A stretch of DNA of 64,000 bases, from contig NZ_DRFV01000007.1 of assembly GCF_011050365.1 (NCBI RefSeq), positions 62,001 to 126,000 of the forward strand. Reading direction: 5' to 3'. Positions 1-64,000 of the stretch are shown piece after piece. Below the pieces are notes generated by a model, which was not told the DNA's origin, ran no database searches, and saw nothing but the letters and a program-made list of their open reading frames with translations. The stretch comes from Pseudohongiella sp. (GTDB taxonomy: Bacteria > Pseudomonadota > Gammaproteobacteria > Pseudomonadales > Pseudohongiellaceae). The number at the start of each line of letters is the position of its first letter. Position 1 is the first letter of the stretch. The position numbers and the translations under genes were made by a program.

Positions 1-1628
1 TGCCCCGGCGAGAAGTAGTACTGCGTACCATCAATAAACGGGTTGAAGGGCACACATCCGCTGTTGGCGCCGGGCGTAAACGTCATATTGGCCGGGTCTC
101 CCCAGACCCCCGGATTCCAGGGCGATACCACCGGGTCGTTGGGCGGAACGGCGCCCGGGTTCAGGTTGGAGCGGCAGGTGGCCTCGCCGGTGGCGGGGTC
201 ACGCACGGCATCCAGCGATGCGAAATAACGGTCCTCAAGGCGCTGGTTACTGAGCCTTGCGGTGACTTCGGTGATCCCGTAGTTGGCCGATGCTTCGTAG
301 CGCAGCCAATCGGTAAGGTCACCCCTGAAGCCGGCTACCAGTCGGGTGGTATCCCGGGTATTGTCGTTCAGCGAGCGCATCTCGAGGTCGTCCCGTGCCA
401 GGTTGATTGTTGGATCCTGGATGGTAGCGAGTACATCATTGAACGCATCTGGAATGAACGGGTTGTCAAGACTCAGCTCAAGTACGGTGGTGTACGAAGA
501 GCTACGCGGGTTGACGGCGTCGGAGCGCACAAACTTGAATTCGGTGAAGGCAGTGTGGTTTTCATTCAGGTCGTAGCGTCCATTGACGTTGAATGAATGT
601 GTTTCCAGTTCGGGAATCAGTGATGACGAGAAATAGGCTGTGGGTGTGCCATCGCCACCCAGATGAGCGAAGCCGGAGGTCTGCTGGCCCACTTCAAAGG
701 GAGTGCCGTCGGCGGACAGAGCGATGGGGGACGGGTAGGTGAGCGTTTCTCCGGTCACTGTATTGAAACCTAGAATATCGTAGCGTCCATCGGGCGCCGT
801 GTAGGTAAAGTTACGTGCGCCTGGCGGGGTAAGAGTTCGGTCTGGTACATTGGGATCGTCTGCCTGGCCGTATTCAGCCGGATTGTTTCTGAGATACTGT
901 CTGCCGGTGATGCCGTACTCACGATCCTTGGTTTCCAGTCTTTCCTGCTTGCGATACTCATAGCTTGAGGTGACATTACCGCGACCGCCGTCAAAGTTGG
1001 TACCAAATACAAATGACGCAAAGAAGTCTTCAGCATCACCTTCGTCAGACATGCCGCCCTGAGTTCGCACCGCGACGCCTTCGAAGTCATCCTTGAGGAC
1101 AAAGTTGACGGCGCCGGAGACCGCATCGGCACCATACACCGCAGACGCACCGCCGGTCAGCACGTCGACCCGCTCAATCAGTGCGACAGGAATAGTGTTG
1201 GTATCAACCAGTGGCTCACCGGTGGCGAGGGCGCTCACGTGACGCCTGCCGTTAACCAGTGTCAGGGTGCGGTTGTTGCCGAGGTTGCGCAGGTTCAGCG
1301 CGTTCACCCCGACCTGGGAACCACCGTCGGTGCCCTGTGTTTCGAATGAACCGGACGAACCCACGAGGGCGCCCACCTCACTAATGAAGTCTTCGATATT
1401 GGTGGCGCCTGATTGCTCGAGCTGCTCTGCTCCCAGAGACAAAACAGGCGCAGTAAAGTCACCTTCAAAACGGGTGATACGTGACCCGGTTACAACAACC
1501 TCTTCGAGCTGAGCTTGTTCTGCACCGTCCTGAGCGTAAAGCGCTGAGGTCATGGGGAACAGGGCAAATGATATTGCAGCCGAGAGTGCATTTATTTTGT
1601 GTGGACTGTTCTTGCTGTTGGCGCTCAT
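1..1628 (-). CDS. TonB-dependent receptor, N-terminal part (runs off window)
   Basis: I translated the minus strand from the ATG at 1628 and it stays open to base 1, giving about 542 residues with the C-terminal barrel missing. An AGGAG ribosome site lies a few bases upstream. A signal peptide ends near residue 33 (ALYAQ), followed by a TonB-box-like stretch LEEVVVTGSRI, which is the usual start of this receptor class. The plug domain follows, with LRNLGNNRTLTLVNGRR and GGASAVYGADAVSGAVNF typical of plugs. Later residues are strand-rich barrel sequence. The family imports siderophores, cobalamin, oligosaccharides or similar ligands across the outer membrane using TonB energy. The substrate cannot be told from this part. 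It is divergent from the DUF2235 gene. Confidence 0.93.
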   Translation of the reverse strand, partial: MSANSKNSPHKINALSAAISFALFPMTSALYAQDGAEQAQLEEVVVTGSRITRFEGDFTAPVLSLGAEQLEQSGATNIEDFISEVGALVGSSGSFETQGTDGGSQVGVNALNLRNLGNNRTLTLVNGRRHVSALATGEPLVDTNTIPVALIERVDVLTGGASAVYGADAVSGAVNFVLKDDFEGVAVRTQGGMSDEGDAEDFFASFVFGTNFDGGRGNVTSSYEYRKQERLETKDREYGITGRQYLRNNPAEYGQADDPNVPDRTLTPPGARNFTYTAPDGRYDILGFNTVTGETLTYPSPIALSADGTPFEVGQQTSGFAHLGGDGTPTAYFSSSLIPELETHSFNVNGRYDLNENHTAFTEFKFVRSDAVNPRSSSYTTVLELSLDNPFIPDAFNDVLATIQDPTINLARDDLEMRSLNDNTRDTTRLVAGFRGDLTDWLRYEASANYGITEVTARLSNQRLEDRYFASLDAVRDPATGEATCRSNLNPGAVPPNDPVVSPWNPGVWGDPANMTFTPGANSGCVPFNPFIDGTQYYFSPG

Positions 1629-2107
1629 GTTAACTCCTGATAAAAGCGATACGGTTGCGGGATGCGGGTCGGTGTTCGGTTTTTGTTTTATGTTCCATGG
1701 GTGCTCCGCATTTTCCGTGCCAAAGTTTCTGAATATTTTTGTGCCTACAAAAAGTGCATAAAAAGGCACCTAGCAGATACAGACAGAGAAAAACCAATAA
1801 TTTGTTAAGCTTCTGTCATATAAAGCGAAAGCGGATTTATAAGATGATGGGTCAAAATGCGGCGAGCACCTTAAAAGCACCGCAATGACGCATATCTGAC
1901 GTTGTGCACAACGCCTCCGCACTTTGCTGGTGCGACTGCTTTTAACGGGAAATGCGCCCCCGGCTGGTGCGGCCTGGATCAGAACAGTGCTGATCCGTGC
2001 CTTTTAAACGCGCTTAATGGGCGCTTAATGGGGACGGAGGGAATAAAAAATAACTCCTCCGTCCCCATTAGGATGGTCTATAACAGGAAGAAAAGGGGGG
2101 CGCTTTT
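1629..2107. other. Divergent intergenic region between TonB receptor and DUF2235 gene
   Basis: This 479-base gap holds no convincing gene. It contains a short dyad, GTGCCT at 1741-1746 facing AGGCAC at 1764-1769 with A-rich spacing, which could be an operator for the receptor gene but is not recognisable. A 7-bp stem (GGATCAG / CTGATCC) lies at 1976-1996. A 12-base tandem duplication (CGCTTAATGGGG-like) immediately precedes the REP-like palindrome at 2026-2070. The region must hold the promoters of both flanking genes, but no clear -35/-10 pair was found. Confidence 0.5.
2026..2070. repeat. REP-like palindrome, copy 1
   Basis: The arms are perfect 15-bp inverted repeats (TAATGGGGACGGAGG at 2026-2040 and its complement at 2056-2070) around an A-rich loop. 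The same core recurs at 3579, 10497, 12016 and, as half sites, at 12089. It lies in the leader of the DUF2235 gene rather than after a gene. There is no U-tract, so it is not a standard terminator. Confidence 0.85.
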
Positions 2108-3154
2108 GTGCGCAATATTGTGATTGGTGCCGATGGCACCTGGAACAAACCGGATCAGGTAGACCGGCAGCGGCAGGTACCGAGTAATGTGGTGAAGGCA
2201 GTGCGGTCGGTGCTGGGCAAATCGCCGCATATTGAGCAGTTGCGCTACTACGACACCGGGGTTGGGACTGCCGGTCTGTTTGACAAGCTGCGTGGCGGCA
2301 TGGCGGGTAACGGACTGTTTGGCAATATGCGCAAGGCTTATGCCTGGTTATTGGCGCATTATCAGCCCGATGACCGGCTGTTTCTGTTTGGTTTTAGTCG
2401 GGGTGCGTTCACCGTGCGTAGCCTGGCTGGCATGTTGGCGGTGTGCGGTATCCCGCCGTGCCCGGGCGAGACGGCCGGGCAGACTCACAAGCAGGCCATG
2501 GCCATTGCCGATGAGGCCGCGCAGGTGTATCGCATCCACGACGCCGATGAGCGCAAGCAGGCGGGGCAGGCGTTTCGTGCGAAATACCGGTCGCTGCCCG
2601 GCGATGTGCATTTTCTGGGGGTCTGGGACACGGTCGGCGCCATGGGGCTGCCCACCAAAGGCCCTCTGGGCTGGCTGACCCGATCGCGGCACCGGTTTCA
2701 TGATGTCTGTCTGGGCGACAATGTCCGGCACGCCTATCATGCGCTGGCTATCAACGAGCAGCGCGCTCCCTTTGAACCGTCACTGTGGTTGCCGCCGTGT
2801 CCGCCGCAATGTGAAACCGTCGAGCAGGTGTGGTTTGCCGGCGTGCATTCCAATGTCGGCGGTGGTTATGCCGATGCGGGTTTATCAGACCAGGCGCTGT
2901 TGTGGATGCTGGAAGCTGCCGGCCGGCATGGGTTGCAACTCGATCCGCATTACCTGAAGCGACGCATCGATGCCAACGCCTTCGGCGAACTGCGCGAGTC
3001 ACTGTCGGTGATGTACAAAACGCCTCTCACCGGTATGCCGCGATTACGTGACATTGGTACCGGGGCGCTGGGGGAGGCTATCCATCCGAGTGTGTTCAGG
3101 CGCTGGCGGGCGCCTAGCCGGCCGGAGGATCCGCCGGCGAATGTGATGGGGTAA
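2108..3154 (+). CDS. DUF2235 alpha/beta-hydrolase family protein
   Basis: A 348-residue protein begins at GTG 2108, preceded by purine-rich AGGAAG and GGGGGG sequence. It starts with IVIGADGTWN, the hallmark opening of DUF2235 proteins, and carries the nucleophile elbow GFSRGAFTVRSLAG at about residues 97-110, GVWDTVGAMG near residue 173, and WFAGVHSNVGGGY near 243, with the candidate catalytic histidine. DUF2235 is an alpha/beta-hydrolase fold that includes the Tle1 type VI phospholipase effectors. No type VI genes or immunity gene are nearby, so a housekeeping or stand-alone hydrolase is as likely as an effector. No signal peptide is visible. A convergent small gene ends 6 bases after its stop. 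Confidence 0.88.
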   Translation: MRNIVIGADGTWNKPDQVDRQRQVPSNVVKAVRSVLGKSPHIEQLRYYDTGVGTAGLFDKLRGGMAGNGLFGNMRKAYAWLLAHYQPDDRLFLFGFSRGAFTVRSLAGMLAVCGIPPCPGETAGQTHKQAMAIADEAAQVYRIHDADERKQAGQAFRAKYRSLPGDVHFLGVWDTVGAMGLPTKGPLGWLTRSRHRFHDVCLGDNVRHAYHALAINEQRAPFEPSLWLPPCPPQCETVEQVWFAGVHSNVGGGYADAGLSDQALLWMLEAAGRHGLQLDPHYLKRRIDANAFGELRESLSVMYKTPLTGMPRLRDIGTGALGEAIHPSVFRRWRAPSRPEDPPANVMG

Positions 3155-3159
3155 ACAGC

Positions 3160-3303
3160 TCAGTGTTTGACCGGTTCGTCGCTCTCGGGCTTCTGCTCGC
3201 GTTCAATCCTGATTTCCGGTGCCGTTTTGCCGTTATCCTGCTCGCGCTGCTTCTTGATATCAGCCATTTTTTCTTTGACTAGTTCAACAAATTTATTCGA
3301 CAT
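3160..3303 (-). CDS. Hypothetical small protein, 47 residues
   Basis: The minus strand from ATG 3303 encodes 47 residues rich in Lys, Glu and Asp, beginning MSNKFVELVKEKMADIKKQR and ending PVKH. A good AGGAG ribosome site lies 7 bases upstream of the start, on the minus strand. The first half looks helical and strongly charged, and the second half looks disordered (PEIRIEREQKPESDE). It is convergent with the DUF2235 gene and sits downstream of an intrinsic terminator, so it needs its own promoter. I recognise no family. The ribosome site and helical composition favour a real gene, but conservation is unproven. Confidence 0.62.
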   Translation of the reverse strand: MSNKFVELVKEKMADIKKQREQDNGKTAPEIRIEREQKPESDEPVKH

Positions 3304-3386
3304 GCTGTCACTCCTGATGGTTCTCGGAGGCCTGTGGTTAACGGGCCGTGCGCCATTCTAACGCTGGCGATGGCAAACACAAGGCC

Positions 3387-3416
3387 AAAAAAAAGCCCGG
3401 CGGTTTAGGCCGGGCT
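3387..3416 (-). terminator. Intrinsic terminator of the M16C-rapA-ylqF operon
   Basis: Read on the minus strand this is a GC-rich hairpin (AGCCCGGC / GCCGGGCT, 8-bp arms, 7-base loop) followed directly by eight T residues. It lies about 240 bases past the peptidase stop, beyond the REP-like palindrome. On the plus strand there is no U-tract, so it acts in one direction only. Confidence 0.85.
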
Positions 3417-3578
3417 CAGAGTCATACTACTATCAAGGGAGAGATAAATGAAACAAAACCCACAATTTTGTCTGCAATCTACCTACACTTAATCAGACTT
3501 AATGTTTCGCGCGAAGTTCCCGAAACTTTAAAAAAATTTCTTAAAGTAGTTTCCAGCCTTGTTACATCCCTACTATTT

Positions 3579-3630
3579 AATGGGGACGGAGGAGATTTAT
3601 TTAATGAGATTAATCTCCTCCGTCCCCATT
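3579..3630. repeat. REP-like palindrome, copy 2
   Basis: Two perfect 19-bp arms (3579-3597 and 3612-3630) share the TGGGGACGGAGG core and extend it with AGATT. The loop is 14 bases and AT-rich. It lies just after the stop of the M16C peptidase gene and before the intrinsic terminator, a position where such hairpins can protect mRNA 3' ends. Confidence 0.88.
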
Positions 3631-3652
3631 TAAAGCCGCCCTTTAGGGGAGG

Positions 3653-6586
3653 TCAGAGGGCGTTGATTTTGAGGCCGAGTTTATCGGCAATGGCTTGCTG
3701 CTGGGTGTTGGAGACCACGCCGATGCTGGCGTTCTCGGGTTTCAGGTATTGTGCGCAGACGCGCTTGAGGTCGGCGACGGTGACCGCAAGCACGCGTTTG
3801 CGGAAGGCCATGCGGGCTTCGCGGGTGCGGCCGAACAGGGTGTTGTAGTAGTCCTGTTTGGCGGCGCCGGCCGGCGACACGGAGCGATCCATGCTGCTGA
3901 TGACACCGAGAATGGCTTCTTCCACCAGCCGCTCGTGATGTTCTTCGTTCAGCACCCAGTCGATGGCGGCGTCAAAGTCCTGCAGCGTTTCTGCCAGCCG
4001 CGGGTCGCGGTAGGAGAAGAAACGGAACGAGGCGGAGCCGCCATCCTGATCGGCACTGGCGCCGTAGGCACCGCCTTGTTCACGAATGGCACGGTGCAGG
4101 AACGAGTTCCGCATAAAACCACCGAGCACTGATAAAGCGGCGTGATCGGGATGGCCGCCGGGCACTGTCGGATAGGCTTTGGCGCAGAAGTGTACCTGCG
4201 TGTTGGTGGTCCACAGCTCCCTGACGGTCTCGCGCGTCGGGGTGAGCTGCAGCGGTTCTGCCGTGGCTGACACCGCGGGTGCCTGGTTCCAGGCAGCCTC
4301 CAGCGTGTTTAGCAGGGTGTCGCGATGCTGTTCTTCGCCGATCAGCAGGAAGCGACGCGGTGCCACCATGATCTGCTCGTGGATACGCGACATCTTCGCC
4401 AGCAGGTCCGACATGAATTCGGGCTCCTGCAACTGACGTGTCATCGCCTTCAGGGTCTTGATGCCCTGCAGGCCGGAGAACTTGTGACTGAGGCGGGCAG
4501 TGGGGCTCATGCCGCTGGAAGCCAGGCTGACGGCCAGGCTGTGACCGCGACCGGTCACGCTGCTTTGTTGGCGCGCGGCGATCTGTTCCAGCAACTCACG
4601 GATGCGTTTGCTCTCATCAAAGCGCACATTGAAGAAGGTGTCATATAGCAGTTCGGTCATCTCCGCCTGTTTTGCGGTCAACGCCTTGCTCGACATCACG
4701 ATGATGGCTTTGCTGAGCTGCTCGTCTTCGGCGCTCGCACGCACGCTGGCGTAACAGCTGATGCCGCCGCAGACGGCGGCCTGCCAGGCCTGCACGTCAG
4801 CATAACCCTTGTCGCCGACACCGAGCTCGGCCAGACAACTGGTGTACCACGGCAGCACCGCCAGCAGCTCTTCGTCCAGATTCGGCAGATCCACGATAAC
4901 CTGCTGATAACTCAGGCCATTGGTGCCCTGGGCATACCAGCTCAAGGGGGCGCCGGCGCACTGCAGTTGTTCGGAATGGATGACCGGCAGCTCGGCCGGC
5001 ACATCTTCCAGGCCAATCTTGGGCAGCACATCGGGGTCGTCTTCCTGCACCTGGCGCTTGGCCAGACGCTGGTTACGCTCAATAATGCGGGTCTTGTCGT
5101 CCTCGCTGAGGCTGGCTTTGATGGCCTGCAGGCGGGCGACTTCAGCTTCGGTTTCGCGCCGCGCAATCTCGGTATCCGGGGTCAGCGTCAGTACCACCTG
5201 ATGCGGGTTGTTCAGGATCAGGTCGCGGATCAGCCCGGGAATGAAATCCGGGTTCTTGATGTCTTCACGCAGTTGCACCAGCACCGGCTCAATGTCCAGC
5301 AGCTTGATCGGATCGCCCCGGTGCACGGCCGTGGACAGGCCGGCCATCATCAATTGCAGGCCGTACGGGTAGCTGTCGCCGGCAATTTCACGCTGACTCA
5401 GCTCCAGCTGATGCAGGGCGGCCTGCACCTGATCTGGTTGCACGCCTTCATCGGCGACCCGTTTCAGGGTATCAAGCACCATCTGCTCAACCTGATTGGC
5501 GCTGTCCGGCGCACAGCCTTCCAGTCCGCACAGGAAACTCATCTCACGGTTGCTGTCTTCCAGGCCGCACAGCGGCGAAGGCGATTTGCCCAGATCAGTG
5601 GTTTCAAGCATATCCATGAGCGGGCTGGCACTGTTGTCCAACAGCACCGCACTCAGCAGCTGGGCCTTGAACAGGGCCTCCAGATCCGTACTTTTGCCCA
5701 GCAGCCAGGCCAGCACCACATGGGTCTTGTCTTCAACACCGTCGGCGGCATCCACCGAGTAGCTTTCCTGCACTCTGACGGGGGCCAGATAGCGTTTCTC
5801 GTCCTTGGCGCTAAGGTGGATGTCGAGCTTGTCAAAACGTTTCAGGGCCAGCGCCTCGAACTTCTCCTGATGCTCGTGCGCCGGGATGTCGCCGTAGGTC
5901 ATGAAGATGGCGTTGCTGGGGTGATAGTGAGTCTGATAAAACTCTTTCAGATCGGCGTAGCTCAGATCCGGGATATGCGAGGGCTCGCCGCCACTGTTGT
6001 AATGGTAGGTTGAAGTCGGAAACAGATAGCTGCTCATGCTCTGCCACAGGCGCGAGGTGGCTGAGCTCATGGCGCCTTTCATTTCATTATAGACCACGCC
6101 TTTGTAGGTCAGATCGCTGTTGGCGTTGCCTTCTTCGGCAAAGGCCAGACGATGACCTTCCTGGGCAAAGTCCAGCTCATCAAGATTGGAGAAAAATACT
6201 GCATCCATATAGACTTGAAGCAGATTATAAAAGTCCTTTCTATTTTTGCTGGCAAACGGATAGGCCGTACAGTCGCTGCTGGTAAAGGCATTCATGAAGG
6301 TGTTGAGCGAGCGGCGGATCATCATGAAAAACGGATCGCGCACCGGGTAACGCTCACTGCCGCACAACGCGGTGTGCTCCAGAATATGGGCAACGCCGCT
6401 GGAGTCCATGGGCAGGGTGCGCAGGGCGACCAGAAACACGTTCTCCGGATTGTCGGCCGCCAGATGGTAATGGCGGGCCCCGGTTCGCTCATGTTCGAAT
6501 TCGTGCATGTCCAGCTGCAGTGAGGGGATGCTCTGACTGCGCAGCCATTTGAACGCGGCGTGACTCCGGGTGGGCGCTTGACTCAT
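3653..6586 (-). CDS. Zn-dependent peptidase, M16C (presequence-protease-like) family
   Basis: A 977-residue protein carries the inverted zinc motif HILEH at residues 67-71, with a downstream glutamate in YNEMKGAM (near 168) as third metal ligand. The length and the SGVAHILEHTALCGS context place it in M16C, the PreP/Cym1 group, which encloses and degrades unfolded peptides up to about 70 residues. There is no signal peptide, so it is probably cytoplasmic. Its start overlaps the rapA stop by 4 bases (ATGA), showing translational coupling. As third gene of a ylqF-rapA-peptidase operon it may recycle peptides, but no direct link to ribosome assembly or transcription is known. Confidence 0.93.
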   Translation of the reverse strand: MSQAPTRSHAAFKWLRSQSIPSLQLDMHEFEHERTGARHYHLAADNPENVFLVALRTLPMDSSGVAHILEHTALCGSERYPVRDPFFMMIRRSLNTFMNAFTSSDCTAYPFASKNRKDFYNLLQVYMDAVFFSNLDELDFAQEGHRLAFAEEGNANSDLTYKGVVYNEMKGAMSSATSRLWQSMSSYLFPTSTYHYNSGGEPSHIPDLSYADLKEFYQTHYHPSNAIFMTYGDIPAHEHQEKFEALALKRFDKLDIHLSAKDEKRYLAPVRVQESYSVDAADGVEDKTHVVLAWLLGKSTDLEALFKAQLLSAVLLDNSASPLMDMLETTDLGKSPSPLCGLEDSNREMSFLCGLEGCAPDSANQVEQMVLDTLKRVADEGVQPDQVQAALHQLELSQREIAGDSYPYGLQLMMAGLSTAVHRGDPIKLLDIEPVLVQLREDIKNPDFIPGLIRDLILNNPHQVVLTLTPDTEIARRETEAEVARLQAIKASLSEDDKTRIIERNQRLAKRQVQEDDPDVLPKIGLEDVPAELPVIHSEQLQCAGAPLSWYAQGTNGLSYQQVIVDLPNLDEELLAVLPWYTSCLAELGVGDKGYADVQAWQAAVCGGISCYASVRASAEDEQLSKAIIVMSSKALTAKQAEMTELLYDTFFNVRFDESKRIRELLEQIAARQQSSVTGRGHSLAVSLASSGMSPTARLSHKFSGLQGIKTLKAMTRQLQEPEFMSDLLAKMSRIHEQIMVAPRRFLLIGEEQHRDTLLNTLEAAWNQAPAVSATAEPLQLTPTRETVRELWTTNTQVHFCAKAYPTVPGGHPDHAALSVLGGFMRNSFLHRAIREQGGAYGASADQDGGSASFRFFSYRDPRLAETLQDFDAAIDWVLNEEHHERLVEEAILGVISSMDRSVSPAGAAKQDYYNTLFGRTREARMAFRKRVLAVTVADLKRVCAQYLKPENASIGVVSNTQQQAIADKLGLKINAL

Positions 6587-9393
6587 GGTGTTTCCTGTTT
6601 TGGATTAAGGATCAGATGGACCGCGACCAGTTCGGCCTCGGCCTTGCCCAGGCACTGGTGCAGGGCCATGGTTTGTTCTTTCAGATAGTCTATCTCTTCC
6701 TGCCTGATATTGGGGTTGTTCTGTTTTAATGCAAGCAGGCGTTTGATCTCGCTGGTCTGGGTGGCGAGCATGCGTTTGCTGGCCTGGTCGATGGCGGCCT
6801 GGCACTGCTTCGCCGCCTGCAGGTTGGCATGTGTGAGCAGGCTCTGCAGGGTTTTCTGATGCTCCTGCATAAACTCGCGGGTGGCGGCCTTGTTGGGGTA
6901 GCGCAGGGCGTCAGCAAAGGTCTGTGGCAGCTTGACGGGCCCGGCTTCGTCCCGGTTGTTGAGGCCCACGGTCATGGTCAGGCTGGTCGCGGGCAGGTAT
7001 TTTGCCAGTTGCAGATGCGCTGGTGCGCTGACCTTGACGCGATAAAGGCACTGCAGGATCAACGGTGATCGCGGCGCGGGCCAGCCTCTGTCTTCGATAT
7101 AGACACTGGCGGCGGCCTTGCCCTGATGACTGTCGACGACAAGGTCCATGGCGCCGGTAATCATGGGGTGTTGCCAGCTCAGGAACACGCGGTCTTCGCG
7201 GCTGAGTGCCTGGCTGCGCTGGAAACAGGCCTCAAAACCTTCGTCGGGCAGGCCGGGGAACACCGGCAGCAGCATGTCTTCGCCGGGGATGATGCTGACG
7301 CTGTCATCGCTGTTCTGTTCGTAGAACACGCTGTAACTGTCCAGCACCTTGAGCAGCCAGTCAGCCGGGGAGTTGTCCTGCTCGAACTGACGGATACTGT
7401 CGACCAGCGTTTGCGCGCGTTCGGCGTTAAAGGAGTTCAGCTCCAGCAACTGGTCACGCCCCTGTTCCAGTTCCTGTTGCAGTTTTTCGTTCTGCTGCGC
7501 GGCATCGGCCAGAAAGTCATTGAAGGCTTTGCTGTCGGGCTCGGCGGCATCCAGGTGCGCCTGCAGCTGCGGCTGCAGGCTTTGGTAGAGTCGGTAGGCT
7601 GCGCGGGACACCTGCTCGAATGCGTTGAGCGCCTCGTGGTACCAGCGGAACAGCACGTGCTGGCGGCTGCCTTGCACATAGGGTACGTGGATTTCGATAT
7701 CATGTTGCTGACCGATGCGGTCCAGGCGTCCGATGCGCTGCTCTAACAAATCGGGGTTGATGGGCAGGTCGAACAGCACCAGGTGGCGACAGAACTGGAA
7801 GTTGCGGCCTTCGCTGCCGATTTCCGAGCACACCAGAATGCGGGCCGCGGCATCATCTTCACTGGCGAAATAGGCCGCCGCGCGGTCGCGTTCGAGCAGG
7901 CTCATATGCCGGTGAAAGACGCTGCTGCGGATGCCGACGCGCAGACGCAGGTGTTTTTCCAGGGCAATGGCGAGCGCGTCGTGAGCACAGATTAACAATA
8001 CCTTGCCGTCGTGATTTTCGTGCAGCCATTGCACCAGCCACTGAACCCGCGGATCGGCTTCCAGACCACCGTCGTTACTGTCGGCTGCGTCCGCAGCGGT
8101 TTGGGAAGCGCCTGCAGCGGTTTGAATAGCGCCCGCGGTGGTTTGGTTAGCGCCCGCGGCGGCCTGAGTAGAAACCGGCCAGGCGTTGAGCTTGCGCTTT
8201 GGAAACCCACTGAGGCCGCGACGGGTGTTGCGGAACAGAATACGACCGGTGCCGTGCTGATCCAGCAGTTCACGTACCTTTGCACTATCCTTGTCCAAAT
8301 TACTGATTTTGCTGGCAACAGCCTGGTAATGCTGTTGCTCACTGACAAAACTGTCGTAGTCATTAAAGCGGGCCGGGTCGAGCAGGCGCAACAGGGCAAA
8401 ATGGTTTTTGTGTCCCAGTTGTTCCGGCGTCGCGGTAAGCAATAGCAGGCCTTTGCTGGCGGCAGCCAGGCGACTGAGGGCCAGGTACGCGGGGTCGGAA
8501 TCCTGTTCGGCGCCCAGCTCAACGTGGTGCGCTTCATCAACAATGGTCAGATCCCAGCCGGCGTTTTCGGCCTGCCCGATACGTTCGGGTTTGCCGGTGA
8601 ACAGGGAGATCGGACACAGGGCCAGTTGTGTGCTGCTGAACGGATCACTTTCGCCGCTGTCAGTCAGTGCTTCGCAGCGTTCGGCATCGAGCACGGTGAA
8701 GTGCAGATTGAAGCGGCGCAGCATCTCCACCAGCCATTGATGCAGCAGGGGGTCGGGCACAATAATCAACACGCGTTGGCACAGGCCGCTGACCAGTTGC
8801 TGTTGCAGAATCAGGCCGGCTTCGATGGTTTTGCCCAGCCCGACTTCATCGGCGAGCATCACCCGTGGTGCATAACGTCGCGCAACTTCGTCGGCGATAT
8901 AAAGCTGGTGCGGGATCAGTTCGGCGCGCGCGCTGGACAAGCCCATCAGGCCGCTGGCTTCGGCCTGGCCGAGCAGGGCCAGGCTTTGCTGTTTCAGCCG
9001 GAACCAGTGCGCCGGATCAAACTGGCCGGACATCAGTCGGTCAAGCGGCCGGTTCATACTGAGGTTGTCAGGCAGCAGTGCTTCGGGCAATGGCTTGATA
9101 TCGCCTTCGGGCATTCTGATCTGATAATTGATGGTGCCGGCGGCGGTGCTATCGACTCCGGTAATCTCGACTTTGACCTCACCCAGCTGCAGTGGATCCC
9201 CCGCGTTCAGTACCAGACGGGTCAGGGGGGCGGCGTCGCGGGCGTAGCGGCGGCTTTCGTCAACGGCGCTGAAATCCAGAGTGACGGTGCGATGATCGGT
9301 TTCGGTGACCATGCCCAGGCCCAGATCAGGTTCGGTGTCGCTGATCCAGCGCTGACCGCGGGCAAATTCCTTGAGTTTGTTCGATTGGCTCAT
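6583..9393 (-). CDS. rapA: RNA polymerase-associated ATPase RapA
   Basis: This 936-residue Swi2/Snf2 protein has an N-terminal Tudor-like region, Walker A DEVGLGKT at about 182-189, the DEAH box near 286, and motif VI DLLEQRIGRLDRIGQ in the second ATPase lobe. The long C-terminal RapA-specific domain is present. RapA binds core RNA polymerase and helps recycle it after termination by ATP-driven remodelling. E. coli RapA is 968 residues. An Ala/Gln/Thr-rich insert at about 405-440, made of four 21-bp repeats, separates the two ATPase lobes and is unlike the rest of the protein. Start and stop overlap the neighbouring genes by 4 bases each. Confidence 0.96.
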   Translation of the reverse strand: MSQSNKLKEFARGQRWISDTEPDLGLGMVTETDHRTVTLDFSAVDESRRYARDAAPLTRLVLNAGDPLQLGEVKVEITGVDSTAAGTINYQIRMPEGDIKPLPEALLPDNLSMNRPLDRLMSGQFDPAHWFRLKQQSLALLGQAEASGLMGLSSARAELIPHQLYIADEVARRYAPRVMLADEVGLGKTIEAGLILQQQLVSGLCQRVLIIVPDPLLHQWLVEMLRRFNLHFTVLDAERCEALTDSGESDPFSSTQLALCPISLFTGKPERIGQAENAGWDLTIVDEAHHVELGAEQDSDPAYLALSRLAAASKGLLLLTATPEQLGHKNHFALLRLLDPARFNDYDSFVSEQQHYQAVASKISNLDKDSAKVRELLDQHGTGRILFRNTRRGLSGFPKRKLNAWPVSTQAAAGANQTTAGAIQTAAGASQTAADAADSNDGGLEADPRVQWLVQWLHENHDGKVLLICAHDALAIALEKHLRLRVGIRSSVFHRHMSLLERDRAAAYFASEDDAAARILVCSEIGSEGRNFQFCRHLVLFDLPINPDLLEQRIGRLDRIGQQHDIEIHVPYVQGSRQHVLFRWYHEALNAFEQVSRAAYRLYQSLQPQLQAHLDAAEPDSKAFNDFLADAAQQNEKLQQELEQGRDQLLELNSFNAERAQTLVDSIRQFEQDNSPADWLLKVLDSYSVFYEQNSDDSVSIIPGEDMLLPVFPGLPDEGFEACFQRSQALSREDRVFLSWQHPMITGAMDLVVDSHQGKAAASVYIEDRGWPAPRSPLILQCLYRVKVSAPAHLQLAKYLPATSLTMTVGLNNRDEAGPVKLPQTFADALRYPNKAATREFMQEHQKTLQSLLTHANLQAAKQCQAAIDQASKRMLATQTSEIKRLLALKQNNPNIRQEEIDYLKEQTMALHQCLGKAEAELVAVHLILNPKQETP
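8093..8176 (-). repeat. Four 21-bp tandem repeats inside rapA
   Basis: Four 21-base units at 8093, 8114, 8135 and 8156 encode a degenerate heptad of the form Q-T/A-A-A-G-A-x in the linker between the RapA ATPase lobes. The units stay in frame, so changes in copy number would lengthen or shorten the linker without breaking the protein. Confidence 0.85.
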
Positions 9394-10409
9394 GTAGTCG
9401 GTGGTTCTTCTCTATCAGTGGATTCAGGGCTGTCTTTTGGCTCAGGGCTGTTGTCCCGCTCAGGGCTGTCTGTAGGCTCAAGGCTGTTGTCCCGCTCAGG
9501 GCTGTCTGTAGGCTCAAGGCTGTCATCCTGCTCAAGGCTGTTGTCCGGCTCAGGGCTGTCCGCTTTCACGGGATGGACAATAGGTGGCGGTGCCTGCTCC
9601 AGAGTCAGGCGGCCGAGGCGGCCTTCACGGTAATCGTGCAATAGAATCTCGGCTACCTTGTGCCAGTCGACCCCGCCGTAGCGGCCCCGGCAGCCGCGTT
9701 TGCCGGCCAGTTCGGTCATGAACTGTTCGGCGTCCTCGGGCAGGGTGTCCATGCCATAACGATGTTTTAATGAATCGGGGAAGTCGCGCAGCAGGAATTC
9801 GGCAGCGTAGAAGGCCACATCTTCGAACACAATGGCTGTGTTGCGAATGGCGCCGGCGCAGGCCAGACGATGGGCGGCATCCTGATCTTCCAGCTTGGGC
9901 CAGAGCACGCCGGGGGTATCAAACAGGTACCACAGCTCATTCAGCTTGATGCGCTGCTGAGCCTTGGTGACGGCCGGTTCATTGCCCGTTTTGGCGAGTT
10001 TGCGGCCGGCGATCTGGTTCATCAGCGTGGACTTGCCGACGTTGGGGATGCCGCAGATCACCGCGTTGTATTTACGCTGCTCCTGGCCCACCAGACGTTG
10101 ACACTGCCAGAGCAGGTTTTCCACGCTCAGCAGTTGCTCCTTGCCATTGATCAGCGCGGCGCTGCCGGGTTTGCTGTTGAAGTAGTTGATCCAGGCGGCG
10201 GTGGCTTTGGGGTCGGCCAGATCGGCCTTGTTGAGCACGTGCACGCAGGGCTTGTGATGCTTGCTGCGCATGCTCTCCAGCATGGGGTTGGCGCTGGCGG
10301 CGGGCATGCGCGCGTCCAGCACCTCGATGACGACATCGATTTGCTGCATGAGTTTGGCCAACTCTTTGTTGGCCTTGAACATGTGTCCGGGGTACCAGTT
10401 TATCTTCAT
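9390..10409 (-). CDS. ylqF: Ribosome biogenesis GTPase, YlqF/RbgA type
   Basis: The protein is a circularly permuted GTPase: G4 NKAD at residues 60-63 comes before G1 GIPNVGKS at 120-127 and G3 DTPG at 164-167. The opening MKINWYPGHMFKA is diagnostic for YlqF/RbgA, which matures the large ribosomal subunit. I place the start at ATG 10409, which has an AAGGA site and matches family N-termini. An upstream in-frame start at 10463 would add 18 unlikely residues. After the ANTAR-like C-terminal region comes an acidic tail of eight hexapeptides (DSPERD type) from about residue 283, absent from the Bacillus protein. It is first gene of the operon with rapA. Confidence 0.93.
   Translation of the reverse strand: MKINWYPGHMFKANKELAKLMQQIDVVIEVLDARMPAASANPMLESMRSKHHKPCVHVLNKADLADPKATAAWINYFNSKPGSAALINGKEQLLSVENLLWQCQRLVGQEQRKYNAVICGIPNVGKSTLMNQIAGRKLAKTGNEPAVTKAQQRIKLNELWYLFDTPGVLWPKLEDQDAAHRLACAGAIRNTAIVFEDVAFYAAEFLLRDFPDSLKHRYGMDTLPEDAEQFMTELAGKRGCRGRYGGVDWHKVAEILLHDYREGRLGRLTLEQAPPPIVHPVKADSPEPDNSLEQDDSLEPTDSPERDNSLEPTDSPERDNSPEPKDSPESTDREEPPTT
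9421..9564 (-). repeat. Eight-copy 18-bp minisatellite encoding the ylqF tail
   Basis: Exactly eight 18-base units run head to tail from 9421 to 9564, with a CTCAGGGCTGT core. Two alternating variants (ending TTGTCC or TCTGTA) show that a 36-base pair of units was itself duplicated. On the coding strand each unit gives a hexapeptide of the kind (D/N)S(P/L)E(P/R/Q)x, making an acidic, proline-rich, probably disordered tail. Confidence 0.92.
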
Positions 10410-10496
10410 GTGCTTGCGTCCTTCATGGGCGCGCATCATAGCACGGCGCCGCACTTGCGACATCAGGACGGCCGCAGCGGTGTGTTATCATGCCGG

Positions 10497-10547
10497 TTTT
10501 AATGGGGACGGAGGGAATAAAAAGTATTCCCTCCGTCCCCATTAAAA
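10497..10547. repeat. REP-like palindrome, copy 3
   Basis: This is the longest perfect copy, with 23-bp arms (10497-10519 and 10525-10547) and a 5-base loop. It sits between the divergent starts of ylqF and bolA, so it is in the 5' leader of one or both transcripts. REP elements usually avoid such positions. Confidence 0.9.
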
Positions 10548-10584
10548 CAAGTTACCCAAATCAGGTTGCAGGAGCCGCACCTAA

Positions 10585-10902
10585 ATGGCCACGATGCATG
10601 AACGAATTGATACCAAGCTGCTGGGGCAGATCCGGCCGGCGCATTACGAAATCATCAACGAGAGCCACATGCACAGTGGCCCTGCCACCGAATCACATTT
10701 TAAACTGATTGTGGTGGCGGATTGTTTTGACGGCCTCAATGCGGTCAAGCGACATCAGAAGCTTTACGGGCTGCTGGCCGAGGAATTGCGTGACGGCGTG
10801 CATGCACTGGCTCTGCATCCTTATACGCCGGCGGAATGGGCGCTGAACCAGCAGAGCGCGCCGGCATCGCCGAATTGTCTCGGTGGCAGTCAGTCGGGTT
10901 AG
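10585..10902 (+). CDS. bolA: BolA family protein
   Basis: This 105-residue protein aligns over its whole length with E. coli BolA, including the ESHFKLIVVADCF and HALALHPYTPAEW blocks. The conserved histidine of the latter binds a shared [2Fe-2S] cluster with monothiol glutaredoxins. BolA proteins act in iron-sulphur trafficking, and in E. coli also in shape and biofilm control. An AGGAG site lies about 11 bases before ATG 10585, and a second in-frame ATG is at 10594. It stands alone, divergent from ylqF. Confidence 0.93.
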   Translation: MATMHERIDTKLLGQIRPAHYEIINESHMHSGPATESHFKLIVVADCFDGLNAVKRHQKLYGLLAEELRDGVHALALHPYTPAEWALNQQSAPASPNCLGGSQSG

Positions 10903-11169
10903 ATTTTGGTGCCACCACGACATGTGGCGCCCTGTGCTTGCCCTGGCTACTATATACGGGATGATGGCGGGCAGAATGGGGTCCAAATGGCGTGAAATTC
11001 TTGCCTAAGCATTCATTTTCAGTTAAGGTGCGGCCCATTAATATTCTGCAATCTCATTGGCAATTGAGATTTCTGTGAACTAAATTCACTAGTGATACGT
11101 CTGGATTAGAGTAAAACAATAATCATCAACCTTAGCTTTATTTGACGTCAACACCAGAGGCCAGGAACG

Positions 11170-12009
11170 ATGCTTGATTTACTCCGACATCCGAGATTAC
11201 CGGTGCTATTGCGCACAGGCACCATCGCTGCCGTCGCAGTGTTCACATTGACTGCCTACGCGCAGTACCGTCAAACCTCCGTCATTACCCACGAACTGGT
11301 GCTGCAGCCGCAGCCCCGACCGGTGCAGACCGATACAGTGGTGTTGCTGCCCGATTTTGAGGCTGTGGCTGATACCGACACCCGCAAAGAAGCGTTTTTT
11401 GCCTTTCTGCATTCGTATATCGAAGAGGAGAACGAGCGTGTAAGCGAGACCCGTTCGCGCCTGCTGCAGCTGGCCGAAATCGTGCGCGCCGGTGAGCCGC
11501 TGAGCAAGGTTGAGCGCGCGGAACTGAACGAGATCGTGGCCGAGTATCGTCTGGATGACGTTGAGCTGTCAGATCGCACCCTGGTGCGCGAGTTGCTGCG
11601 CCGTGTCGATATCGTGCCGATGTCGCTGGTGATGGCGCAGGCGGCGACCGAGTCGGGCTGGGGCACATCGCGCTTTGCCCGCGAGGGGAACAACATATTT
11701 GGTCAGTGGTGCTTTAACGAAGGCTGTGGCCTGGTTCCGGAACGCCGCCGCAGTGACGCCAGCCATGAGGTGCGCAGCTTTGGCTCGGTACAGGGGTCGG
11801 TGCGCGCCTACCTGCGCAACCTGAATACTCATGAAAGCTATGCCGAGATGCGCGAAATGCGCGCCGACATGCGGGCAGAGGCACGCCCGCTGGACTCCAT
11901 GATTCTGGCCCGCGGCCTGACCCGTTATTCCGAGCGCGGTATGGCCTACGTTAGCGAGCTGCAGGACATCATCCGCGTTAATCGCCTGCACGCCTTCGAC
12001 CGCTCCTGA
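11170..12009 (+). CDS. Bax-like glucosaminidase (GH73 fold) membrane-anchored protein
   Basis: A 279-residue protein has an N-terminal hydrophobic segment at about 17-34 (TIAAVAVFTLTAYA), which anchors it in the inner membrane with the rest in the periplasm. The catalytic region starts near residue 140 with MSLVMAQAATESGWGTSRFAREGNNIFGQWCF, whose glutamate in ATESGWG matches the general acid of the glucosaminidase family. It resembles E. coli Bax, a putative peptidoglycan N-acetylglucosaminidase of unproven role. A REP-like palindrome follows 6 bases after the stop. Confidence 0.87.
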   Translation: MLDLLRHPRLPVLLRTGTIAAVAVFTLTAYAQYRQTSVITHELVLQPQPRPVQTDTVVLLPDFEAVADTDTRKEAFFAFLHSYIEEENERVSETRSRLLQLAEIVRAGEPLSKVERAELNEIVAEYRLDDVELSDRTLVRELLRRVDIVPMSLVMAQAATESGWGTSRFAREGNNIFGQWCFNEGCGLVPERRRSDASHEVRSFGSVQGSVRAYLRNLNTHESYAEMREMRADMRAEARPLDSMILARGLTRYSERGMAYVSELQDIIRVNRLHAFDRS

Positions 12010-12015
12010 AGCGTT

Positions 12016-12058
12016 AATGGGGACGGAGGGAATACTTATTATTCCCTCCGTCCCCATT
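12016..12058. repeat. REP-like palindrome, copy 4
   Basis: Perfect 19-bp arms (12016-12034 and 12040-12058) flank a 5-base loop. It starts 6 bases after the stop of the Bax-like gene and lies in a convergent intergenic region. An 11-base exact tandem duplication (CCATTCTTGCA) overlaps its right edge at 12054-12075. Confidence 0.9.
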
Positions 12059-12088
12059 CTTGCACCATTCTTGCAGATAGCTGGTTAA

Positions 12089-12150
12089 AAAGTATCTCCT
12101 CCGTCCCCTTTAAAGGTCAAAAGTATCTCCTCCGTCCCCTTTAAAGGTCA
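12089..12150. repeat. Tandem 31-bp REP half-sites overlapping a stop codon
   Basis: Two identical 31-base units (12089-12119, 12120-12150) carry the CTCCTCCGTCCCC arm of the REP family in the same orientation, with no inverted partner. The last three bases of the second unit are the stop codon of the convergent CE4 deacetylase gene, so the repeat supplies its stop. Confidence 0.88.
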
Positions 12151-13272
12151 GTCGGCATTGGTGGGGGTGGGGCGGGCCCAGAATTTGTTGAACCAGTAGT
12201 AGCGGTTAGTGCCACGTTTGGGCGCCGTGCAGATGTAGCCGAAGCGGCGCGCATCGAAGGTGCGACCGGCGGCGGGCTGAATGGTGAAGTGCACGGCCTC
12301 GCGGTCGATCCAGTCAAGCTGCAGGGGTTCGCCGCCGGCGTAGCAGCCAAGCTGGGACACATTGAAATCACCGGCCAGTTGCAGGGTGACGGCGGGGCGG
12401 CGACTGTCGGTAATGGGTGAGCGGGGCTCCTGTACCTTGATTTCGAAGGCCAGGCTCTGCAATTTGGTTGACGCGGTATCGATGTCGGCATAAAAACCGG
12501 CCAACGGGAAACGCGGCAGCGCCGTGAAGTCAGAGTGATAACCCACCGCGCCGGAATTCTGCGCCAGTCCGACAAAACCCAGTTCCTCGATCATCTCCGT
12601 GAGCGCATTATCAAATTCGCCGTAGGGGTAGGCCATGATCTTGTGATCCTGGCCGGTTTCCTCGCGGATACGCTCCTGTGCATGCAGTAATTCGTCTCGC
12701 ATGCGCTGCAGGCGGTCGGCCTCGCTTTCCTCTGGCAGGGCATCAATCATGTGTGGGTGCGTGACCATGTGGTTGGCGATGATGACGCCGGCATCGGCCA
12801 TCTCACGGATCTGATCCCAGCTCAGGTAACCACTCTGGTTGTCATCGACGGGCTGAGTGCTGACGAACAGCGTCATCGGGTAACCGAATTCCTGCAGCAT
12901 GGGCAGGCCGGTGGTGTAGATGGACTCATAAGCGTCATCGAAGGTGAGCACCGCCACGCGCTCGGGCATGTCCTCCTGGTTCTGCAGCGCGTCCAGTACC
13001 CGGTCGAGATGCCACACTTCGAAGTCGTTGTCGCGCAGGTATTCCAGTTGTGTGCGCAACTCATCCGGGGTCAGGCTGGTGGAGCGCGGTGTGGACTCGG
13101 AAACATGGTGGTAGATTGCGATGACCGCATGCTGCGCCTGCACCTCGGCGCTGCCGCCGGAGCAGGCCACTGCCGTTGCTGTCAATATCAGGCCCAGGAA
13201 AGTAAACCGCGTCGTCAGTGCCCGGGCGGTTCCCTTGACGTTCCGGCCCAGCCGGTCAATTTGATTGCGCAT
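12148..13272 (-). CDS. Polysaccharide deacetylase (CE4/NodB) lipoprotein
   Basis: I choose ATG 13272, which has GAGGAG 7 bases upstream; the in-frame start at 13299 lacks a site. The 374-residue product has a signal sequence ending in ATAVAC with lipobox Cys37 and Ser at +2, so it is probably sorted to the outer membrane. The NodB domain shows TFDDAYES (catalytic and metal Asp), the histidine pair in NHMVTHPHM, and the MAYPYGEFD motif. An extra beta-rich domain of about 120 residues follows. It resembles PgaB-type N-deacetylases acting on exported N-acetylglucosamine polymers, but no pga genes are near, so the substrate is unknown. Confidence 0.88.
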   Translation of the reverse strand: MRNQIDRLGRNVKGTARALTTRFTFLGLILTATAVACSGGSAEVQAQHAVIAIYHHVSESTPRSTSLTPDELRTQLEYLRDNDFEVWHLDRVLDALQNQEDMPERVAVLTFDDAYESIYTTGLPMLQEFGYPMTLFVSTQPVDDNQSGYLSWDQIREMADAGVIIANHMVTHPHMIDALPEESEADRLQRMRDELLHAQERIREETGQDHKIMAYPYGEFDNALTEMIEELGFVGLAQNSGAVGYHSDFTALPRFPLAGFYADIDTASTKLQSLAFEIKVQEPRSPITDSRRPAVTLQLAGDFNVSQLGCYAGGEPLQLDWIDREAVHFTIQPAAGRTFDARRFGYICTAPKRGTNRYYWFNKFWARPTPTNAD

Positions 13273-13496
13273 AACAACTCCTCTATGGCATGGCGGCAAA
13301 CACTATCCAGGGCCCTGATGGTAACCGAGATCAGTGTCCGGATTCCATGCGTGCAAGCGGCCCGGTGCCCTGGCTGCTGAAGTCGTCTGTTGGGTCACCC
13401 TGTTGCAGGCTTCGCCGCATCTGCCATAAACCCTGTAAATATCTCATTTGCGCGCAGTTTTGCTTTATGTAAACTGGTGGTTGTGGTATAAATGCG

Positions 13497-13714
13497 CCCG
13501 CTGCAAAACCGGGTGTCCGCCATCGGCAACGTCCGGCCCGCAGCGAAACTTTAAACTTAACGTCACACATGCACCGACACATGTTCTTGGGTGCCCATAT
13601 TCAATGCTCTGACGGAGTCGCCTCACGAGGCAGCTTGCCAACGCCAGCACAAGCACTGAACAAGGGTTAGATCATGGGGTGTATGGAGGCCTAACCCGAA
13701 ATAAGGTAATTATC
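13497..13714 (+). promoter_or_regulatory. rpsB promoter and structured 5' leader
   Basis: A TATAAA -10 box at 13497-13502 is followed by a GC-rich discriminator (GCGCCCG), as is usual for stringently controlled ribosomal promoters; the -35 is weak. The leader of about 200 bases holds a stem of GGGTTAG (13664-13670) with CTAACCC (13691-13697), enclosing GTATGGAGGC. This matches the conserved gammaproteobacterial rpsB leader, through which S2 represses its own operon. The identification rests on position and this motif, not on a covariance search. Confidence 0.7.
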
Positions 13715-14596
13715 ATGACTGCAGTATCAATGAAAGACATGCTCAAGGCTGGCGTCCACTTTGGCCACCAGACCCGTTACTGGAACCCCAAGATGAAGCC
13801 TTTCATCTTTGGTGCGCGTAACAAAATCCACATCGTTAACCTGGAGCACACAGTTCCTGCGTTCAACGAAGCACTGGCCGCGATTCAGAGCCTGGCCGGT
13901 GGCAACAAAAAAATTCTGTTTGTCGGCACCAAACGCGCCGCGGGCAAGATCATCAAAGAGCAGGCCGAACGCGCTGGCATGCCTTATGTCGATCACCGCT
14001 GGTTGGGCGGCATGCTGACCAACTATAAGACTATCCGTGGTTCCATCAAGCGTCTGCGTGACCTGGAAGCCCAGGAAACAGACGGTACGCTTGAGCGTCT
14101 GACCAAGAAAGAGGCGCTGATGCGTCGTCGTGCCAAAGACAAGCTGGATCGCAGCATCGGCGGTATCAAGGATATGGCTGGCCTGCCGGACGCACTGTTT
14201 GTGATCGACGTGGACCACGAGCGCATTGCCGTCACTGAAGCCAACAGCCTGCGTATTCCCGTCATTGGCGTGGTAGATACCAACAGCAACCCGGACGGTA
14301 TCGATTACCCGATCCCCGGCAACGATGACGCTCAGCGCGCCATTCTGCTGTACGCCACTGCCGTGGCTGACGCCTGTCTGGCAGGTCGCACCAAGGGCAA
14401 CCTGGTAAGCGACAGCGACTTTGTTGAAGTCGACGAAGCAGCAGAAAAAGCGCCCGCGGCGGAAAAAGCGCCTGCGCCAGAGAAAGCAGCACCTGCGGCC
14501 GAAAAAGCACCTGCAGCCGAAGCAGCAGCGCCTGAAGCAGAAGCTGCACCGGCAGCAGACGCAGCGCCTGTGGCAGGCGCGGAGAAGCCGGCCTGA
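13715..14596 (+). CDS. rpsB: 30S ribosomal protein S2
   Basis: The protein from ATG 13715 ([20 protein letters not shown]) matches S2 throughout; the in-frame start at 13679 lies inside the regulatory leader and is rejected. It forms part of the 30S subunit head and binds S1. The body ends near residue 240, where E. coli S2 stops, but here a further 50 or so residues follow, made of AAEKAP-like repeats rich in Ala, Glu, Pro and Lys. It is first gene of the rpsB-tsf operon and probably autoregulated through the leader. Confidence 0.97.
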
Positions 14597-14652
14597 TGCG
14601 GCTGATGGTGCCGGCCCCCGGCACCACAATGACTCGACATACTCCGGTTTAG

Positions 14653-14677
14653 AAAAAAGGGGCCTTGCCCCTTTTTT
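14653..14677 (+). terminator. Intrinsic terminator/attenuator between rpsB and tsf
   Basis: An 11-bp perfect stem, AAAAAAGGGGC against GCCCCTTTTTT, with a 3-base loop is followed by more T residues. It lies between the stop of rpsB and the tsf start, where it probably reduces tsf transcription relative to rpsB. A similar partial terminator is known in E. coli. The A-run on the other side makes it symmetrical, but no minus-strand gene ends here. Confidence 0.85.
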
Positions 14678-14729
14678 TTAACAAATTTTCAGCATTATCA
14701 ATTTAAGAATTCAAGTGAGGCTATCGCAA

Positions 14730-15602
14730 ATGGCAAATATTACAGCAGGCATGGTTAAGGAATTACGTGAGCGCACCGGACTGGGCATGATGGATTGCAA
14801 GAAAGCCCTGGTGGAAGCCGACGGTGACATGGACAAGGCAATTGAAGACATGCGCAAAGCCAGCGGCCTGAAAGCGGCCAAAAAAGCCGGTCGTACCGCG
14901 GCGGAAGGCATTGTTAAAACCCGTGTTGCCGACGACAACAGCTACGGCGTAATTGTTGAAGTGAACAGCGAAACTGACTTCGTTGCACGTGACGACAGCT
15001 TCCTGGCCTATGCCAACGACTGTCTGACCCAGGCATTTGACAAGAAAGAAGCGGACGTTGCCGCCCTGGCCGCGGCTGGCCTGGAGGACACCCGATCTGC
15101 ACTGGTGCAGAAAATCGGTGAGAACATCAACCTGCGTCGAGTCGCCATTCTGGAAGCAGACGTGGTGGACACCTATGTGCACAGCAATGACCGTATTGCC
15201 GTACTGGTCGCGTTGAAGGGCGGTGATGCCGCACTGGCGCGTGATGTGGCCATGCACGTTGCTGCTGCCAACCCGATGGTGGTGCGTGCCAGCGATGTAC
15301 CGGCTGATGTCCTGGACAAAGAGCGTGAAATCTACGCTGCCCAGGCTGCTGAAAGTGGCAAGCCTGCCGAGATCGTGGAAAAAATGATCGAAGGCCGTAT
15401 CCGTAAATACGTGGCGGAAATCACGTTGCTGGAACAGCAATTCGTGAAAGACCCCGACCTGACTGTGAGCGCATTGCTGAAAAAGGCTGGCGCAGACGTG
15501 GTGAGCTTTGTACGCTACGAAGTGGGCGAAGGTATCGAGAAAGAAGTGGTCGATTTCGCCGAAGAAGTTGCGGCACAGGCAGCGGCCTCTAAAAAACAGT
15601 AA
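14730..15602 (+). CDS. tsf: Translation elongation factor Ts
   Basis: A 290-residue protein starts at ATG 14730 ([27 protein letters not shown]) with GTGAGG upstream; the in-frame start at 14715 would add five residues. The UBA-like N-terminal domain is followed by [15 protein letters not shown], the EF-Tu-contacting TDFV motif, then the core and C-terminal module. EF-Ts exchanges GDP for GTP on EF-Tu. It is cotranscribed with rpsB through an attenuator. Confidence 0.97.
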
Positions 15603-15613
15603 GCGAAGCAATG

Positions 15614-15678
15614 GGGGACTGGGCTTCAGCTCCGTCCCCTCCCAACCACTGAGGGGACGAAGCTGAAGCTCAGTCCCC
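15614..15678. repeat. Divergent REP-like inverted repeat between tsf and pyrH
   Basis: Arms of 27 bases (15614-15640 and 15652-15678) pair with two mismatches around an 11-base loop. They begin GGGGACTG and end CGTCCCCT, related to the other copies only in the GGGGAC core. It starts 12 bases after the tsf stop and ends 24 bases before pyrH, and so can fold in a transcript that covers both genes. Confidence 0.82.
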
Positions 15679-15701
15679 GACCAGCAACGAGCTGACCTGA
15701 C

Positions 15702-16460
15702 ATGGCAAAAACTGAGAAAAAGTATAAACGCATACTGTTAAAGCTCAGTGGCGAAGCCCTGACCGGCGAAGCCGATTTTGGCATCGACCCCAAGGTGCTT
15801 GACCGCATGGCGGTAGAAATAGGCCAGCTGGTGGGTCTGGGTGTTGAAATTGGTGTGGTCATCGGCGGTGGTAACCTGTTCCGCGGTGCGGCCCTGCATG
15901 CCGCTGGCATGGAGCGGGTCACCGGCGATCACATGGGCATGCTGGCCACCGTGATGAATGCGCTGGCCATGCGTGATGCGCTGGAACGCGCCGGAATCTC
16001 TACGCGCGTGATGTCGGCCATTCCGATGAGCGGCGTGGTGGAGCATTATGACCGCCGTGCTGCCATTCGTCATCTGCGCTCCGGCGATGTGGTTATCTTT
16101 GCTGCCGGCACCGGCAACCCGTTCTTCACCACGGATTCTGCTGCCTGTTTGCGCGGCATCGAGATCGACGCCGGCCTCATCCTGAAAGCCACCAAGGTGG
16201 ATGGCGTGTATTCTGCCGATCCCATGCGTGTGCCCGATGCTGTCAAATACGATTATCTGACTTATGATGAAGTGTTGGACAAAAAACTGGGGGTAATGGA
16301 CCTGACAGCCATCTGTCTGGTGCGTGACCACGATATTCCGGTGTGCGTATTTAACATGCAGAAACCGGGATCATTATTGAATAACGTGATGGGCCAGACC
16401 GATGGTACCTTGATTGGTGTGGTTCGCCCGAACGAGTGGAGTGGCGAAAACGCCAACTGA
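15702..16460 (+). CDS. pyrH: UMP kinase
   Basis: This 252-residue amino-acid-kinase-fold enzyme opens [20 protein letters not shown] and contains GGGNLFRGA and [12 protein letters not shown]-type nucleotide sites. It phosphorylates UMP to UDP, is a hexamer activated by GTP and inhibited by UTP in the family, and feeds pyrimidine and UDP-sugar synthesis. Its length is about 10 residues above E. coli PyrH. It lies between tsf and frr in the classical order, separated from tsf by the inverted repeat. Confidence 0.97.
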
Positions 16461-16471
16461 AGGGGATCAGC

Positions 16472-17029
16472 ATGATTGACGAGATAATCAGTGATGCCAG
16501 TGAGCGCATGGAAAAATCCCTGCATTCACTGGAGATTGCATTCAACAAAATCCGCACCGGTCGCGCCCATCCGGGTATCCTGGATACGGTGATGGTGTCG
16601 TATTATGGCAGCGATACGCCGCTGAACCAGTTGGCCAATATCACTGTCGAAGAAGGGCGTTTGCTGGTTATCGTGCCCTGGGAACGGGCACTGATCACGG
16701 AAGTGGAAAAAGCCATTCTGAAATCCGACCTGGGCCTGAACCCGTCCAACAATGGCGAATCCATTCGTCTGCCGATGCCGGCGCTGACGGAAGAAACCCG
16801 GCGCGAGTACACCAAGCAGGCGAAGAGTGAAGCTGAGAATGCCCGTGTGGCAATTCGCAACATTCGCCGCGATGCCAACGGTACCATCAAGGATCTGCTT
16901 AAGGACAAGGAGATCAGTGAGGATGACCAGCACCGTGCTGAAGATCGTATACAGAAGCTGACCGACAAGTACATTGCGTCGGTCGAATCGACGTTTAGCG
17001 CGAAAGAAAAAGACCTGCTGTCTATCTGA
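16472..17029 (+). CDS. frr: Ribosome recycling factor
   Basis: The 185-residue protein from ATG 16472 (MIDEIISDASERMEKSLHSL) is the same length as E. coli RRF; an in-frame start at 16436 inside pyrH is rejected because the AAGGGG site fits the later ATG. The IRTGRAHPGILD and IRRDANGTIKDLLKDKEISEDD blocks are characteristic. With EF-G it splits post-termination ribosomes. Gap to pyrH is 11 bases. Confidence 0.97.
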   Translation: MIDEIISDASERMEKSLHSLEIAFNKIRTGRAHPGILDTVMVSYYGSDTPLNQLANITVEEGRLLVIVPWERALITEVEKAILKSDLGLNPSNNGESIRLPMPALTEETRREYTKQAKSEAENARVAIRNIRRDANGTIKDLLKDKEISEDDQHRAEDRIQKLTDKYIASVESTFSAKEKDLLSI

Positions 17030-17080
17030 GCGGTGGACGGCACGACAGCTCAAGCCATGGATGCGAGAGGAGACGTCTAA

Positions 17081-17845
17081 ATGGAACAGGTCCCGACAAA
17101 AGGCCAGCCCCGGCATATCGCGGTTATCATGGATGGTAATAACCGCTGGGCCAAGGCCCGCGGGCTGCGTGGCAGCGCCGGCCATCGCGCCGGTGCCGAG
17201 GCGGCGCGTGAAGTCGTTTATGCCTGTGCCGACCTCAATATCGAACATCTGACCCTGTTTGCTTTCAGTAGTGAGAACTGGCTGCGCCCGAACAAGGAAG
17301 TGCGCGGCCTGATGGCGCTGTTTCTGAGCGTCCTTCAGCGCCACGAGATCAAACAGATGCACGAGCGCAATGTGCGGCTGCGTTTTATCGGCAACCGGGA
17401 CAGCTTTTCGCCGCGACTGCAAAAAAACATGAATGATGTGGAAAAACTGACAGCGCACAACACTGGCATGGTAGTGACCGTGGCTGCCGATTACGGTGGC
17501 CAGTGGGACATCAGTCAGGCCTGTCAGCGCATCGCCGGGCAAGTGCAGACAGGCACGCTGCAGGCTGCCGACATCACGCCCGACACTGTCCAGCAGCATG
17601 TTTGCCTGGCCGATGCGCCGCCGCCGGATCTGTGCATTCGCACCGGAGGCGAGATGCGAATCAGCAATTTCCTGTTGTGGCAATTTGCCTACACCGAACT
17701 GTATTTCTGCGACACTTACTGGCCCGACTTCGACGCCGGTTCGCTGCAACTGGCGCTGGCTGACTTCAGTCGTCGCAAGCGCCGCTACGGCGGGCATTCG
17801 GACAGTGACGAGATCACCATGGCCGAGGGGACAGAGATTGCTTAA
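17081..17845 (+). CDS. uppS: Undecaprenyl pyrophosphate synthase (cis-prenyltransferase)
   Basis: The 254-residue protein has the cis-prenyltransferase opening HIAVIMDGNNRWAKARG with the catalytic Asp, SSENWLRP, and the C-terminal RTGGEMRISNFLLWQ signature. It condenses isopentenyl diphosphate onto farnesyl diphosphate to make the C55 carrier for peptidoglycan and O-antigen. A GAGGAG site precedes the ATG. It overlaps cdsA by 8 bases. The DUF368 gene at 42.4 kb likely recycles its downstream product. Confidence 0.97.
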   Translation: MEQVPTKGQPRHIAVIMDGNNRWAKARGLRGSAGHRAGAEAAREVVYACADLNIEHLTLFAFSSENWLRPNKEVRGLMALFLSVLQRHEIKQMHERNVRLRFIGNRDSFSPRLQKNMNDVEKLTAHNTGMVVTVAADYGGQWDISQACQRIAGQVQTGTLQAADITPDTVQQHVCLADAPPPDLCIRTGGEMRISNFLLWQFAYTELYFCDTYWPDFDAGSLQLALADFSRRKRRYGGHSDSDEITMAEGTEIA

Positions 17846-18743
17846 ACAGCGTGTACTGACCGCCATAGTCATGTTGCTGGTGTTGTATGCCGGCACTGCC
17901 TGGTTATCACCGGTCATGTTCGCCGGCTTCCTGAGTTTGATACTGCTGCCCGCGTTGCTGGAATGGGGGCGTCTCATGGGCCTGGTGCGTGATCGCGAAC
18001 GGCTGGTCTTTGTGCTTTGTTTTACCGCCATTCTGTCGCTGGTGATCTGGTTTCTGCTGACACCTGATACCGGTAGCGTGCAGCAGACCGGCCTGTTCCT
18101 GACCTCCAGCCTGACCCTGAATGTAACCGGTGTGGTTATCATCAGCCTGTTGGCGGTGATGTTCTGGACCGGCGTTTTCTATTTTCTGCGCCGCTACCCC
18201 AGACGTCAGGAGTACTGGCAGGCGCGCTGGCGCATCGGCCTGATGGGGCTGGCCTGTCTGCTGCCCACCTGGGTTGGTTTTCTGTACCTGAAAGTTCTGG
18301 CGCCATCCGGGCTGCTGGTCCTGATTCTGGTGGCACAGGTCAGCGTTGTTGATATTGGCGCGTATTTCGCCGGACGCGCCTGGGGCAACCGTAAACTGGC
18401 ACCTGACCTGAGTCCGAAAAAAACCTGGGCCGGATTCTGGGGCGGTGTCAGCAGTTGTGCGGTGTTGACACTGTGTCTGCTGGCCTGGGTGCATACCGAA
18501 TATCAGGCCCTGTCAGCGCTTACCTGGCTGCTGCTGTTGTTGGCGGCGCTGTTGCTGGCGGTGTTCTCGGTCATTGGCGATCTGTTTGAAAGCATGCTGA
18601 AGCGCCATCGCGGCATCAAGGACAGCGGGCGCAGCCTGCCCGGCCACGGTGGCGTGCTGGATCGCATTGACAGCCTGGTCGCTGCCACGCCGATTTATGT
18701 GCTGGCGCTGGCGCTGTTGAGCGCAAGGCTCGAGGTGTTATGA
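17838..18743 (+). CDS. cdsA: Phosphatidate cytidylyltransferase
   Basis: I place the start at TTG 17838 ([19 protein letters not shown]), with GAGGGG upstream and overlapping the end of uppS; the open frame continues upstream but only out of frame with uppS sequence. The 301-residue protein has about eight membrane segments and the CDP-diglyceride synthase signature ending [33 protein letters not shown]. It makes CDP-diacylglycerol from CTP and phosphatidate at the inner membrane, the precursor of all phospholipids. Its stop overlaps the dxr start (ATGA). Confidence 0.94.
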
Positions 18744-19948
18744 GCCAGGCCATCAACCAGACTGCCAGCCAGTCCATCACCGTACTTGGGGCGACCGGTT
18801 CCGTGGGCACCAGCACGCTGGATGTCATTGCCCGTCATGACCAGTTCCGGGTCTACGCTTTAAGTGCGCACAGCAATACTGCGCTGCTGCTGAGTCAGTG
18901 TCTGCAATTTGAGCCGGTCTACGCCGTGCTGACCGATGAAAACGCTGCCGAGGCGCTGCGCCTGCAATTGCACAAGGCCGGTTCGGCAACCGAGGTGTTG
19001 TGGGGCGTGGCGGCACTGGAGAAAATAGCGTCCGATGCCGCAGTTGATGTGGTGATGGCGGCGATTGTTGGCGCTGCCGGCCTGCGGCCGGCACTGGCGG
19101 CGGCGCAGAGCGGCAAAAAAGTCCTGCTCGCCAATAAAGAGTCGCTGGTCATGGCCGGTGAGCTGTTCATGCAGGCTGCCGTGCAAAGCGGGGCGGTGAT
19201 TCTGCCCATCGACAGTGAGCACAATGCCATCTTTCAGTGCCTGCCGGCGCCGGCGCAATCCAAGCGCGGCAATCTGGCCGGGCAGGGCGTGCGCAAGGTA
19301 TTGCTGACGGCCTCGGGTGGCCCCTTCCTGCATACCCCGGTAGACCAGCTGCACACGGTGACCCCGGCGCAGGCCTGCAAACACCCGAACTGGGACATGG
19401 GCCGCAAGATCTCCGTGGATTCGGCCACCATGATGAATAAAGGTCTGGAGTTTATCGAGGCGTGTTATCTCTTTGACCTGGCGCCCGCTGCAGTCGAGGT
19501 GGTGATTCACCCGCAAAGCATCGTTCACTCCATGGTGGAATACACCGACGGATCGGTGCTCGCGCAATTGGGCAGTCCGGATATGCGGGTGCCGATTGCC
19601 CATGCCCTGGCCTGGCCGCAGCGCATTGAATCCGGTGCAGATTTCCTGAGTCTGGTGAAAAGTCCTGATTTGCAATTTCTGGCTCCTGATCTTGCGCGTT
19701 TTCCATGTCTGGCGCTGGGCATGGAAGCCGCCGGGCAGGGCGGTTACGTGCCCACCTGCCTGAACGCCGCCAATGAAATTGCGGTTGCCGCCTTCCTTGC
19801 CGGGCAGATCCGGTTTACCGACATTCCGCGCATTATTTCCGACACCCTGGCGCAAATAACTTGTCGCCAGCCGGTCTCTATCGCTATGATTCAAAAGCTG
19901 GATGCCGAGGCGCGGGCTGTTGCCTGTGACATCGCAGCGGGGTTGTAA
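18740..19948 (+). CDS. dxr: 1-deoxy-D-xylulose 5-phosphate reductoisomerase
   Basis: This 402-residue enzyme has the NADPH site [17 protein letters not shown] near residue 15, the [11 protein letters not shown] motif near 133, the metal-binding [11 protein letters not shown] near 155, and the [17 protein letters not shown] block. It converts DXP to MEP, the committed step of the non-mevalonate isoprenoid route, supplying precursors for uppS. ispD and ispF lie 20 kb downstream. Start overlaps cdsA. Confidence 0.97.
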
Positions 19949-19950
19949 CT

Positions 19951-21336
19951 ATGTTTGAAACGCTATTTACCAATATTCTTGCCCTTATCGTTACATTGGG
20001 CATTCTTGTCACCATCCATGAATTCGGTCACTTCTGGGTCGCGCGTCGCTGCGGCGTCAAAGTGTTGCGCTTTTCCATCGGCTTTGGCCGTGCGGTCAAG
20101 ACCTGGCATGGCAAGGACGGCACCGAGTATGTCATCGCCCCCATTCCCCTGGGGGGCTACGTCAAGATGCTGGGCCAGGACGATACCCAGGCCGGCGGTG
20201 GCGATATTCCTGACTCGGAGCGCCACATGGCGTTCAACTTCAAGCCGTTGTGGCAGCGCTTTGCCGTTGTTGCGGCCGGCCCCATGGCCAATTTTCTGCT
20301 TGCCATTGTGGTGTTCTGGCTGATCAACGTGGCCTACGGCCTGAAGGGTGTGGCGCCCGTTGTATCCAATGTGATGGATGACTCGCCGGCCTATGCTGCC
20401 GGCCTGCGCGCCGGCGATGAAATTGTGGCGGTAGACGGTGTTGATACCAATATCTGGCAACAGGTCACCATGCAGCTGCTCAACCGCCTGGGGGAAACCG
20501 GTGAGCTGGTGGTCAGCGCGATTCCGGCCAATGCGGTTGATGCGCGTGATTATGTGATTCCGGTGCAGAGCTGGGAGTCGCGCACCGCTGAACCCAATCC
20601 GCTGGCCTCACTGGGCATTGTGCAATATGAAATTCCGCCGGTGATTGACGGTGTCGTGGCCGGTGGCCGCGCCGAGCAGGCCGGTTTTGAGCCCGGTGAC
20701 CGGGTGTTGAGCGCCAATGGCGAACAGGTCAGAAGCTGGACGCAATGGGTGGAAATGGTGCGCGCTCATCCGGAACTGGCGCTGGATGTTGTTGTCCAAC
20801 GCGGTGCAACACAACAGGCACTGACCGTGACGCCGCAGGGCAGCGATGCCGATGGCGTGGCAATTGGCACCATCGGGGCGTACGTTGAACCTTATGATCT
20901 GTATGGCAGTCTGCCGCCGGAGATGCGCCGGGAGATCTCCTACAACCCGCTGACCGCGATAGGGCCGGCGTTGCAGGAAACCTGGGACAAATCGGTGTTT
21001 GTGCTGGATTCGATCAAGAAGATGGTGATTGGCCTGATTTCCGTGAAGAATATCAATGGCCCCATCACCATCGCGCAGGTTGCCGGAGAGACCGCCAGCT
21101 ATGGACTGGAAGTCTATCTCGGCTTCCTGGCAATACTGAGTATCAGCCTGGGTGTGCTTAATCTGCTGCCGATTCCCGTGCTGGATGGCGGGCATTTGTT
21201 GTATTACACCATAGAGGCTATCATACGCCGTCCTGTGCCAGAGCGGATCCAGGCCATGGGACTACAAATGGGCCTGTTGATGATTGGCGGTATTATGATG
21301 CTGGCGATTTATAATGACGTGGCAAGGCTGCTGTAA
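19951..21336 (+). CDS. rseP: Site-2 intramembrane zinc protease RseP
   Basis: The 461-residue protein has HEFGH at 23-27 in the first membrane segment, two tandem PDZ domains (around 110-290), and the LDGGH-type metal motif in LPIPVLDGGHLLYY near 410. It cleaves the anti-sigma factor RseA within the membrane after DegS and so releases sigma-E; it also clears signal-peptide remnants. It is directly upstream of bamA, one of the main clients of sigma-E control in E. coli. Confidence 0.96.
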   Translation: MFETLFTNILALIVTLGILVTIHEFGHFWVARRCGVKVLRFSIGFGRAVKTWHGKDGTEYVIAPIPLGGYVKMLGQDDTQAGGGDIPDSERHMAFNFKPLWQRFAVVAAGPMANFLLAIVVFWLINVAYGLKGVAPVVSNVMDDSPAYAAGLRAGDEIVAVDGVDTNIWQQVTMQLLNRLGETGELVVSAIPANAVDARDYVIPVQSWESRTAEPNPLASLGIVQYEIPPVIDGVVAGGRAEQAGFEPGDRVLSANGEQVRSWTQWVEMVRAHPELALDVVVQRGATQQALTVTPQGSDADGVAIGTIGAYVEPYDLYGSLPPEMRREISYNPLTAIGPALQETWDKSVFVLDSIKKMVIGLISVKNINGPITIAQVAGETASYGLEVYLGFLAILSISLGVLNLLPIPVLDGGHLLYYTIEAIIRRPVPERIQAMGLQMGLLMIGGIMMLAIYNDVARLL

Positions 21337-21409
21337 AAAAGACGCTGTCAGGACATGTATCCAGACAACCATCCAACTATTCATACAGACCCGGGCATTA
21401 AAGAATTTC

Positions 21410-24145
21410 ATGATTAGATACAGTCTCAGCGCTTTCCTGACCATCGGACTATGTACTGCTGCCCAGGCGCAGCCCCTTCTTCCGGCGCTTCAGGGTCAGC
21501 CTGAACAACCATCGGCGCAACAGCCGCTGTCACAGCAGCAGAGTTTTGTCATCAGTGATATTCGCATCGACGGCCTGCAGCGAATCTCCCCCGGCGTCAT
21601 GTTCAGCCTGCTGCCAGTCAGCATAGGCGACATCATGCAGCCGGGCATGACCGGCCCGATTATCCGGGCGGTAACCGAATCGGGTTATTTCGAAGAAGTG
21701 GAAGTGGCACGCGAAGATGACGTCCTGCTGCTGACAGTGTTGGAACGGCCCTCGGTCAGCGAGATCAATATCGAAGGCAACCGCGTTCTGCAAACCGAAG
21801 ACATTCTGGAAAACATGGCGTCGGCCGAGATTGTGGAAGGCGGCATTTTCACCCGTGCCACGCTGGAAGCCATCCGTCAGGGCATTCAGGAAGTGTATTC
21901 TTCCCGTGGCCGCTACGGCACCACCGTAGATATCGAAGTGACCGAACAGCCCCGTAACCGGGTGGCCATCGACATGACGGTCAATGAGGGCGAGGAAAGC
22001 CGTATCCGCGACGTCAACCTGGTGGGCAACACCACCTACGGTGACGAAGAGCTGACCGATCTGATGGATCTGGGCACCAAACCCTGGTATCTGCCGTTCA
22101 GTAGCCGTGACCGCTACTCGCGTGAGCAGCTGTCCGGTGACATTGAACGGGTAACCTCCTACTACCTGGATAATGGTTTTGCCCGTTTTAATATTGATTC
22201 CACGCCGGTCACCATTACCCCGGACAACGAAGAGATTTATATCACCATCAATGTCAGCGAAGGCCAGCAGTATGAAATCAGCCGCGTTGACCTGGTAGGT
22301 GATCTGGTCAACGCCGAAGCGCTGCTGCGGGCCTACACGCTGGTGGGGCCGGGCCAGACCTATTCGCAGGCGCTGATTACCGCCAGTGAAGAATACATGA
22401 CCCAGATTCTGGGCAACCTGGGTTACGCTTTTGCCACGGTCGAAGGGGTGCCCACGGTTAACGATGACGAGCAAACCGTGGAAGTGATCTTTTACGTGGA
22501 GCCGGGTGCCCGCACCTATGTCAATCGCATCAACTATCGTGGCAACGTTTCCACCGCAGATGAAGTGCTGCGTCGGGAAATGCGCCAACTGGAAAGCGCA
22601 CCGGCATCCAGCCAGCAGATAGAGCTGTCCAAAATCCGTCTGGAGCGGCTGGGGTATTTTTCCACGGTTGAAGTGGATACGGTGGAAGTGCCCGGCACCA
22701 CAGACCAGATTGATGTCGAGTTCGATGTGGAGGAGCAGAGCTTCGGTAGCATCTCCTTCAGTGTCGGTTCCGGCGGCGGCGGTGACTGGTTTGTGTCCAC
22801 CGACCTGCAGGCGGAAAACTTTCTGGGCACCGGCCGCACCGTGGCCGTGGGCCTGAACCGCAGCTATTTCCAGAGCAGTGCGCGTTTTGCCTATGTTGAC
22901 CCGTACTTCACGCCCGATGGCGTCAGCCGCGGGTTTAACGTGTTCCTGCAGAAACAGGATTCGCCGTTCAACATTGCCAGCTTCTCCACCACATCGTATG
23001 GCGCATCATTGAACTTCAGTTACCCGATCAGTGAAATTCAGCAGATCGGTTATAACGTGGGTTATACCCATACCGAGCTGTCCTCGGGTGGTTTGTCGGT
23101 GCAGGAGATCGAAGCCACGCCGCGCGTGAGCCTGAACGATCGCTACCTGATCCGGCCCGCCAACAACAATCCGTGGACAGGTCCGGTGGTGGACGCGATT
23201 ACCGCGCCGATCTCGAGTCTGCCACCGGAATATCGCGGTGTGCCGACCGACCCGGGTTTTATCGACAAGTACGGCACCACGTTTGACAACTTTACCTTTA
23301 CCACCAACTATGTCTACAGCACATTGAACCGTGGTCAGCTCGCAACCCGCGGTACGCAGCACCAGGCAGCTTTTGAAATCACCGTGCCGGGCAGTGATCT
23401 GGAGTATTACCGCGCGACCTATACCGGCCAGTATTACAAGCCGATTTACGGCGATGACTGGGTGTTCCATCTGCGCACCAACCTGGGCTACGGCAATGGT
23501 TACGGCAGCACCGATGACATGCCTTTCTTCCAGAACTTCTTCGCCGGTGGTCTGGCCTACAACGGCGTCGTGCGTGGTTATGACGAGAACAGTCTGGGTC
23601 CGCGCAGCACTGATCCGCGGACAATCTCGCCGCAGCAGGCGGGATTGCTCAAGGACGCAAACGGCAATATCGTGCTGGGCCCGGGTGGCTCGGCATCATA
23701 TGATGGTTCCATTGCCTATCCGACGGTGCCGGTATTCGACAACAACGGCCAGCCGGTGCTGGATGCCGATGGCAACCAGCAGGTGCAGCTGGCAGTGGAA
23801 AACTACAATCTGAATCGCCGTGATCGCGATTCCTTTGGTGGCAATGTGCTGACCACGCTGACGGCAGAGATTCTGTTTCCGCTGCCTTTTGTGCAGGATC
23901 GTGGTGGCGTACGTTCAAGCCTGTTCCTGGATGTTGGCAACGTGTTCTCCACCAATTGCAGTGCATCGCAGGAACGTCTGGGTTGTGGCAACTTTGATGC
24001 CAGTGAATTGCGCTATTCGGCCGGTGTTGGTGTCACCTACCTGTCGCCGTTCGGGCCGCTGACCTTCTATCTGGCAGCGCCGCTGAAGAAGGGCGAAAAT
24101 GACAGAACCAAGACCTTCGATTTCACCATTGGTGCCGGGTTCTGA
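21410..24145 (+). CDS. bamA: Outer membrane protein assembly factor BamA
   Basis: From ATG 21410 a signal peptide (MIRYSLSAFLTIGLCTAAQA) is followed by five POTRA domains (about 45-445) and the 16-strand barrel; the frame extends upstream into the rseP end but that start would destroy the signal peptide. The loop 6 VRGY motif is near residue 721. The product is 911 residues, about 100 more than E. coli BamA, mostly because of a Gly/Asn/Asp-rich insert after VRGYDEN (about 730-800). BamA inserts beta-barrel proteins into the outer membrane. skp follows. Confidence 0.96.
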   Translation: MIRYSLSAFLTIGLCTAAQAQPLLPALQGQPEQPSAQQPLSQQQSFVISDIRIDGLQRISPGVMFSLLPVSIGDIMQPGMTGPIIRAVTESGYFEEVEVAREDDVLLLTVLERPSVSEINIEGNRVLQTEDILENMASAEIVEGGIFTRATLEAIRQGIQEVYSSRGRYGTTVDIEVTEQPRNRVAIDMTVNEGEESRIRDVNLVGNTTYGDEELTDLMDLGTKPWYLPFSSRDRYSREQLSGDIERVTSYYLDNGFARFNIDSTPVTITPDNEEIYITINVSEGQQYEISRVDLVGDLVNAEALLRAYTLVGPGQTYSQALITASEEYMTQILGNLGYAFATVEGVPTVNDDEQTVEVIFYVEPGARTYVNRINYRGNVSTADEVLRREMRQLESAPASSQQIELSKIRLERLGYFSTVEVDTVEVPGTTDQIDVEFDVEEQSFGSISFSVGSGGGGDWFVSTDLQAENFLGTGRTVAVGLNRSYFQSSARFAYVDPYFTPDGVSRGFNVFLQKQDSPFNIASFSTTSYGASLNFSYPISEIQQIGYNVGYTHTELSSGGLSVQEIEATPRVSLNDRYLIRPANNNPWTGPVVDAITAPISSLPPEYRGVPTDPGFIDKYGTTFDNFTFTTNYVYSTLNRGQLATRGTQHQAAFEITVPGSDLEYYRATYTGQYYKPIYGDDWVFHLRTNLGYGNGYGSTDDMPFFQNFFAGGLAYNGVVRGYDENSLGPRSTDPRTISPQQAGLLKDANGNIVLGPGGSASYDGSIAYPTVPVFDNNGQPVLDADGNQQVQLAVENYNLNRRDRDSFGGNVLTTLTAEILFPLPFVQDRGGVRSSLFLDVGNVFSTNCSASQERLGCGNFDASELRYSAGVGVTYLSPFGPLTFYLAAPLKKGENDRTKTFDFTIGAGF

Positions 24146-24245
24146 CGTCACAATTTATTTCGGTCTGTACCAGACCACAATGATATACTGCGCGGCTATT
24201 GCGGTAGTCGGCTTTTTATAACGCGGAAAGTACGGAGAGTACATA

Positions 24246-24758
24246 GTGAAGACAATGAACAAGTTACTGATTATGGCCACTATGCTGTTGACCAGCAGCG
24301 TGGCATTTGCCCAGGCGCCGACCATAGGCATTATCGATCTCGAGCAGGCCCTGTTCGGCTCTGAGGCAGCGCAGGAACTGGAGGCAAACACCCGTTCAGA
24401 GTTCGGTGCCGACGAGCAGCGTCTGGAGCGTCTGAACACGGAATTGCGGGAAATCATCGAGCGCGCGCAACGCGATGAGTCCATTCTCAGCGAAGCAGAA
24501 ATGCGCGATATGAATTCGGATGCCGAAGAAAAGCAGGCACAGATGCAGGTTATTGCCGAGCGACTGCAGGGTGCCTGGCAGCAGCGCCAGCAGGCCTTTG
24601 TTGAGCGCATGCGTCAGAGCCTGGGTCAGGCCATTGAAGCTGTCGTGGAAGAGGGCGGCTACGATGTCGTGCTGAATGCGGAATCGGTGGCCTATTTTGA
24701 TAATGCCTACAACATCACCACTCTGGTGACGGCCAAACTCAACGAAATGGCGCAATAA
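24246..24758 (+). CDS. skp: Periplasmic chaperone Skp (OmpH)
   Basis: A 170-residue protein from GTG 24246 (GGAG site nearby; a second start is ATG 24255) has a signal peptide ending SVAFAQA and a long charged coiled coil at about 50-130. This is the tentacle architecture of the Skp/OmpH trimer, which holds unfolded outer membrane proteins on their way to BamA. Sequence identity with E. coli Skp is low by eye, but length, architecture and the bamA-skp-lpxD order support the call. Confidence 0.9.
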   Translation: MKTMNKLLIMATMLLTSSVAFAQAPTIGIIDLEQALFGSEAAQELEANTRSEFGADEQRLERLNTELREIIERAQRDESILSEAEMRDMNSDAEEKQAQMQVIAERLQGAWQQRQQAFVERMRQSLGQAIEAVVEEGGYDVVLNAESVAYFDNAYNITTLVTAKLNEMAQ

Positions 24759-24775
24759 TACCGGCTTGCCGGTAT
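24758..24775 (+). promoter_or_regulatory. Hairpin over the first lpxD start codon
   Basis: ATACCGGC and GCCGGTAT pair perfectly with a TT loop. The ATG at 24774 lies partly in the 3' arm, so initiation there would need the hairpin to open. There is no T-tract, so it is not a full terminator. It favours GTG 24792 as the true lpxD start. Confidence 0.5.
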
Positions 24776-25832
24776 GACAGGACCCCGTGCGGTGAAGCCT
24801 TCTTTTACCTTGAAAGAACTGTCCCGACTACTGGATGTACCTGTCCAAGGTGATGATACGACCCGGATCGACGCCCTGGCGACGCTCAAGCGCGCCGGTC
24901 CGGGGAATCTGAGTTTCCTCGCCAATCCGCGATATGCCAGGCAGCTCGCGGATTGTCAGGCCAGTGCGCTGATTCTGCATCCTGATCTGGCATCTACTGT
25001 CAACGTTCCCTGCCTTCTGTCCAGCTCACCCTACGTCACGTACGCCAGGGCGTCGCAGCTATTTGCAGCGGTTCCGGACAGCGGCGGCGAGCGGGGCGAC
25101 GAGACGCCCGTTCACGCCAGCGCAGTGATCAGTGGCAGTGCGACCCTGGGCAACAATGTCCGGGTCGGGCCACAGGCTGTCATTGAAAGCGGTGCTATCA
25201 TCGGCGAGGGTAGCCGGATCGGCGCCGGTTGCGTGGTGGGTCGTGACTGCCGCCTGGGTGACAACGTCACGCTTTATGCCAATGTGACGCTGTATCACGG
25301 TGTGAGTCTGGGCGATCGTTGTATCATTCACTCGGGTGCGGTAATTGGCGCGGACGGCTTTGGTTTTGCCTTTGATGGTCAGCGCTCTGTGAAAATTGCC
25401 CAGTTGGGTGCGGTGACGATTGGCGACGATGTTGAAGTGGGTGCCGGTAGCTGTATCGATCGTGGCGCGCTGGACGACACTGTCATCGAGGACGGTGTCA
25501 AGATCGACAATCAGGTGCAGATCGGTCATAACTGTGTGGTTGGTGCGCACACCGTGATTTGTGGCTGCAGCGCGCTGGCGGGCAGCACCCGGATCGGTCG
25601 TTACTGCGTTATCGGTGGTGGCGTCGGCATTACCGGACACCTGAGTATTTGCGACAAAGTGAGCGTCAGCGCCATGTCGATGGTGACCCGGACAATTGAT
25701 CAGCCGGGTGTGTACTCGTCCGGCACACTGCTGCAGGAAAGCAGTCTGTGGAAGCGCAATGCAGTCACGCTCAGTAAGCTGTCCGGGCTGTCGAAGCGCG
25801 TGCAAAAACTGGAACAGAATTTGCCAGAGTAG
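24774..25832 (+). CDS. lpxD: UDP-3-O-acylglucosamine N-acyltransferase
   Basis: The protein (352 residues from ATG 24774) has an N-terminal uridine-binding domain with FLANPRYARQL, then a left-handed beta helix of hexapeptide repeats from about residue 105, including the catalytic histidine region GADGFGFAFDG. It adds the second 3-hydroxyacyl chain in lipid A synthesis. GTG 24792 is a good alternative start: AGGA lies 9 bases upstream, it gives MKPSFTLKEL like the E. coli N-terminus, and the ATG is in a hairpin. It is followed by a repeat array, then fabZ. Confidence 0.95.
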   Translation: MTGPRAVKPSFTLKELSRLLDVPVQGDDTTRIDALATLKRAGPGNLSFLANPRYARQLADCQASALILHPDLASTVNVPCLLSSSPYVTYARASQLFAAVPDSGGERGDETPVHASAVISGSATLGNNVRVGPQAVIESGAIIGEGSRIGAGCVVGRDCRLGDNVTLYANVTLYHGVSLGDRCIIHSGAVIGADGFGFAFDGQRSVKIAQLGAVTIGDDVEVGAGSCIDRGALDDTVIEDGVKIDNQVQIGHNCVVGAHTVICGCSALAGSTRIGRYCVIGGGVGITGHLSICDKVSVSAMSMVTRTIDQPGVYSSGTLLQESSLWKRNAVTLSKLSGLSKRVQKLEQNLPE

Positions 25833-25904
25833 TTGACTAAAATGTAGTTGACTAACAAGTAGTTGGCTAAAAAAGCAATTGGCTAAAAAGTAACAGGCTA
25901 ATAA
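25829..25904 (+). repeat. Five 15-16 bp tandem repeats between lpxD and fabZ
   Basis: Units beginning at 25829, 25844, 25859, 25875 and 25890 follow a GTAGTTGGCTAAAAA pattern, the first two most alike and the later ones drifting. The first unit overlaps the lpxD stop codon, and nearly every unit carries stop codons. The array occupies almost the whole gap and ends just before the fabZ AGGA site. It is far too short and without spacers to be a CRISPR array. Confidence 0.88.
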
Positions 25905-25918
25905 GCCAGGAAAATAAC

Positions 25919-26365
25919 ATGATGATGAACGTCGAAGAGATCAAGGAATACCTACCACAGCGCTATCCGTTTTTGCTGGTTGATCGTGTGGTCAGCATGG
26001 AAATGGGCAAGTCGATCGTGGCATACAAAAATGTCAGTGTTAATGAACCGTTTTTTAACGGTCATTTTCCGGACTACCCGATCATGCCAGGTGTATTGAT
26101 TATCGAAGCGCTGGCACAGGCTGCTGGTGTCCTGGGCTTTAAAAGCCAGGAGAAAAAACCCAAGGATGGTTATCTGTACTATTTTGTCGGTGCCGATGAT
26201 GTGCGCCTGAAGCGTCCGGTGGTGCCAGGTGACTGTTTAACCCTGGAAGCCACCATTATTACCAGCAAGCGTGGCATCTACAAGTTTGCCTGCCGCGCCT
26301 CGGTCGGTAACGATCTGGTCGGTGAGGCCACTATCATGTGTGCGGAGAGGAAACGAGAACAGTGA
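25919..26365 (+). CDS. fabZ: 3-hydroxyacyl-ACP dehydratase FabZ
   Basis: The 148-residue hot-dog-fold enzyme has the catalytic histidine in [21 protein letters not shown], with the glutamate in the same helix, and the opening [14 protein letters not shown]. It dehydrates 3-hydroxyacyl-ACP in fatty acid synthesis and competes with lpxA and lpxD for 3-hydroxymyristoyl-ACP. Three ATGs in a row (25919, 25922, 25925) are possible starts after an AGGA site. Its stop overlaps the lpxA GTG. Confidence 0.97.
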
Positions 26366-27132
26366 TTGATACACGTGCCATCATCCATCCTTCGGCCAGG
26401 CTGGCCGACAACGTCACGGTCGGTCCGTGGAGTATCATTGGTGCCAATGTCGAAATTGGCGAAGGGACCGAGATCAGCTCGCATGTAGTCATCAAGGCCA
26501 ATACCCGGATGGGTAAGAATAATACGGTTTATCAGTTTGCCTCGGTCGGCGAAGACCCGGCAGACAAAAAGTTTGCCGGCGAAGACACCTGGCTGGAAAT
26601 CGGCGACGGCAATATTATCCGTGAAGGTTGTACTCTGCACCGCGGCACTGCCTCGGGCGGCGGTATCACCCGTATTGGCGACAATAACCTGATGATGGCG
26701 TATGTGCACGTGGCGCACGACTGTATGGTCGGCAGCAACACGGTATTTGCCAACAACGCCGGCCTGTCCGGCCATGCCATTGTTGAAGACTGGGTCATCC
26801 TGGGCGGTTATGCCGGCGTCAATCAGTTCCTGCGTATTGGTGCTCACGCCATGGTAGGGGGCATGACGCACATTTCACACGATGTGCCGGCCTACGTCAT
26901 TGTCAGCGGCAGTCCGGCAGCAGTACGCAGTGTTAACACTGTGGGCCTGGAGCGTCGCGGTTTTGCTGCGGACACGGTGAAAGAGATTCGCCGCGCCTTC
27001 AAGATCATATACAAGAAAGGTCTGAGTCTGCAGGATGCACAAGCGCAGTTGACAGAAATGGCGGCGGCAACTCCGGCGCTTGACGTCATGCTGCAATCCA
27101 TAAAAGGTTCGGCCAAAGGCATACATCGCTGA
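26362..27132 (+). CDS. lpxA: UDP-N-acetylglucosamine O-acyltransferase
   Basis: From GTG 26362 (GTGA overlap with fabZ) this is a 256-residue left-handed beta helix, starting [17 protein letters not shown]. It has the catalytic His in [11 protein letters not shown] and the C-terminal helical region. It is the first acyl transfer of lipid A synthesis. An ATG at 26338 is in frame but inside fabZ and without a better site. Stop and lpxB start share one base. Confidence 0.96.
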
Positions 27133-28310
27133 TGCTGATAGGCATGGTGGCTGGAGAAACGTCGGGTGACATGCTGGGCGCCGGCCTGATGCAAGCCATT
27201 CGTCAGCGCTACCCGAATGCCCGTTTTGCCGGTGTCGGCGGCCCGCTGATGCTGGCCCAGGGTTTTGAATCCATCACGCCGATGGAACGGTTATCGGTGA
27301 TGGGGTTCGTGGAGCCGCTGGGCCGGCTGCCGGAATTGCTCCGGCTCAAGCGCGACCTCGTCAGGCTTTTTGTCAACGAGCGGGCAGCGGTGTTTATCGG
27401 CATCGACTCGCCCGGTTTTAACCTGCGTCTGGAACAGAATCTGCACGATGCCGGCGTCAAAACCGTGCACTACGTCAGCCCGAGCGTCTGGGCCTGGGGC
27501 AAGGGGCGCATCAAAAAAATTGCCCGTGCCGTTGACCTGATACTGGCCCTGTTCCCCTTTGAATCCGACATCTATCAACAACATGGCATACCCGTGCATT
27601 GTGTTGGCCATTCGCTGGCCGACCGCATTGTGCCGGGTCAGGATCAGACACAGGTGCGGCAACAGGCACGGGCATCACTGGGATTGCCTGACACTGCGCC
27701 GGTGTTGTGTCTGATGCCGGGTAGCCGTAAGGATGAAGTGCAACGTCTGGCGCCGGTGTTTATTGCTGCAGCATTGCTCTGTCTGGCACAGAAACCGGAC
27801 CTGCGCTTTGTCATTCCCTGCGCCAACGAGCGCCGCCGTGAACAGATTGATGGCATGCTGACACTGGCGCTGGCGGCAGATCCTGCCGCCAGCAATGCAT
27901 TTACCGTGATTGATGGTCGCTCGCACGAGGCCATGCAGGCGTCGGATCTGGTGCTGCTGGCCTCGGGTACGGCCACGCTGGAGGCGCTGCTGTTAAAGCG
28001 CCCCATGGTGGTGTGTTATCGACTGTCGTCTGTGACCTGGGCGCTGGCAAAGCGGCTGGTGAAAATTCCCTATATTTCCCTGCCCAACCTGCTGGCCGGG
28101 CGTGAACTGGTCCCGGAGTTGTTGCAGGATCAGGTAACGGCGCCGATTGTCAGTACCGAAGTGCTGGCGTGGCTGGATGATCCGGCGCGTCAGGACAGTC
28201 TGTACCATGCCTTTGAAAGCATTCACCAGTCCATTCGCCTGGATGCCGATCAGCAGGCTGCGGCGGCGGTGTGTCAGTTGCTCGACGCCGCACCCGGGGA
28301 TGCGCGCTGA
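27132..28310 (+). CDS. lpxB: Lipid-A-disaccharide synthase
   Basis: The 392-residue GT19 enzyme opens [20 protein letters not shown] with the conserved GExSGD motif and contains GVGGPLM, FIGIDSPGFN, HYVSPSVWAW and LASGTATLEALLLKRPMVV. It joins UDP-2,3-diacylglucosamine with lipid X at the inner membrane. It overlaps lpxA by one base and rnhB by one base, so the lpxA-lpxB-rnhB set is tightly coupled. Confidence 0.97.
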   Translation: MLIGMVAGETSGDMLGAGLMQAIRQRYPNARFAGVGGPLMLAQGFESITPMERLSVMGFVEPLGRLPELLRLKRDLVRLFVNERAAVFIGIDSPGFNLRLEQNLHDAGVKTVHYVSPSVWAWGKGRIKKIARAVDLILALFPFESDIYQQHGIPVHCVGHSLADRIVPGQDQTQVRQQARASLGLPDTAPVLCLMPGSRKDEVQRLAPVFIAAALLCLAQKPDLRFVIPCANERRREQIDGMLTLALAADPAASNAFTVIDGRSHEAMQASDLVLLASGTATLEALLLKRPMVVCYRLSSVTWALAKRLVKIPYISLPNLLAGRELVPELLQDQVTAPIVSTEVLAWLDDPARQDSLYHAFESIHQSIRLDADQQAAAAVCQLLDAAPGDAR

Positions 28311-28957
28311 TGCAGCGCGCGACTGAACTGGTGGCGCAGTTGAGGGCTGAGCCGGGCCGCGTGCACAAGCCCGGACAAGCGATCGCCGGTGTTGATGAAG
28401 CCGGCCGTGGGCCGTTGGCAGGGGAGGTTTATGCGGCCGCCGTGATCCTGCCGGAGAGTTACCATCTGCCGGGATTGAATGACTCCAAAAAATTAAGTGC
28501 ACGCCGACGCGAGCAGCTTTTTGAGCTGATTTGCGAGCAGGCCGTGAGTTATACCATCGTCGGTCTGGCGGCTTCAGAAATCGATCGTATCAATATTTTT
28601 CAGGCCACCCTGCAGGCCATGAAAAAAGCAGTGACAACACTGGCAACACAGCCGGACTTTGTTTATGTTGACGGGACGCATTGTCCGTCATGGTCATATG
28701 CGTCCGAGGCCCTGGTAAAGGGTGACAGTCGTCTCGATTGTATTGCTGCGGCTTCGGTGCTGGCGAAGGTGACGCGCGATCGTGTGATGACAGATCTTGA
28801 TCAACAGTATCCGGGTTATGGATTTGCCCAGCACAAAGGCTATCCAACCAAAATGCACATGGCCGCGTTGCAGCAGCTGGGGCCGTGTCCGGAACACCGT
28901 CGCAGCTATGCACCGGTAGCGCGCTGCATCGCAGCACTCAGCGAGAAAGCGCAGTAA
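28310..28957 (+). CDS. rnhB: Ribonuclease HII
   Basis: The start is ATG 28310, overlapping the lpxB stop; an upstream in-frame start lies within lpxB. The 215-residue protein shows the catalytic set: AGVDEAGRGPLAG (Asp-Glu), YVDGTHC and SRLDCIAAASVLAKV. It removes RNA from DNA hybrids and initiates ribonucleotide excision. The last codons (SEKAQ and stop) belong to an 18-base unit that is repeated twice more downstream. Confidence 0.96.
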   Translation: MQRATELVAQLRAEPGRVHKPGQAIAGVDEAGRGPLAGEVYAAAVILPESYHLPGLNDSKKLSARRREQLFELICEQAVSYTIVGLAASEIDRINIFQATLQAMKKAVTTLATQPDFVYVDGTHCPSWSYASEALVKGDSRLDCIAAASVLAKVTRDRVMTDLDQQYPGYGFAQHKGYPTKMHMAALQQLGPCPEHRRSYAPVARCIAALSEKAQ

Positions 28958-29001
28958 AGCGAGAAAGCGCAGTAAATAGCCAAGCGAGAAAGCGCAGTAA
29001 A
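28941..29001 (+). repeat. Three copies of an 18-bp unit at the rnhB stop
   Basis: An exact 18-base unit (GCGAGAAAGCGCAGTAAA) occurs at 28941, 28959 and 28984; the first two are head to tail and the third is separated by 7 bases. The first copy encodes the rnhB C-terminus and stop, so the others are non-coding duplications of a gene end. Confidence 0.93.
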
Positions 29002-29032
29002 GAGCACCACAGGAACAAACCCAGGAGTAACT

Positions 29033-32000
29033 ATGACCCCCGTGGTCCCGTCGAATTTTGTGCATTTACGTGTCCACACGGAATACTCCGTGGTTGACGG
29101 CCTGGTGCGTGTCAAACCCCTGATCGAAGCCACTGCCAAAATGGGTATGCCCGCAGTGGCGGTGACCGATCACGCCAACCTGTTTGCCATGATCAAGTTT
29201 TATACCGCAGCGATGGCGCAGGGTATAAAGCCCGTGTGCGGCTGCGATGTGCTGTTGGAAAATCCCGAGCGCCCGGATAAACCGTTTCCGCTGGTGTTGC
29301 TGGTGCTGAACCTGGAAGGTTACCGCAACCTGACCCGGCTGATTTCCCTGTCCTATACCGAAAAGCAGGGCCACGGTGAACCACTGTTGCGCCGCGACTG
29401 GCTGCAGGCCAACGCCGGGGGCCTGATTGCGCTGTCCGGTGGCATGACCGGTGAAGTCGGCCGCGCGCTGATCGAAAGCGACCATGCCACCTCGCGTGCG
29501 GTGCTGGATGAGTACATGGGCCTGTTCCCGGGGCGCTTCTACCTGGAACTGCAACGCTGCGGGCGTCAGGGTGAGGAAGCTTACCTGCAGGCGGCTGTGC
29601 AACTGGCCTCGGAGACCGGCTGCCCGGTCGTGGCGACCAATGATGTGCGGTTTATCAACAGTGAGGATTTTGAGGCGCACGAGGTGCGCGTCTGCATTCA
29701 TGAGCGCCGCACGCTGGACGATCCGCGCCGGCCCCGGCATTACTCCGAGCAGCAGTATCTGCGCAGCGCGGAAGAAATGATGTCGCTGTTCGACGATCTG
29801 CCCGAAGCCATCGAGAACACGGTGCAGATTGCGCGGCGCTGCACCCTGGAGCTGGAGTTGGGCAAACCCTATTTGCCGAATTATCCGGTCCCCGAGGGGC
29901 TCACCATGGATGAGTTTTTCCGGCAAATCAGCCGTGAGGGTCTGGACCAGCACTTGCCCAGACTGTTCCGCGAAATTCGCGGCAAGCAGGCGCCGGAGGA
30001 AGAATTTGCCGCGTTCTGCCAGCCCTACTATGAACGCCTGGATTTTGAGCTCAACGTTATCATCCAGATGGGTTTTCCCGGTTACTTCCTGATCGTGATG
30101 GAGTTTATCCAGTGGGCCAAGAACAATGATATCCCGGTCGGGCCGGGCCGGGGTTCCGGCGCCGGTTCCATCGTGGCCTACGCCCTGGGCATTACCGACC
30201 TGGATCCGCTGCGTTATGACCTGCTGTTCGAGCGTTTCCTGAACCCGGAACGGGTATCCATGCCCGACTTTGATGTCGACTTTTGCATGGAAGGCCGTGA
30301 CCGGGTGATCGCTCACGTGGCAGAACTGTATGGCAAGGAGGCGGTATCGCAGATCATCACCTTTGGCACCATGGCGGCAAAAGCGGTGGTGCGTGATGTG
30401 GCGCGGGTTCAGGGCAAGTCCTATGGTCTGGCGGATAAGCTGTCCAAACTGATTCCGTTTGAGCCGGGTATGACCCTGACCAAGGCCATGGAGATGGAGC
30501 CGCAGTTGCCGGAGTTCATCGACAGCGATGAGGACGCGCAGGAAATCATGGAGATGGCCTTCAAGCTGGAAGGCATTACGCGTAATGTCGGCAAGCACGC
30601 CGGGGGTGTGGTGATCGCACCGACGCGCCTGACCGACTTCTCGCCGCTGTACTGTGACGAGAACGGTGACAGCCTGGTCACCCAGTTTGACAAGAATGAT
30701 GTGGAAACTGCCGGTCTGGTCAAGTTCGACTTTCTTGGTCTGCGTACCCTGACCATTATTGACTGGGCTGTCAAAATGATCAACGCGCAGGAAGCCGCGC
30801 ATCAGGAAGACAAGCTTGATATTCGCAGCATTCCGCTGGACGACATGCGGGTTTATGAGCTGTTGCAGCGCGCTGAAACCACGGCGGTGTTCCAGCTCGA
30901 ATCGCGCGGCATGAAAGAGCTGATCCGCAAGCTGTTGCCCAGCTGCTTTGAAGACATTGTGGCCCTGGTGGCACTGTTCCGGCCCGGCCCATTGCAGTCG
31001 GGCATGGTGGACGACTTTATCAATCGAAAACACGGCCGCGCCGACAGCAGTTATCCGCACCCGGACCTGGAGCCGGTGCTGAAAAATACCTACGGTGTCA
31101 TCCTGTATCAGGAACAGGTGATGCAGATTGCCCAGGTACTGGCCAATTTCAGTCTGGGCAACGCGGACATGCTGCGCCGCGCCATGGGTAAAAAGAAACA
31201 GGAAGAGATGGACAAGCAACGCAGCTTCTTCCTGACCGGGGCGGCCGAGCGCGGCATCAGTGCCGAGCTGGCGGGTTCGATTTTTGACCTGATGGAAAAG
31301 TTTGCCGGTTATGGCTTCAACAAATCACACTCGGCGGCCTACGCGCTGGTGTCTTATCAGACTGCGTGGCTGAAAAAACATTACCCGGCCTATTTTATGG
31401 CGGCGGTGCTGTCGGCGGATATGCAGAACACCGATAAAGTGGTGACCCTGATCGAAGAGTGCCGCGAGATGAAGCTGCCGCTGGTGGTGCCGGATGTAAA
31501 CGTGGGTGCCTACAACTTCACCGTCAACCAGCAGGGCGAGATTGTCTACGGCCTGGGCGCCATCAAGGGCCTGGGCGAAGGGCCCATTAATGCCATCATT
31601 GCCGCGCGCAATACGGGTGGGCCGTTCCAGTCGCTGCTGGATTTCTGTTCACGCGTGGATCTGCGCACCGTCAACAAACGGGCACTGGAAGCCATGATCC
31701 GGGCCGGGGCGCTGGACCACCTGGTGGCTGCCGACACCGATACTACGCGGGCGCAGCTGATGGCAGCGCTACCGGATACCGTGCAGGCGGCTGAGCAAAG
31801 CAGCCGCAATCAGGCCGCCGGTGTGCTGGACATGTTTGGTGACATTGCACCGGTGCCGGAACCCGAAATCAGTGCCGGCGTTGTTAACGTGCGACCCTGG
31901 ACGCAGCAGAAACGTCTGCAGGCCGAACGTGACACACTGGGTTTGTATCTCAGTGGCCACCCGATTGATGAATACCTGCCCGAGCTGAAGCAACTGACAC

Positions 32001-32632
32001 GGGACCGGCTGGCGAATCTGCGCCCGGAACGTGAAAGTCAGTGGGTGGCGGGTCTGCTGGTGAGCACTCGCACGATGCGCAGTAAGCGTGGTGATAATAT
32101 CGCCTTTATCACGCTGGATGATCGCAGCGGTCGCCTGGAGATCTCCCTGTTTGCCAAGGAGTACGAGCAATTCCGTGAGCTGCTGCAAAAGGATGCCATT
32201 CTGATGGTGGATTGCCAGGTGTCCATGGATGACTTTAAAGGTGCCATGCGGGGCAGGGCGCGGGAGGTGCTGAACCTGACCCAGGCCCGGCAGCGGTTTG
32301 CCAAGGCCATTGAACTGGATTTGCAGTCCGAAAGTCTGGCGCCCGATTTTACGGCGCGCCTGGCGGGGGTGTTGCAACCTTATCGACTGGCAGCGCCCGC
32401 CGCGTCCGGGAGCGCTAACGAACACGCGGACGGTTATCCGGTGCCGCCCAATGCCGAGCTGATGCCACCGGAAACACCGCCGAGCTGCCCGGTGCGAATA
32501 CGTTATCAGCGACCGGAAATCGCCGGTTGTTTACAACTGGGAGAGCACTGGCAGGTATTGCCCGATCAGAACCTTATTCAGGAGCTGCATCTGCTGTGTG
32601 GCACAAACGCTGTCAGCATTGCTTACCGCTGA
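29033..32632 (+). CDS. dnaE: DNA polymerase III alpha subunit
   Basis: The 1199-residue protein has an N-terminal PHP domain (FVHLRVHTEYSVVDG, VTDHANLFA), the polymerase palm with GPGRGSGAGSIVAYALGITDLDP and the catalytic aspartates in PDFDVDF near residue 410. Next come a helix-hairpin-helix region and the C-terminal OB fold (about 1000-1080). It is the replicative C-family polymerase. An AGGAG site precedes the ATG. It is about 40 residues longer than E. coli DnaE. Confidence 0.98.
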   Translation: MTPVVPSNFVHLRVHTEYSVVDGLVRVKPLIEATAKMGMPAVAVTDHANLFAMIKFYTAAMAQGIKPVCGCDVLLENPERPDKPFPLVLLVLNLEGYRNLTRLISLSYTEKQGHGEPLLRRDWLQANAGGLIALSGGMTGEVGRALIESDHATSRAVLDEYMGLFPGRFYLELQRCGRQGEEAYLQAAVQLASETGCPVVATNDVRFINSEDFEAHEVRVCIHERRTLDDPRRPRHYSEQQYLRSAEEMMSLFDDLPEAIENTVQIARRCTLELELGKPYLPNYPVPEGLTMDEFFRQISREGLDQHLPRLFREIRGKQAPEEEFAAFCQPYYERLDFELNVIIQMGFPGYFLIVMEFIQWAKNNDIPVGPGRGSGAGSIVAYALGITDLDPLRYDLLFERFLNPERVSMPDFDVDFCMEGRDRVIAHVAELYGKEAVSQIITFGTMAAKAVVRDVARVQGKSYGLADKLSKLIPFEPGMTLTKAMEMEPQLPEFIDSDEDAQEIMEMAFKLEGITRNVGKHAGGVVIAPTRLTDFSPLYCDENGDSLVTQFDKNDVETAGLVKFDFLGLRTLTIIDWAVKMINAQEAAHQEDKLDIRSIPLDDMRVYELLQRAETTAVFQLESRGMKELIRKLLPSCFEDIVALVALFRPGPLQSGMVDDFINRKHGRADSSYPHPDLEPVLKNTYGVILYQEQVMQIAQVLANFSLGNADMLRRAMGKKKQEEMDKQRSFFLTGAAERGISAELAGSIFDLMEKFAGYGFNKSHSAAYALVSYQTAWLKKHYPAYFMAAVLSADMQNTDKVVTLIEECREMKLPLVVPDVNVGAYNFTVNQQGEIVYGLGAIKGLGEGPINAIIAARNTGGPFQSLLDFCSRVDLRTVNKRALEAMIRAGALDHLVAADTDTTRAQLMAALPDTVQAAEQSSRNQAAGVLDMFGDIAPVPEPEISAGVVNVRPWTQQKRLQAERDTLGLYLSGHPIDEYLPELKQLTRDRLANLRPERESQWVAGLLVSTRTMRSKRGDNIAFITLDDRSGRLEISLFAKEYEQFRELLQKDAILMVDCQVSMDDFKGAMRGRAREVLNLTQARQRFAKAIELDLQSESLAPDFTARLAGVLQPYRLAAPAASGSANEHADGYPVPPNAELMPPETPPSCPVRIRYQRPEIAGCLQLGEHWQVLPDQNLIQELHLLCGTNAVSIAYR

Positions 32633-32693
32633 TGCTTATATTTGCTATCATTACACCCCTAATTGACCGACTCAGGCCGGAACAGAAGCGATT

Positions 32694-33647
32694 ATGAACC
32701 CGAATTATCTGGATTTTGAACAACCCATTGCTGATCTTGAAGTCAAGATTAACGAGCTGCGTCTTGTCAGCGATGACAACGACCTCAATATTAGTGATGA
32801 AATTCAAAAGCTTAAGGAAAAGAACACCAAGCTGACCGAGAAGATTTACGGCAATCTCAGCCCGTGGCAGATCTCGCAGGTTGCGCGTCATCCGCTGCGA
32901 CCTTATACCCTTGATTACATTCAATATATCTTTGATGATTTTGATGAATTGCACGGTGATCGTCTGTTTGCTGACGACATGGCGCTGATTGGCGGTATTG
33001 CGCGGCTGGACGGCAAACCGGTGATGGTCATTGGCCACCAGAAAGGCCGTGGCACCAAGGAAAAGGTACGTCACAACTTCGGCATGCCACGTCCGGAAGG
33101 CTACCGCAAGGCGCGCCGCCTGATTCTGCTGGCCGAGCGTTTCAAGCTGCCGGTGCTGTCCTTTATTGATACGCCCGGTGCTTACCCGGGTATCGACGCC
33201 GAGGAGCGTGGTATCAACGAAGCCATCGCCGAGAACATGGCCATGATGTCGCGGGTGAAAACACCGCTGATTGCCACCGTTACCGGTGAGGCCAACTCCG
33301 GTGGTGCCATCGCCATTGGCATTGCGGATCATCTGAACATGTTGCAGTACTCCACCTATACCGTGATCACGCCGGAAGGTTGTGCCACCATTCTGTGGAA
33401 ATCGTCCGAGCATGCCCCCGACGCGGCTGAAGCCATGGGTGTAACCTCGACCCGCCTGGAAGAGCTGGGTATTGTTGACACCACCATTCCGGAGCCGCTG
33501 GGTGGCGCGCACCGTGATGTGAAGGCGATGGCTGCCAACATGAAAACGGCTTTGATTGACCAGGTTGAGCGTCTGCAGAACATGGAGATTGACGATCTGG
33601 TGCAGCGTCGTTACAAACGTCTGATGAGTTATGGCATCAGTAGCTGA
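32694..33647 (+). CDS. accA: Acetyl-CoA carboxylase carboxyltransferase subunit alpha
   Basis: This 317-residue protein opens [20 protein letters not shown] and contains the biotin carboxyltransferase blocks [31 protein letters not shown] and [15 protein letters not shown]. With AccD it transfers carboxyl from biotin to acetyl-CoA, giving malonyl-CoA. Length is nearly equal to that of E. coli AccA (319). It follows dnaE as in many gammaproteobacteria. Confidence 0.98.
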
Positions 33648-33655
33648 TCGTCAGC

Positions 33656-35119
33656 ATGGGCAGCCAACCGACTGAACCCGACTATTCCCGCACGCAAATG
33701 AACTTGCTGGCAACTGATCGCCAGGATCTCGAACAGGTCCTGGCGACTTCGCTATTGCGTTTGCGGCAGCAGTATCCGGCCTGTCAGCGGCTGGTTCTGG
33801 GTGTCAGCGGAGGCCTGGATTCCATGGTGCTGTTGCATGCCTGTCGTCGGATTATGGCGCAGGCGGCCCCGGACCAGTCGGCTTGGCCCTTTGCCGGGCT
33901 GCGGGTGGTGCATGTCAATCACGGTATCAGTGCTCATGCGGCGGACTGGCAGGCACATTGTCAGGCAGTGTGCCGCGACCTGGATATAGCCTTTGTCGCG
34001 CATCAGGTCAGGGTCTCAAGGGTGACGGGTCAGGGCCTGGAGGCGGAGGCCAGGACAGTGCGTTATGAGGTATTTGAGCAGGAGCTGGCGGCTGACGAAG
34101 CGTTGCTGCTGGCCCATCACCAGGATGATCAGCTGGAGACCGTGATGCTGCGCCTGTTGCGCGCCGCCGGTCCGCGAGGTCTGGCCGGCATGCCGGAAAG
34201 CCGCATACTGGGGGCTGGCATCCTGTGGCGGCCACTGCTGGCGTTGCCACGCGAGCAACTGGAAAACTGGGCGGCCCGCCATGCGGTGCGCTGGGTGGAA
34301 GATGACAGCAATGACGATGACCGTCTGAGCCGGAACTTTTTGCGACAGCACATCATGCCGTCGCTAGCGTCGCACTGGCCGGGCTGGCGGCAAAGCGTGA
34401 CGCGCACGGCAATGCTTGGAGCCGATGCCGACCAGATACTGGGCGAACTGGCCGGGCGGGACCTGGACACCCTGGCGCCCGACGGCGATCGCCTGGCCTG
34501 TGCCGGGTTGCAGGCTCTGTCCGCCGCCAGGCAACGGCTGGTGATTCGTCACTGGCTGCTGCGCGAGACCGGGCAGACACCGGGCTGGCGTCTGGTGCAG
34601 CGCGTACAGGTTGAGTTACTGGGGGCCGGTGAAGACGCACAGCCAGAGGTCAACTGGCAGCATTGGCAATTACGTCGATTTGCCGGCCAGTTGCATGTGC
34701 TGGAGGCGCTGGACCCGGTGCCGCCCACGCCGGCCGAGGGGTATGCCTGGCAGCCGCAGGGAGATGGCCGTTTTGTTGCCCGGGTGTTGCCCGGTAACGG
34801 CATACTGCGCTTGTATCAGGCACCTGCCGGCAGTGCCCGGGATCAGGCCATGCGCTTTCCGGTCGGTGAGTGTGTGATCCGTTATCGTCAGGGTGGCGAG
34901 CAGTGCGCCTTGCCGGGTCGTCCCAGACGGCCGCTGAAAAAAATTTTACAGGAGTCGGCTATTCCTCCCTGGGTGCGAGAGCGGACTCCGCTGTTATATA
35001 TTGATAATAAGCTGGCCTGGATAGTCGGGGTCGGTGTGTGTGACGGATTTCAGGCTGTTGATGAAGGTGCGGGCTGGGCAGTGCGCTGGCAAATGCCTTC
35101 ACGACAGGATCATATTTAG
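33656..35119 (+). CDS. tilS: tRNA(Ile)-lysidine synthase
   Basis: The PP-loop motif LGVSGGLDSMVLLHA near residue 50 and HHQDDQLETVMLRLLR near 150 identify TilS, which attaches lysine to C34 of tRNA-Ile(CAU) so it reads AUA. The C-terminal part includes the TilS-specific domain ending IPPWVRERTPLLYIDNKLAWIVGVGV. It is 487 residues, about 55 longer than the E. coli protein. The start at 33656 has a poor ribosome site; ATG 33698 is an alternative. It lies 8 bases after accA. Confidence 0.95.
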   Translation: MGSQPTEPDYSRTQMNLLATDRQDLEQVLATSLLRLRQQYPACQRLVLGVSGGLDSMVLLHACRRIMAQAAPDQSAWPFAGLRVVHVNHGISAHAADWQAHCQAVCRDLDIAFVAHQVRVSRVTGQGLEAEARTVRYEVFEQELAADEALLLAHHQDDQLETVMLRLLRAAGPRGLAGMPESRILGAGILWRPLLALPREQLENWAARHAVRWVEDDSNDDDRLSRNFLRQHIMPSLASHWPGWRQSVTRTAMLGADADQILGELAGRDLDTLAPDGDRLACAGLQALSAARQRLVIRHWLLRETGQTPGWRLVQRVQVELLGAGEDAQPEVNWQHWQLRRFAGQLHVLEALDPVPPTPAEGYAWQPQGDGRFVARVLPGNGILRLYQAPAGSARDQAMRFPVGECVIRYRQGGEQCALPGRPRRPLKKILQESAIPPWVRERTPLLYIDNKLAWIVGVGVCDGFQAVDEGAGWAVRWQMPSRQDHI

Positions 35120-35170
35120 TTTGTCGATGTTGGGCGCTTCTGGTAACCTGTAGCCCCATCAGTGACATAG

Positions 35171-37707
<2,537 letters not shown>

Positions 37708-37764
37708 TGTGCCAGACACTAAGCCCTGTTTTTATGATTTCAGACGTTCAACGTTTACTTTTGA

Positions 37765-39114
<1,350 letters not shown>

Positions 39115-39150
39115 TCACACCATCCTGACTGACAACTGGGTCATTGGTTT

Positions 39151-39420
39151 ATGAAAGCACTGGTGGCAGCGCTGGTTCTGGTTTTTCTGGGTTTGCAATG
39201 GCGTCTTTGGGTTGGCGACGGCGGCGTCGCCGAGCTGCGTCAGATGGAAGCACAATTGGCCGTTCAGCAACAGGAAAACGAGACCCTGCGCCTGCGCAAC
39301 CAGATGCTGGAAAATGAAGTGCTGGATCTGAAAAACGGGCTTGAAGCCGTGGAAGAGCGCGCTCGCGCCGATCTGGGTATGACCCGCGAAGACGAAACTT
39401 TTTATATGATAATCGAATAG
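39151..39420 (+). CDS. ftsB: Cell division protein FtsB
   Basis: An 89-residue bitopic protein has one N-terminal membrane segment (KALVAALVLVFLGLQWRLWV), then a leucine-heptad coiled coil (about 25-65), ending in the conserved RARADLGMTREDETFYMI. FtsB with FtsL and FtsQ activates septal peptidoglycan synthesis. It has the classical eno-ftsB-ispD context. Length is slightly under the 103 residues of E. coli. Confidence 0.95.
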   Translation: MKALVAALVLVFLGLQWRLWVGDGGVAELRQMEAQLAVQQQENETLRLRNQMLENEVLDLKNGLEAVEERARADLGMTREDETFYMIIE

Positions 39421-39424
39421 GCCT

Positions 39425-40180
39425 ATGACTATCTGGGCTGTTGTCCCCGCTGCCGGTATCGGCAGCCGCATGCAGGTTTCCATCCCCAAGCAGTATCTGC
39501 AACTCAACGGGCAGACAGTGTTGTCACTGTCGCTTGCCCGGCTGGCAGCGCTGGCCGATGTCAAACGCATCATGCTGGTGTTGAGTCCGGATGATACGCA
39601 CTGGGCAAGACACAATCCGGTACGCGACCCGGGCCGGGACAAGGTACTGACCTGCAACGGTGGCGACGACCGCTGGCAATCGGTGCTTAACGGCCTGGAT
39701 GCACTGGCTGATCTGGCCGGCCCCGACGACTGGGTGCTGGTGCATGACGCGGTGCGGCCCTGCGTGCGCGTGGATGACATGCTGCGTTTGCTTGCGTTGG
39801 CCCGAACAGAGTGCGATGGCGGATTACTCGCCTTGCCGGTGAGCGATACCCTGAAACGGGCAGGCGATGGCGGCTGTGTGGCGCAAACGGTTGATCGCAC
39901 CGACCTGTGGGCCGCGTGTACACCACAACTGTTTCCCTTTGAACGTCTGCGGCAGGCTTTGCGTGATGCATCGGCGTCAGGTGTCACACTCACTGACGAA
40001 GCGTCTGCCATGGAATGGGCCGGACTGCGCCCGCAACTGGTGCCATGCCACAAGGACAATATCAAGATTACCTATGCCGAGGATCTGCAGCTGGCTGAAC
40101 TGATCCTGCAGGCACAGGTGCTGGAAACCCGCTCAGTGGCTGACAATGAACCATTCGCATACACAGGCATACTGGAATGA
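39425..40180 (+). CDS. ispD: 2-C-methyl-D-erythritol 4-phosphate cytidylyltransferase
   Basis: The nucleotidyltransferase motif [21 protein letters not shown] at the N-terminus, [11 protein letters not shown] near residue 105 and TDEASAMEW near 195 identify IspD. It makes CDP-methylerythritol in the MEP pathway. It is 251 residues, about 15 more than in E. coli, and overlaps ispF by 4 bases (ATGA). Confidence 0.96.
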
Positions 40181-40665
40181 AAGATATCAGAACCGGGCAC
40201 GGTTATGATGCACACCGATTTGCCGAGCCCGATGACCAGCGTGCGCTGGTGCTGGGCGGCGTGACAATACCCTATGAACGCGGCCTGCTTGCGCACTCCG
40301 ATGGCGATGCCCTGATTCACGCTCTGTGTGACGCCATTCTGGGCGCGCTGGGGCGCGGCGATATCGGGCGGCACTTTCCGGACAACGATGCTGCCTATAA
40401 GAATGTGGACAGTGGTTTGTTGCTGCAGCAGGTAGTGGCGATGATGACGGACAGCGGCTGGACGCTGGCCAACGCCGACATGACCATTCTGGCGCAGGCA
40501 CCGAAAATGGCGCCACATACCCCGGCCATGTGTAAACGCCTGGCGGAGTTGCTGAACGTTGACGTCGAACGCGTCAATGTGAAGGCATCAACCACTGAGG
40601 GCATGGGGTTTGTCGGGCGCCGCGAAGGCATAGAAACGCACGCTGTTGTTGTGCTGTACCGTTAA
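40177..40665 (+). CDS. ispF: 2-C-methyl-D-erythritol 2,4-cyclodiphosphate synthase
   Basis: The 162-residue protein opens with the zinc site GHGYDAHRF and continues [32 protein letters not shown], then the C-terminal [22 protein letters not shown]. It cyclises CDP-ME-2-phosphate to MEcPP as a trimer. The truD GTG follows its stop without any gap. Confidence 0.97.
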
Positions 40666-41721
40666 GTGGAGTTGCCGCCACTGCCACGCAGTCTCGGAAT
40701 GCCGCTGTTGCACGCCCGCTTCAAGCAGGTGCCGGAGGACTTCATCGTCGACGAAGTGCTGGGCTTTGACTGCAGCGGTGAGGGGGAGCATCTGTGGCTG
40801 CAGATTCGCAAAACCGGTCTGTCGACCAGTGATGTGGCCGGGCGCCTGGCGCGGGCAACCGGCTTGCGTGCGGCTGACATCAGCTGGTCCGGACTCAAGG
40901 ACAAACAGGGTGTCTGCACGCAGTGGTTCAGTCTGCACAGTCCCGGCAAGGATGTCAGTGGCCTGGCCGGACTGTCATCAGATACCTTGTGCATAGTGCA
41001 GCAACTGCGTAACCATAAAAAGTTGCGGCGCGGTAGTCATCAAAGTAACCGGTTTTGCATCCGGTTGCGCGACGTTGAACCCGTGGCCGGCGTGGCGGCA
41101 GCAGCGGCCTGGCAGGATCTGGATGGGCGCCTGCAGGCGATCATGCAGTCCGGGGTGCCGAACTATTTTGGTGAACAGCGTTTTGGCCATGCCAACCTGA
41201 GCCATGCCGAGGCCTGGTTTACCGGCAACAGCAAGCCGCGGGGCCGACTGGAGCGTGGCATGTGGTTGTCGGCGGCGCGCTCGGCGCTGTTCAATGCGCT
41301 GCTGGCCCGGCGCGTGGCTGCGGGCAACTGGAATCAGTACCTGACAGGTGATGTCATGAATCTGGACGGCAGTGGCAGTGTGTTTGTGTCGTCAACAGCA
41401 GACACCTCGCTGCCACGCAGGCTGGCGGAGATGGATATTCATCCCACAGGGCCGTTGTGGGGGCAGGGCGAGTTGGCCAGCACAGCAGAGACTGCGGCGC
41501 TGGAACAGGCGGTGGCAGAAGAGTGGGCCGTCTTCAGCACCGCCTTGCCGCGTTTCGGGCTGAGACAGGAGCGACGCAGTTTGCGTTTGCCGGTGAAGGC
41601 ATTAGACTATCGGCGGCCCGACACCGGCACACTGGAAATCGAATTCACGCTGCCGACCGGGACATACGCCACGGCAGTTTTACATGAACTTATAACAAGC
41701 ACGGCGGGAACTAGCGGTTGA
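40666..41721 (+). CDS. truD: tRNA pseudouridine(13) synthase TruD
   Basis: The 351-residue protein has FKQVPEDFIVDEVLGF near the N-terminus and the catalytic aspartate in SWSGLKDKQGVCTQW near residue 80; the NYFGEQRFG motif lies near 165. GTG 40666 directly abuts the ispF stop and gives the expected length (E. coli 349). It modifies U13 in tRNA-Glu. Its stop overlaps the pcm TTG. The surE gene, which overlaps truD in E. coli and Pseudomonas, is missing. Confidence 0.94.
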   Translation: MELPPLPRSLGMPLLHARFKQVPEDFIVDEVLGFDCSGEGEHLWLQIRKTGLSTSDVAGRLARATGLRAADISWSGLKDKQGVCTQWFSLHSPGKDVSGLAGLSSDTLCIVQQLRNHKKLRRGSHQSNRFCIRLRDVEPVAGVAAAAAWQDLDGRLQAIMQSGVPNYFGEQRFGHANLSHAEAWFTGNSKPRGRLERGMWLSAARSALFNALLARRVAAGNWNQYLTGDVMNLDGSGSVFVSSTADTSLPRRLAEMDIHPTGPLWGQGELASTAETAALEQAVAEEWAVFSTALPRFGLRQERRSLRLPVKALDYRRPDTGTLEIEFTLPTGTYATAVLHELITSTAGTSG

Positions 41722-42404
41722 ATACTCCAAATCTGGCAGGCATTGGCATGACCTCGCAACGCACACGCGAGCGCATGATCGCCTCATTGCTTGATAAAGG
41801 CATTAAAAACTGGGCCGTGCTCGATGTGATGCGCACCGTGCCGCGCCATATTTTTCTGGATGAAGCGCTGTCGCACCGGGCGTATGAAGATACCTCGTTG
41901 CCCATCGGGTACAGCCAGACCATATCGCAGCCCTTTGTGGTGGCGCGGATGACGGAAGCGGTGCTGGGCAATCGTTCCCCGGAGCAGGGCAAGATACCCC
42001 GGGTACTGGAAATAGGTACCGGCTGTGGTTACCAGACCGCGGTGATTGCGCAGCTCGCCGAGCGGGTGTGGACGGTCGAACGCATCCAGCCCTTGCTGGA
42101 AAAGGCGCGGCGCAATCTGTCGTTGCTTAATCTGCGCAATGTGCGTTCCAAGCACGACGATGGCAGCCTGGGCTGGGCCGAGCACGGTCCATTTGATGCC
42201 ATCATCGCGGCGGCCGCGCCGCAACAGGTGCCATCTGATCTGCTGGCCCAGCTCGCCGATGGCGGCCGGCTGGTGATTCCGGTGGGATCGGAGCGCGGCG
42301 GGCAGGAGTTGTTGCTGATCGAGCGTGACGGTGACGAGTTCCATCGTCGGGTGCTGGAAGCGGTTAATTTTGTGCCGTTGTATATTGGCCAGGTGCAGTA
42401 CTGA
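41718..42404 (+). CDS. pcm: Protein-L-isoaspartate O-methyltransferase
   Basis: The protein has the family sequence LPIGYSQTISQPFVVARMTE with the SAM-binding motif VLEIGTGCGYQTAVIAQLA and VERIQPLLEKA. It methylates isoaspartyl residues so that damaged proteins are repaired. TTG 41718 overlaps the truD stop and gives 228 residues; ATG 41748 gives 218 and is the other possible start (E. coli 208). The stop overlaps the DUF368 start by one base. Confidence 0.96.
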   Translation: MNTPNLAGIGMTSQRTRERMIASLLDKGIKNWAVLDVMRTVPRHIFLDEALSHRAYEDTSLPIGYSQTISQPFVVARMTEAVLGNRSPEQGKIPRVLEIGTGCGYQTAVIAQLAERVWTVERIQPLLEKARRNLSLLNLRNVRSKHDDGSLGWAEHGPFDAIIAAAAPQQVPSDLLAQLADGGRLVIPVGSERGGQELLLIERDGDEFHRRVLEAVNFVPLYIGQVQY

Positions 42405-43267
42405 TGGCAGCAGCGCCGACCGTGTTCCGGGCCCGCCTGGTGCTGTTTCTCAAAGGTATGGCGATGGGTGTGGCGGATTCCGTGCCGGGTGTGTCCGGCG
42501 GCACTATTGCGGTGATCAGTGGTATCTATGAAGCCCTGATCAATGCCCTCAAGCAATGCCATCCACTGGCGCTGAGAACGCTTTGGCAGCAAGGCCCGCG
42601 GGCATTCTGGCAACAGATTCACGGAGCATTTCTGCTGACGCTGCTGTCGGGCGTCCTGCTGAGCCTGATCCTGATGGCCAATACCGTGCTATTCCTGCTG
42701 GAAAACCATTTCGTGCTGGTCATGGCGTTTTTTATGGGGCTGGTGCTGGCGTCGTGCTGGTTGCTGCGCGCGGACGCCGGTCGCTGGACGCTGTTCAAGG
42801 TCCTGTTGTTTGGCGTCGGTTTTACGCTGACCGCGTTAACCGCGGTTTTGAATCCGGTGGCCGGCAGTACCACACTGATTTATATCTTCTTCAGTGGCAT
42901 GATCGCAATTTGTGCAATGATCCTGCCGGGCATTTCCGGGGCTTTCCTGTTGCTGTTGCTGGGTGTGTATGAATATGTACTGACGGCCCTGCGCAGTTTT
43001 CAGCTCGATGTGATTATGGTGTTCGCCCTGGGCTGTATTGTCGGCCTGTTGTCGTTTGCGCATCTGCTGTCGTGGACCTTTCGTTATTACCGGGAACAAA
43101 GTTACGCGTTTATCATCGGCATGCTGGCGGCGTCGCTGATCGTGCTGTGGCCCTGGCAGGGTGATGTGGTGCCAGCGGCGGATGTTGGCACCGTACTGGC
43201 GGCGTTGGTGTGTGCGGTGCTGGGTTACGGTGTGATTATGGGGTTTTCACGGTTGGCCCGCGGTTGA
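42404..43267 (+). CDS. DUF368 family polyprenyl-phosphate transporter
   Basis: A 287-residue integral membrane protein with about eight hydrophobic segments carries the DUF368 motifs KGMAMGVADSVPGVSGGTIAVISGIY near the N-terminus and ILPGISGAFLLLLLGVYEY in the second half, an internal repeat of the PGxSG element. DUF368 proteins have been shown to help recycle undecaprenyl phosphate across the inner membrane, beside the DedA family. The start overlaps pcm, so it is cotranscribed with truD-pcm. Its position between pcm and nlpD links carrier recycling to cell wall synthesis. Confidence 0.9.
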   Translation: MAAAPTVFRARLVLFLKGMAMGVADSVPGVSGGTIAVISGIYEALINALKQCHPLALRTLWQQGPRAFWQQIHGAFLLTLLSGVLLSLILMANTVLFLLENHFVLVMAFFMGLVLASCWLLRADAGRWTLFKVLLFGVGFTLTALTAVLNPVAGSTTLIYIFFSGMIAICAMILPGISGAFLLLLLGVYEYVLTALRSFQLDVIMVFALGCIVGLLSFAHLLSWTFRYYREQSYAFIIGMLAASLIVLWPWQGDVVPAADVGTVLAALVCAVLGYGVIMGFSRLARG

Positions 43268-43332
43268 CATGGTATAACATGGCGCCGCAGTTTATGATGT
43301 GTCGTCTCGCTGTTGTTTGAGGTGTTGTCTTC

Positions 43333-44421
43333 ATGAGTCTGTTTCATCGCGCTATTTCCAAAATCGAACACAAACCCGGGACACGGTTCCGGCAACGTAT
43401 GCCACTGGCCGCGGCCTGCGTGTTGCTGCTGGCAGGTTGTGCCAGCGATTATCAGGCGCCCATGGACGATCGCAGCAGCGCTCTGGAACGAACCCCGCCT
43501 GTGATAGTGAGTAACGGTCAGGAAGTGCCGGCAACACCAAGGCGCAGACCGGAGGTTACGTCATCGGACAGCAATGCCAGCAACAGTGAATCGGTTGGGG
43601 CCAGCACCACGGTTGTGCGCCCGGTAACGGTGGCGGGAGGTATCGGACGTACCACGATCAGCCGCAGTACCTTGCCGGCAGATGCTCAGCCCGATGCGAG
43701 TCAGCAGCAGTCAACTGCGGTACCGCCTGCAACGGCTGCGCCGCAACAAAGCGCCAGCGCTGCTCCCGGGTCCCACACCGTCGCCCGCGGTGACACACTG
43801 TACTCTATCGCCTGGACACACAATATCGATTACCGGCGCCTGGCGCTGGTCAATAACCTGTCTGCACCGTACACCATTTATCCGGGCCAACGGCTTAACC
43901 TGGCTGACTCCGGCGTGTCCGAATCAGCCATCAGTGCCTTGCCGGATATCCCGGCCTCACCCGCCGGCGAGCTGGCCACCACGACCGGCCAACGCCCGCA
44001 GGCCGCCATCGATGCCCGTCGTACAGGCAGCGTCAATACCCGACAGGTTGAGGGTGTGAGCTGGCAGTGGCCAGCTGACGGGCGCATGTTGAGCATGTTT
44101 TCCGAGTCCGGTGCCAACCGCGGCGTCGACATTGCCGGGATGCAGGGTCAGGCTGTGTTCGCAGCGGCTGACGGCGATGTGGTCTATGCCGGCAGTGGTA
44201 TTCAGGGGGCCGGCAATCTGGTGATTTTGCGCCACAGTGCCCGGCATCTGAGCGCCTACATGTACAATCGCACCATGGTAGTGGGTGAGGGTGACCGTGT
44301 GCGAGCCGGTGACAAGATTGCCGAGATGGGCTCCGGTCCCAATGGTCGCGACATGCTGCATTTTGAAGTGCGCGTTGATGGCAAGCCGACCGACCCGGTC
44401 AGGTTTTTGCCCAGTCGTTAA
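43333..44421 (+). CDS. nlpD: NlpD-type LysM/LytM lipoprotein, amidase activator
   Basis: The lipobox LLAGC with Cys36 and Ala at +2 predicts an outer membrane lipoprotein. A Ser/Thr/Ala/Gln-rich linker is followed by a LysM domain (SHTVARGDTLYSIAW, about residues 148-195) and a LytM/M23 domain (about 260-360). The zinc ligands are lost: NRGVDIAG in place of HxGxD and AYMYN in place of HxH. That is the degenerate pattern of NlpD, which activates the amidase AmiC rather than cutting peptidoglycan. It is upstream of rpoS, whose main promoter lies within nlpD in E. coli. Confidence 0.94.
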   Translation: MSLFHRAISKIEHKPGTRFRQRMPLAAACVLLLAGCASDYQAPMDDRSSALERTPPVIVSNGQEVPATPRRRPEVTSSDSNASNSESVGASTTVVRPVTVAGGIGRTTISRSTLPADAQPDASQQQSTAVPPATAAPQQSASAAPGSHTVARGDTLYSIAWTHNIDYRRLALVNNLSAPYTIYPGQRLNLADSGVSESAISALPDIPASPAGELATTTGQRPQAAIDARRTGSVNTRQVEGVSWQWPADGRMLSMFSESGANRGVDIAGMQGQAVFAAADGDVVYAGSGIQGAGNLVILRHSARHLSAYMYNRTMVVGEGDRVRAGDKIAEMGSGPNGRDMLHFEVRVDGKPTDPVRFLPSR

Positions 44422-44561
44422 CAATATCTGCCATGATATTTTTTGAACTGTGATATTGCGCACAGTTTATCCAGTTGCTGCCTGATTTCCATTTCAAGCC
44501 CTGTTTTTCCGGCTTTTTCCTGTGATATTGTCTGATCGTTCTTCATACAATAAAAAGGAAA

Positions 44562-45434
44562 ATGATTGTTATGGATAAACAGGGATGGAATGCTACGGAT
44601 AGCAACTCGGTATACGCTGAACAGCGATATATAAAGGACATTAGCCCGATTGGGGTGCTGGAATACACGCAGGAACTTAAGCTGGCGCGGGCGGCCCGGG
44701 ACGGTGATGAGTCCAGTCGGCAGCAGATGATCCGTCATAATCTGCGCCTGGTCATCAGCATTGCCAGGCGCTACCGTCATCGCGGCCTGACCTTGCTGGA
44801 CATGGTTGAAGAAGGCAATATCGGATTGATGCGCGCGGTAGACAAGTACGACCCGGAGCGTGGCTTCCGGTTCTCCACCTATGCCACATGGTGGGTACGT
44901 CAAAGCATCGAACGCGCCATCATGAATCATGCCCGCAACGTGCGCTTACCTGTGCATGTCATCAAGGATATAAGCCAGTGCCTGCGCCATGAGGCTGAGC
45001 TGTCGCATCGTTTGGGCCGGCGCCCGCGTCGCAGTGAGCTGGCGGACTATCTGTCGCGGCCGCTGGCAGAGCTGGAGGAGCTGTTGAACTGCCACGAATC
45101 CAGTTACGACTCCGGTGAATCATTGCCCGATATCGAGTCCCTGGACGCTGATACCTTTATCGATGAACTGCGCGGCACAGATCCGGCACTGCGACAACAC
45201 AACAGGAGCAGTTGCAGCACCTTGAGACGCTGGCTGGCGGAACTGAGCGAGCGGCAGCGTGGTGTGCTGATCCGTCGTTTTGGGCTGGACGGATTTGCTG
45301 CGGGTACACTTGAACAGGTGGGTGAGGATGTGGGGCTGACGCGTGAGCGGGTCAGGCAGGTCCAGATCGAGGCCATGCGCAGACTGCGCCGTCTGGCAGC
45401 GCGCGAAGGCTACGATCTGGATGCGTTCTTTTGA
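44562..45434 (+). CDS. rpoS: RNA polymerase sigma factor RpoS, short form
   Basis: Sigma-70 regions are clear: 1.2, region 2 with [40 protein letters not shown], region 3, and region 4 with the [29 protein letters not shown]. The regions 2 and 3 wording ([15 protein letters not shown]) and the nlpD neighbour identify the stationary-phase sigma factor. It is 290 residues against 330 in E. coli, because the acidic N-terminal tail is reduced to about 25 residues. AAGGAAA is only 3 bases before ATG 44562, so ATG 44571 may be used instead. Confidence 0.93.
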
Positions 45435-45467
45435 GGCGAGTCAGGTAAACGGCGCCGGAGACAGGGC

Positions 45468-45800
<333 letters not shown>

Positions 45801-45905
45801 GATGCCTTCCAGTCAAGAGTAAAACGATGCGGCATTATAGAGCACCTTGGCCGTCGGGGCCAAGGTTCTCTGGCAATTGCTGCACCGGTGATTGATATGG
45901 CTTTG

Positions 45906-48539
45906 TCAGAGCATTTTTCTGATTTCGTACAGCCATTCCAGTGCCTGACGGGGATTGAGCTCGTCCGGGTCAAGCTGGGCCAGGCGCTCCAGCGCCGGAT
46001 GCGCGGTGCTGGCAAACAGGTCGTTTTGCGCCGGTTTGACTGTCTGGGTGGCGGCGCGGCGGGGTGCCGTCCCGGGCGCTGACTCAGCGACGATGTCAGC
46101 GGCTGCTGACGCTGCCGGTATCACCTGCTGCTCCAGTTCCTGCAGCTTGGCGCGGGCGCTGTTGATCACCGCCGCCGGTATGCCGGCCAGTTGCGCCACC
46201 TGCAGGCCATAGCTCTGATTCGCCGGGCCCGGTTTGACGGTGTGCATGAACACGATGCCTTGCTGATGCTCGGTGGCGTCCAGGTGTACATTGCCGATAT
46301 TGTCCAGCAGCTCGGGCAGGGTGGTGAGTTCAAAATAATGCGTGGCAAACAGGGTCAGCGCGTTCAGGCGCCGGGCGATATACACCGCACTGGCCCAGGC
46401 CAGCGACAACCCGTCGAAGGTGCTGGTGCCGCGGCCGACCTCGTCCATCAGCACCAGGCTCTGCGCAGTGGCATTATGCAGAATGTTGGCGGTTTCGGTC
46501 ATTTCCACCATAAAGGTGGAGCGGCCGCCAGCCAGGTCATCGGAGGAGCCGATACGCGTAAAAATGCGGTCGATCGGTCCGATGCGCGCGGCGCTGGCCG
46601 GCACATGACTGCCGCAGAATGCCAGTAGCACGATCAATGCTGTCTGCCGCATGTACGTGGACTTACCGCCCATGTTGGGACCGGTGATGATCAGCATCTG
46701 CTGCGTGTCATCCAGTTGCGTATCGTTGGCGACAAACTGTTTTTCCAGCACTTGCTCGACCACCGGATGGCGGCCCTGTTCAATCCAGATACCGGGCTCC
46801 TCGCTGAGTTCGGGCTGCGCCCAGTTCAGGTTGAGGGCGCGCTCGGCAAAATTGCACAACACGTCCAGTTCGGCGAGGGCGGCGGCGCTGTCCTGCAGGG
46901 CACTGAGCTGTTCGGCGGTGGTTTCCATGAGGGCGTCGTACAGGGCTTTTTCCCGCGCCAGGGCTTTGCTGTTGGCGCTCAGCACCTTGTCTTCAAAGGT
47001 TTTTAATTCCGGGGTGATGTAACGCTCGGCGTTTTTCAGTGTTTGCCGGCGTTGATAATCGGCGGGCATTTCGCCGGCCTGTGCCTTGCTGACTTCAATA
47101 TAGTAGCCGTGCACGCGGTTATAACCGACCTTGAGTGTGCTCAGACCGGTACGCTGCTTCTCGCGGATTTCCAGATCAATCAGGTACTGCCCGGCGTTGG
47201 TGCTCAGGCCGCGCAGTTCATCCAGTTCGCTGTCATATCCGTCGGCGAGCACGCCGCCTTCGCGGATCACCACCGGCGGGTTTTCGATCAGCGCCCGGCT
47301 CAGCAGATCGGCCAGTGCCGGATAATCGGCAATCGTCTGCTGCAGTGTTTGCAGGCGTGGTGATGATGAGGATGCCACAATCGGCGCCAGTGTGTTTTGC
47401 AGCGACGGCAGCACACACAGGGCGTCGCGCAGGCGGGCCAGATCGCGGGGACGTGCGGAGCGCAGCGCCACGCGGGACAGGATGCGTTCGATATCGCCGA
47501 CGTTTTTCAGCAGCGGTTGCAGTTGTTCAAAGGCATAGTCGGTGCTCAGCGACGAGACCGCGTGCTGGCGTTGCTGCAGGGTTTCCCGGGTGCGCAACGG
47601 GCGGTGCAGCCAGCGGCTGAGCAGGCGGCTGGCCATGGCCGTGCAGGTGGCATCAAGCACTGACATCACGGTATTGGTGCTGCCGCCGGCCAGGTTGCGA
47701 TCCAGTTCCAGGTTGCGGCGGCTGGCGGCATCCAGGATCAGGGCATCAGCGGGTAACTCAACTTCGATGCGCTGGATATGCGGCAGTCCGGAACGCTGCG
47801 TGTCCCTGGCATAGGCCAGCAGACAACCGGCGGCCTGAATGCCCAGTGCCATGTCTTCGCAGCCGAAACTGCGCAGATCGCGGGTTTTGAAGTGTGAGGT
47901 CAGGGCGCGATAGCTGGTGTCGGTGTCGAACTCCCACACCGGGCGGCGGCGCAACCCGGCGCGGGCGGACAGTTCCGCGGGCAGGTTCAGTGCGTCGTTG
48001 ACCAGCAGTTCGGCCGGGCGAATACGTTCAATCTCTGCCAGCGCGGCTTGTTCGCTGTGTACTTCACAAAGCTGAAAGCGGCCAGCGCTGATGTCCATCC
48101 AGGCCAGACCATAGGTGTTCTGATAGCTGGTCAGAGCCAGCAGGATACAGTCGCTGCGCTCTTTCAGCAGCGCTTCGTCACTGACTGTGCCCGGCGTGAC
48201 AATGCGCACGACGGCCCGTTCTACCGGACCTTTGCTGGTGGCGGGGTCACCGATTTGTTCACAGATGGCCACCGAGCGGCCCAGCTCCACCAGTCGGGCC
48301 AGGTAGCGTTCGGCCGAATGGTAGGGCACACCACACATGGGAATGGGTTTGCCGTTGGAATTGCCGCGCGCGGTCAGGGTGATGTCGAGCAGGCCGGCGG
48401 CGTCAACCGCGTCCTGGTGAAACAGCTCGTAAAAGTCGCCCATGCGGTAGAACAGCAGGTTGTCCGGCTGCTCGGCTTTTAAGCGCAGGTATTGCTGCAT
48501 CATGGGGGTGTGCTGTTCGGTTTCGGTCTTGGTTTTCAC
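45906..48539 (-). CDS. mutS: DNA mismatch repair protein MutS
   Basis: This 877-residue protein begins at GTG 48539 and soon shows [20 protein letters not shown] followed by GDFYELF with the mismatch-probing Phe and Glu. Walker [16 protein letters not shown] lies near 620 and the Walker [17 protein letters not shown] near 695. The C-terminal tetramerisation helices are present. MutS recognises mismatches and recruits MutL. Length is slightly above that of E. coli (853). Confidence 0.97.
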
Positions 48540-48837
48540 TTGCTGTTTGATCCTGGCCGGGCAATGATAATGAAGATGCGACAGAGTACCAAACCTCTGT
48601 CATCCAGAACAGTTGAAACGATGAGGCCGGGTGCTAAAGATTTGGCTGGTATTGGTGGGCAGAGCGGATTGGCTGCTGAGGGTGAGGGTCGTGTCAGACT
48701 TCCGTTCTGTTGGCTATGAGTTGTATCAGGCTGGCAGCTTTCCGGCGTGGGGTTTGCCACAATTCTTGTTATGATCCAGCTGTGTCCGATACCGGCATCG
48801 AAATAATTTATTCAAACAAGAGAAAAAGTAGGCGCTG
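48540..48837. other. Divergent intergenic region mutS / EamA transporter
   Basis: In this 298-base gap I see no convincing gene, terminator or long palindrome. It should contain the mutS and transporter promoters; a TTGCCA and a TATGAT at 48754-48775 are too close together (10 bases) to form one promoter. Confidence 0.4.
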
Positions 48838-49761
48838 ATGAAAACCTGGATGCTGCTGGCTTTGATTACTCTGTCGGAAGCTACCATTGGCGTTTTTGTT
48901 AAACTGACAGACGACCGCATTCCGGTTCAGACACTGACGTTTTACGCGTTCGTTTTTGCAACGGCGTTTCTGATGATAGCGATACCGCGAGCGAATAAAA
49001 AGGCGCTTCACTTGCCCCGTGGCAATTGGAAAGATACTGCTCTCATCGGGGCATTGATTGCAGGCCAAAGTGGCTTCTTCAACTATGCCATGACCCTGGT
49101 ACCCATTGCCAATGCGGTTATTTTCTGGAGCGTTGCGCCTTTCTTTACCTTCATTTTGTCCTGGTTTTTTCTGGGTGAAAAGGCGAAGAAAAGTTTTATT
49201 GTTATTTTCGCAATTGCCCTGACGGGGATTGTTATAGCCAAGCCGCTGCAGGAAGGTTACATGCTTGGCAATATGGTCGCGCTGGGTGTGGGTGCGATCT
49301 ATGCGGCCATGGTTACTTATATGCGCCATGAAGGCAAAACCGAAACCGGCAATGATATAGCCTGGTCTTTGCTGTTTGCGGCCCTGATCATGTTGCCTTT
49401 TGTGATCGTTGTCGGGCCCGGTGATGTCACCGGATTGATCCGCTATGAAAGTCTCGGTCTCTCCTTACCGGTGTTGCTCTGGGCCGCAGGACTGGGTCTG
49501 ATATCCATTGGGTTCGCCTATTTCGGCATCTCAATCGTGTTGAAATCGATTAGCGCCAATCTTTATTCGCTGGTTGATGTCATCGTCTCACCAGCGGTGG
49601 CGACTTTATTGGGGTTTTTGATATTCAACGAAGTTCCGTCATCCAGCATGCTTTACGGTGGCGTATTATTGCTCGGCGCAGGGGCCTGGTTGACACGTGA
49701 AATGTCCCGAAGCGATCCGGATCGTCCGGCCCATGCCTGTCACGTGCCATGTAAACGCTGA
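48838..49761 (+). CDS. EamA-family (DMT superfamily) transporter
   Basis: A 307-residue membrane protein has about ten hydrophobic segments arranged as two EamA repeats, the first with NYAMTLVPIANAVIFWSVAPFFTFILSWFFLGEK and the second with SANLYSLVDVIVSPAVATLLGFLIFNE. Members export or import amino acids, purines or other small metabolites; the substrate cannot be inferred. It is one of four accessory genes placed between mutS and pncC. It is convergent with the patatin gene and has no visible terminator. Confidence 0.9.
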   Translation: MKTWMLLALITLSEATIGVFVKLTDDRIPVQTLTFYAFVFATAFLMIAIPRANKKALHLPRGNWKDTALIGALIAGQSGFFNYAMTLVPIANAVIFWSVAPFFTFILSWFFLGEKAKKSFIVIFAIALTGIVIAKPLQEGYMLGNMVALGVGAIYAAMVTYMRHEGKTETGNDIAWSLLFAALIMLPFVIVVGPGDVTGLIRYESLGLSLPVLLWAAGLGLISIGFAYFGISIVLKSISANLYSLVDVIVSPAVATLLGFLIFNEVPSSSMLYGGVLLLGAGAWLTREMSRSDPDRPAHACHVPCKR

Positions 49762-49807
49762 ATCCATGGCTGCTGAAGATTGTTAATACACCGGGCGTGG
49801 CGACTGA

Positions 49808-50683
49808 TCATTCAGAGTCAATAGCGTCACGCGTAATTTTATAACCCAGCTTTATCATTTCTTCTGCCCGGTGGAACTCAAGCGCCTCACAGGCGTTGAC
49901 CGGGATTTCAATAAGTTTATCTGGTCGATAGGCTGCCATTTGATAACGTGCAATGCGATCCTGCATGGCCTCCAGCGAATTGCTTAATATATCAATGCCG
50001 GAGTCACTGTCTTCAGTTCTGGACTCCAGGCCGAAGCGTTCTTTGAAACCTTGCAGCCAACTCTGCGAACCTTGCTCACGATCCGTTGTTTTCTTTCCAT
50101 CAGGCAGACTCAACTCGTTGTTTTTTTCTCCATTTAAGGTAACCACTATCAGATGTGACGATCCTACCCTTACGATGGGGGCGATGGGGAGTGGGCTCAG
50201 AAGTCCGCCATCAACCAGGGTGCAACCATTCCGTGATACCGGCGTAAAAAAACCGGGTATGGCAATTGATGCCCGGATGGCATCAAAAAGAGGTCCGGTA
50301 TCCAGCCAAACTTCACGACGGTGTTCTATATCAGAAGCAACTGCTGAAAAAGTGATGTCCAATCGCTCAATGTCCTGATCACCAACCAGTTCACCCAGTT
50401 TTTCCATTAGACGGTCGCCCTTGAAAATTCCTGTTTTGGTGAACGAAAAATCCAGTAGCCCCCAGACATCTGTTGCACTTAGCCCAGTGGCCCATTTTTC
50501 GTAAACGTCAAGCTTGCCGGCAGCATAAAGTCCGCCGATCAAGGCACCGATGGAGCAGCCGCTCACGGCCTTGATATCATACCTGCCACTGTCATGAAGA
50601 GCCCGAATAACGCCTATATGAGCAAGGCCACGCGCACCGCCGCTGCCCAACACCAGAGCTACAGGTATCTTTTTATCGCTCAC
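49808..50683 (-). CDS. Patatin-like phospholipase family protein
   Basis: The 291-residue protein has the oxyanion-hole motif GSGGARGLAHIGV at 13-25, the nucleophile elbow GCSIG with Ser44, and the catalytic aspartate in VDGGLLSPLPI near 158. It resembles the RssA/YchK group of cytoplasmic patatin-like hydrolases. No signal peptide is seen. The substrate is probably an acyl lipid, but this is family inference. It is 82 bases downstream of the AraC-type regulator on the same strand. Confidence 0.92.
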   Translation of the reverse strand: MSDKKIPVALVLGSGGARGLAHIGVIRALHDSGRYDIKAVSGCSIGALIGGLYAAGKLDVYEKWATGLSATDVWGLLDFSFTKTGIFKGDRLMEKLGELVGDQDIERLDITFSAVASDIEHRREVWLDTGPLFDAIRASIAIPGFFTPVSRNGCTLVDGGLLSPLPIAPIVRVGSSHLIVVTLNGEKNNELSLPDGKKTTDREQGSQSWLQGFKERFGLESRTEDSDSGIDILSNSLEAMQDRIARYQMAAYRPDKLIEIPVNACEALEFHRAEEMIKLGYKITRDAIDSE

Positions 50684-50765
50684 TGGTCACCTCTGATTGG
50701 TAATCTTGTCCACCACGATACCATAGCGGCCGGGGAACAATACCATTCAGCTCTGGCTCATTGGC

Positions 50766-51704
50766 TTAAGGCCGACTAAATTGCTCCCGGTAGCGTTTCG
50801 GTGACACGCCGATGGCCTGCCTGAAATGGTGGCGCAGAATGGCAGCGTTGCCGAACCCGGAGCGTTCAGCCACTTTCTCCATATCGTGTCGCGAACTTTC
50901 CAGAAGTTGACGGGCGGCGTCCAGCCTTTGCGTGGTGATCCACTCTTTGGGCGACAGGCCAAACGTCCTTTTGAATCTCCGGTCGAATGTGCGTCGCGAC
51001 ATGCGCGCTTTGCGGGCAAAGTCGTTGATACTGATCGGTGAGCTGAGGTTCGTCACCGCCCAGTCCAGTGCTTCGGCAAACTGACCCGGTGTTTCTGGCA
51101 TGGGGGTTTCGACGAATTGCGACTGTCCCCCTTGGCGATGCGCCGATATGACCAGGCGGCGAGCGACATGGTTGGCCACACGGTAGCCATAATCCCCGCG
51201 AATGACCTCCATGCCCAGGTCGATTGCGGCGGCACTGCCCGCAGAGCAGCCGATGTTGCCGTCGTAGACATAAAGCACATCGTCCTCATACCGGATCAGC
51301 GGGTATAACGCTTTCAGTTGTTCCGCATAGCGCCAGTGGGTTGTTGCCTTGCGGTCATCAAGCAGCCCGAGTCCGGCCAGCAGGAACGCACCCGAACAGA
51401 AGGACAGAATCCGTTTGCCGGCCTTGAATGCAGACACCAGTTCTGAGCTGATCGGCGCGGGCACCGGCTTGCCGCTTGTGTCCCAGCTTGGCACGATGAT
51501 CATGGTGTAGTCGGCGAGGGTGGTGACCGGTTTGACCGCAAGGCTGATGCCGCCGGTGGCAACAAGGGGGGCAGTGGAGAATGCCACCACCTCGCATTGG
51601 TACCAATCCTTCAGGTCTGGCCGTGGCAGAGCGAAGAGCTCGACGGCGCAGCCCAGCTCAAACAACGCGATTTTGTCGTGAACCAGGATGGCAACATTAT
51701 GCAT
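50766..51704 (-). CDS. GlxA/FtrA-type AraC regulator with DJ-1/PfpI domain
   Basis: I choose ATG 51704 (GGAG 9 bases upstream) over GTG 51722. The 312-residue protein has an N-terminal DJ-1/PfpI domain with the elbow cysteine in ILSFCSGAFLLA near residue 103. It ends in a C-terminal AraC double helix-turn-helix (about 210-305) with MSRRTFDRRFKRTFGLSPKEWI and SGFGNAAILRHHFRQAIGVSPKRYR. Such regulators sense small metabolites through the first domain and activate nearby genes. It is divergent from the rhodanese gene, the likeliest target. Confidence 0.92.
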   Translation of the reverse strand: MHNVAILVHDKIALFELGCAVELFALPRPDLKDWYQCEVVAFSTAPLVATGGISLAVKPVTTLADYTMIIVPSWDTSGKPVPAPISSELVSAFKAGKRILSFCSGAFLLAGLGLLDDRKATTHWRYAEQLKALYPLIRYEDDVLYVYDGNIGCSAGSAAAIDLGMEVIRGDYGYRVANHVARRLVISAHRQGGQSQFVETPMPETPGQFAEALDWAVTNLSSPISINDFARKARMSRRTFDRRFKRTFGLSPKEWITTQRLDAARQLLESSRHDMEKVAERSGFGNAAILRHHFRQAIGVSPKRYREQFSRP

Positions 51705-51821
51705 GGGGAGAATCTCCGGCACGGGGTTGGCTGAATATATACGAACATTGTCTTACCGGCCAGTAGCAGAATGCGCCCCTGTGCTCGACAATACGCGTGA
51801 ACTCACAATGGAGGGTCTATC

Positions 51822-52211
51822 ATGTCATCAGCCGTTTCCCGTCCACCCGCAGCCGACAGCGCGGCAGCCCTGGCGCATTTTGAAGCACTGCTGCAGTTTG
51901 AGACAGACTGCTGGGATGTGCATCACGCCATCAGCAACAAGCGACAGGACTTTATTCTGCTGGATGTGCGTGGCGAGGACGATTATCGCGATGGTCACAT
52001 CCCGGCAGCGATCAATCTGCCCCATAGTCGGATCAACGCAGAAACTCTGACGCAATATGCCAACGACACACTTTTTGTTGTTTATTGTGCCGGCCCTCAC
52101 TGTAATGGTGCCGACAAAGCGGCCGTGCGACTGGCGCGGCTCAATCGGCCGGTGAAAAAGATGATCGGTGGTATCACAGGCTGGCTCGATGAACGCTTCA
52201 GTCTGGTGTAG
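51822..52211 (+). CDS. Rhodanese-like domain protein
   Basis: A single rhodanese domain of 129 residues has the active cysteine Cys89 in the loop VYCAGPHCNGADKAA and the preceding LLDVRGEDDYRDGHIPAAINLPH. A GGAGGG site lies before the ATG. Rhodaneses move sulfane sulphur; this small cytoplasmic form could detoxify thiols or cyanide or act as a sulphur carrier. It is transcribed away from the AraC/DJ-1 regulator, and this pairing of regulator and rhodanese suggests regulated expression. Confidence 0.9.
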   Translation: MSSAVSRPPAADSAAALAHFEALLQFETDCWDVHHAISNKRQDFILLDVRGEDDYRDGHIPAAINLPHSRINAETLTQYANDTLFVVYCAGPHCNGADKAAVRLARLNRPVKKMIGGITGWLDERFSLV

Positions 52212-52262
52212 GCGGCGGTTTGGTTAAAGCTGCGTTCGGTACTGGGAGCGTTGCAGGTGCAG

Positions 52263-52271
52263 TGTTACACT
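52263..52271 (+). promoter_or_regulatory. Extended -10 promoter element before pncC
   Basis: TGTTACACT forms an extended -10 (TGn plus TACACT). The expected start of transcription, about 7 bases downstream, coincides with ATG 52278, so pncC might have a leaderless mRNA. No -35 box at the right distance was found. Confidence 0.4.
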
Positions 52272-52277
52272 CGCGCC

Positions 52278-52841
52278 ATGGAACACGAGATCTACCAATT
52301 GGCGCAGCAGACCGGCGAGCAGGTGTTGGCCCGGGGGCTGCGTATGGCTACCGCCGAGTCCTGCACCGGCGGCTGGATTGCCCAGGCGGCAACAGCCGTG
52401 CCGGGGAGCTCGCACTGGTTTGACACCGGCCTGGTAACCTATTCCAATCACGCCAAGCAGCATTTCCTGGAAGTGCCGGGTAGCTATTTTGCCGGTCCTG
52501 AGGCGCCGGGTGCGGTCAGTCGGGAGACGGTGGAGGCGATGTCGCGTGGCATCCTGGCGGCGACCGGCGTGTCTTGCGCAGTGGCCACCAGTGGTATTGC
52601 CGGGCCGGATGGCGGCTCGGCGGACAAACCGGTAGGCACAGTCTGGATCGCGTGGGTGCTGAAGCTGCCGGGACAGTCCTCGCTGCGTCAGGAAACCCGG
52701 TGTTTTACCTTTGCCGGCGATCGTGAAGCGGTGCGGCGACAGAGTGTTATTGAGGCGTTTCGCGGGCTGCAGCGAATGCTGGAGGCCTTGCCCGACGACC
52801 CCGAAGCGCATTTTTCCGACACTGACAATAATACTGGTTGA
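52278..52841 (+). CDS. pncC: Nicotinamide-nucleotide amidohydrolase PncC (CinA C-terminal domain)
   Basis: The protein contains TAESCTGGWIAQAAT, GLVTYSNHAKQ, GAVSRETVEAM and SGIAGPDGGSADKPVGTVW, the CinA C-terminal family pattern. It deamidates nicotinamide mononucleotide to nicotinic acid mononucleotide, salvaging pyridine from NAD breakdown. ATG 52278 matches E. coli PncC; TTG 52251 would add nine residues. There is no proper Shine-Dalgarno site. It stands before recA as in most gammaproteobacteria, and the recA LexA box overlaps its stop. Confidence 0.94.
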   Translation: MEHEIYQLAQQTGEQVLARGLRMATAESCTGGWIAQAATAVPGSSHWFDTGLVTYSNHAKQHFLEVPGSYFAGPEAPGAVSRETVEAMSRGILAATGVSCAVATSGIAGPDGGSADKPVGTVWIAWVLKLPGQSSLRQETRCFTFAGDREAVRRQSVIEAFRGLQRMLEALPDDPEAHFSDTDNNTG

Positions 52842-52849
52842 ATATACAG
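52834..52849 (+). promoter_or_regulatory. LexA (SOS) operator upstream of recA
   Basis: CTGGTTGAATATACAG fits the 16-base LexA consensus CTG-N10-CAG with an AT-rich centre. It lies about 110 bases before the recA start and overlaps the pncC stop codon. This is the expected place for SOS control of recA and recX. A CCTGTACAGG palindrome at 52868-52877 is too short to be a second box. Confidence 0.85.
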
Positions 52850-52957
52850 TAAAGCTCTGCTTTAATACCTGTACAGGTTGACGGCAGAACAACCACCAAA
52901 TTCGTCCATATTTGACATTTTTAATACTTTCAAAACCTTAGCAACAGGATTTTACTC

Positions 52958-54022
52958 ATGGCAGAATCACAATCCCGCGATCCGAACAAGGAAAAAGCAC
53001 TGACAGCGGCACTGTCGCAGATCGAGCGTCAGTTTGGCAAAGGCTCCATGATGCGCCTGGGCGACAAGGGTCGCGAGGCCATACCGGCGATTTCCACGGG
53101 CTCGCTGGGCCTGGATATAGCGCTGGGCATTGGTGGTTTGCCGCGCGGCCGCGTTGTCGAAATTTACGGGCCGGAATCATCCGGTAAAACCACGCTGACG
53201 CTGCAGGTGATTGCCGAGTGCCAGAAAATGGGTGGCACATGCGCCTTTATCGATGCCGAGCATGCTCTGGATCCGATTTATGCCGGCAACCTGGGTGTCG
53301 ATGTAGAGAATCTGCTGGTCAGTCAGCCTGACACGGGTGAACAGGCGCTGGAAATCTGCGACATGGTTGTGCGCTCCGGTGCGGTTGACGTCGTGGTTAT
53401 TGACTCGGTGGCGGCGCTGACGCCGAAAGCGGAAATCGAAGGCGAAATGGGCGACAGCCATATGGGCCTGCAGGCGCGTCTGATGTCTCAGGCGCTGCGC
53501 AAGATGACCGGTAACATCAAAAATTCCAATACGCTGGTGATTTTCATCAACCAGATCCGCATGAAAATCGGTGTCATGTTCGGTTCGCCGGAAACCACCA
53601 CCGGTGGTAATGCGCTGAAGTTCTATGCCTCGGTGCGTCTTGATATTCGTCGCATAGGGTCGATCAAGGAAGGCGATGAGGTGGTCGGTAACGAGACCCG
53701 TGTCAAGGTGGTGAAGAACAAAGTGGCGCCGCCATTCCGTCAGACCGAATTCCAGATTTTCTACGGTAAGGGCATCTATCGTATGGGCGAGATCATTGAT
53801 CTGGGCGTTAAGCTGGGTCTGATCGATAAGTCCGGTGCCTGGTATGCCTATCAGGGTGAAAAGATTGGTCAGGGTAAAAAGAACGTGGCTATTTACCTTG
53901 AGGAAAATCCCGCTATCGCCAAGGAGCTGGAAGAACAGATTCGTTCGCAGTTGCTGGGCGGTGTGGCACCCGACGGTGCGCGCTCTGCTGAAGATACCAC
54001 CAGCGTCGCCGAGCTCGATTAA
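52958..54022 (+). CDS. recA: Recombinase RecA
   Basis: The 354-residue protein has the Walker A GPESSGKT near residue 70, Walker [13 protein letters not shown] near 143, loop L1 [16 protein letters not shown] and loop L2 [22 protein letters not shown]. It forms the filament for homologous recombination and stimulates LexA cleavage. The acidic C-terminal tail is short ([11 protein letters not shown]). A LexA box lies upstream; recX follows after 21 bases. Confidence 0.99.
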
Positions 54023-54043
54023 CAGCCTGCTATACTTTTCATT

Positions 54044-54544
54044 GTGAAAAACGAAGATCAGCTCAGCGAAAAGGAATTGACCACTGCGTTGCGGCGGCGT
54101 GCCATGGATTATCTGGCACGCCGCGAGCACAGTCGGTATGAGCTGCAATGTAAATTGCGGGAAAAGTTTGAGATCCCCGGTGATGCATTGATCAGCTCGG
54201 TGCTTGACAGGCTTGAGGCTGATAATCTGCTCAGCAATACCCGTTTTGCCGAATCCTATGTGCGCTCCCGCATCGGTCGGGGTTACGGTCCGCTGTACAT
54301 CCGTTACCAACTCAGGCAACGTCAGGTCGATTCTGTGCTGATCGATCAGGTATTGACGTTTGATGAGGATGAATGGGCAGATGTGTTGGCGGATGCGTTG
54401 GCAAAAAAGGTCGCCGATATGCCGGAGCGGGGTAGCAAACAATGGTTGAAATTGCAGCGCTTCAGTCAGTCGCGTGGTTTTAGCCTGTCACACTTCAACG
54501 CGGCCTGTCAGGAAAAATCGGCGGCAACAGCTAAATCTCAATAA
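54044..54544 (+). CDS. recX: Regulatory protein RecX
   Basis: From GTG 54044 the 166-residue, helix-rich protein shows the three-helix repeats of RecX (AMDYLARREHSRYELQCKL; VLDRLEADNLLSNTRFAESYVRSRIGRGYGPLYIRYQLRQRQV). It caps RecA filaments and limits their growth. It is the same length as the E. coli protein. The last 14 bases overlap the convergent truncated-globin gene. Confidence 0.94.
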   Translation: MKNEDQLSEKELTTALRRRAMDYLARREHSRYELQCKLREKFEIPGDALISSVLDRLEADNLLSNTRFAESYVRSRIGRGYGPLYIRYQLRQRQVDSVLIDQVLTFDEDEWADVLADALAKKVADMPERGSKQWLKLQRFSQSRGFSLSHFNAACQEKSAATAKSQ

Positions 54545-54992
54545 TTTGCGGCCGCAAGCCGGCGAGTCTTTCCAGTAAACGGTTCTGTGCGCTGATCGGC
54601 GTGCCTGCCTTGTCCATGGCGTCTATCAGGTCTTCCACCACCGCGTTGAACTCGGCTGAGTTGATGTCCATGCCCCGGTGCACCAGCACCATACTGTCAC
54701 CGGTGTATTCGCAAGGGCCATCGGCGATAAAGCAGAAGTGCTCAATGATTTTTTCCCGAAAGCGTTCAACATTGGAGTCAGCAAATCGATCAAACACGCG
54801 TGGGTCGTAGGCGATCTCCATGATGAAATTATCTGCGATCTGCTCGATGCCCGGCTCAGCGCCCAGCGCCTGATACAGGTTGTCATCCGCGCCTGATGGC
54901 TGCTGTATGGCACAGGCACTCAAGGTCAGAGCGGCGCACAGTAGCATGATGGTCAGCATTGCTTTTGATTTCATTAAACGGTTCTCGCTCAT
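54531..54992 (-). CDS. Group I truncated haemoglobin made as a lipoprotein
   Basis: The 153-residue product has a signal sequence with lipobox LSAC (Cys27, Ala at +2, so outer-membrane sorting is predicted). A group I truncated globin domain follows from LYQALGAEPGIEQIADNFIM through DPRVFDRF to the candidate proximal haem histidine His105 in LVHRGMDI. Truncated globins bind O2, NO or peroxide; nearly all are cytoplasmic, so a lipid-anchored form is unusual. It is the last gene after the cupredoxin and DUF3034 genes, whose stop codon overlaps its ATG. A second start, ATG 54974, would keep the signal sequence. Confidence 0.87.
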   Translation of the reverse strand: MSENRLMKSKAMLTIMLLCAALTLSACAIQQPSGADDNLYQALGAEPGIEQIADNFIMEIAYDPRVFDRFADSNVERFREKIIEHFCFIADGPCEYTGDSMVLVHRGMDINSAEFNAVVEDLIDAMDKAGTPISAQNRLLERLAGLRPQIIEI

Positions 54993-55873
54993 TACAGGTT
55001 GGCCTGCAGGGAGAAATACACTCCGCGTTGATCGGGTGCGCCGGCAATATCACCGAGGTCCACCCAGGCCGTTGTGAATGACAGGCGCTTGTTGGGGAAG
55101 TAGGCCAGAAACAGATCGCTGGCATTGTTCTCGGTCAGAGCTGACAGATTGTCCGGCTTTTGCCGCCACTCAAAACCGACTGCGACGCTGCGACTGATAA
55201 ACATCGCGCCGGCTACTTCCATATTCACCTGTCTGTCCTCATCATCGCCGCCGTAACCCAGAATGCCGAACTGGTTGCTATTGCCATAACGCAGATTGAC
55301 GTTCAGCAATGTGGTGCGGTGGCCAATGCCGTTGAGCCAGGCCCGGGCCACACTGAGCGTGTAGTCGGTACCACGGGTGTCGTCAGCGCCAACGGATAGT
55401 GCTACCGCTTCATCACGCAGTTCACCATGTTCAACACCTACGGTGATTTGCGGCAGGCCGTCATAAATAATATCGCCTGCGACCTTGTAGCGCAGAGCGA
55501 TGCGGTCCTGGCGAATCTGCAGATCGGCGGCTTTGATCAGAAAATCCTGCCGCGCATATGACAGTTCCAGCTTGTCGTGAACGTTGAAAGAACCGCCAAC
55601 TACATCCAGTTGATAATCATCGACCTGGGCCTGACTGGCAAACACAGTGCCGCCCAGTTGTCCGCTTTCTGCGTAGGAACTCAACGTGGCCCAGGGTGTC
55701 AGGCCGCCGCCGCCGGCACCACTGATACTGGACACGCCACCGGTTCCCTTGATTTTGCCAAAGCGCTTGTTCTGTGCCTCATCGGCGCTGGCGGCGACCG
55801 GCAATGTAACGGCCAGTGCGCCACTCAGAAGCAGTGTCAGGGCCAACGAGGAAAGCATATTGCTTTGACTCAT
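54992..55873 (-). CDS. DUF3034 family envelope protein
   Basis: This 293-residue protein has a signal peptide ending in VAASADE, a Gly/Ser-rich segment (GTGGVSSISGAGGGGLTPWA) that is the DUF3034 hallmark, and then alternating strand-like sequence ending in an aromatic-containing, Leu-terminated strand (GVYFSLQANL), as in outer membrane beta barrels. Function of the family is unknown. It is translationally coupled to the cupredoxin gene (overlap 55870-55873) and to the globin gene (one-base overlap), which argues that the three products act together in the envelope. Confidence 0.85.
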   Translation of the reverse strand: MSQSNMLSSLALTLLLSGALAVTLPVAASADEAQNKRFGKIKGTGGVSSISGAGGGGLTPWATLSSYAESGQLGGTVFASQAQVDDYQLDVVGGSFNVHDKLELSYARQDFLIKAADLQIRQDRIALRYKVAGDIIYDGLPQITVGVEHGELRDEAVALSVGADDTRGTDYTLSVARAWLNGIGHRTTLLNVNLRYGNSNQFGILGYGGDDEDRQVNMEVAGAMFISRSVAVGFEWRQKPDNLSALTENNASDLFLAYFPNKRLSFTTAWVDLGDIAGAPDQRGVYFSLQANL

Positions 55874-56547
55874 TGGGTTCCCCCGGGCAGCAGGGCGCGA
55901 AAGCCGAATTGCTGATCAGGGTTGACCACCGGTAATGTCACTGCAATGCGATCGCCGGAAGTGTTGTTGCTGACGTCCAGTTCGTAGACGTTGCCGGGCG
56001 TCTGCAGCCAGGGGTGCCATATATGCAGTGTCTGCGGGAGCTGTGCCATGCCGGTCAGCGCGATGTTGCCGGCAGCGTCGCTGAGCGTGGCATCGTGCCA
56101 GTCGCTGACGTAAACGTAGGCCACCATGCTGTCATGAATATTACAGCCAAGCACGGCAATGCCGGGTGCTTCAAAACGGACCGGCTCCACGTTTTCGTCT
56201 GCATACAGTGGTGTTGAGAACTGCTTGATGTCGGAGAACGAATACACATGGTGGCGAACATTGTCACTGTTGGGGAAATTGACCTGCTGTCCCGGTGATA
56301 TCAACAGAACCATGGGCACAAAGCGGCGGTCGATCTGATCGATTTCCGCCACGGGTGCATCGGTTCGGGATTCTGCCGGGGTAAGTCGTGCCTCGACCAC
56401 AGCCAGTGATACCGGGTTGCCGTCTTCGTCCTGCAGCACAAGATTCAGTTCCGCTGCGCTCAGCGCAGTGCTGAACAAGGCGGTTATTGCCATTGTCAGA
56501 GGCAGGGCAAGTCGTTGAAGGAGATTTCTAAGTACTGGATAATTCAT
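55870..56547 (-). CDS. Cupredoxin-like periplasmic protein (amicyanin-type copper site)
   Basis: A 225-residue protein with a signal peptide ending LSAAE carries a blue-copper domain. The probable ligands are a histidine in NVRHHVYSF (His99 or His100) and the C-x2-H-x2-M set Cys135, His138, Met141 in LGCNIHDSM, the spacing found in amicyanin. Similar proteins are often named methylamine utilisation proteins, but no methylamine dehydrogenase is near. The N-terminal third (about 33-75) may form a separate Ig-like domain. It is first gene of the cupredoxin-DUF3034-globin operon and divergent from a membrane cyclase. Confidence 0.88.
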   Translation of the reverse strand: MNYPVLRNLLQRLALPLTMAITALFSTALSAAELNLVLQDEDGNPVSLAVVEARLTPAESRTDAPVAEIDQIDRRFVPMVLLISPGQQVNFPNSDNVRHHVYSFSDIKQFSTPLYADENVEPVRFEAPGIAVLGCNIHDSMVAYVYVSDWHDATLSDAAGNIALTGMAQLPQTLHIWHPWLQTPGNVYELDVSNNTSGDRIAVTLPVVNPDQQFGFRALLPGGTQ

Positions 56548-56566
56548 TAAAAAACATCGCTGGTTA

Positions 56567-56595
56567 TTGTCATTGCAGAAGATTGTGCCTATCTT
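56567..56595 (+). promoter_or_regulatory. Sigma-70-type promoter for the cyclase gene
   Basis: TTGTCA (56567-56572) and TATCTT (56590-56595) are separated by exactly 17 bases. Transcription should begin near 56602, leaving a leader of about 48 bases before ATG 56650. The promoter lies in the 102-base gap shared with the divergent cupredoxin operon, so one regulator could control both. Confidence 0.65.
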
Positions 56596-56649
56596 AGCGG
56601 CTGCCTACAAGCAATTGCCAGCCCCCTGAAACACGGGCGCCAGAATTCT

Positions 56650-58644
56650 ATGACCACCAAAGCTCGCTCACAGTTTAAATTCTCCAGCATTCGCACGCGA
56701 CTGATCGTATTCCTGTTGCTGATGTTGTTGCCGGTGCTCAGTGCGATCTACTGGTTTGTTGACAGGGAGAATACGCGCTACACCGATGAAACGATCAATT
56801 CCTACCTTGATATCGGTGCTGACGTTTTTGACTTTAGTCGTGAGGAGCATAAAAACACCTTGCTCACCATCAGTAATGCGCTGACCCGCGACTGGGGTTT
56901 TCGTAACGCATTTGGTGCATCCGATGCACAGACCATTACCGATGCCGCGCAGACGCTGCTGGTGCGATCTTTTGGTGCTGCCGACGTCATGATCATTACC
57001 GACATGTCCGGACGTATCATTGTTGATACCAGCGAGCCGGGACTGGAGGCGCTGCCGCCAGCGTGGGTTGACATGATCAACAGCGCTGCCAGTACCGGTG
57101 ACGGGGTGGCTGATGATATTCTGACGCTGAATGATATTCCCTACCAGATGACAGTCATTCCGCTGTTTTTGCCCACCCCTGTGGCCTGGATCATCGCCGG
57201 CTTCCCGCTGGATGACGACTTTGCCAACAGCATTAAATCCAGTACTGCCTCAGAGGTATCCATCGTCAAGTATCTGCACCAGGCAGACGGAGCGCCAGTG
57301 CAAAAACAGGTGATCGCATCGACGCTGTCGGCAGCGGATGCTGCCAATCTGGCGCATGGTCTGGATGCCGGTATCTACAGTGAAACCCAGCGCATCACGA
57401 TGACCGATGCCGACTACGGCACGCTGGTGCGCTCGCTGACCGGCCGCACTGAGCAGGGCGAGGAAATTGTCGCGGTCATCCAGCGCTCCTATGAGGAGAA
57501 CCAGGCCAACCTGGCAGCACTGAGAGACCGTCTGTTTGATTTTTCGCTGGCGGTGGTGGTCTTGAGCCTGCTGGCGGTCATTGTTCTGGCCCGGGGTTTT
57601 ACCCGGCCTGTGTTGCGACTGGCCAGTCGTGTGCAACGTATTGAAGGCGGCGACTATAGCTCGGCCTTGCCCCAGGAGCAGGTTTGGGGTCGCGATGAAG
57701 TGGCTGGGCTGGCTGACTCCATTGACAACATGGCGTCGGGGCTGGCGGAAAAAGAGAAAGTCCGTGATCTGCTGGGCAAGGTGGTTTCGCGTGAAATTGC
57801 CGACGAGCTGTTGAACAGCCGCATCGAGTTGGGCGGTGAGGAAAAAGTAGTGTCGGTATTGTTTGCCGATATCCGCGGCTTTACCGCGCTCAGCGAACAA
57901 CAGTCACCCTCGCAAACGCTGGCCATGCTCAATACCTGTCTGGAAAGCATCTGTTCGGCAATCGAAGCGCACGGTGGCGTGGTGGACAAGTTTACCGGCG
58001 ATGCTGTGATGGCGCTGTTCGGGGCACCCATCGGGCACCAGGATGACGCGATGAGGGCAGCACGGGCGCTGTTGGCCGTTCAGGACGCCATGGCCGGCGT
58101 GAACCAACAGTTGCGCAGTGACGTGGGCAATGAACAGCCGGGATTGCAGTTGCGCCTGGGCGCGGGTTTGCATACCGGACTGGTGGTGGCAGGTAATATG
58201 GGCTCGCGTAACCGGATGAATTACACCGTGATTGGTGATGCGGTCAATCTGGCCTCGCGTCTGGAAGGCCTGACCCGGCACTACAATGTCCACAACGTCA
58301 TCAGTGAGGCCAGTCGCCGGGCGCTGGGTGAGCAGGCGCAGACGTTTGCCTGGCGTGAGCTGGATCTGGTGCGCGTCAAGGGCAAGCAGGAGCCGGTGCG
58401 CATCTACGAGCTGGTGGGTCGGCGTGACCAGCTTGATGCTCAGACGCTGGCCGAGTTGACGCGATTCGAGGAGGTTCTGACCTTGTATCGGAGCAGGCAA
58501 TGGGACGCGGCGCTTGGTATACTGCGCGCTTTGTCGGAAGCCAATCCACTGACCCTGTATGAGCTGTACAGCGCACGGATCAGCGAGCTTCGCGACACAG
58601 TGTCTGCGGATTGGGACGGCGTGTATGTCTTCAGCAGTAAATGA
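56650..58644 (+). CDS. Membrane-bound class III adenylate/guanylate cyclase with Cache-like sensor
   Basis: The 664-residue protein has a membrane segment at about 18-36, a periplasmic domain of about 255 residues with Cache-like features (VMIITDMSGRIIVDTSEPG), a second membrane segment near 296-315, HAMP (about 317-370) and a class III cyclase domain (about 395-580). Metal aspartates are in LFADIRGFTAL and DKFTGDAVMALFG; YTVIGDAVNLASRLEGL supplies base and transition-state residues. Lys in DKFTGD and Asp in VIGDAVN favour ATP as substrate. A C-terminal helical tail follows. It is divergent from the copper/globin operon, a possible sensor for it. Confidence 0.92.
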   Translation: MTTKARSQFKFSSIRTRLIVFLLLMLLPVLSAIYWFVDRENTRYTDETINSYLDIGADVFDFSREEHKNTLLTISNALTRDWGFRNAFGASDAQTITDAAQTLLVRSFGAADVMIITDMSGRIIVDTSEPGLEALPPAWVDMINSAASTGDGVADDILTLNDIPYQMTVIPLFLPTPVAWIIAGFPLDDDFANSIKSSTASEVSIVKYLHQADGAPVQKQVIASTLSAADAANLAHGLDAGIYSETQRITMTDADYGTLVRSLTGRTEQGEEIVAVIQRSYEENQANLAALRDRLFDFSLAVVVLSLLAVIVLARGFTRPVLRLASRVQRIEGGDYSSALPQEQVWGRDEVAGLADSIDNMASGLAEKEKVRDLLGKVVSREIADELLNSRIELGGEEKVVSVLFADIRGFTALSEQQSPSQTLAMLNTCLESICSAIEAHGGVVDKFTGDAVMALFGAPIGHQDDAMRAARALLAVQDAMAGVNQQLRSDVGNEQPGLQLRLGAGLHTGLVVAGNMGSRNRMNYTVIGDAVNLASRLEGLTRHYNVHNVISEASRRALGEQAQTFAWRELDLVRVKGKQEPVRIYELVGRRDQLDAQTLAELTRFEEVLTLYRSRQWDAALGILRALSEANPLTLYELYSARISELRDTVSADWDGVYVFSSK

Positions 58645-59794
58645 TCTGAATAGTACCGTGCCCAAACGGATCGCGTTAATCAACCCGACCAAGTTTCTGG
58701 GTAACCTGTTGCTGGCAGGTGGCCTGATCCAGCAATTGTGTGAGCTTTGTCTGCAGCATGATTCCGAGCTGTTGCTGGTGCTGGATGAATCGTTTTGTGA
58801 TCTGGTCGGCGATGCCTGGCCTGGCGCCCGCGTGGTGTATTATCCGCGGCGGGCATTGAGTCATGGGGTCTCGGTTGACAGTGTCAGGCTGTGGCTGCGT
58901 TGCGTGCGGCAGATCCGGGCGTTCGCCGCTGACCTGGCCTTCACGATAGAAGAAGATTCGGTGTCTCATCGTCTGCTGCATGCATCAGCGGCGCGCCGCA
59001 AAGTCAGCAGCACTGTACACCGTTACCACTGGGGTTTTGATCAGGTGCTGGACATTCCGCGCAGTGGTCGTGCACCCGGCAAAGAGGGTATCTGGTACAG
59101 TTATCGTGATGTATTTGCCGCGCTTGGACTGCCCATAGCGGCCGTGACAACAGATCGCTCGCCAACAGTGCCTGCCTATATGTCATTGTCGCCGCCAACC
59201 CCTGACCGGGCATTGCTTGAGCGGCTGGCGACGAGCGGTCTGGAGCTGACACAACCGATAGCCGTGCTGCATGCCGGTGCCAGCAAGCGCTACAAACAAT
59301 GGCCGGCGCAGCAGTTTGTGGCGCTTGCAGTCATGTTTGCCGCGCGTGGTTATCAGCTTGTGCTGATAGGCGCGGGGCAGCGTGATAGCGAGGTCAACAC
59401 CAACATCATGCGGGCGCTGGCCAGCACCGGCGTTACCTGCGTTGATTTGTGCAACCGGTTGACGCTGGCAGAGCTGGCGTCGCTGTTGCGTCGTGTTGAA
59501 ATCATGGTGGGTAATGACAGTGGGCCGTCGCATCTGGCATCAGCGCTGGGCGTTCGTGGTGTGGTACTTTTCGGCCCGACTGATCTTGCCATCTGGCGTC
59601 CATTGGGCAGGCAGACGACAACGCTGCAGCACAAACACCTGTGTGCACCTGATTGCACCCGACACCACTGCCAACAGCAATACATCTGCCTGCAGTCAAT
59701 CATGCCGCAGCAGGTGCTGGCGGCGCTGGGCTTGAATTTGGGCCTGAATTCAGACCCGGGCCTGGGATCGACATCGAACACTGAAGAAAAATGA
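58625..59794 (+). CDS. Glycosyltransferase family 9 (heptosyltransferase-like) protein
   Basis: The start is ATG 58625 inside the cyclase gene end; an earlier in-frame ATG at 58559 would overlap by 86 bases. The 389-residue protein has the GT9 pattern: [24 protein letters not shown] at the N-terminus, [23 protein letters not shown] in the middle, and [26 protein letters not shown] near residue 300. Such enzymes add heptose or related sugars to lipopolysaccharide core. Four cysteines near the end ([17 protein letters not shown]) are common in the family. The last residues contain a 12-base duplication (LGLNLGLN). It is followed by rfbB. Confidence 0.88.
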
Positions 59795-59810
59795 CGTTAA
59801 GGACCCGAAC

Positions 59811-60917
59811 ATGAACGCAAACAAGGCAGCGTCGCCCGGCAGTACCGGTGCGGCAGAGCACAGCATACGCATCCTGGTGACCGGTGGCGCCGGTTTTATC
59901 GGCTCGGCAGTGGTGCGCCATATTATCAGGCACACCCGTGACAGCGTGCTTAATGTCGACAAATTGACCTACGCCGGCAATCTTGAGTCCCTGACCGATG
60001 TCAGTGACGACCCGCGCTACGAGTTTGCCCGGGTTGATATCTGTGACCGCGCGGCACTGGATGCGGTGTTGGCCCGATACCAGCCGGCGGCAGTGATGCA
60101 TCTGGCCGCCGAAAGCCATGTCGATCGCTCCATTGATGGCCCGGCGGCCTTTATCGAAACCAATATTGTCGGCACCTACACCTTGCTTGAGGCGGTTCGC
60201 GCATACTGGAGTGCGTTGCCGGAGGCGGCGCGGGCGGCATTTCGCTTTCATCATATCTCCACCGACGAAGTCTATGGCGATCTCGAAGGCCCCGACGACC
60301 TGTTTACCGAAACCACCGCGTACGCACCCAGTTCGCCATACTCTGCCAGCAAGGCGAGCTCGGATCACTTGGTTCGTGCCTGGCGGCGTACCTATGGTCT
60401 GCCGGTGGTGGTGACCAATTGCTCGAACAATTACGGGCCATACCATTTTCCGGAGAAACTGATACCGCACGTCATTTTGAAGGCGATGCAGGGAGAGCCC
60501 CTGCCGGTGTACGGCGACGGCTCGCAGGTGCGTGACTGGTTACACGTCGAGGACCACGCGCGTGCCCTGCACACAGTGCTGCGCCGGGGTGACGTGGGGG
60601 AGACGTACAATATTGGCGGGCACAACGAAAAGCGCAATATCGACGTGGTCAAAGCCATCTGCGCTTTGCTTGACGAACTGCATCCGCAGTCACCGGTGAC
60701 ACCACATGAGCAGCTGATTACCTTTGTCAGGGACCGGCCGGGCCACGACCTGCGTTATGCCATTGATGCCAGCAAGATAGCCCGTGAGTTAGGCTGGACG
60801 CCGAGTGAAACCTTTGAGTCCGGACTGCGCAAGACCGTGCAGTGGTACCTGGATAACCCACGTTGGTGGCAGCGGGTACTGAGCGGCGATTATCAGTTGC
60901 AGCGACTGGGTTCCTGA
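59811..60917 (+). CDS. rfbB: dTDP-glucose 4,6-dehydratase
   Basis: This extended short-chain dehydrogenase of 368 residues has the NAD site [17 protein letters not shown] near residue 25, the catalytic [11 protein letters not shown] and [15 protein letters not shown] (Tyr, Lys) motifs, and [17 protein letters not shown]. It forms dTDP-4-keto-6-deoxyglucose, a precursor for rhamnose and other deoxysugars. The usual rfbA, rfbC and rfbD are not in the window, so the sugar end product is unknown. It begins 16 bases after the glycosyltransferase gene. Confidence 0.95.
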
Positions 60918-60924
60918 TCGTGGC

Positions 60925-60952
60925 GAACAGGAAACCGGCAAGCATCCTGTTC
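60925..60952. promoter_or_regulatory. Inverted repeat before the fadB -10 box
   Basis: GAACAGGA and TCCTGTTC form a perfect 8-bp dyad with a 12-base centre. It starts 8 bases after the rfbB stop. A perfect TATAAT at 60963-60968 lies 10 bases beyond it, so the dyad covers the -35 position of a possible fadB promoter. It could be an operator; without a T-tract it is not a standard terminator. It does not match FadR or PsrA sites that I know. Confidence 0.5.
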
Positions 60953-61017
60953 TTAACTGACGTATAATTCGTGTCCTTGGATGATTCGCCGGACCGCTTT
61001 TGTGGTCGGCGTCCCAT

Positions 61018-61053
61018 ACCGGGAAAGAGACCGGGAAAGAGACCGGCCCTGAG
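61018..61053. repeat. 12-bp tandem repeat in the fadB leader
   Basis: ACCGGGAAAGAG occurs twice head to tail (61018-61029, 61030-61041), and a degenerate third unit follows. It lies between the TATAAT at 60963 and the fadB start, in the untranslated leader. Confidence 0.75.
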
Positions 61054-61084
61054 ACAGGCAGTGAAACAGAAAATGGGAGAGACA

Positions 61085-63232
61085 ATGAGCATGATATACC
61101 AAGGCAAGGCTATTACCGTTGAACAGCTGGAATCCGGCATTGCCCGACTGTGTTTTGATTTGCCGCAATCTCCCGTCAATGTGTTTAACAGCCTGATGCT
61201 GGAGGAGCTACGCGAGGCCATCTCTGCGGTGGCGGCCAGTGAGGTGCGAGGGCTGCTGTGTTGCAGCGCGAAACAGACCTTTCTGGTCGGTGCTGATATA
61301 AAGGAGTTTACCGAAACCTTTAAACTCGAAGAGGCCGAGCTGCTGAACTGGTGCGAGCGCACCAATGCGGTGTTTAACGCCATAGAAGACCTGGCAGTGC
61401 CCAGTGTCACGGCCATCAATGGCATGGCGCTTGGCGGTGGTCTGGAGATGTGCCTGGCCACAGACTTCCGGGTCGCTGCTGAATCCGCCTTGCTGGGTTT
61501 CCCCGAAGTTAATCTGGGCATCTGCCCGGGTTTTGGTGGCACCGTGCGTGCGCCACGCCTGATGAATGCGGATACCGCCATTGACTGGGTGCGCACAGGC
61601 AAACCGGTGAAAGCGCATCAGGCGCTCACGGATGGCGCCGTGGATTCGGTGGTCAGCGACGACATGCTGGAAGAGGCCGCGCTGGAAATGCTGGAACAGG
61701 CCATTAGTGGCGAACTGGACGTGGCCGATCGCCGCGCCCAGAAAACCGGCGCGTTGCCACTGACCGCAGGTGAAATTAAAAAGACTTTTACCGAAGGCCT
61801 GGCGCGCGCGAAAAAGGATGCCGGAGAGCATTATCCGGCCGCAGCCACGGCTGTTGAAGCCATGTGGAAAGCCGCTGACAACAACCGTGCGTTGGCGCTG
61901 ATGTTTGAACATCAGGCCTTTGTTGCACTGGCGCGCAGCACCGTGGCGGGCAACCTCGTGCAGTTATTCCTGAATGAGCAGTTTCTTAAGGGCCGCGCCA
62001 AAAAACAGGCGACCAGTGCGCAGCCGGTGAAGCAGGCCGCAGTGATGGGTGCCGGTATCATGGGCGGCGGCATTGCTTATCAGTCGGCACTGCGCGGCAC
62101 ACCCATTATCATGAAAGACATCGCCCAGGAAGGTCTTGATCTGGGGCTGGCTGAAGCCGGCAAGCTGTTGAACAAACAGGTCGAGCGCGGCCGTATGCAG
62201 CGCAGCAAAGCCGACAGGGTACTGGAAGCGATTACGCCGGCTCTGGATTATACCGGCTTCGACAAAGTCGATATTATTGTTGAAGCCGTGGTGGAAAATC
62301 CCAAGGTCAAAAAGCTGGTATTGGCGGAAGTCGAGCAGCTAGTACCGGCCACCACCGTACTGACATCAAATACGTCCACAATCTCCATCAGCCTGTTGGC
62401 GCAGGCACTGACACGTCCGGAAAATTTCTGCGGCATGCATTTCTTTAATCCGGTGCCATTGATGCCGCTGGTGGAAGTGATTCGCGGTGAAAAAACCGGT
62501 GACCAGGCCGTGGCGCAGACAGTGGCCTACGCGCTGGCATTGGGCAAAGCGCCTATCGTGGTCAATGATTGCCCCGGCTTCCTGGTCAACCGGATTCTGT
62601 TTCCGTATTTTGGTGCCTTCTGCCAGTTGTTGCGCGATGGCGCCGATTTCCGTGTCATTGACAGAGTCATGGAGACCTTTGGCTGGCCCATGGGGCCAGC
62701 GTACCTGCTGGATGTGGTGGGCATTGATACCGCATCACACTGCATGGCAGTGATGGCTGAAGGATTCCCGGATCGCATGCAGTATGATTTCACCACTGCC
62801 ATCGATCACCTGTATGAAGCGGGCAGCTACGGGCAGAAAAACGGCAAAGGTTTTTACCGTTATGAACAAAGTGCCGCTGGTCGCCCGACCAAAGTATTTG
62901 ATGAAGCCATTTTGGCGACGTTGAAGCCACTGCAGGGCGAACCACAGGACATCAGTGAACAGGCCATGTGTGAACGCATGATGGTGGCGCTGTGTCTGGA
63001 AGCAGTGCGATGTCTGGAAGACGGCATTGTCAGCTCGGCGGCCGAGGTGGACATGGGGTTGTTGATGGGGCTGGGTTATCCGCGTTTCCGTGGCGGTGCC
63101 CTGCGTTATATCGATAACATGGGCGCCGAGGCGTTCTGCACGATGGCGGATCAATACACCCACCTGGGTGCGTTGTATCAGCCCACGCCGGCGCTGCGCG
63201 AAATGGCCGCGCAGGGTAAAACATTTTACTGA
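61085..63232 (+). CDS. fadB: Fatty acid oxidation complex subunit alpha FadB
   Basis: From ATG 61085 (GGGAGAG site) the 715-residue protein joins an enoyl-CoA hydratase domain (GADIKEF, NGMALGGGLEMCLATDFR and PEVNLGICPGFGGT with the two catalytic glutamates) to a 3-hydroxyacyl-CoA dehydrogenase domain (NAD site VMGAGIMGGGIAYQSA near 320; HFFNPVPLMPLVEVI with catalytic His). An in-frame upstream start at 60971 lies in the leader repeats and is rejected. It catalyses two steps of beta-oxidation. FadA thiolase is not downstream; ttcA is. Confidence 0.96.
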   Translation: MSMIYQGKAITVEQLESGIARLCFDLPQSPVNVFNSLMLEELREAISAVAASEVRGLLCCSAKQTFLVGADIKEFTETFKLEEAELLNWCERTNAVFNAIEDLAVPSVTAINGMALGGGLEMCLATDFRVAAESALLGFPEVNLGICPGFGGTVRAPRLMNADTAIDWVRTGKPVKAHQALTDGAVDSVVSDDMLEEAALEMLEQAISGELDVADRRAQKTGALPLTAGEIKKTFTEGLARAKKDAGEHYPAAATAVEAMWKAADNNRALALMFEHQAFVALARSTVAGNLVQLFLNEQFLKGRAKKQATSAQPVKQAAVMGAGIMGGGIAYQSALRGTPIIMKDIAQEGLDLGLAEAGKLLNKQVERGRMQRSKADRVLEAITPALDYTGFDKVDIIVEAVVENPKVKKLVLAEVEQLVPATTVLTSNTSTISISLLAQALTRPENFCGMHFFNPVPLMPLVEVIRGEKTGDQAVAQTVAYALALGKAPIVVNDCPGFLVNRILFPYFGAFCQLLRDGADFRVIDRVMETFGWPMGPAYLLDVVGIDTASHCMAVMAEGFPDRMQYDFTTAIDHLYEAGSYGQKNGKGFYRYEQSAAGRPTKVFDEAILATLKPLQGEPQDISEQAMCERMMVALCLEAVRCLEDGIVSSAAEVDMGLLMGLGYPRFRGGALRYIDNMGAEAFCTMADQYTHLGALYQPTPALREMAAQGKTFY

Positions 63233-63256
63233 TATTGACTGAATGGAGTGGGTGCT

Positions 63257-64000
63257 TTGTTAACGCTGGATGTTCAAGAGCAAATAATTCAGAAGCGCAC
63301 AGACGAGCAGCGGCTGAATCGCAGCCGCAAAAGTCTTCGCCGTGACGTGGGTCGTGCGATTGCCGATTTCAACATGATTGAAGACGGAGATCTGGTCATG
63401 GTGTGCCTGTCCGGCGGCAAGGACTCATACACCATGCTTGATATCCTGCTGCATCTTAAAAAACATGCGCCGATTCATTTTGATATCAAGGCGGTAAACC
63501 TGGATCAGAAGCAGCCGGATTTCCCGGAACATATCCTGCCTGAGTACCTGCGCAGCATGGGTGTGGATTATCACATCATCGAGCAGGACACGTTTTCCAT
63601 CGTCAAGGAAAAAACCCCGGAAGGTAAAACCTACTGCGGATTGTGTTCACGTCTGCGCCGGGGCAGTCTGTATACCTATGCCCGACAGATTGGCGCCAAC
63701 AAGATTGCGCTGGGTCATCACCGTGATGACATCGTCGAGACTTTGTTCCTGAACATGTTCTTCGGCGGCAAGATGAAAGCCATGCCGCCGAAGCTGTTGA
63801 GTGATGACAAACAGAATGTGGTGATTCGTCCGCTGGCCTATTGCAGTGAAAAGGAGGTAGCCCGTTATGCTCGTCTGCGCGGCTTCCCGATCATTCCGTG
63901 CAATCTGTGTGGTACCCAGGACAATATGCAGCGCCAGGAAATGAAGGCCATGCTGCAGACCTGGGAAAAACAGTACCCGGGCCGTATCGATAATATTTTC
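63257..64000 (+). CDS. ttcA: tRNA 2-thiocytidine(32) synthetase TtcA, C-terminus cut by window end
   Basis: I translated the frame from TTG 63257 (GGAG 8 bases upstream) to the last base, giving 248 residues with no stop. It has the PP-loop [17 protein letters not shown] near residue 55 and the two CxxC pairs CGLC and CNLC that bind the iron-sulphur cluster, plus [23 protein letters not shown]. TtcA thiolates C32 of certain tRNAs. It aligns with E. coli TtcA (311 residues) over the visible part. It begins 24 bases after fadB. Confidence 0.95.

Follow-up and report, generated by a model that had tools for sequence, protein, structure and literature searches.

Analysis of a 64,000-nucleotide stretch of Pseudohongiella DNA (the window) identified a small gene set that is common to many bacteria and comprises predicted exported heme and copper proteins, a predicted outer-membrane barrel, and a membrane sensor with second-messenger output. 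The set is conserved, the ligand residues of its heme and copper proteins are invariant, its globins carry export-type N-termini, and homologous periplasmic sensor domains are joined to exchanged outputs. This suggests that exported proteins register the heme and copper status of the periplasm and relay it to second messengers. We give about an even chance to a more specific form of this, a conserved envelope signaling module that senses through heme and copper, in which a cupredoxin gates a dCache receptor whose output is cAMP here and c-di-GMP elsewhere.

Organization of the locus

The initial annotation described three overlapping genes and a cyclase gene transcribed divergently from a 102-base gap, and this layout holds for all four open reading frames (Table 1). 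The globin and DUF3034 genes have base 54992 in common, and the DUF3034 and cupredoxin genes overlap by four bases (55870-55873). The promoter-like site in the gap is weak on its own, because four sigma-70-like sites were found in 54400-58900 against 2.3 expected; its TATCTT element is shared by 7 of the 10 sequences aligned from the genus, the window counted. No CRP or FNR site was recognized by eye in the 102-base divergent region.

Table 1. Coordinates of the genes and other features in the window.
Feature	Position	Strand	Basis
Globin lipoprotein, 153 aa	54531..54992	-	PF01152 and PDB TrHb1 matches
DUF3034 protein, 293 aa, apparent signal peptide and predicted 12-strand barrel	54992..55873	-	PF11231 and model
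Cupredoxin-like exported protein, 225 aa	55870..56547	-	Ligand residues; weak pseudoazurin PDB match
Divergent intergenic region, 102 bases	56548..56649	.	Coordinates
Promoter-like TTGTCA-17-TATCTT towards cyclase	56567..56595	+	Sigma-70-like pattern scan
Membrane class III nucleotide cyclase, 664 aa	56650..58644	+	Pfam and PDB matches
Periplasmic dCache-like sensor domain of cyclase	56761..57543	+	Homology and AlphaFold model

Conservation and linkage

The initial annotation was to be abandoned if DUF3034 genes rarely lay next to the globin or cupredoxin gene in other genomes, and this is not the case. A gene for this globin directly follows DUF3034 in 137 of 144 distinct loci, counted after removal of five repeats. 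L062, L097, L104 and L111 likewise have no inserted gene between the two. The arrangement occurs in 18/18 loci of relatives, 10/17 of the class sample and 34/34 of the phylum sample (44 of 51 for the two taxon-based samples), and in all 80 named loci, a set picked by similarity to the window's clade. Across 162 loci, the receptor's recurrent neighbors are the cupredoxin, DUF3034 and globin genes: the sensor family was counted in 133 loci, DUF3034 in 125, and cupredoxin and globin in 118 each, followed by a family found in 17. Four recurring families, an invariant proximal histidine and invariant predicted copper ligands support the proposed envelope heme-copper module with a second-messenger link. 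Among 56 relatives, the sensor was present in 18 of 19 genomes with DUF3034 but in only 9 of the 37 without it (Fisher p 4e-7, kinship ignored).

A cupredoxin gene lies within 400 bp of the sensor open reading frame in 126 of 139 cases, and six genomes have cupredoxin and sensor without DUF3034 (G021, G026, G030, G031, G042 and G055). Because this two-gene unit persists in genomes lacking DUF3034, the cupredoxin would be the likeliest direct partner of the receptor.

Several observations go against our best explanation. Genomes G011 and G004 keep the cyclase but have lost the three other genes from the interval between it and recX; in genus g5 and in G040, a cupredoxin-receptor pair and a cupredoxin-DUF3034-globin group, each with its own cupredoxin, are on different contigs. 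The 13 of 139 sensor frames without a cupredoxin within 400 bp include the whole GGDEF-only group (five frames) and the two from G037, as well as one at a contig end (L224). Furthermore, in 6 of the 17 loci from the class sample DUF3034 is present but this globin is not, and in three of the six a PAS-type regulator is nearby (Pfam check in L057 only). None of the papers listed in our search of the open-access literature described a globin-cupredoxin-DUF3034-sensor module; most subscription journals lie outside that search, so this absence is weak.

Predicted exported heme and copper proteins

The truncated hemoglobin assignment was confirmed by Pfam (PF01152, Bac_globin, 53.4 bits, cut-off 21, E 3.6e-14) and by the best PDB match, the group 1 truncated hemoglobin 9yg7 (E 4.8e-16). 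PF01152 covers residues 38-149 and no second Pfam family scored above cut-off; the window globin is thus a stand-alone domain, not fused to an output domain as in globin-coupled sensors. The annotated lipobox is present as LSAC at residues 24-27. With a lenient pattern, an export-type N-terminus was scored in each of 139 globins and a lipobox in 106 of the 139; a stricter pattern found a lipobox in 81 of 106 globins. Both are pattern matches, not trained predictors, and some open reading frame starts lie too far upstream. An ordinary cytoplasmic TrHb1 with a miscalled start was rejected on the lenient counts. The 'cell-surface' placement given earlier is not supported: by the +2 rule, the lipoprotein more likely faces the periplasmic side.

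The proximal (F8) histidine, His105, is invariant in 106/106 globin rows, and Cys87 and Cys94 are conserved. Among 29 globin loci typed in relatives, nine encode a globin with Cys-x4-G/D-P-C, all from genomes with DUF3034; the remaining 20 lack this motif and include two from genomes with DUF3034. HbN has a polar distal network with Tyr B10 and Gln at E7/E11. At positions 57, 78 and 82, which we take to correspond to HbN distal helix positions, no polar network of this type was found in the 106 aligned rows, all of which are hydrophobic there (57 I/L/V, 78 F/L/V, 82 L/F/I/M/V).

In the window cupredoxin, the annotated C-x2-H-x2-M motif is found at residues 135-141, with an additional histidine at 99. 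The predicted type 1 copper ligands are His99, Cys135, His138 and Met141, and H-C-H-M is present in 136/136 rows. The label 'amicyanin-type' is too specific, because no Pfam or NCBIfam family matched at E ≤ 1 and the best PDB match, pseudoazurin, was weak (E 0.1).

Such invariant ligands (proximal histidine 106/106, copper ligands 136/136) would also suit a catalytic envelope module, a possible but doubtful alternative in which globin and cupredoxin carry electrons for periplasmic NO or O2 chemistry (NO oxidation, O2 reduction or detoxification), DUF3034 serves as an anchor or lets substrate in, and the gene for the cyclase or GGDEF-EAL protein shares their regulation without being fed by them. 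Against it, the distal tyrosine of HbN used in NO dioxygenation is replaced by I/L/V, cupredoxin and receptor also occur without DUF3034 and its globin, and beyond the four families no neighbor exceeds 17 of 162 loci, these being unannotated families counted by recurrence only. In favor of this chemistry, periplasmic truncated-globin domains in cable bacteria have been proposed as oxidases (PMC11976967).

The predicted DUF3034 barrel

The DUF3034 identity stood firm (PF11231, 296.6 bits, cut-off 25, E 2.1e-88), and so did the suggested barrel: the predicted model of the mature part (md5fd26663cd3, input alignment without row L070) is a 12-strand antiparallel barrel with pLDDT 94.1. An apparent signal peptide was seen by eye. 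The model resembles the channels FapF (Z 20.2, rmsd 2.8, 216 aligned), KdgM and COG4313, and nothing relevant on DUF3034 was found in the open-access literature searched. The family, whose name says no more than that its function is unknown, gains fixed company and a testable role.

The resemblance to channels is compatible with uptake of heme or a small molecule, whereby the lipoprotein globin would capture heme or a ligand for a DUF3034 channel and the receptor would sense the delivered compound. A TonB-dependent receptor is encoded upstream in L033 (Pfam) and L034 (by eye), yet these two loci are the only ones where it was noted and both belong to one genus. Moreover, the TrHb1-like proximal histidine is kept, which suggests that heme is bound rather than transferred, and we consider uptake distinctly improbable.

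Copper sensing or handling is unlikely as well, albeit less so. Here the cupredoxin would report its copper loading to the dCache receptor, while DUF3034 would act as an outer-membrane channel related to copper and the globin as a redox accessory. The cupredoxin is indeed the receptor's usual neighbor (126/139), and PcoB, titled a copper transporter, is among the matches of the barrel (Z 12.8, rmsd 3.9, 182 aligned). However, PcoB ranks 35th, behind FapF, KdgM, NanC and others, and inspection by eye of the sequence starts of the 30 most frequent neighbor families, all unannotated, revealed no recognizable copper gene.

The receptor and its outputs

The cyclase had been annotated as a Cache-HAMP protein. 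The HAMP domain (30.6 bits, cut-off 25) and the class III cyclase domain (Guanylate_cyc PF00211, 86 bits, cut-off 21.9) were recovered by Pfam; no Pfam Cache domain was found in the window protein, residues 1-367 giving only HAMP at E ≤ 1, and the dCache assignment comes from the model and from relatives. Among related proteins, PF14827 scored above cut-off in four of five GGDEF-EAL proteins scanned (equal to it in the fifth) and in the kinase protein L061, and below it in the related cyclase L214 and the GGDEF-only protein L105. The order in the window cyclase is TM1, periplasmic domain, TM2 (TMs by eye), HAMP (312-365) and catalytic domain (400-582). The latter is nearest to adenylate cyclases in the PDB and has the motifs FADIRGF, DKFTGD and NYTVIGDAVNLASR, whose Lys/Thr pair presumably denotes a class IIIb adenylyl cyclase. 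From these features we infer cAMP as the product.

The AlphaFold model of the sensor domain (pLDDT 94.7, input alignment without row L112) shows a dCache fold, in which a long helix carries two PAS-like lobes. Its structural matches by Foldseek and VIA-align include LuxQ, CtaA, DctB and Tlp3. LuxQ is the best Foldseek match, and LuxQ complexes with periplasmic LuxP were also matched; against this lead, VIA-align places CitA and KinD ahead, with LuxQ (Z 14.9) tied with many others. Many dCache domains bind a small ligand of their own, and the window sensor may likewise do so.

By motif, 106 of 136 sensor proteins have a GGDEF-EAL output, which probably hydrolyzes c-di-GMP, and elsewhere the usual fourth gene encodes such a protein, placed between cupredoxin and DUF3034. 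A profile built without HAMP from the periplasmic domains of 76 GGDEF-EAL proteins matched the cyclase of the window at E 5e-32, whereas shuffled controls reached E 95 at best. Given this sensor homology, we rejected a chance placement of the cyclase gene beside the other three. Cyclase-type sensors form one side of a single branch in the tree (support 100/95). Since they are one clade with homologous periplasmic domains, the sensor was kept and the output changed. The second-messenger link proposed initially thus stands, while cAMP is the exception: here it appears to have replaced c-di-GMP, the usual messenger. The result is a natural experiment, with a single periplasmic sensor type and different intracellular outputs.

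Among the genomes sampled from the window's family, 17/17 with DUF3034 encode a cNMP-binding-EAL protein versus 0/18 others. This co-occurrence tracks genome size and clade membership, extends to G013 although the sensor there is a GGDEF-EAL protein, and serves as a lead only; if true, such a protein could convert the cAMP signal back into c-di-GMP breakdown.

Proposed mechanism

In the signaling scheme that we prefer, DUF3034 would form a barrel in the outer membrane, to which the lipoprotein globin would also be attached, on the periplasmic face; linkage and the model suggest that they are a tight pair. A change in heme ligand or redox state at the globin would be passed to the cupredoxin, a predicted periplasmic copper protein, which would then bind or release the dCache domain; the signal would run through TM2 and HAMP and set the catalytic output. 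In most loci this would be the GGDEF-EAL unit, acting on c-di-GMP, probably by hydrolysis. In the window's lineage the signal would become cAMP because the output there is a class III adenylyl cyclase, and the cAMP could be read by a CRP/Vfr-like protein of the genome. The physical contacts and the direction of signal flow are our inference, and we favor NO or redox as the signal over stable O2 binding. A cupredoxin-receptor pair that acts in this way would account for the triggering of an orphan dCache domain.

Tentatively, the scheme can be widened to an envelope-spanning gas or redox receptor of many Pseudomonadota, in which an outer-membrane globin and a periplasmic copper protein gate the dCache domain and the messenger was exchanged while the sensing half was kept. 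The same tentative reading has the exchange run from c-di-GMP to cAMP in Pseudohongiella and relatives, and possibly to a protein kinase in L061.

Comparison with known systems

In LuxP-LuxQ, a periplasmic protein gates a dCache receptor. Our locus shares with it a dCache periplasmic domain, for which LuxQ is the top Foldseek match, and a separate periplasmic protein, the cupredoxin being the sensor's usual genetic neighbor. It differs in that this partner is a cupredoxin rather than a sugar-binding-type protein, the output is a cyclase or GGDEF-EAL unit rather than a histidine kinase, and a globin and a barrel are linked.

IsmP-ImcA of P. aeruginosa, where a CHASE4 domain connects iron to c-di-GMP, likewise has a metal-responsive periplasmic Cache-like domain in c-di-GMP signaling (PMC10904736), and the IsmP CHASE4 domain is among the VIA-align matches of our sensor model (Z 13.2). 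There, iron is bound by the IsmP domain itself, and the abstract of that paper names no cupredoxin, globin or DUF3034 partner (PMC10904736). Globin-coupled sensors and H-NOX systems also let a heme protein feed a c-di-GMP output (PMC8846402), whereas our locus has a transmembrane receptor and, as a protein of its own, an exported TrHb1. HmsC-HmsD, as described in the same paper, ties a redox-sensitive periplasmic protein to a membrane diguanylate cyclase, with other proteins and with multiple Cys pairs instead of heme or copper (PMC8846402). Finally, the truncated-globin/cytochrome fusions of cable bacteria also place a truncated globin outside the cytoplasm, but there it is fused to multiheme cytochromes, without a receptor (PMC11976967).

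Conservation of the gene module

An ORF and Pfam check of the window bore out the four-gene arrangement proposed in the initial annotation. The globin and DUF3034 genes overlap by exactly 1 base and the DUF3034 and cupredoxin genes by 4, and the divergent gap between cupredoxin and cyclase is exactly 102 bases.

Location of the module genes and related features
Feature	Location	Strand	Remarks
recX	window 54044-54544	+	named by eye
Overlap of recX and globin 3' ends	window 54531-54544		14 bases
Globin lipoprotein	window 54531-54992	-	
DUF3034	window 54992-55873	-	
Cupredoxin	window 55870-56547	-	
HAMP-class III cyclase	window 56650-58644	+	
Kinase-type sensor	L061 8806-11409		same-type sensor, HAMP, weak cyclase-like stretch (below cut-off), Ser/Thr kinase
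Extra GGDEF gene	L093 9332-10480		Halomonadaceae; downstream of module, opposite strand
cNMP-binding plus EAL protein	L290 562-1878 (G000:C15)		own genome

Counting the genome from which the window comes, DUF3034 was matched in 19 of 56 relatives, 18 of 369 class-sample genomes and 39 of 398 phylum-sample genomes. We inspected the neighbourhoods of every hit except that in the own genome, counting once four phylum hits that were already included, together with 80 named loci, the best of at least 575 confirmed. Profile searches placed the globin immediately 3' of DUF3034 at 18/18, 10/17, 34/34 and 80/80 loci (relatives, class, phylum and named loci, respectively), the cupredoxin at 17/18, 10/17, 28/34 and 73/80, and the sensor at 11/18, 9/17, 27/34 and 72/80, all of which are lower bounds because contigs are short. 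Once five repeats were dropped, the globin directly followed DUF3034 at 137 of 144 loci. When neighbours were clustered across 162 loci, a set that includes some centred on the sensor, four families stood out, at 133, 125, 118 and 118 loci; the family ranking after them occurs at 17. The commonest order is cupredoxin, GGDEF-EAL sensor, DUF3034 and globin on a single strand; at all six phylum-sample loci that lie outside the class, DUF3034-globin is divergent from a cupredoxin-sensor pair.

Three loci (L057, L068, L069) represent a second setting for DUF3034, which they carry without globin or cupredoxin, near a PAS-sigma-54 activator-like gene (Pfam-checked in L057 only); L057 also has a Pyr_redox_2 oxidoreductase. 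A TonB-dependent receptor gene lies upstream of cupredoxin-DUF3034-globin in L033 (Pfam) and L034 (by eye). Locus L074 (CAMCRC010000019.1), 61% identical to that of the window, comes from a MAG titled Klebsiella pneumoniae, a label that looks wrong.

One sensor with different outputs

A profile restricted to the periplasmic region of 76 GGDEF-EAL proteins (Z set to 5000) matched the window cyclase with an E-value of 5e-32. It also matched nine further distinct cyclases from the genus at 1e-34 to 5e-27 (ten rows, one repeat) and the Ser/Thr-kinase protein of L061 at 3e-15; of five shuffled controls, the best had an E-value of 95. The domain occurs in 27 of 56 relatives, once per genome except in G029 and G037 (a second row in G002 is part of the same gene), and is therefore not a promiscuous sensor.

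Typed by motif, 136 sensor proteins, one identical pair included, comprise 106 with an EAL motif, two more in which that motif is variant, 21 class III cyclases (one with a divergent motif), five proteins with GGDEF only, one kinase and one fragment. Because only 31 of the 106 EAL sensors have an exact GGDEF motif, as against 89 with the EAL loop-6 motif, we read c-di-GMP hydrolysis as the predicted usual output. In a midpoint-rooted tree with several long branches, two of them meeting, the cyclase sensors group on the same side of a branch supported at 100/95. The GGDEF-EAL form is also found inside the window's genus, in P. nitratireducens (G013, L029), so replacement or transfer has taken place there.

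The L061 kinase-type sensor adjoins cupredoxin and DUF3034. In four Methylophaga loci (L101, L105, L121, L138), a second, GGDEF-only sensor protein is encoded downstream of the globin and on the opposite strand, and ORFs similar in size to the extra GGDEF gene of L093 occur in related loci.

The cupredoxin-receptor pair

In genus g5, a cyclase with its own cupredoxin lies on a different contig from cupredoxin-DUF3034-globin. Cupredoxin-cyclase pairs also occur in genomes lacking a DUF3034 match (three of g8, one of g2, and G042), as does a cupredoxin-sensor pair with EAL output (G055). This separation suggests that the cupredoxin is the partner of the receptor and that DUF3034-globin forms a second, coupled pair. 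A strict dependence of the sensor on the cupredoxin or trio is disfavoured, since two genomes of the window's genus (G011, G004; L222, L223) keep the cyclase but lack the trio beside recX (assigned by eye), both G037 sensors lack a cupredoxin, and no cupredoxin lies within 400 bp of any of the five GGDEF-only sensors.

Globin, cupredoxin and DUF3034 proteins

The globin's proximal His is present in 106/106 aligned rows and its distal positions are hydrophobic. Cys87 and Cys94, each found in 105/106 rows, may form a disulphide; none of the three PDB TrHb1 alignments examined has the pair. Typing covered 30 loci among the relatives' Bac_globin matches, of which L272 gave no match; the pair was missing from 20 of the other 29, and all nine that have it come from genomes with DUF3034. 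The only Bac_globin match in the own genome is the module globin. Cupredoxin residues His99, Cys135, His138 and Met141 are kept in 136/136 rows. The predicted DUF3034 structure is a high-confidence barrel closest to FapF (Z 20.2, rmsd 2.8, 216 aligned), with KdgM, the COG4313 channel and NanC as other near matches.

Proposed signalling and relation to known systems

The sequence itself shows the coupling of sensor to cyclase within one protein, and the linkage of the genes. We infer contact of the cupredoxin with the sensor, transfer from globin to cupredoxin, the module's ligand and cAMP as the cyclase product. The own genome encodes a CRP/Vfr-like 218-aa protein (L291, assigned by inspection of the sequence) and has two more matches to PF00211, which makes cAMP signalling plausible there, though not private to the module locus. 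The L290 protein could couple cAMP to c-di-GMP breakdown; full-length relatives occur in 17/17 DUF3034-containing genomes of the window's family and 0/18 others sampled, a distribution confounded by clade and genome size.

The individual parts of the module are already known; no description of its assembly and output exchange turned up in our searches of an open-access library. We file the module as a variant of periplasmic-protein-gated receptor signalling, and set it apart from LuxPQ, the globin-coupled sensors and H-NOX systems rather than counting it as a member of any of them.
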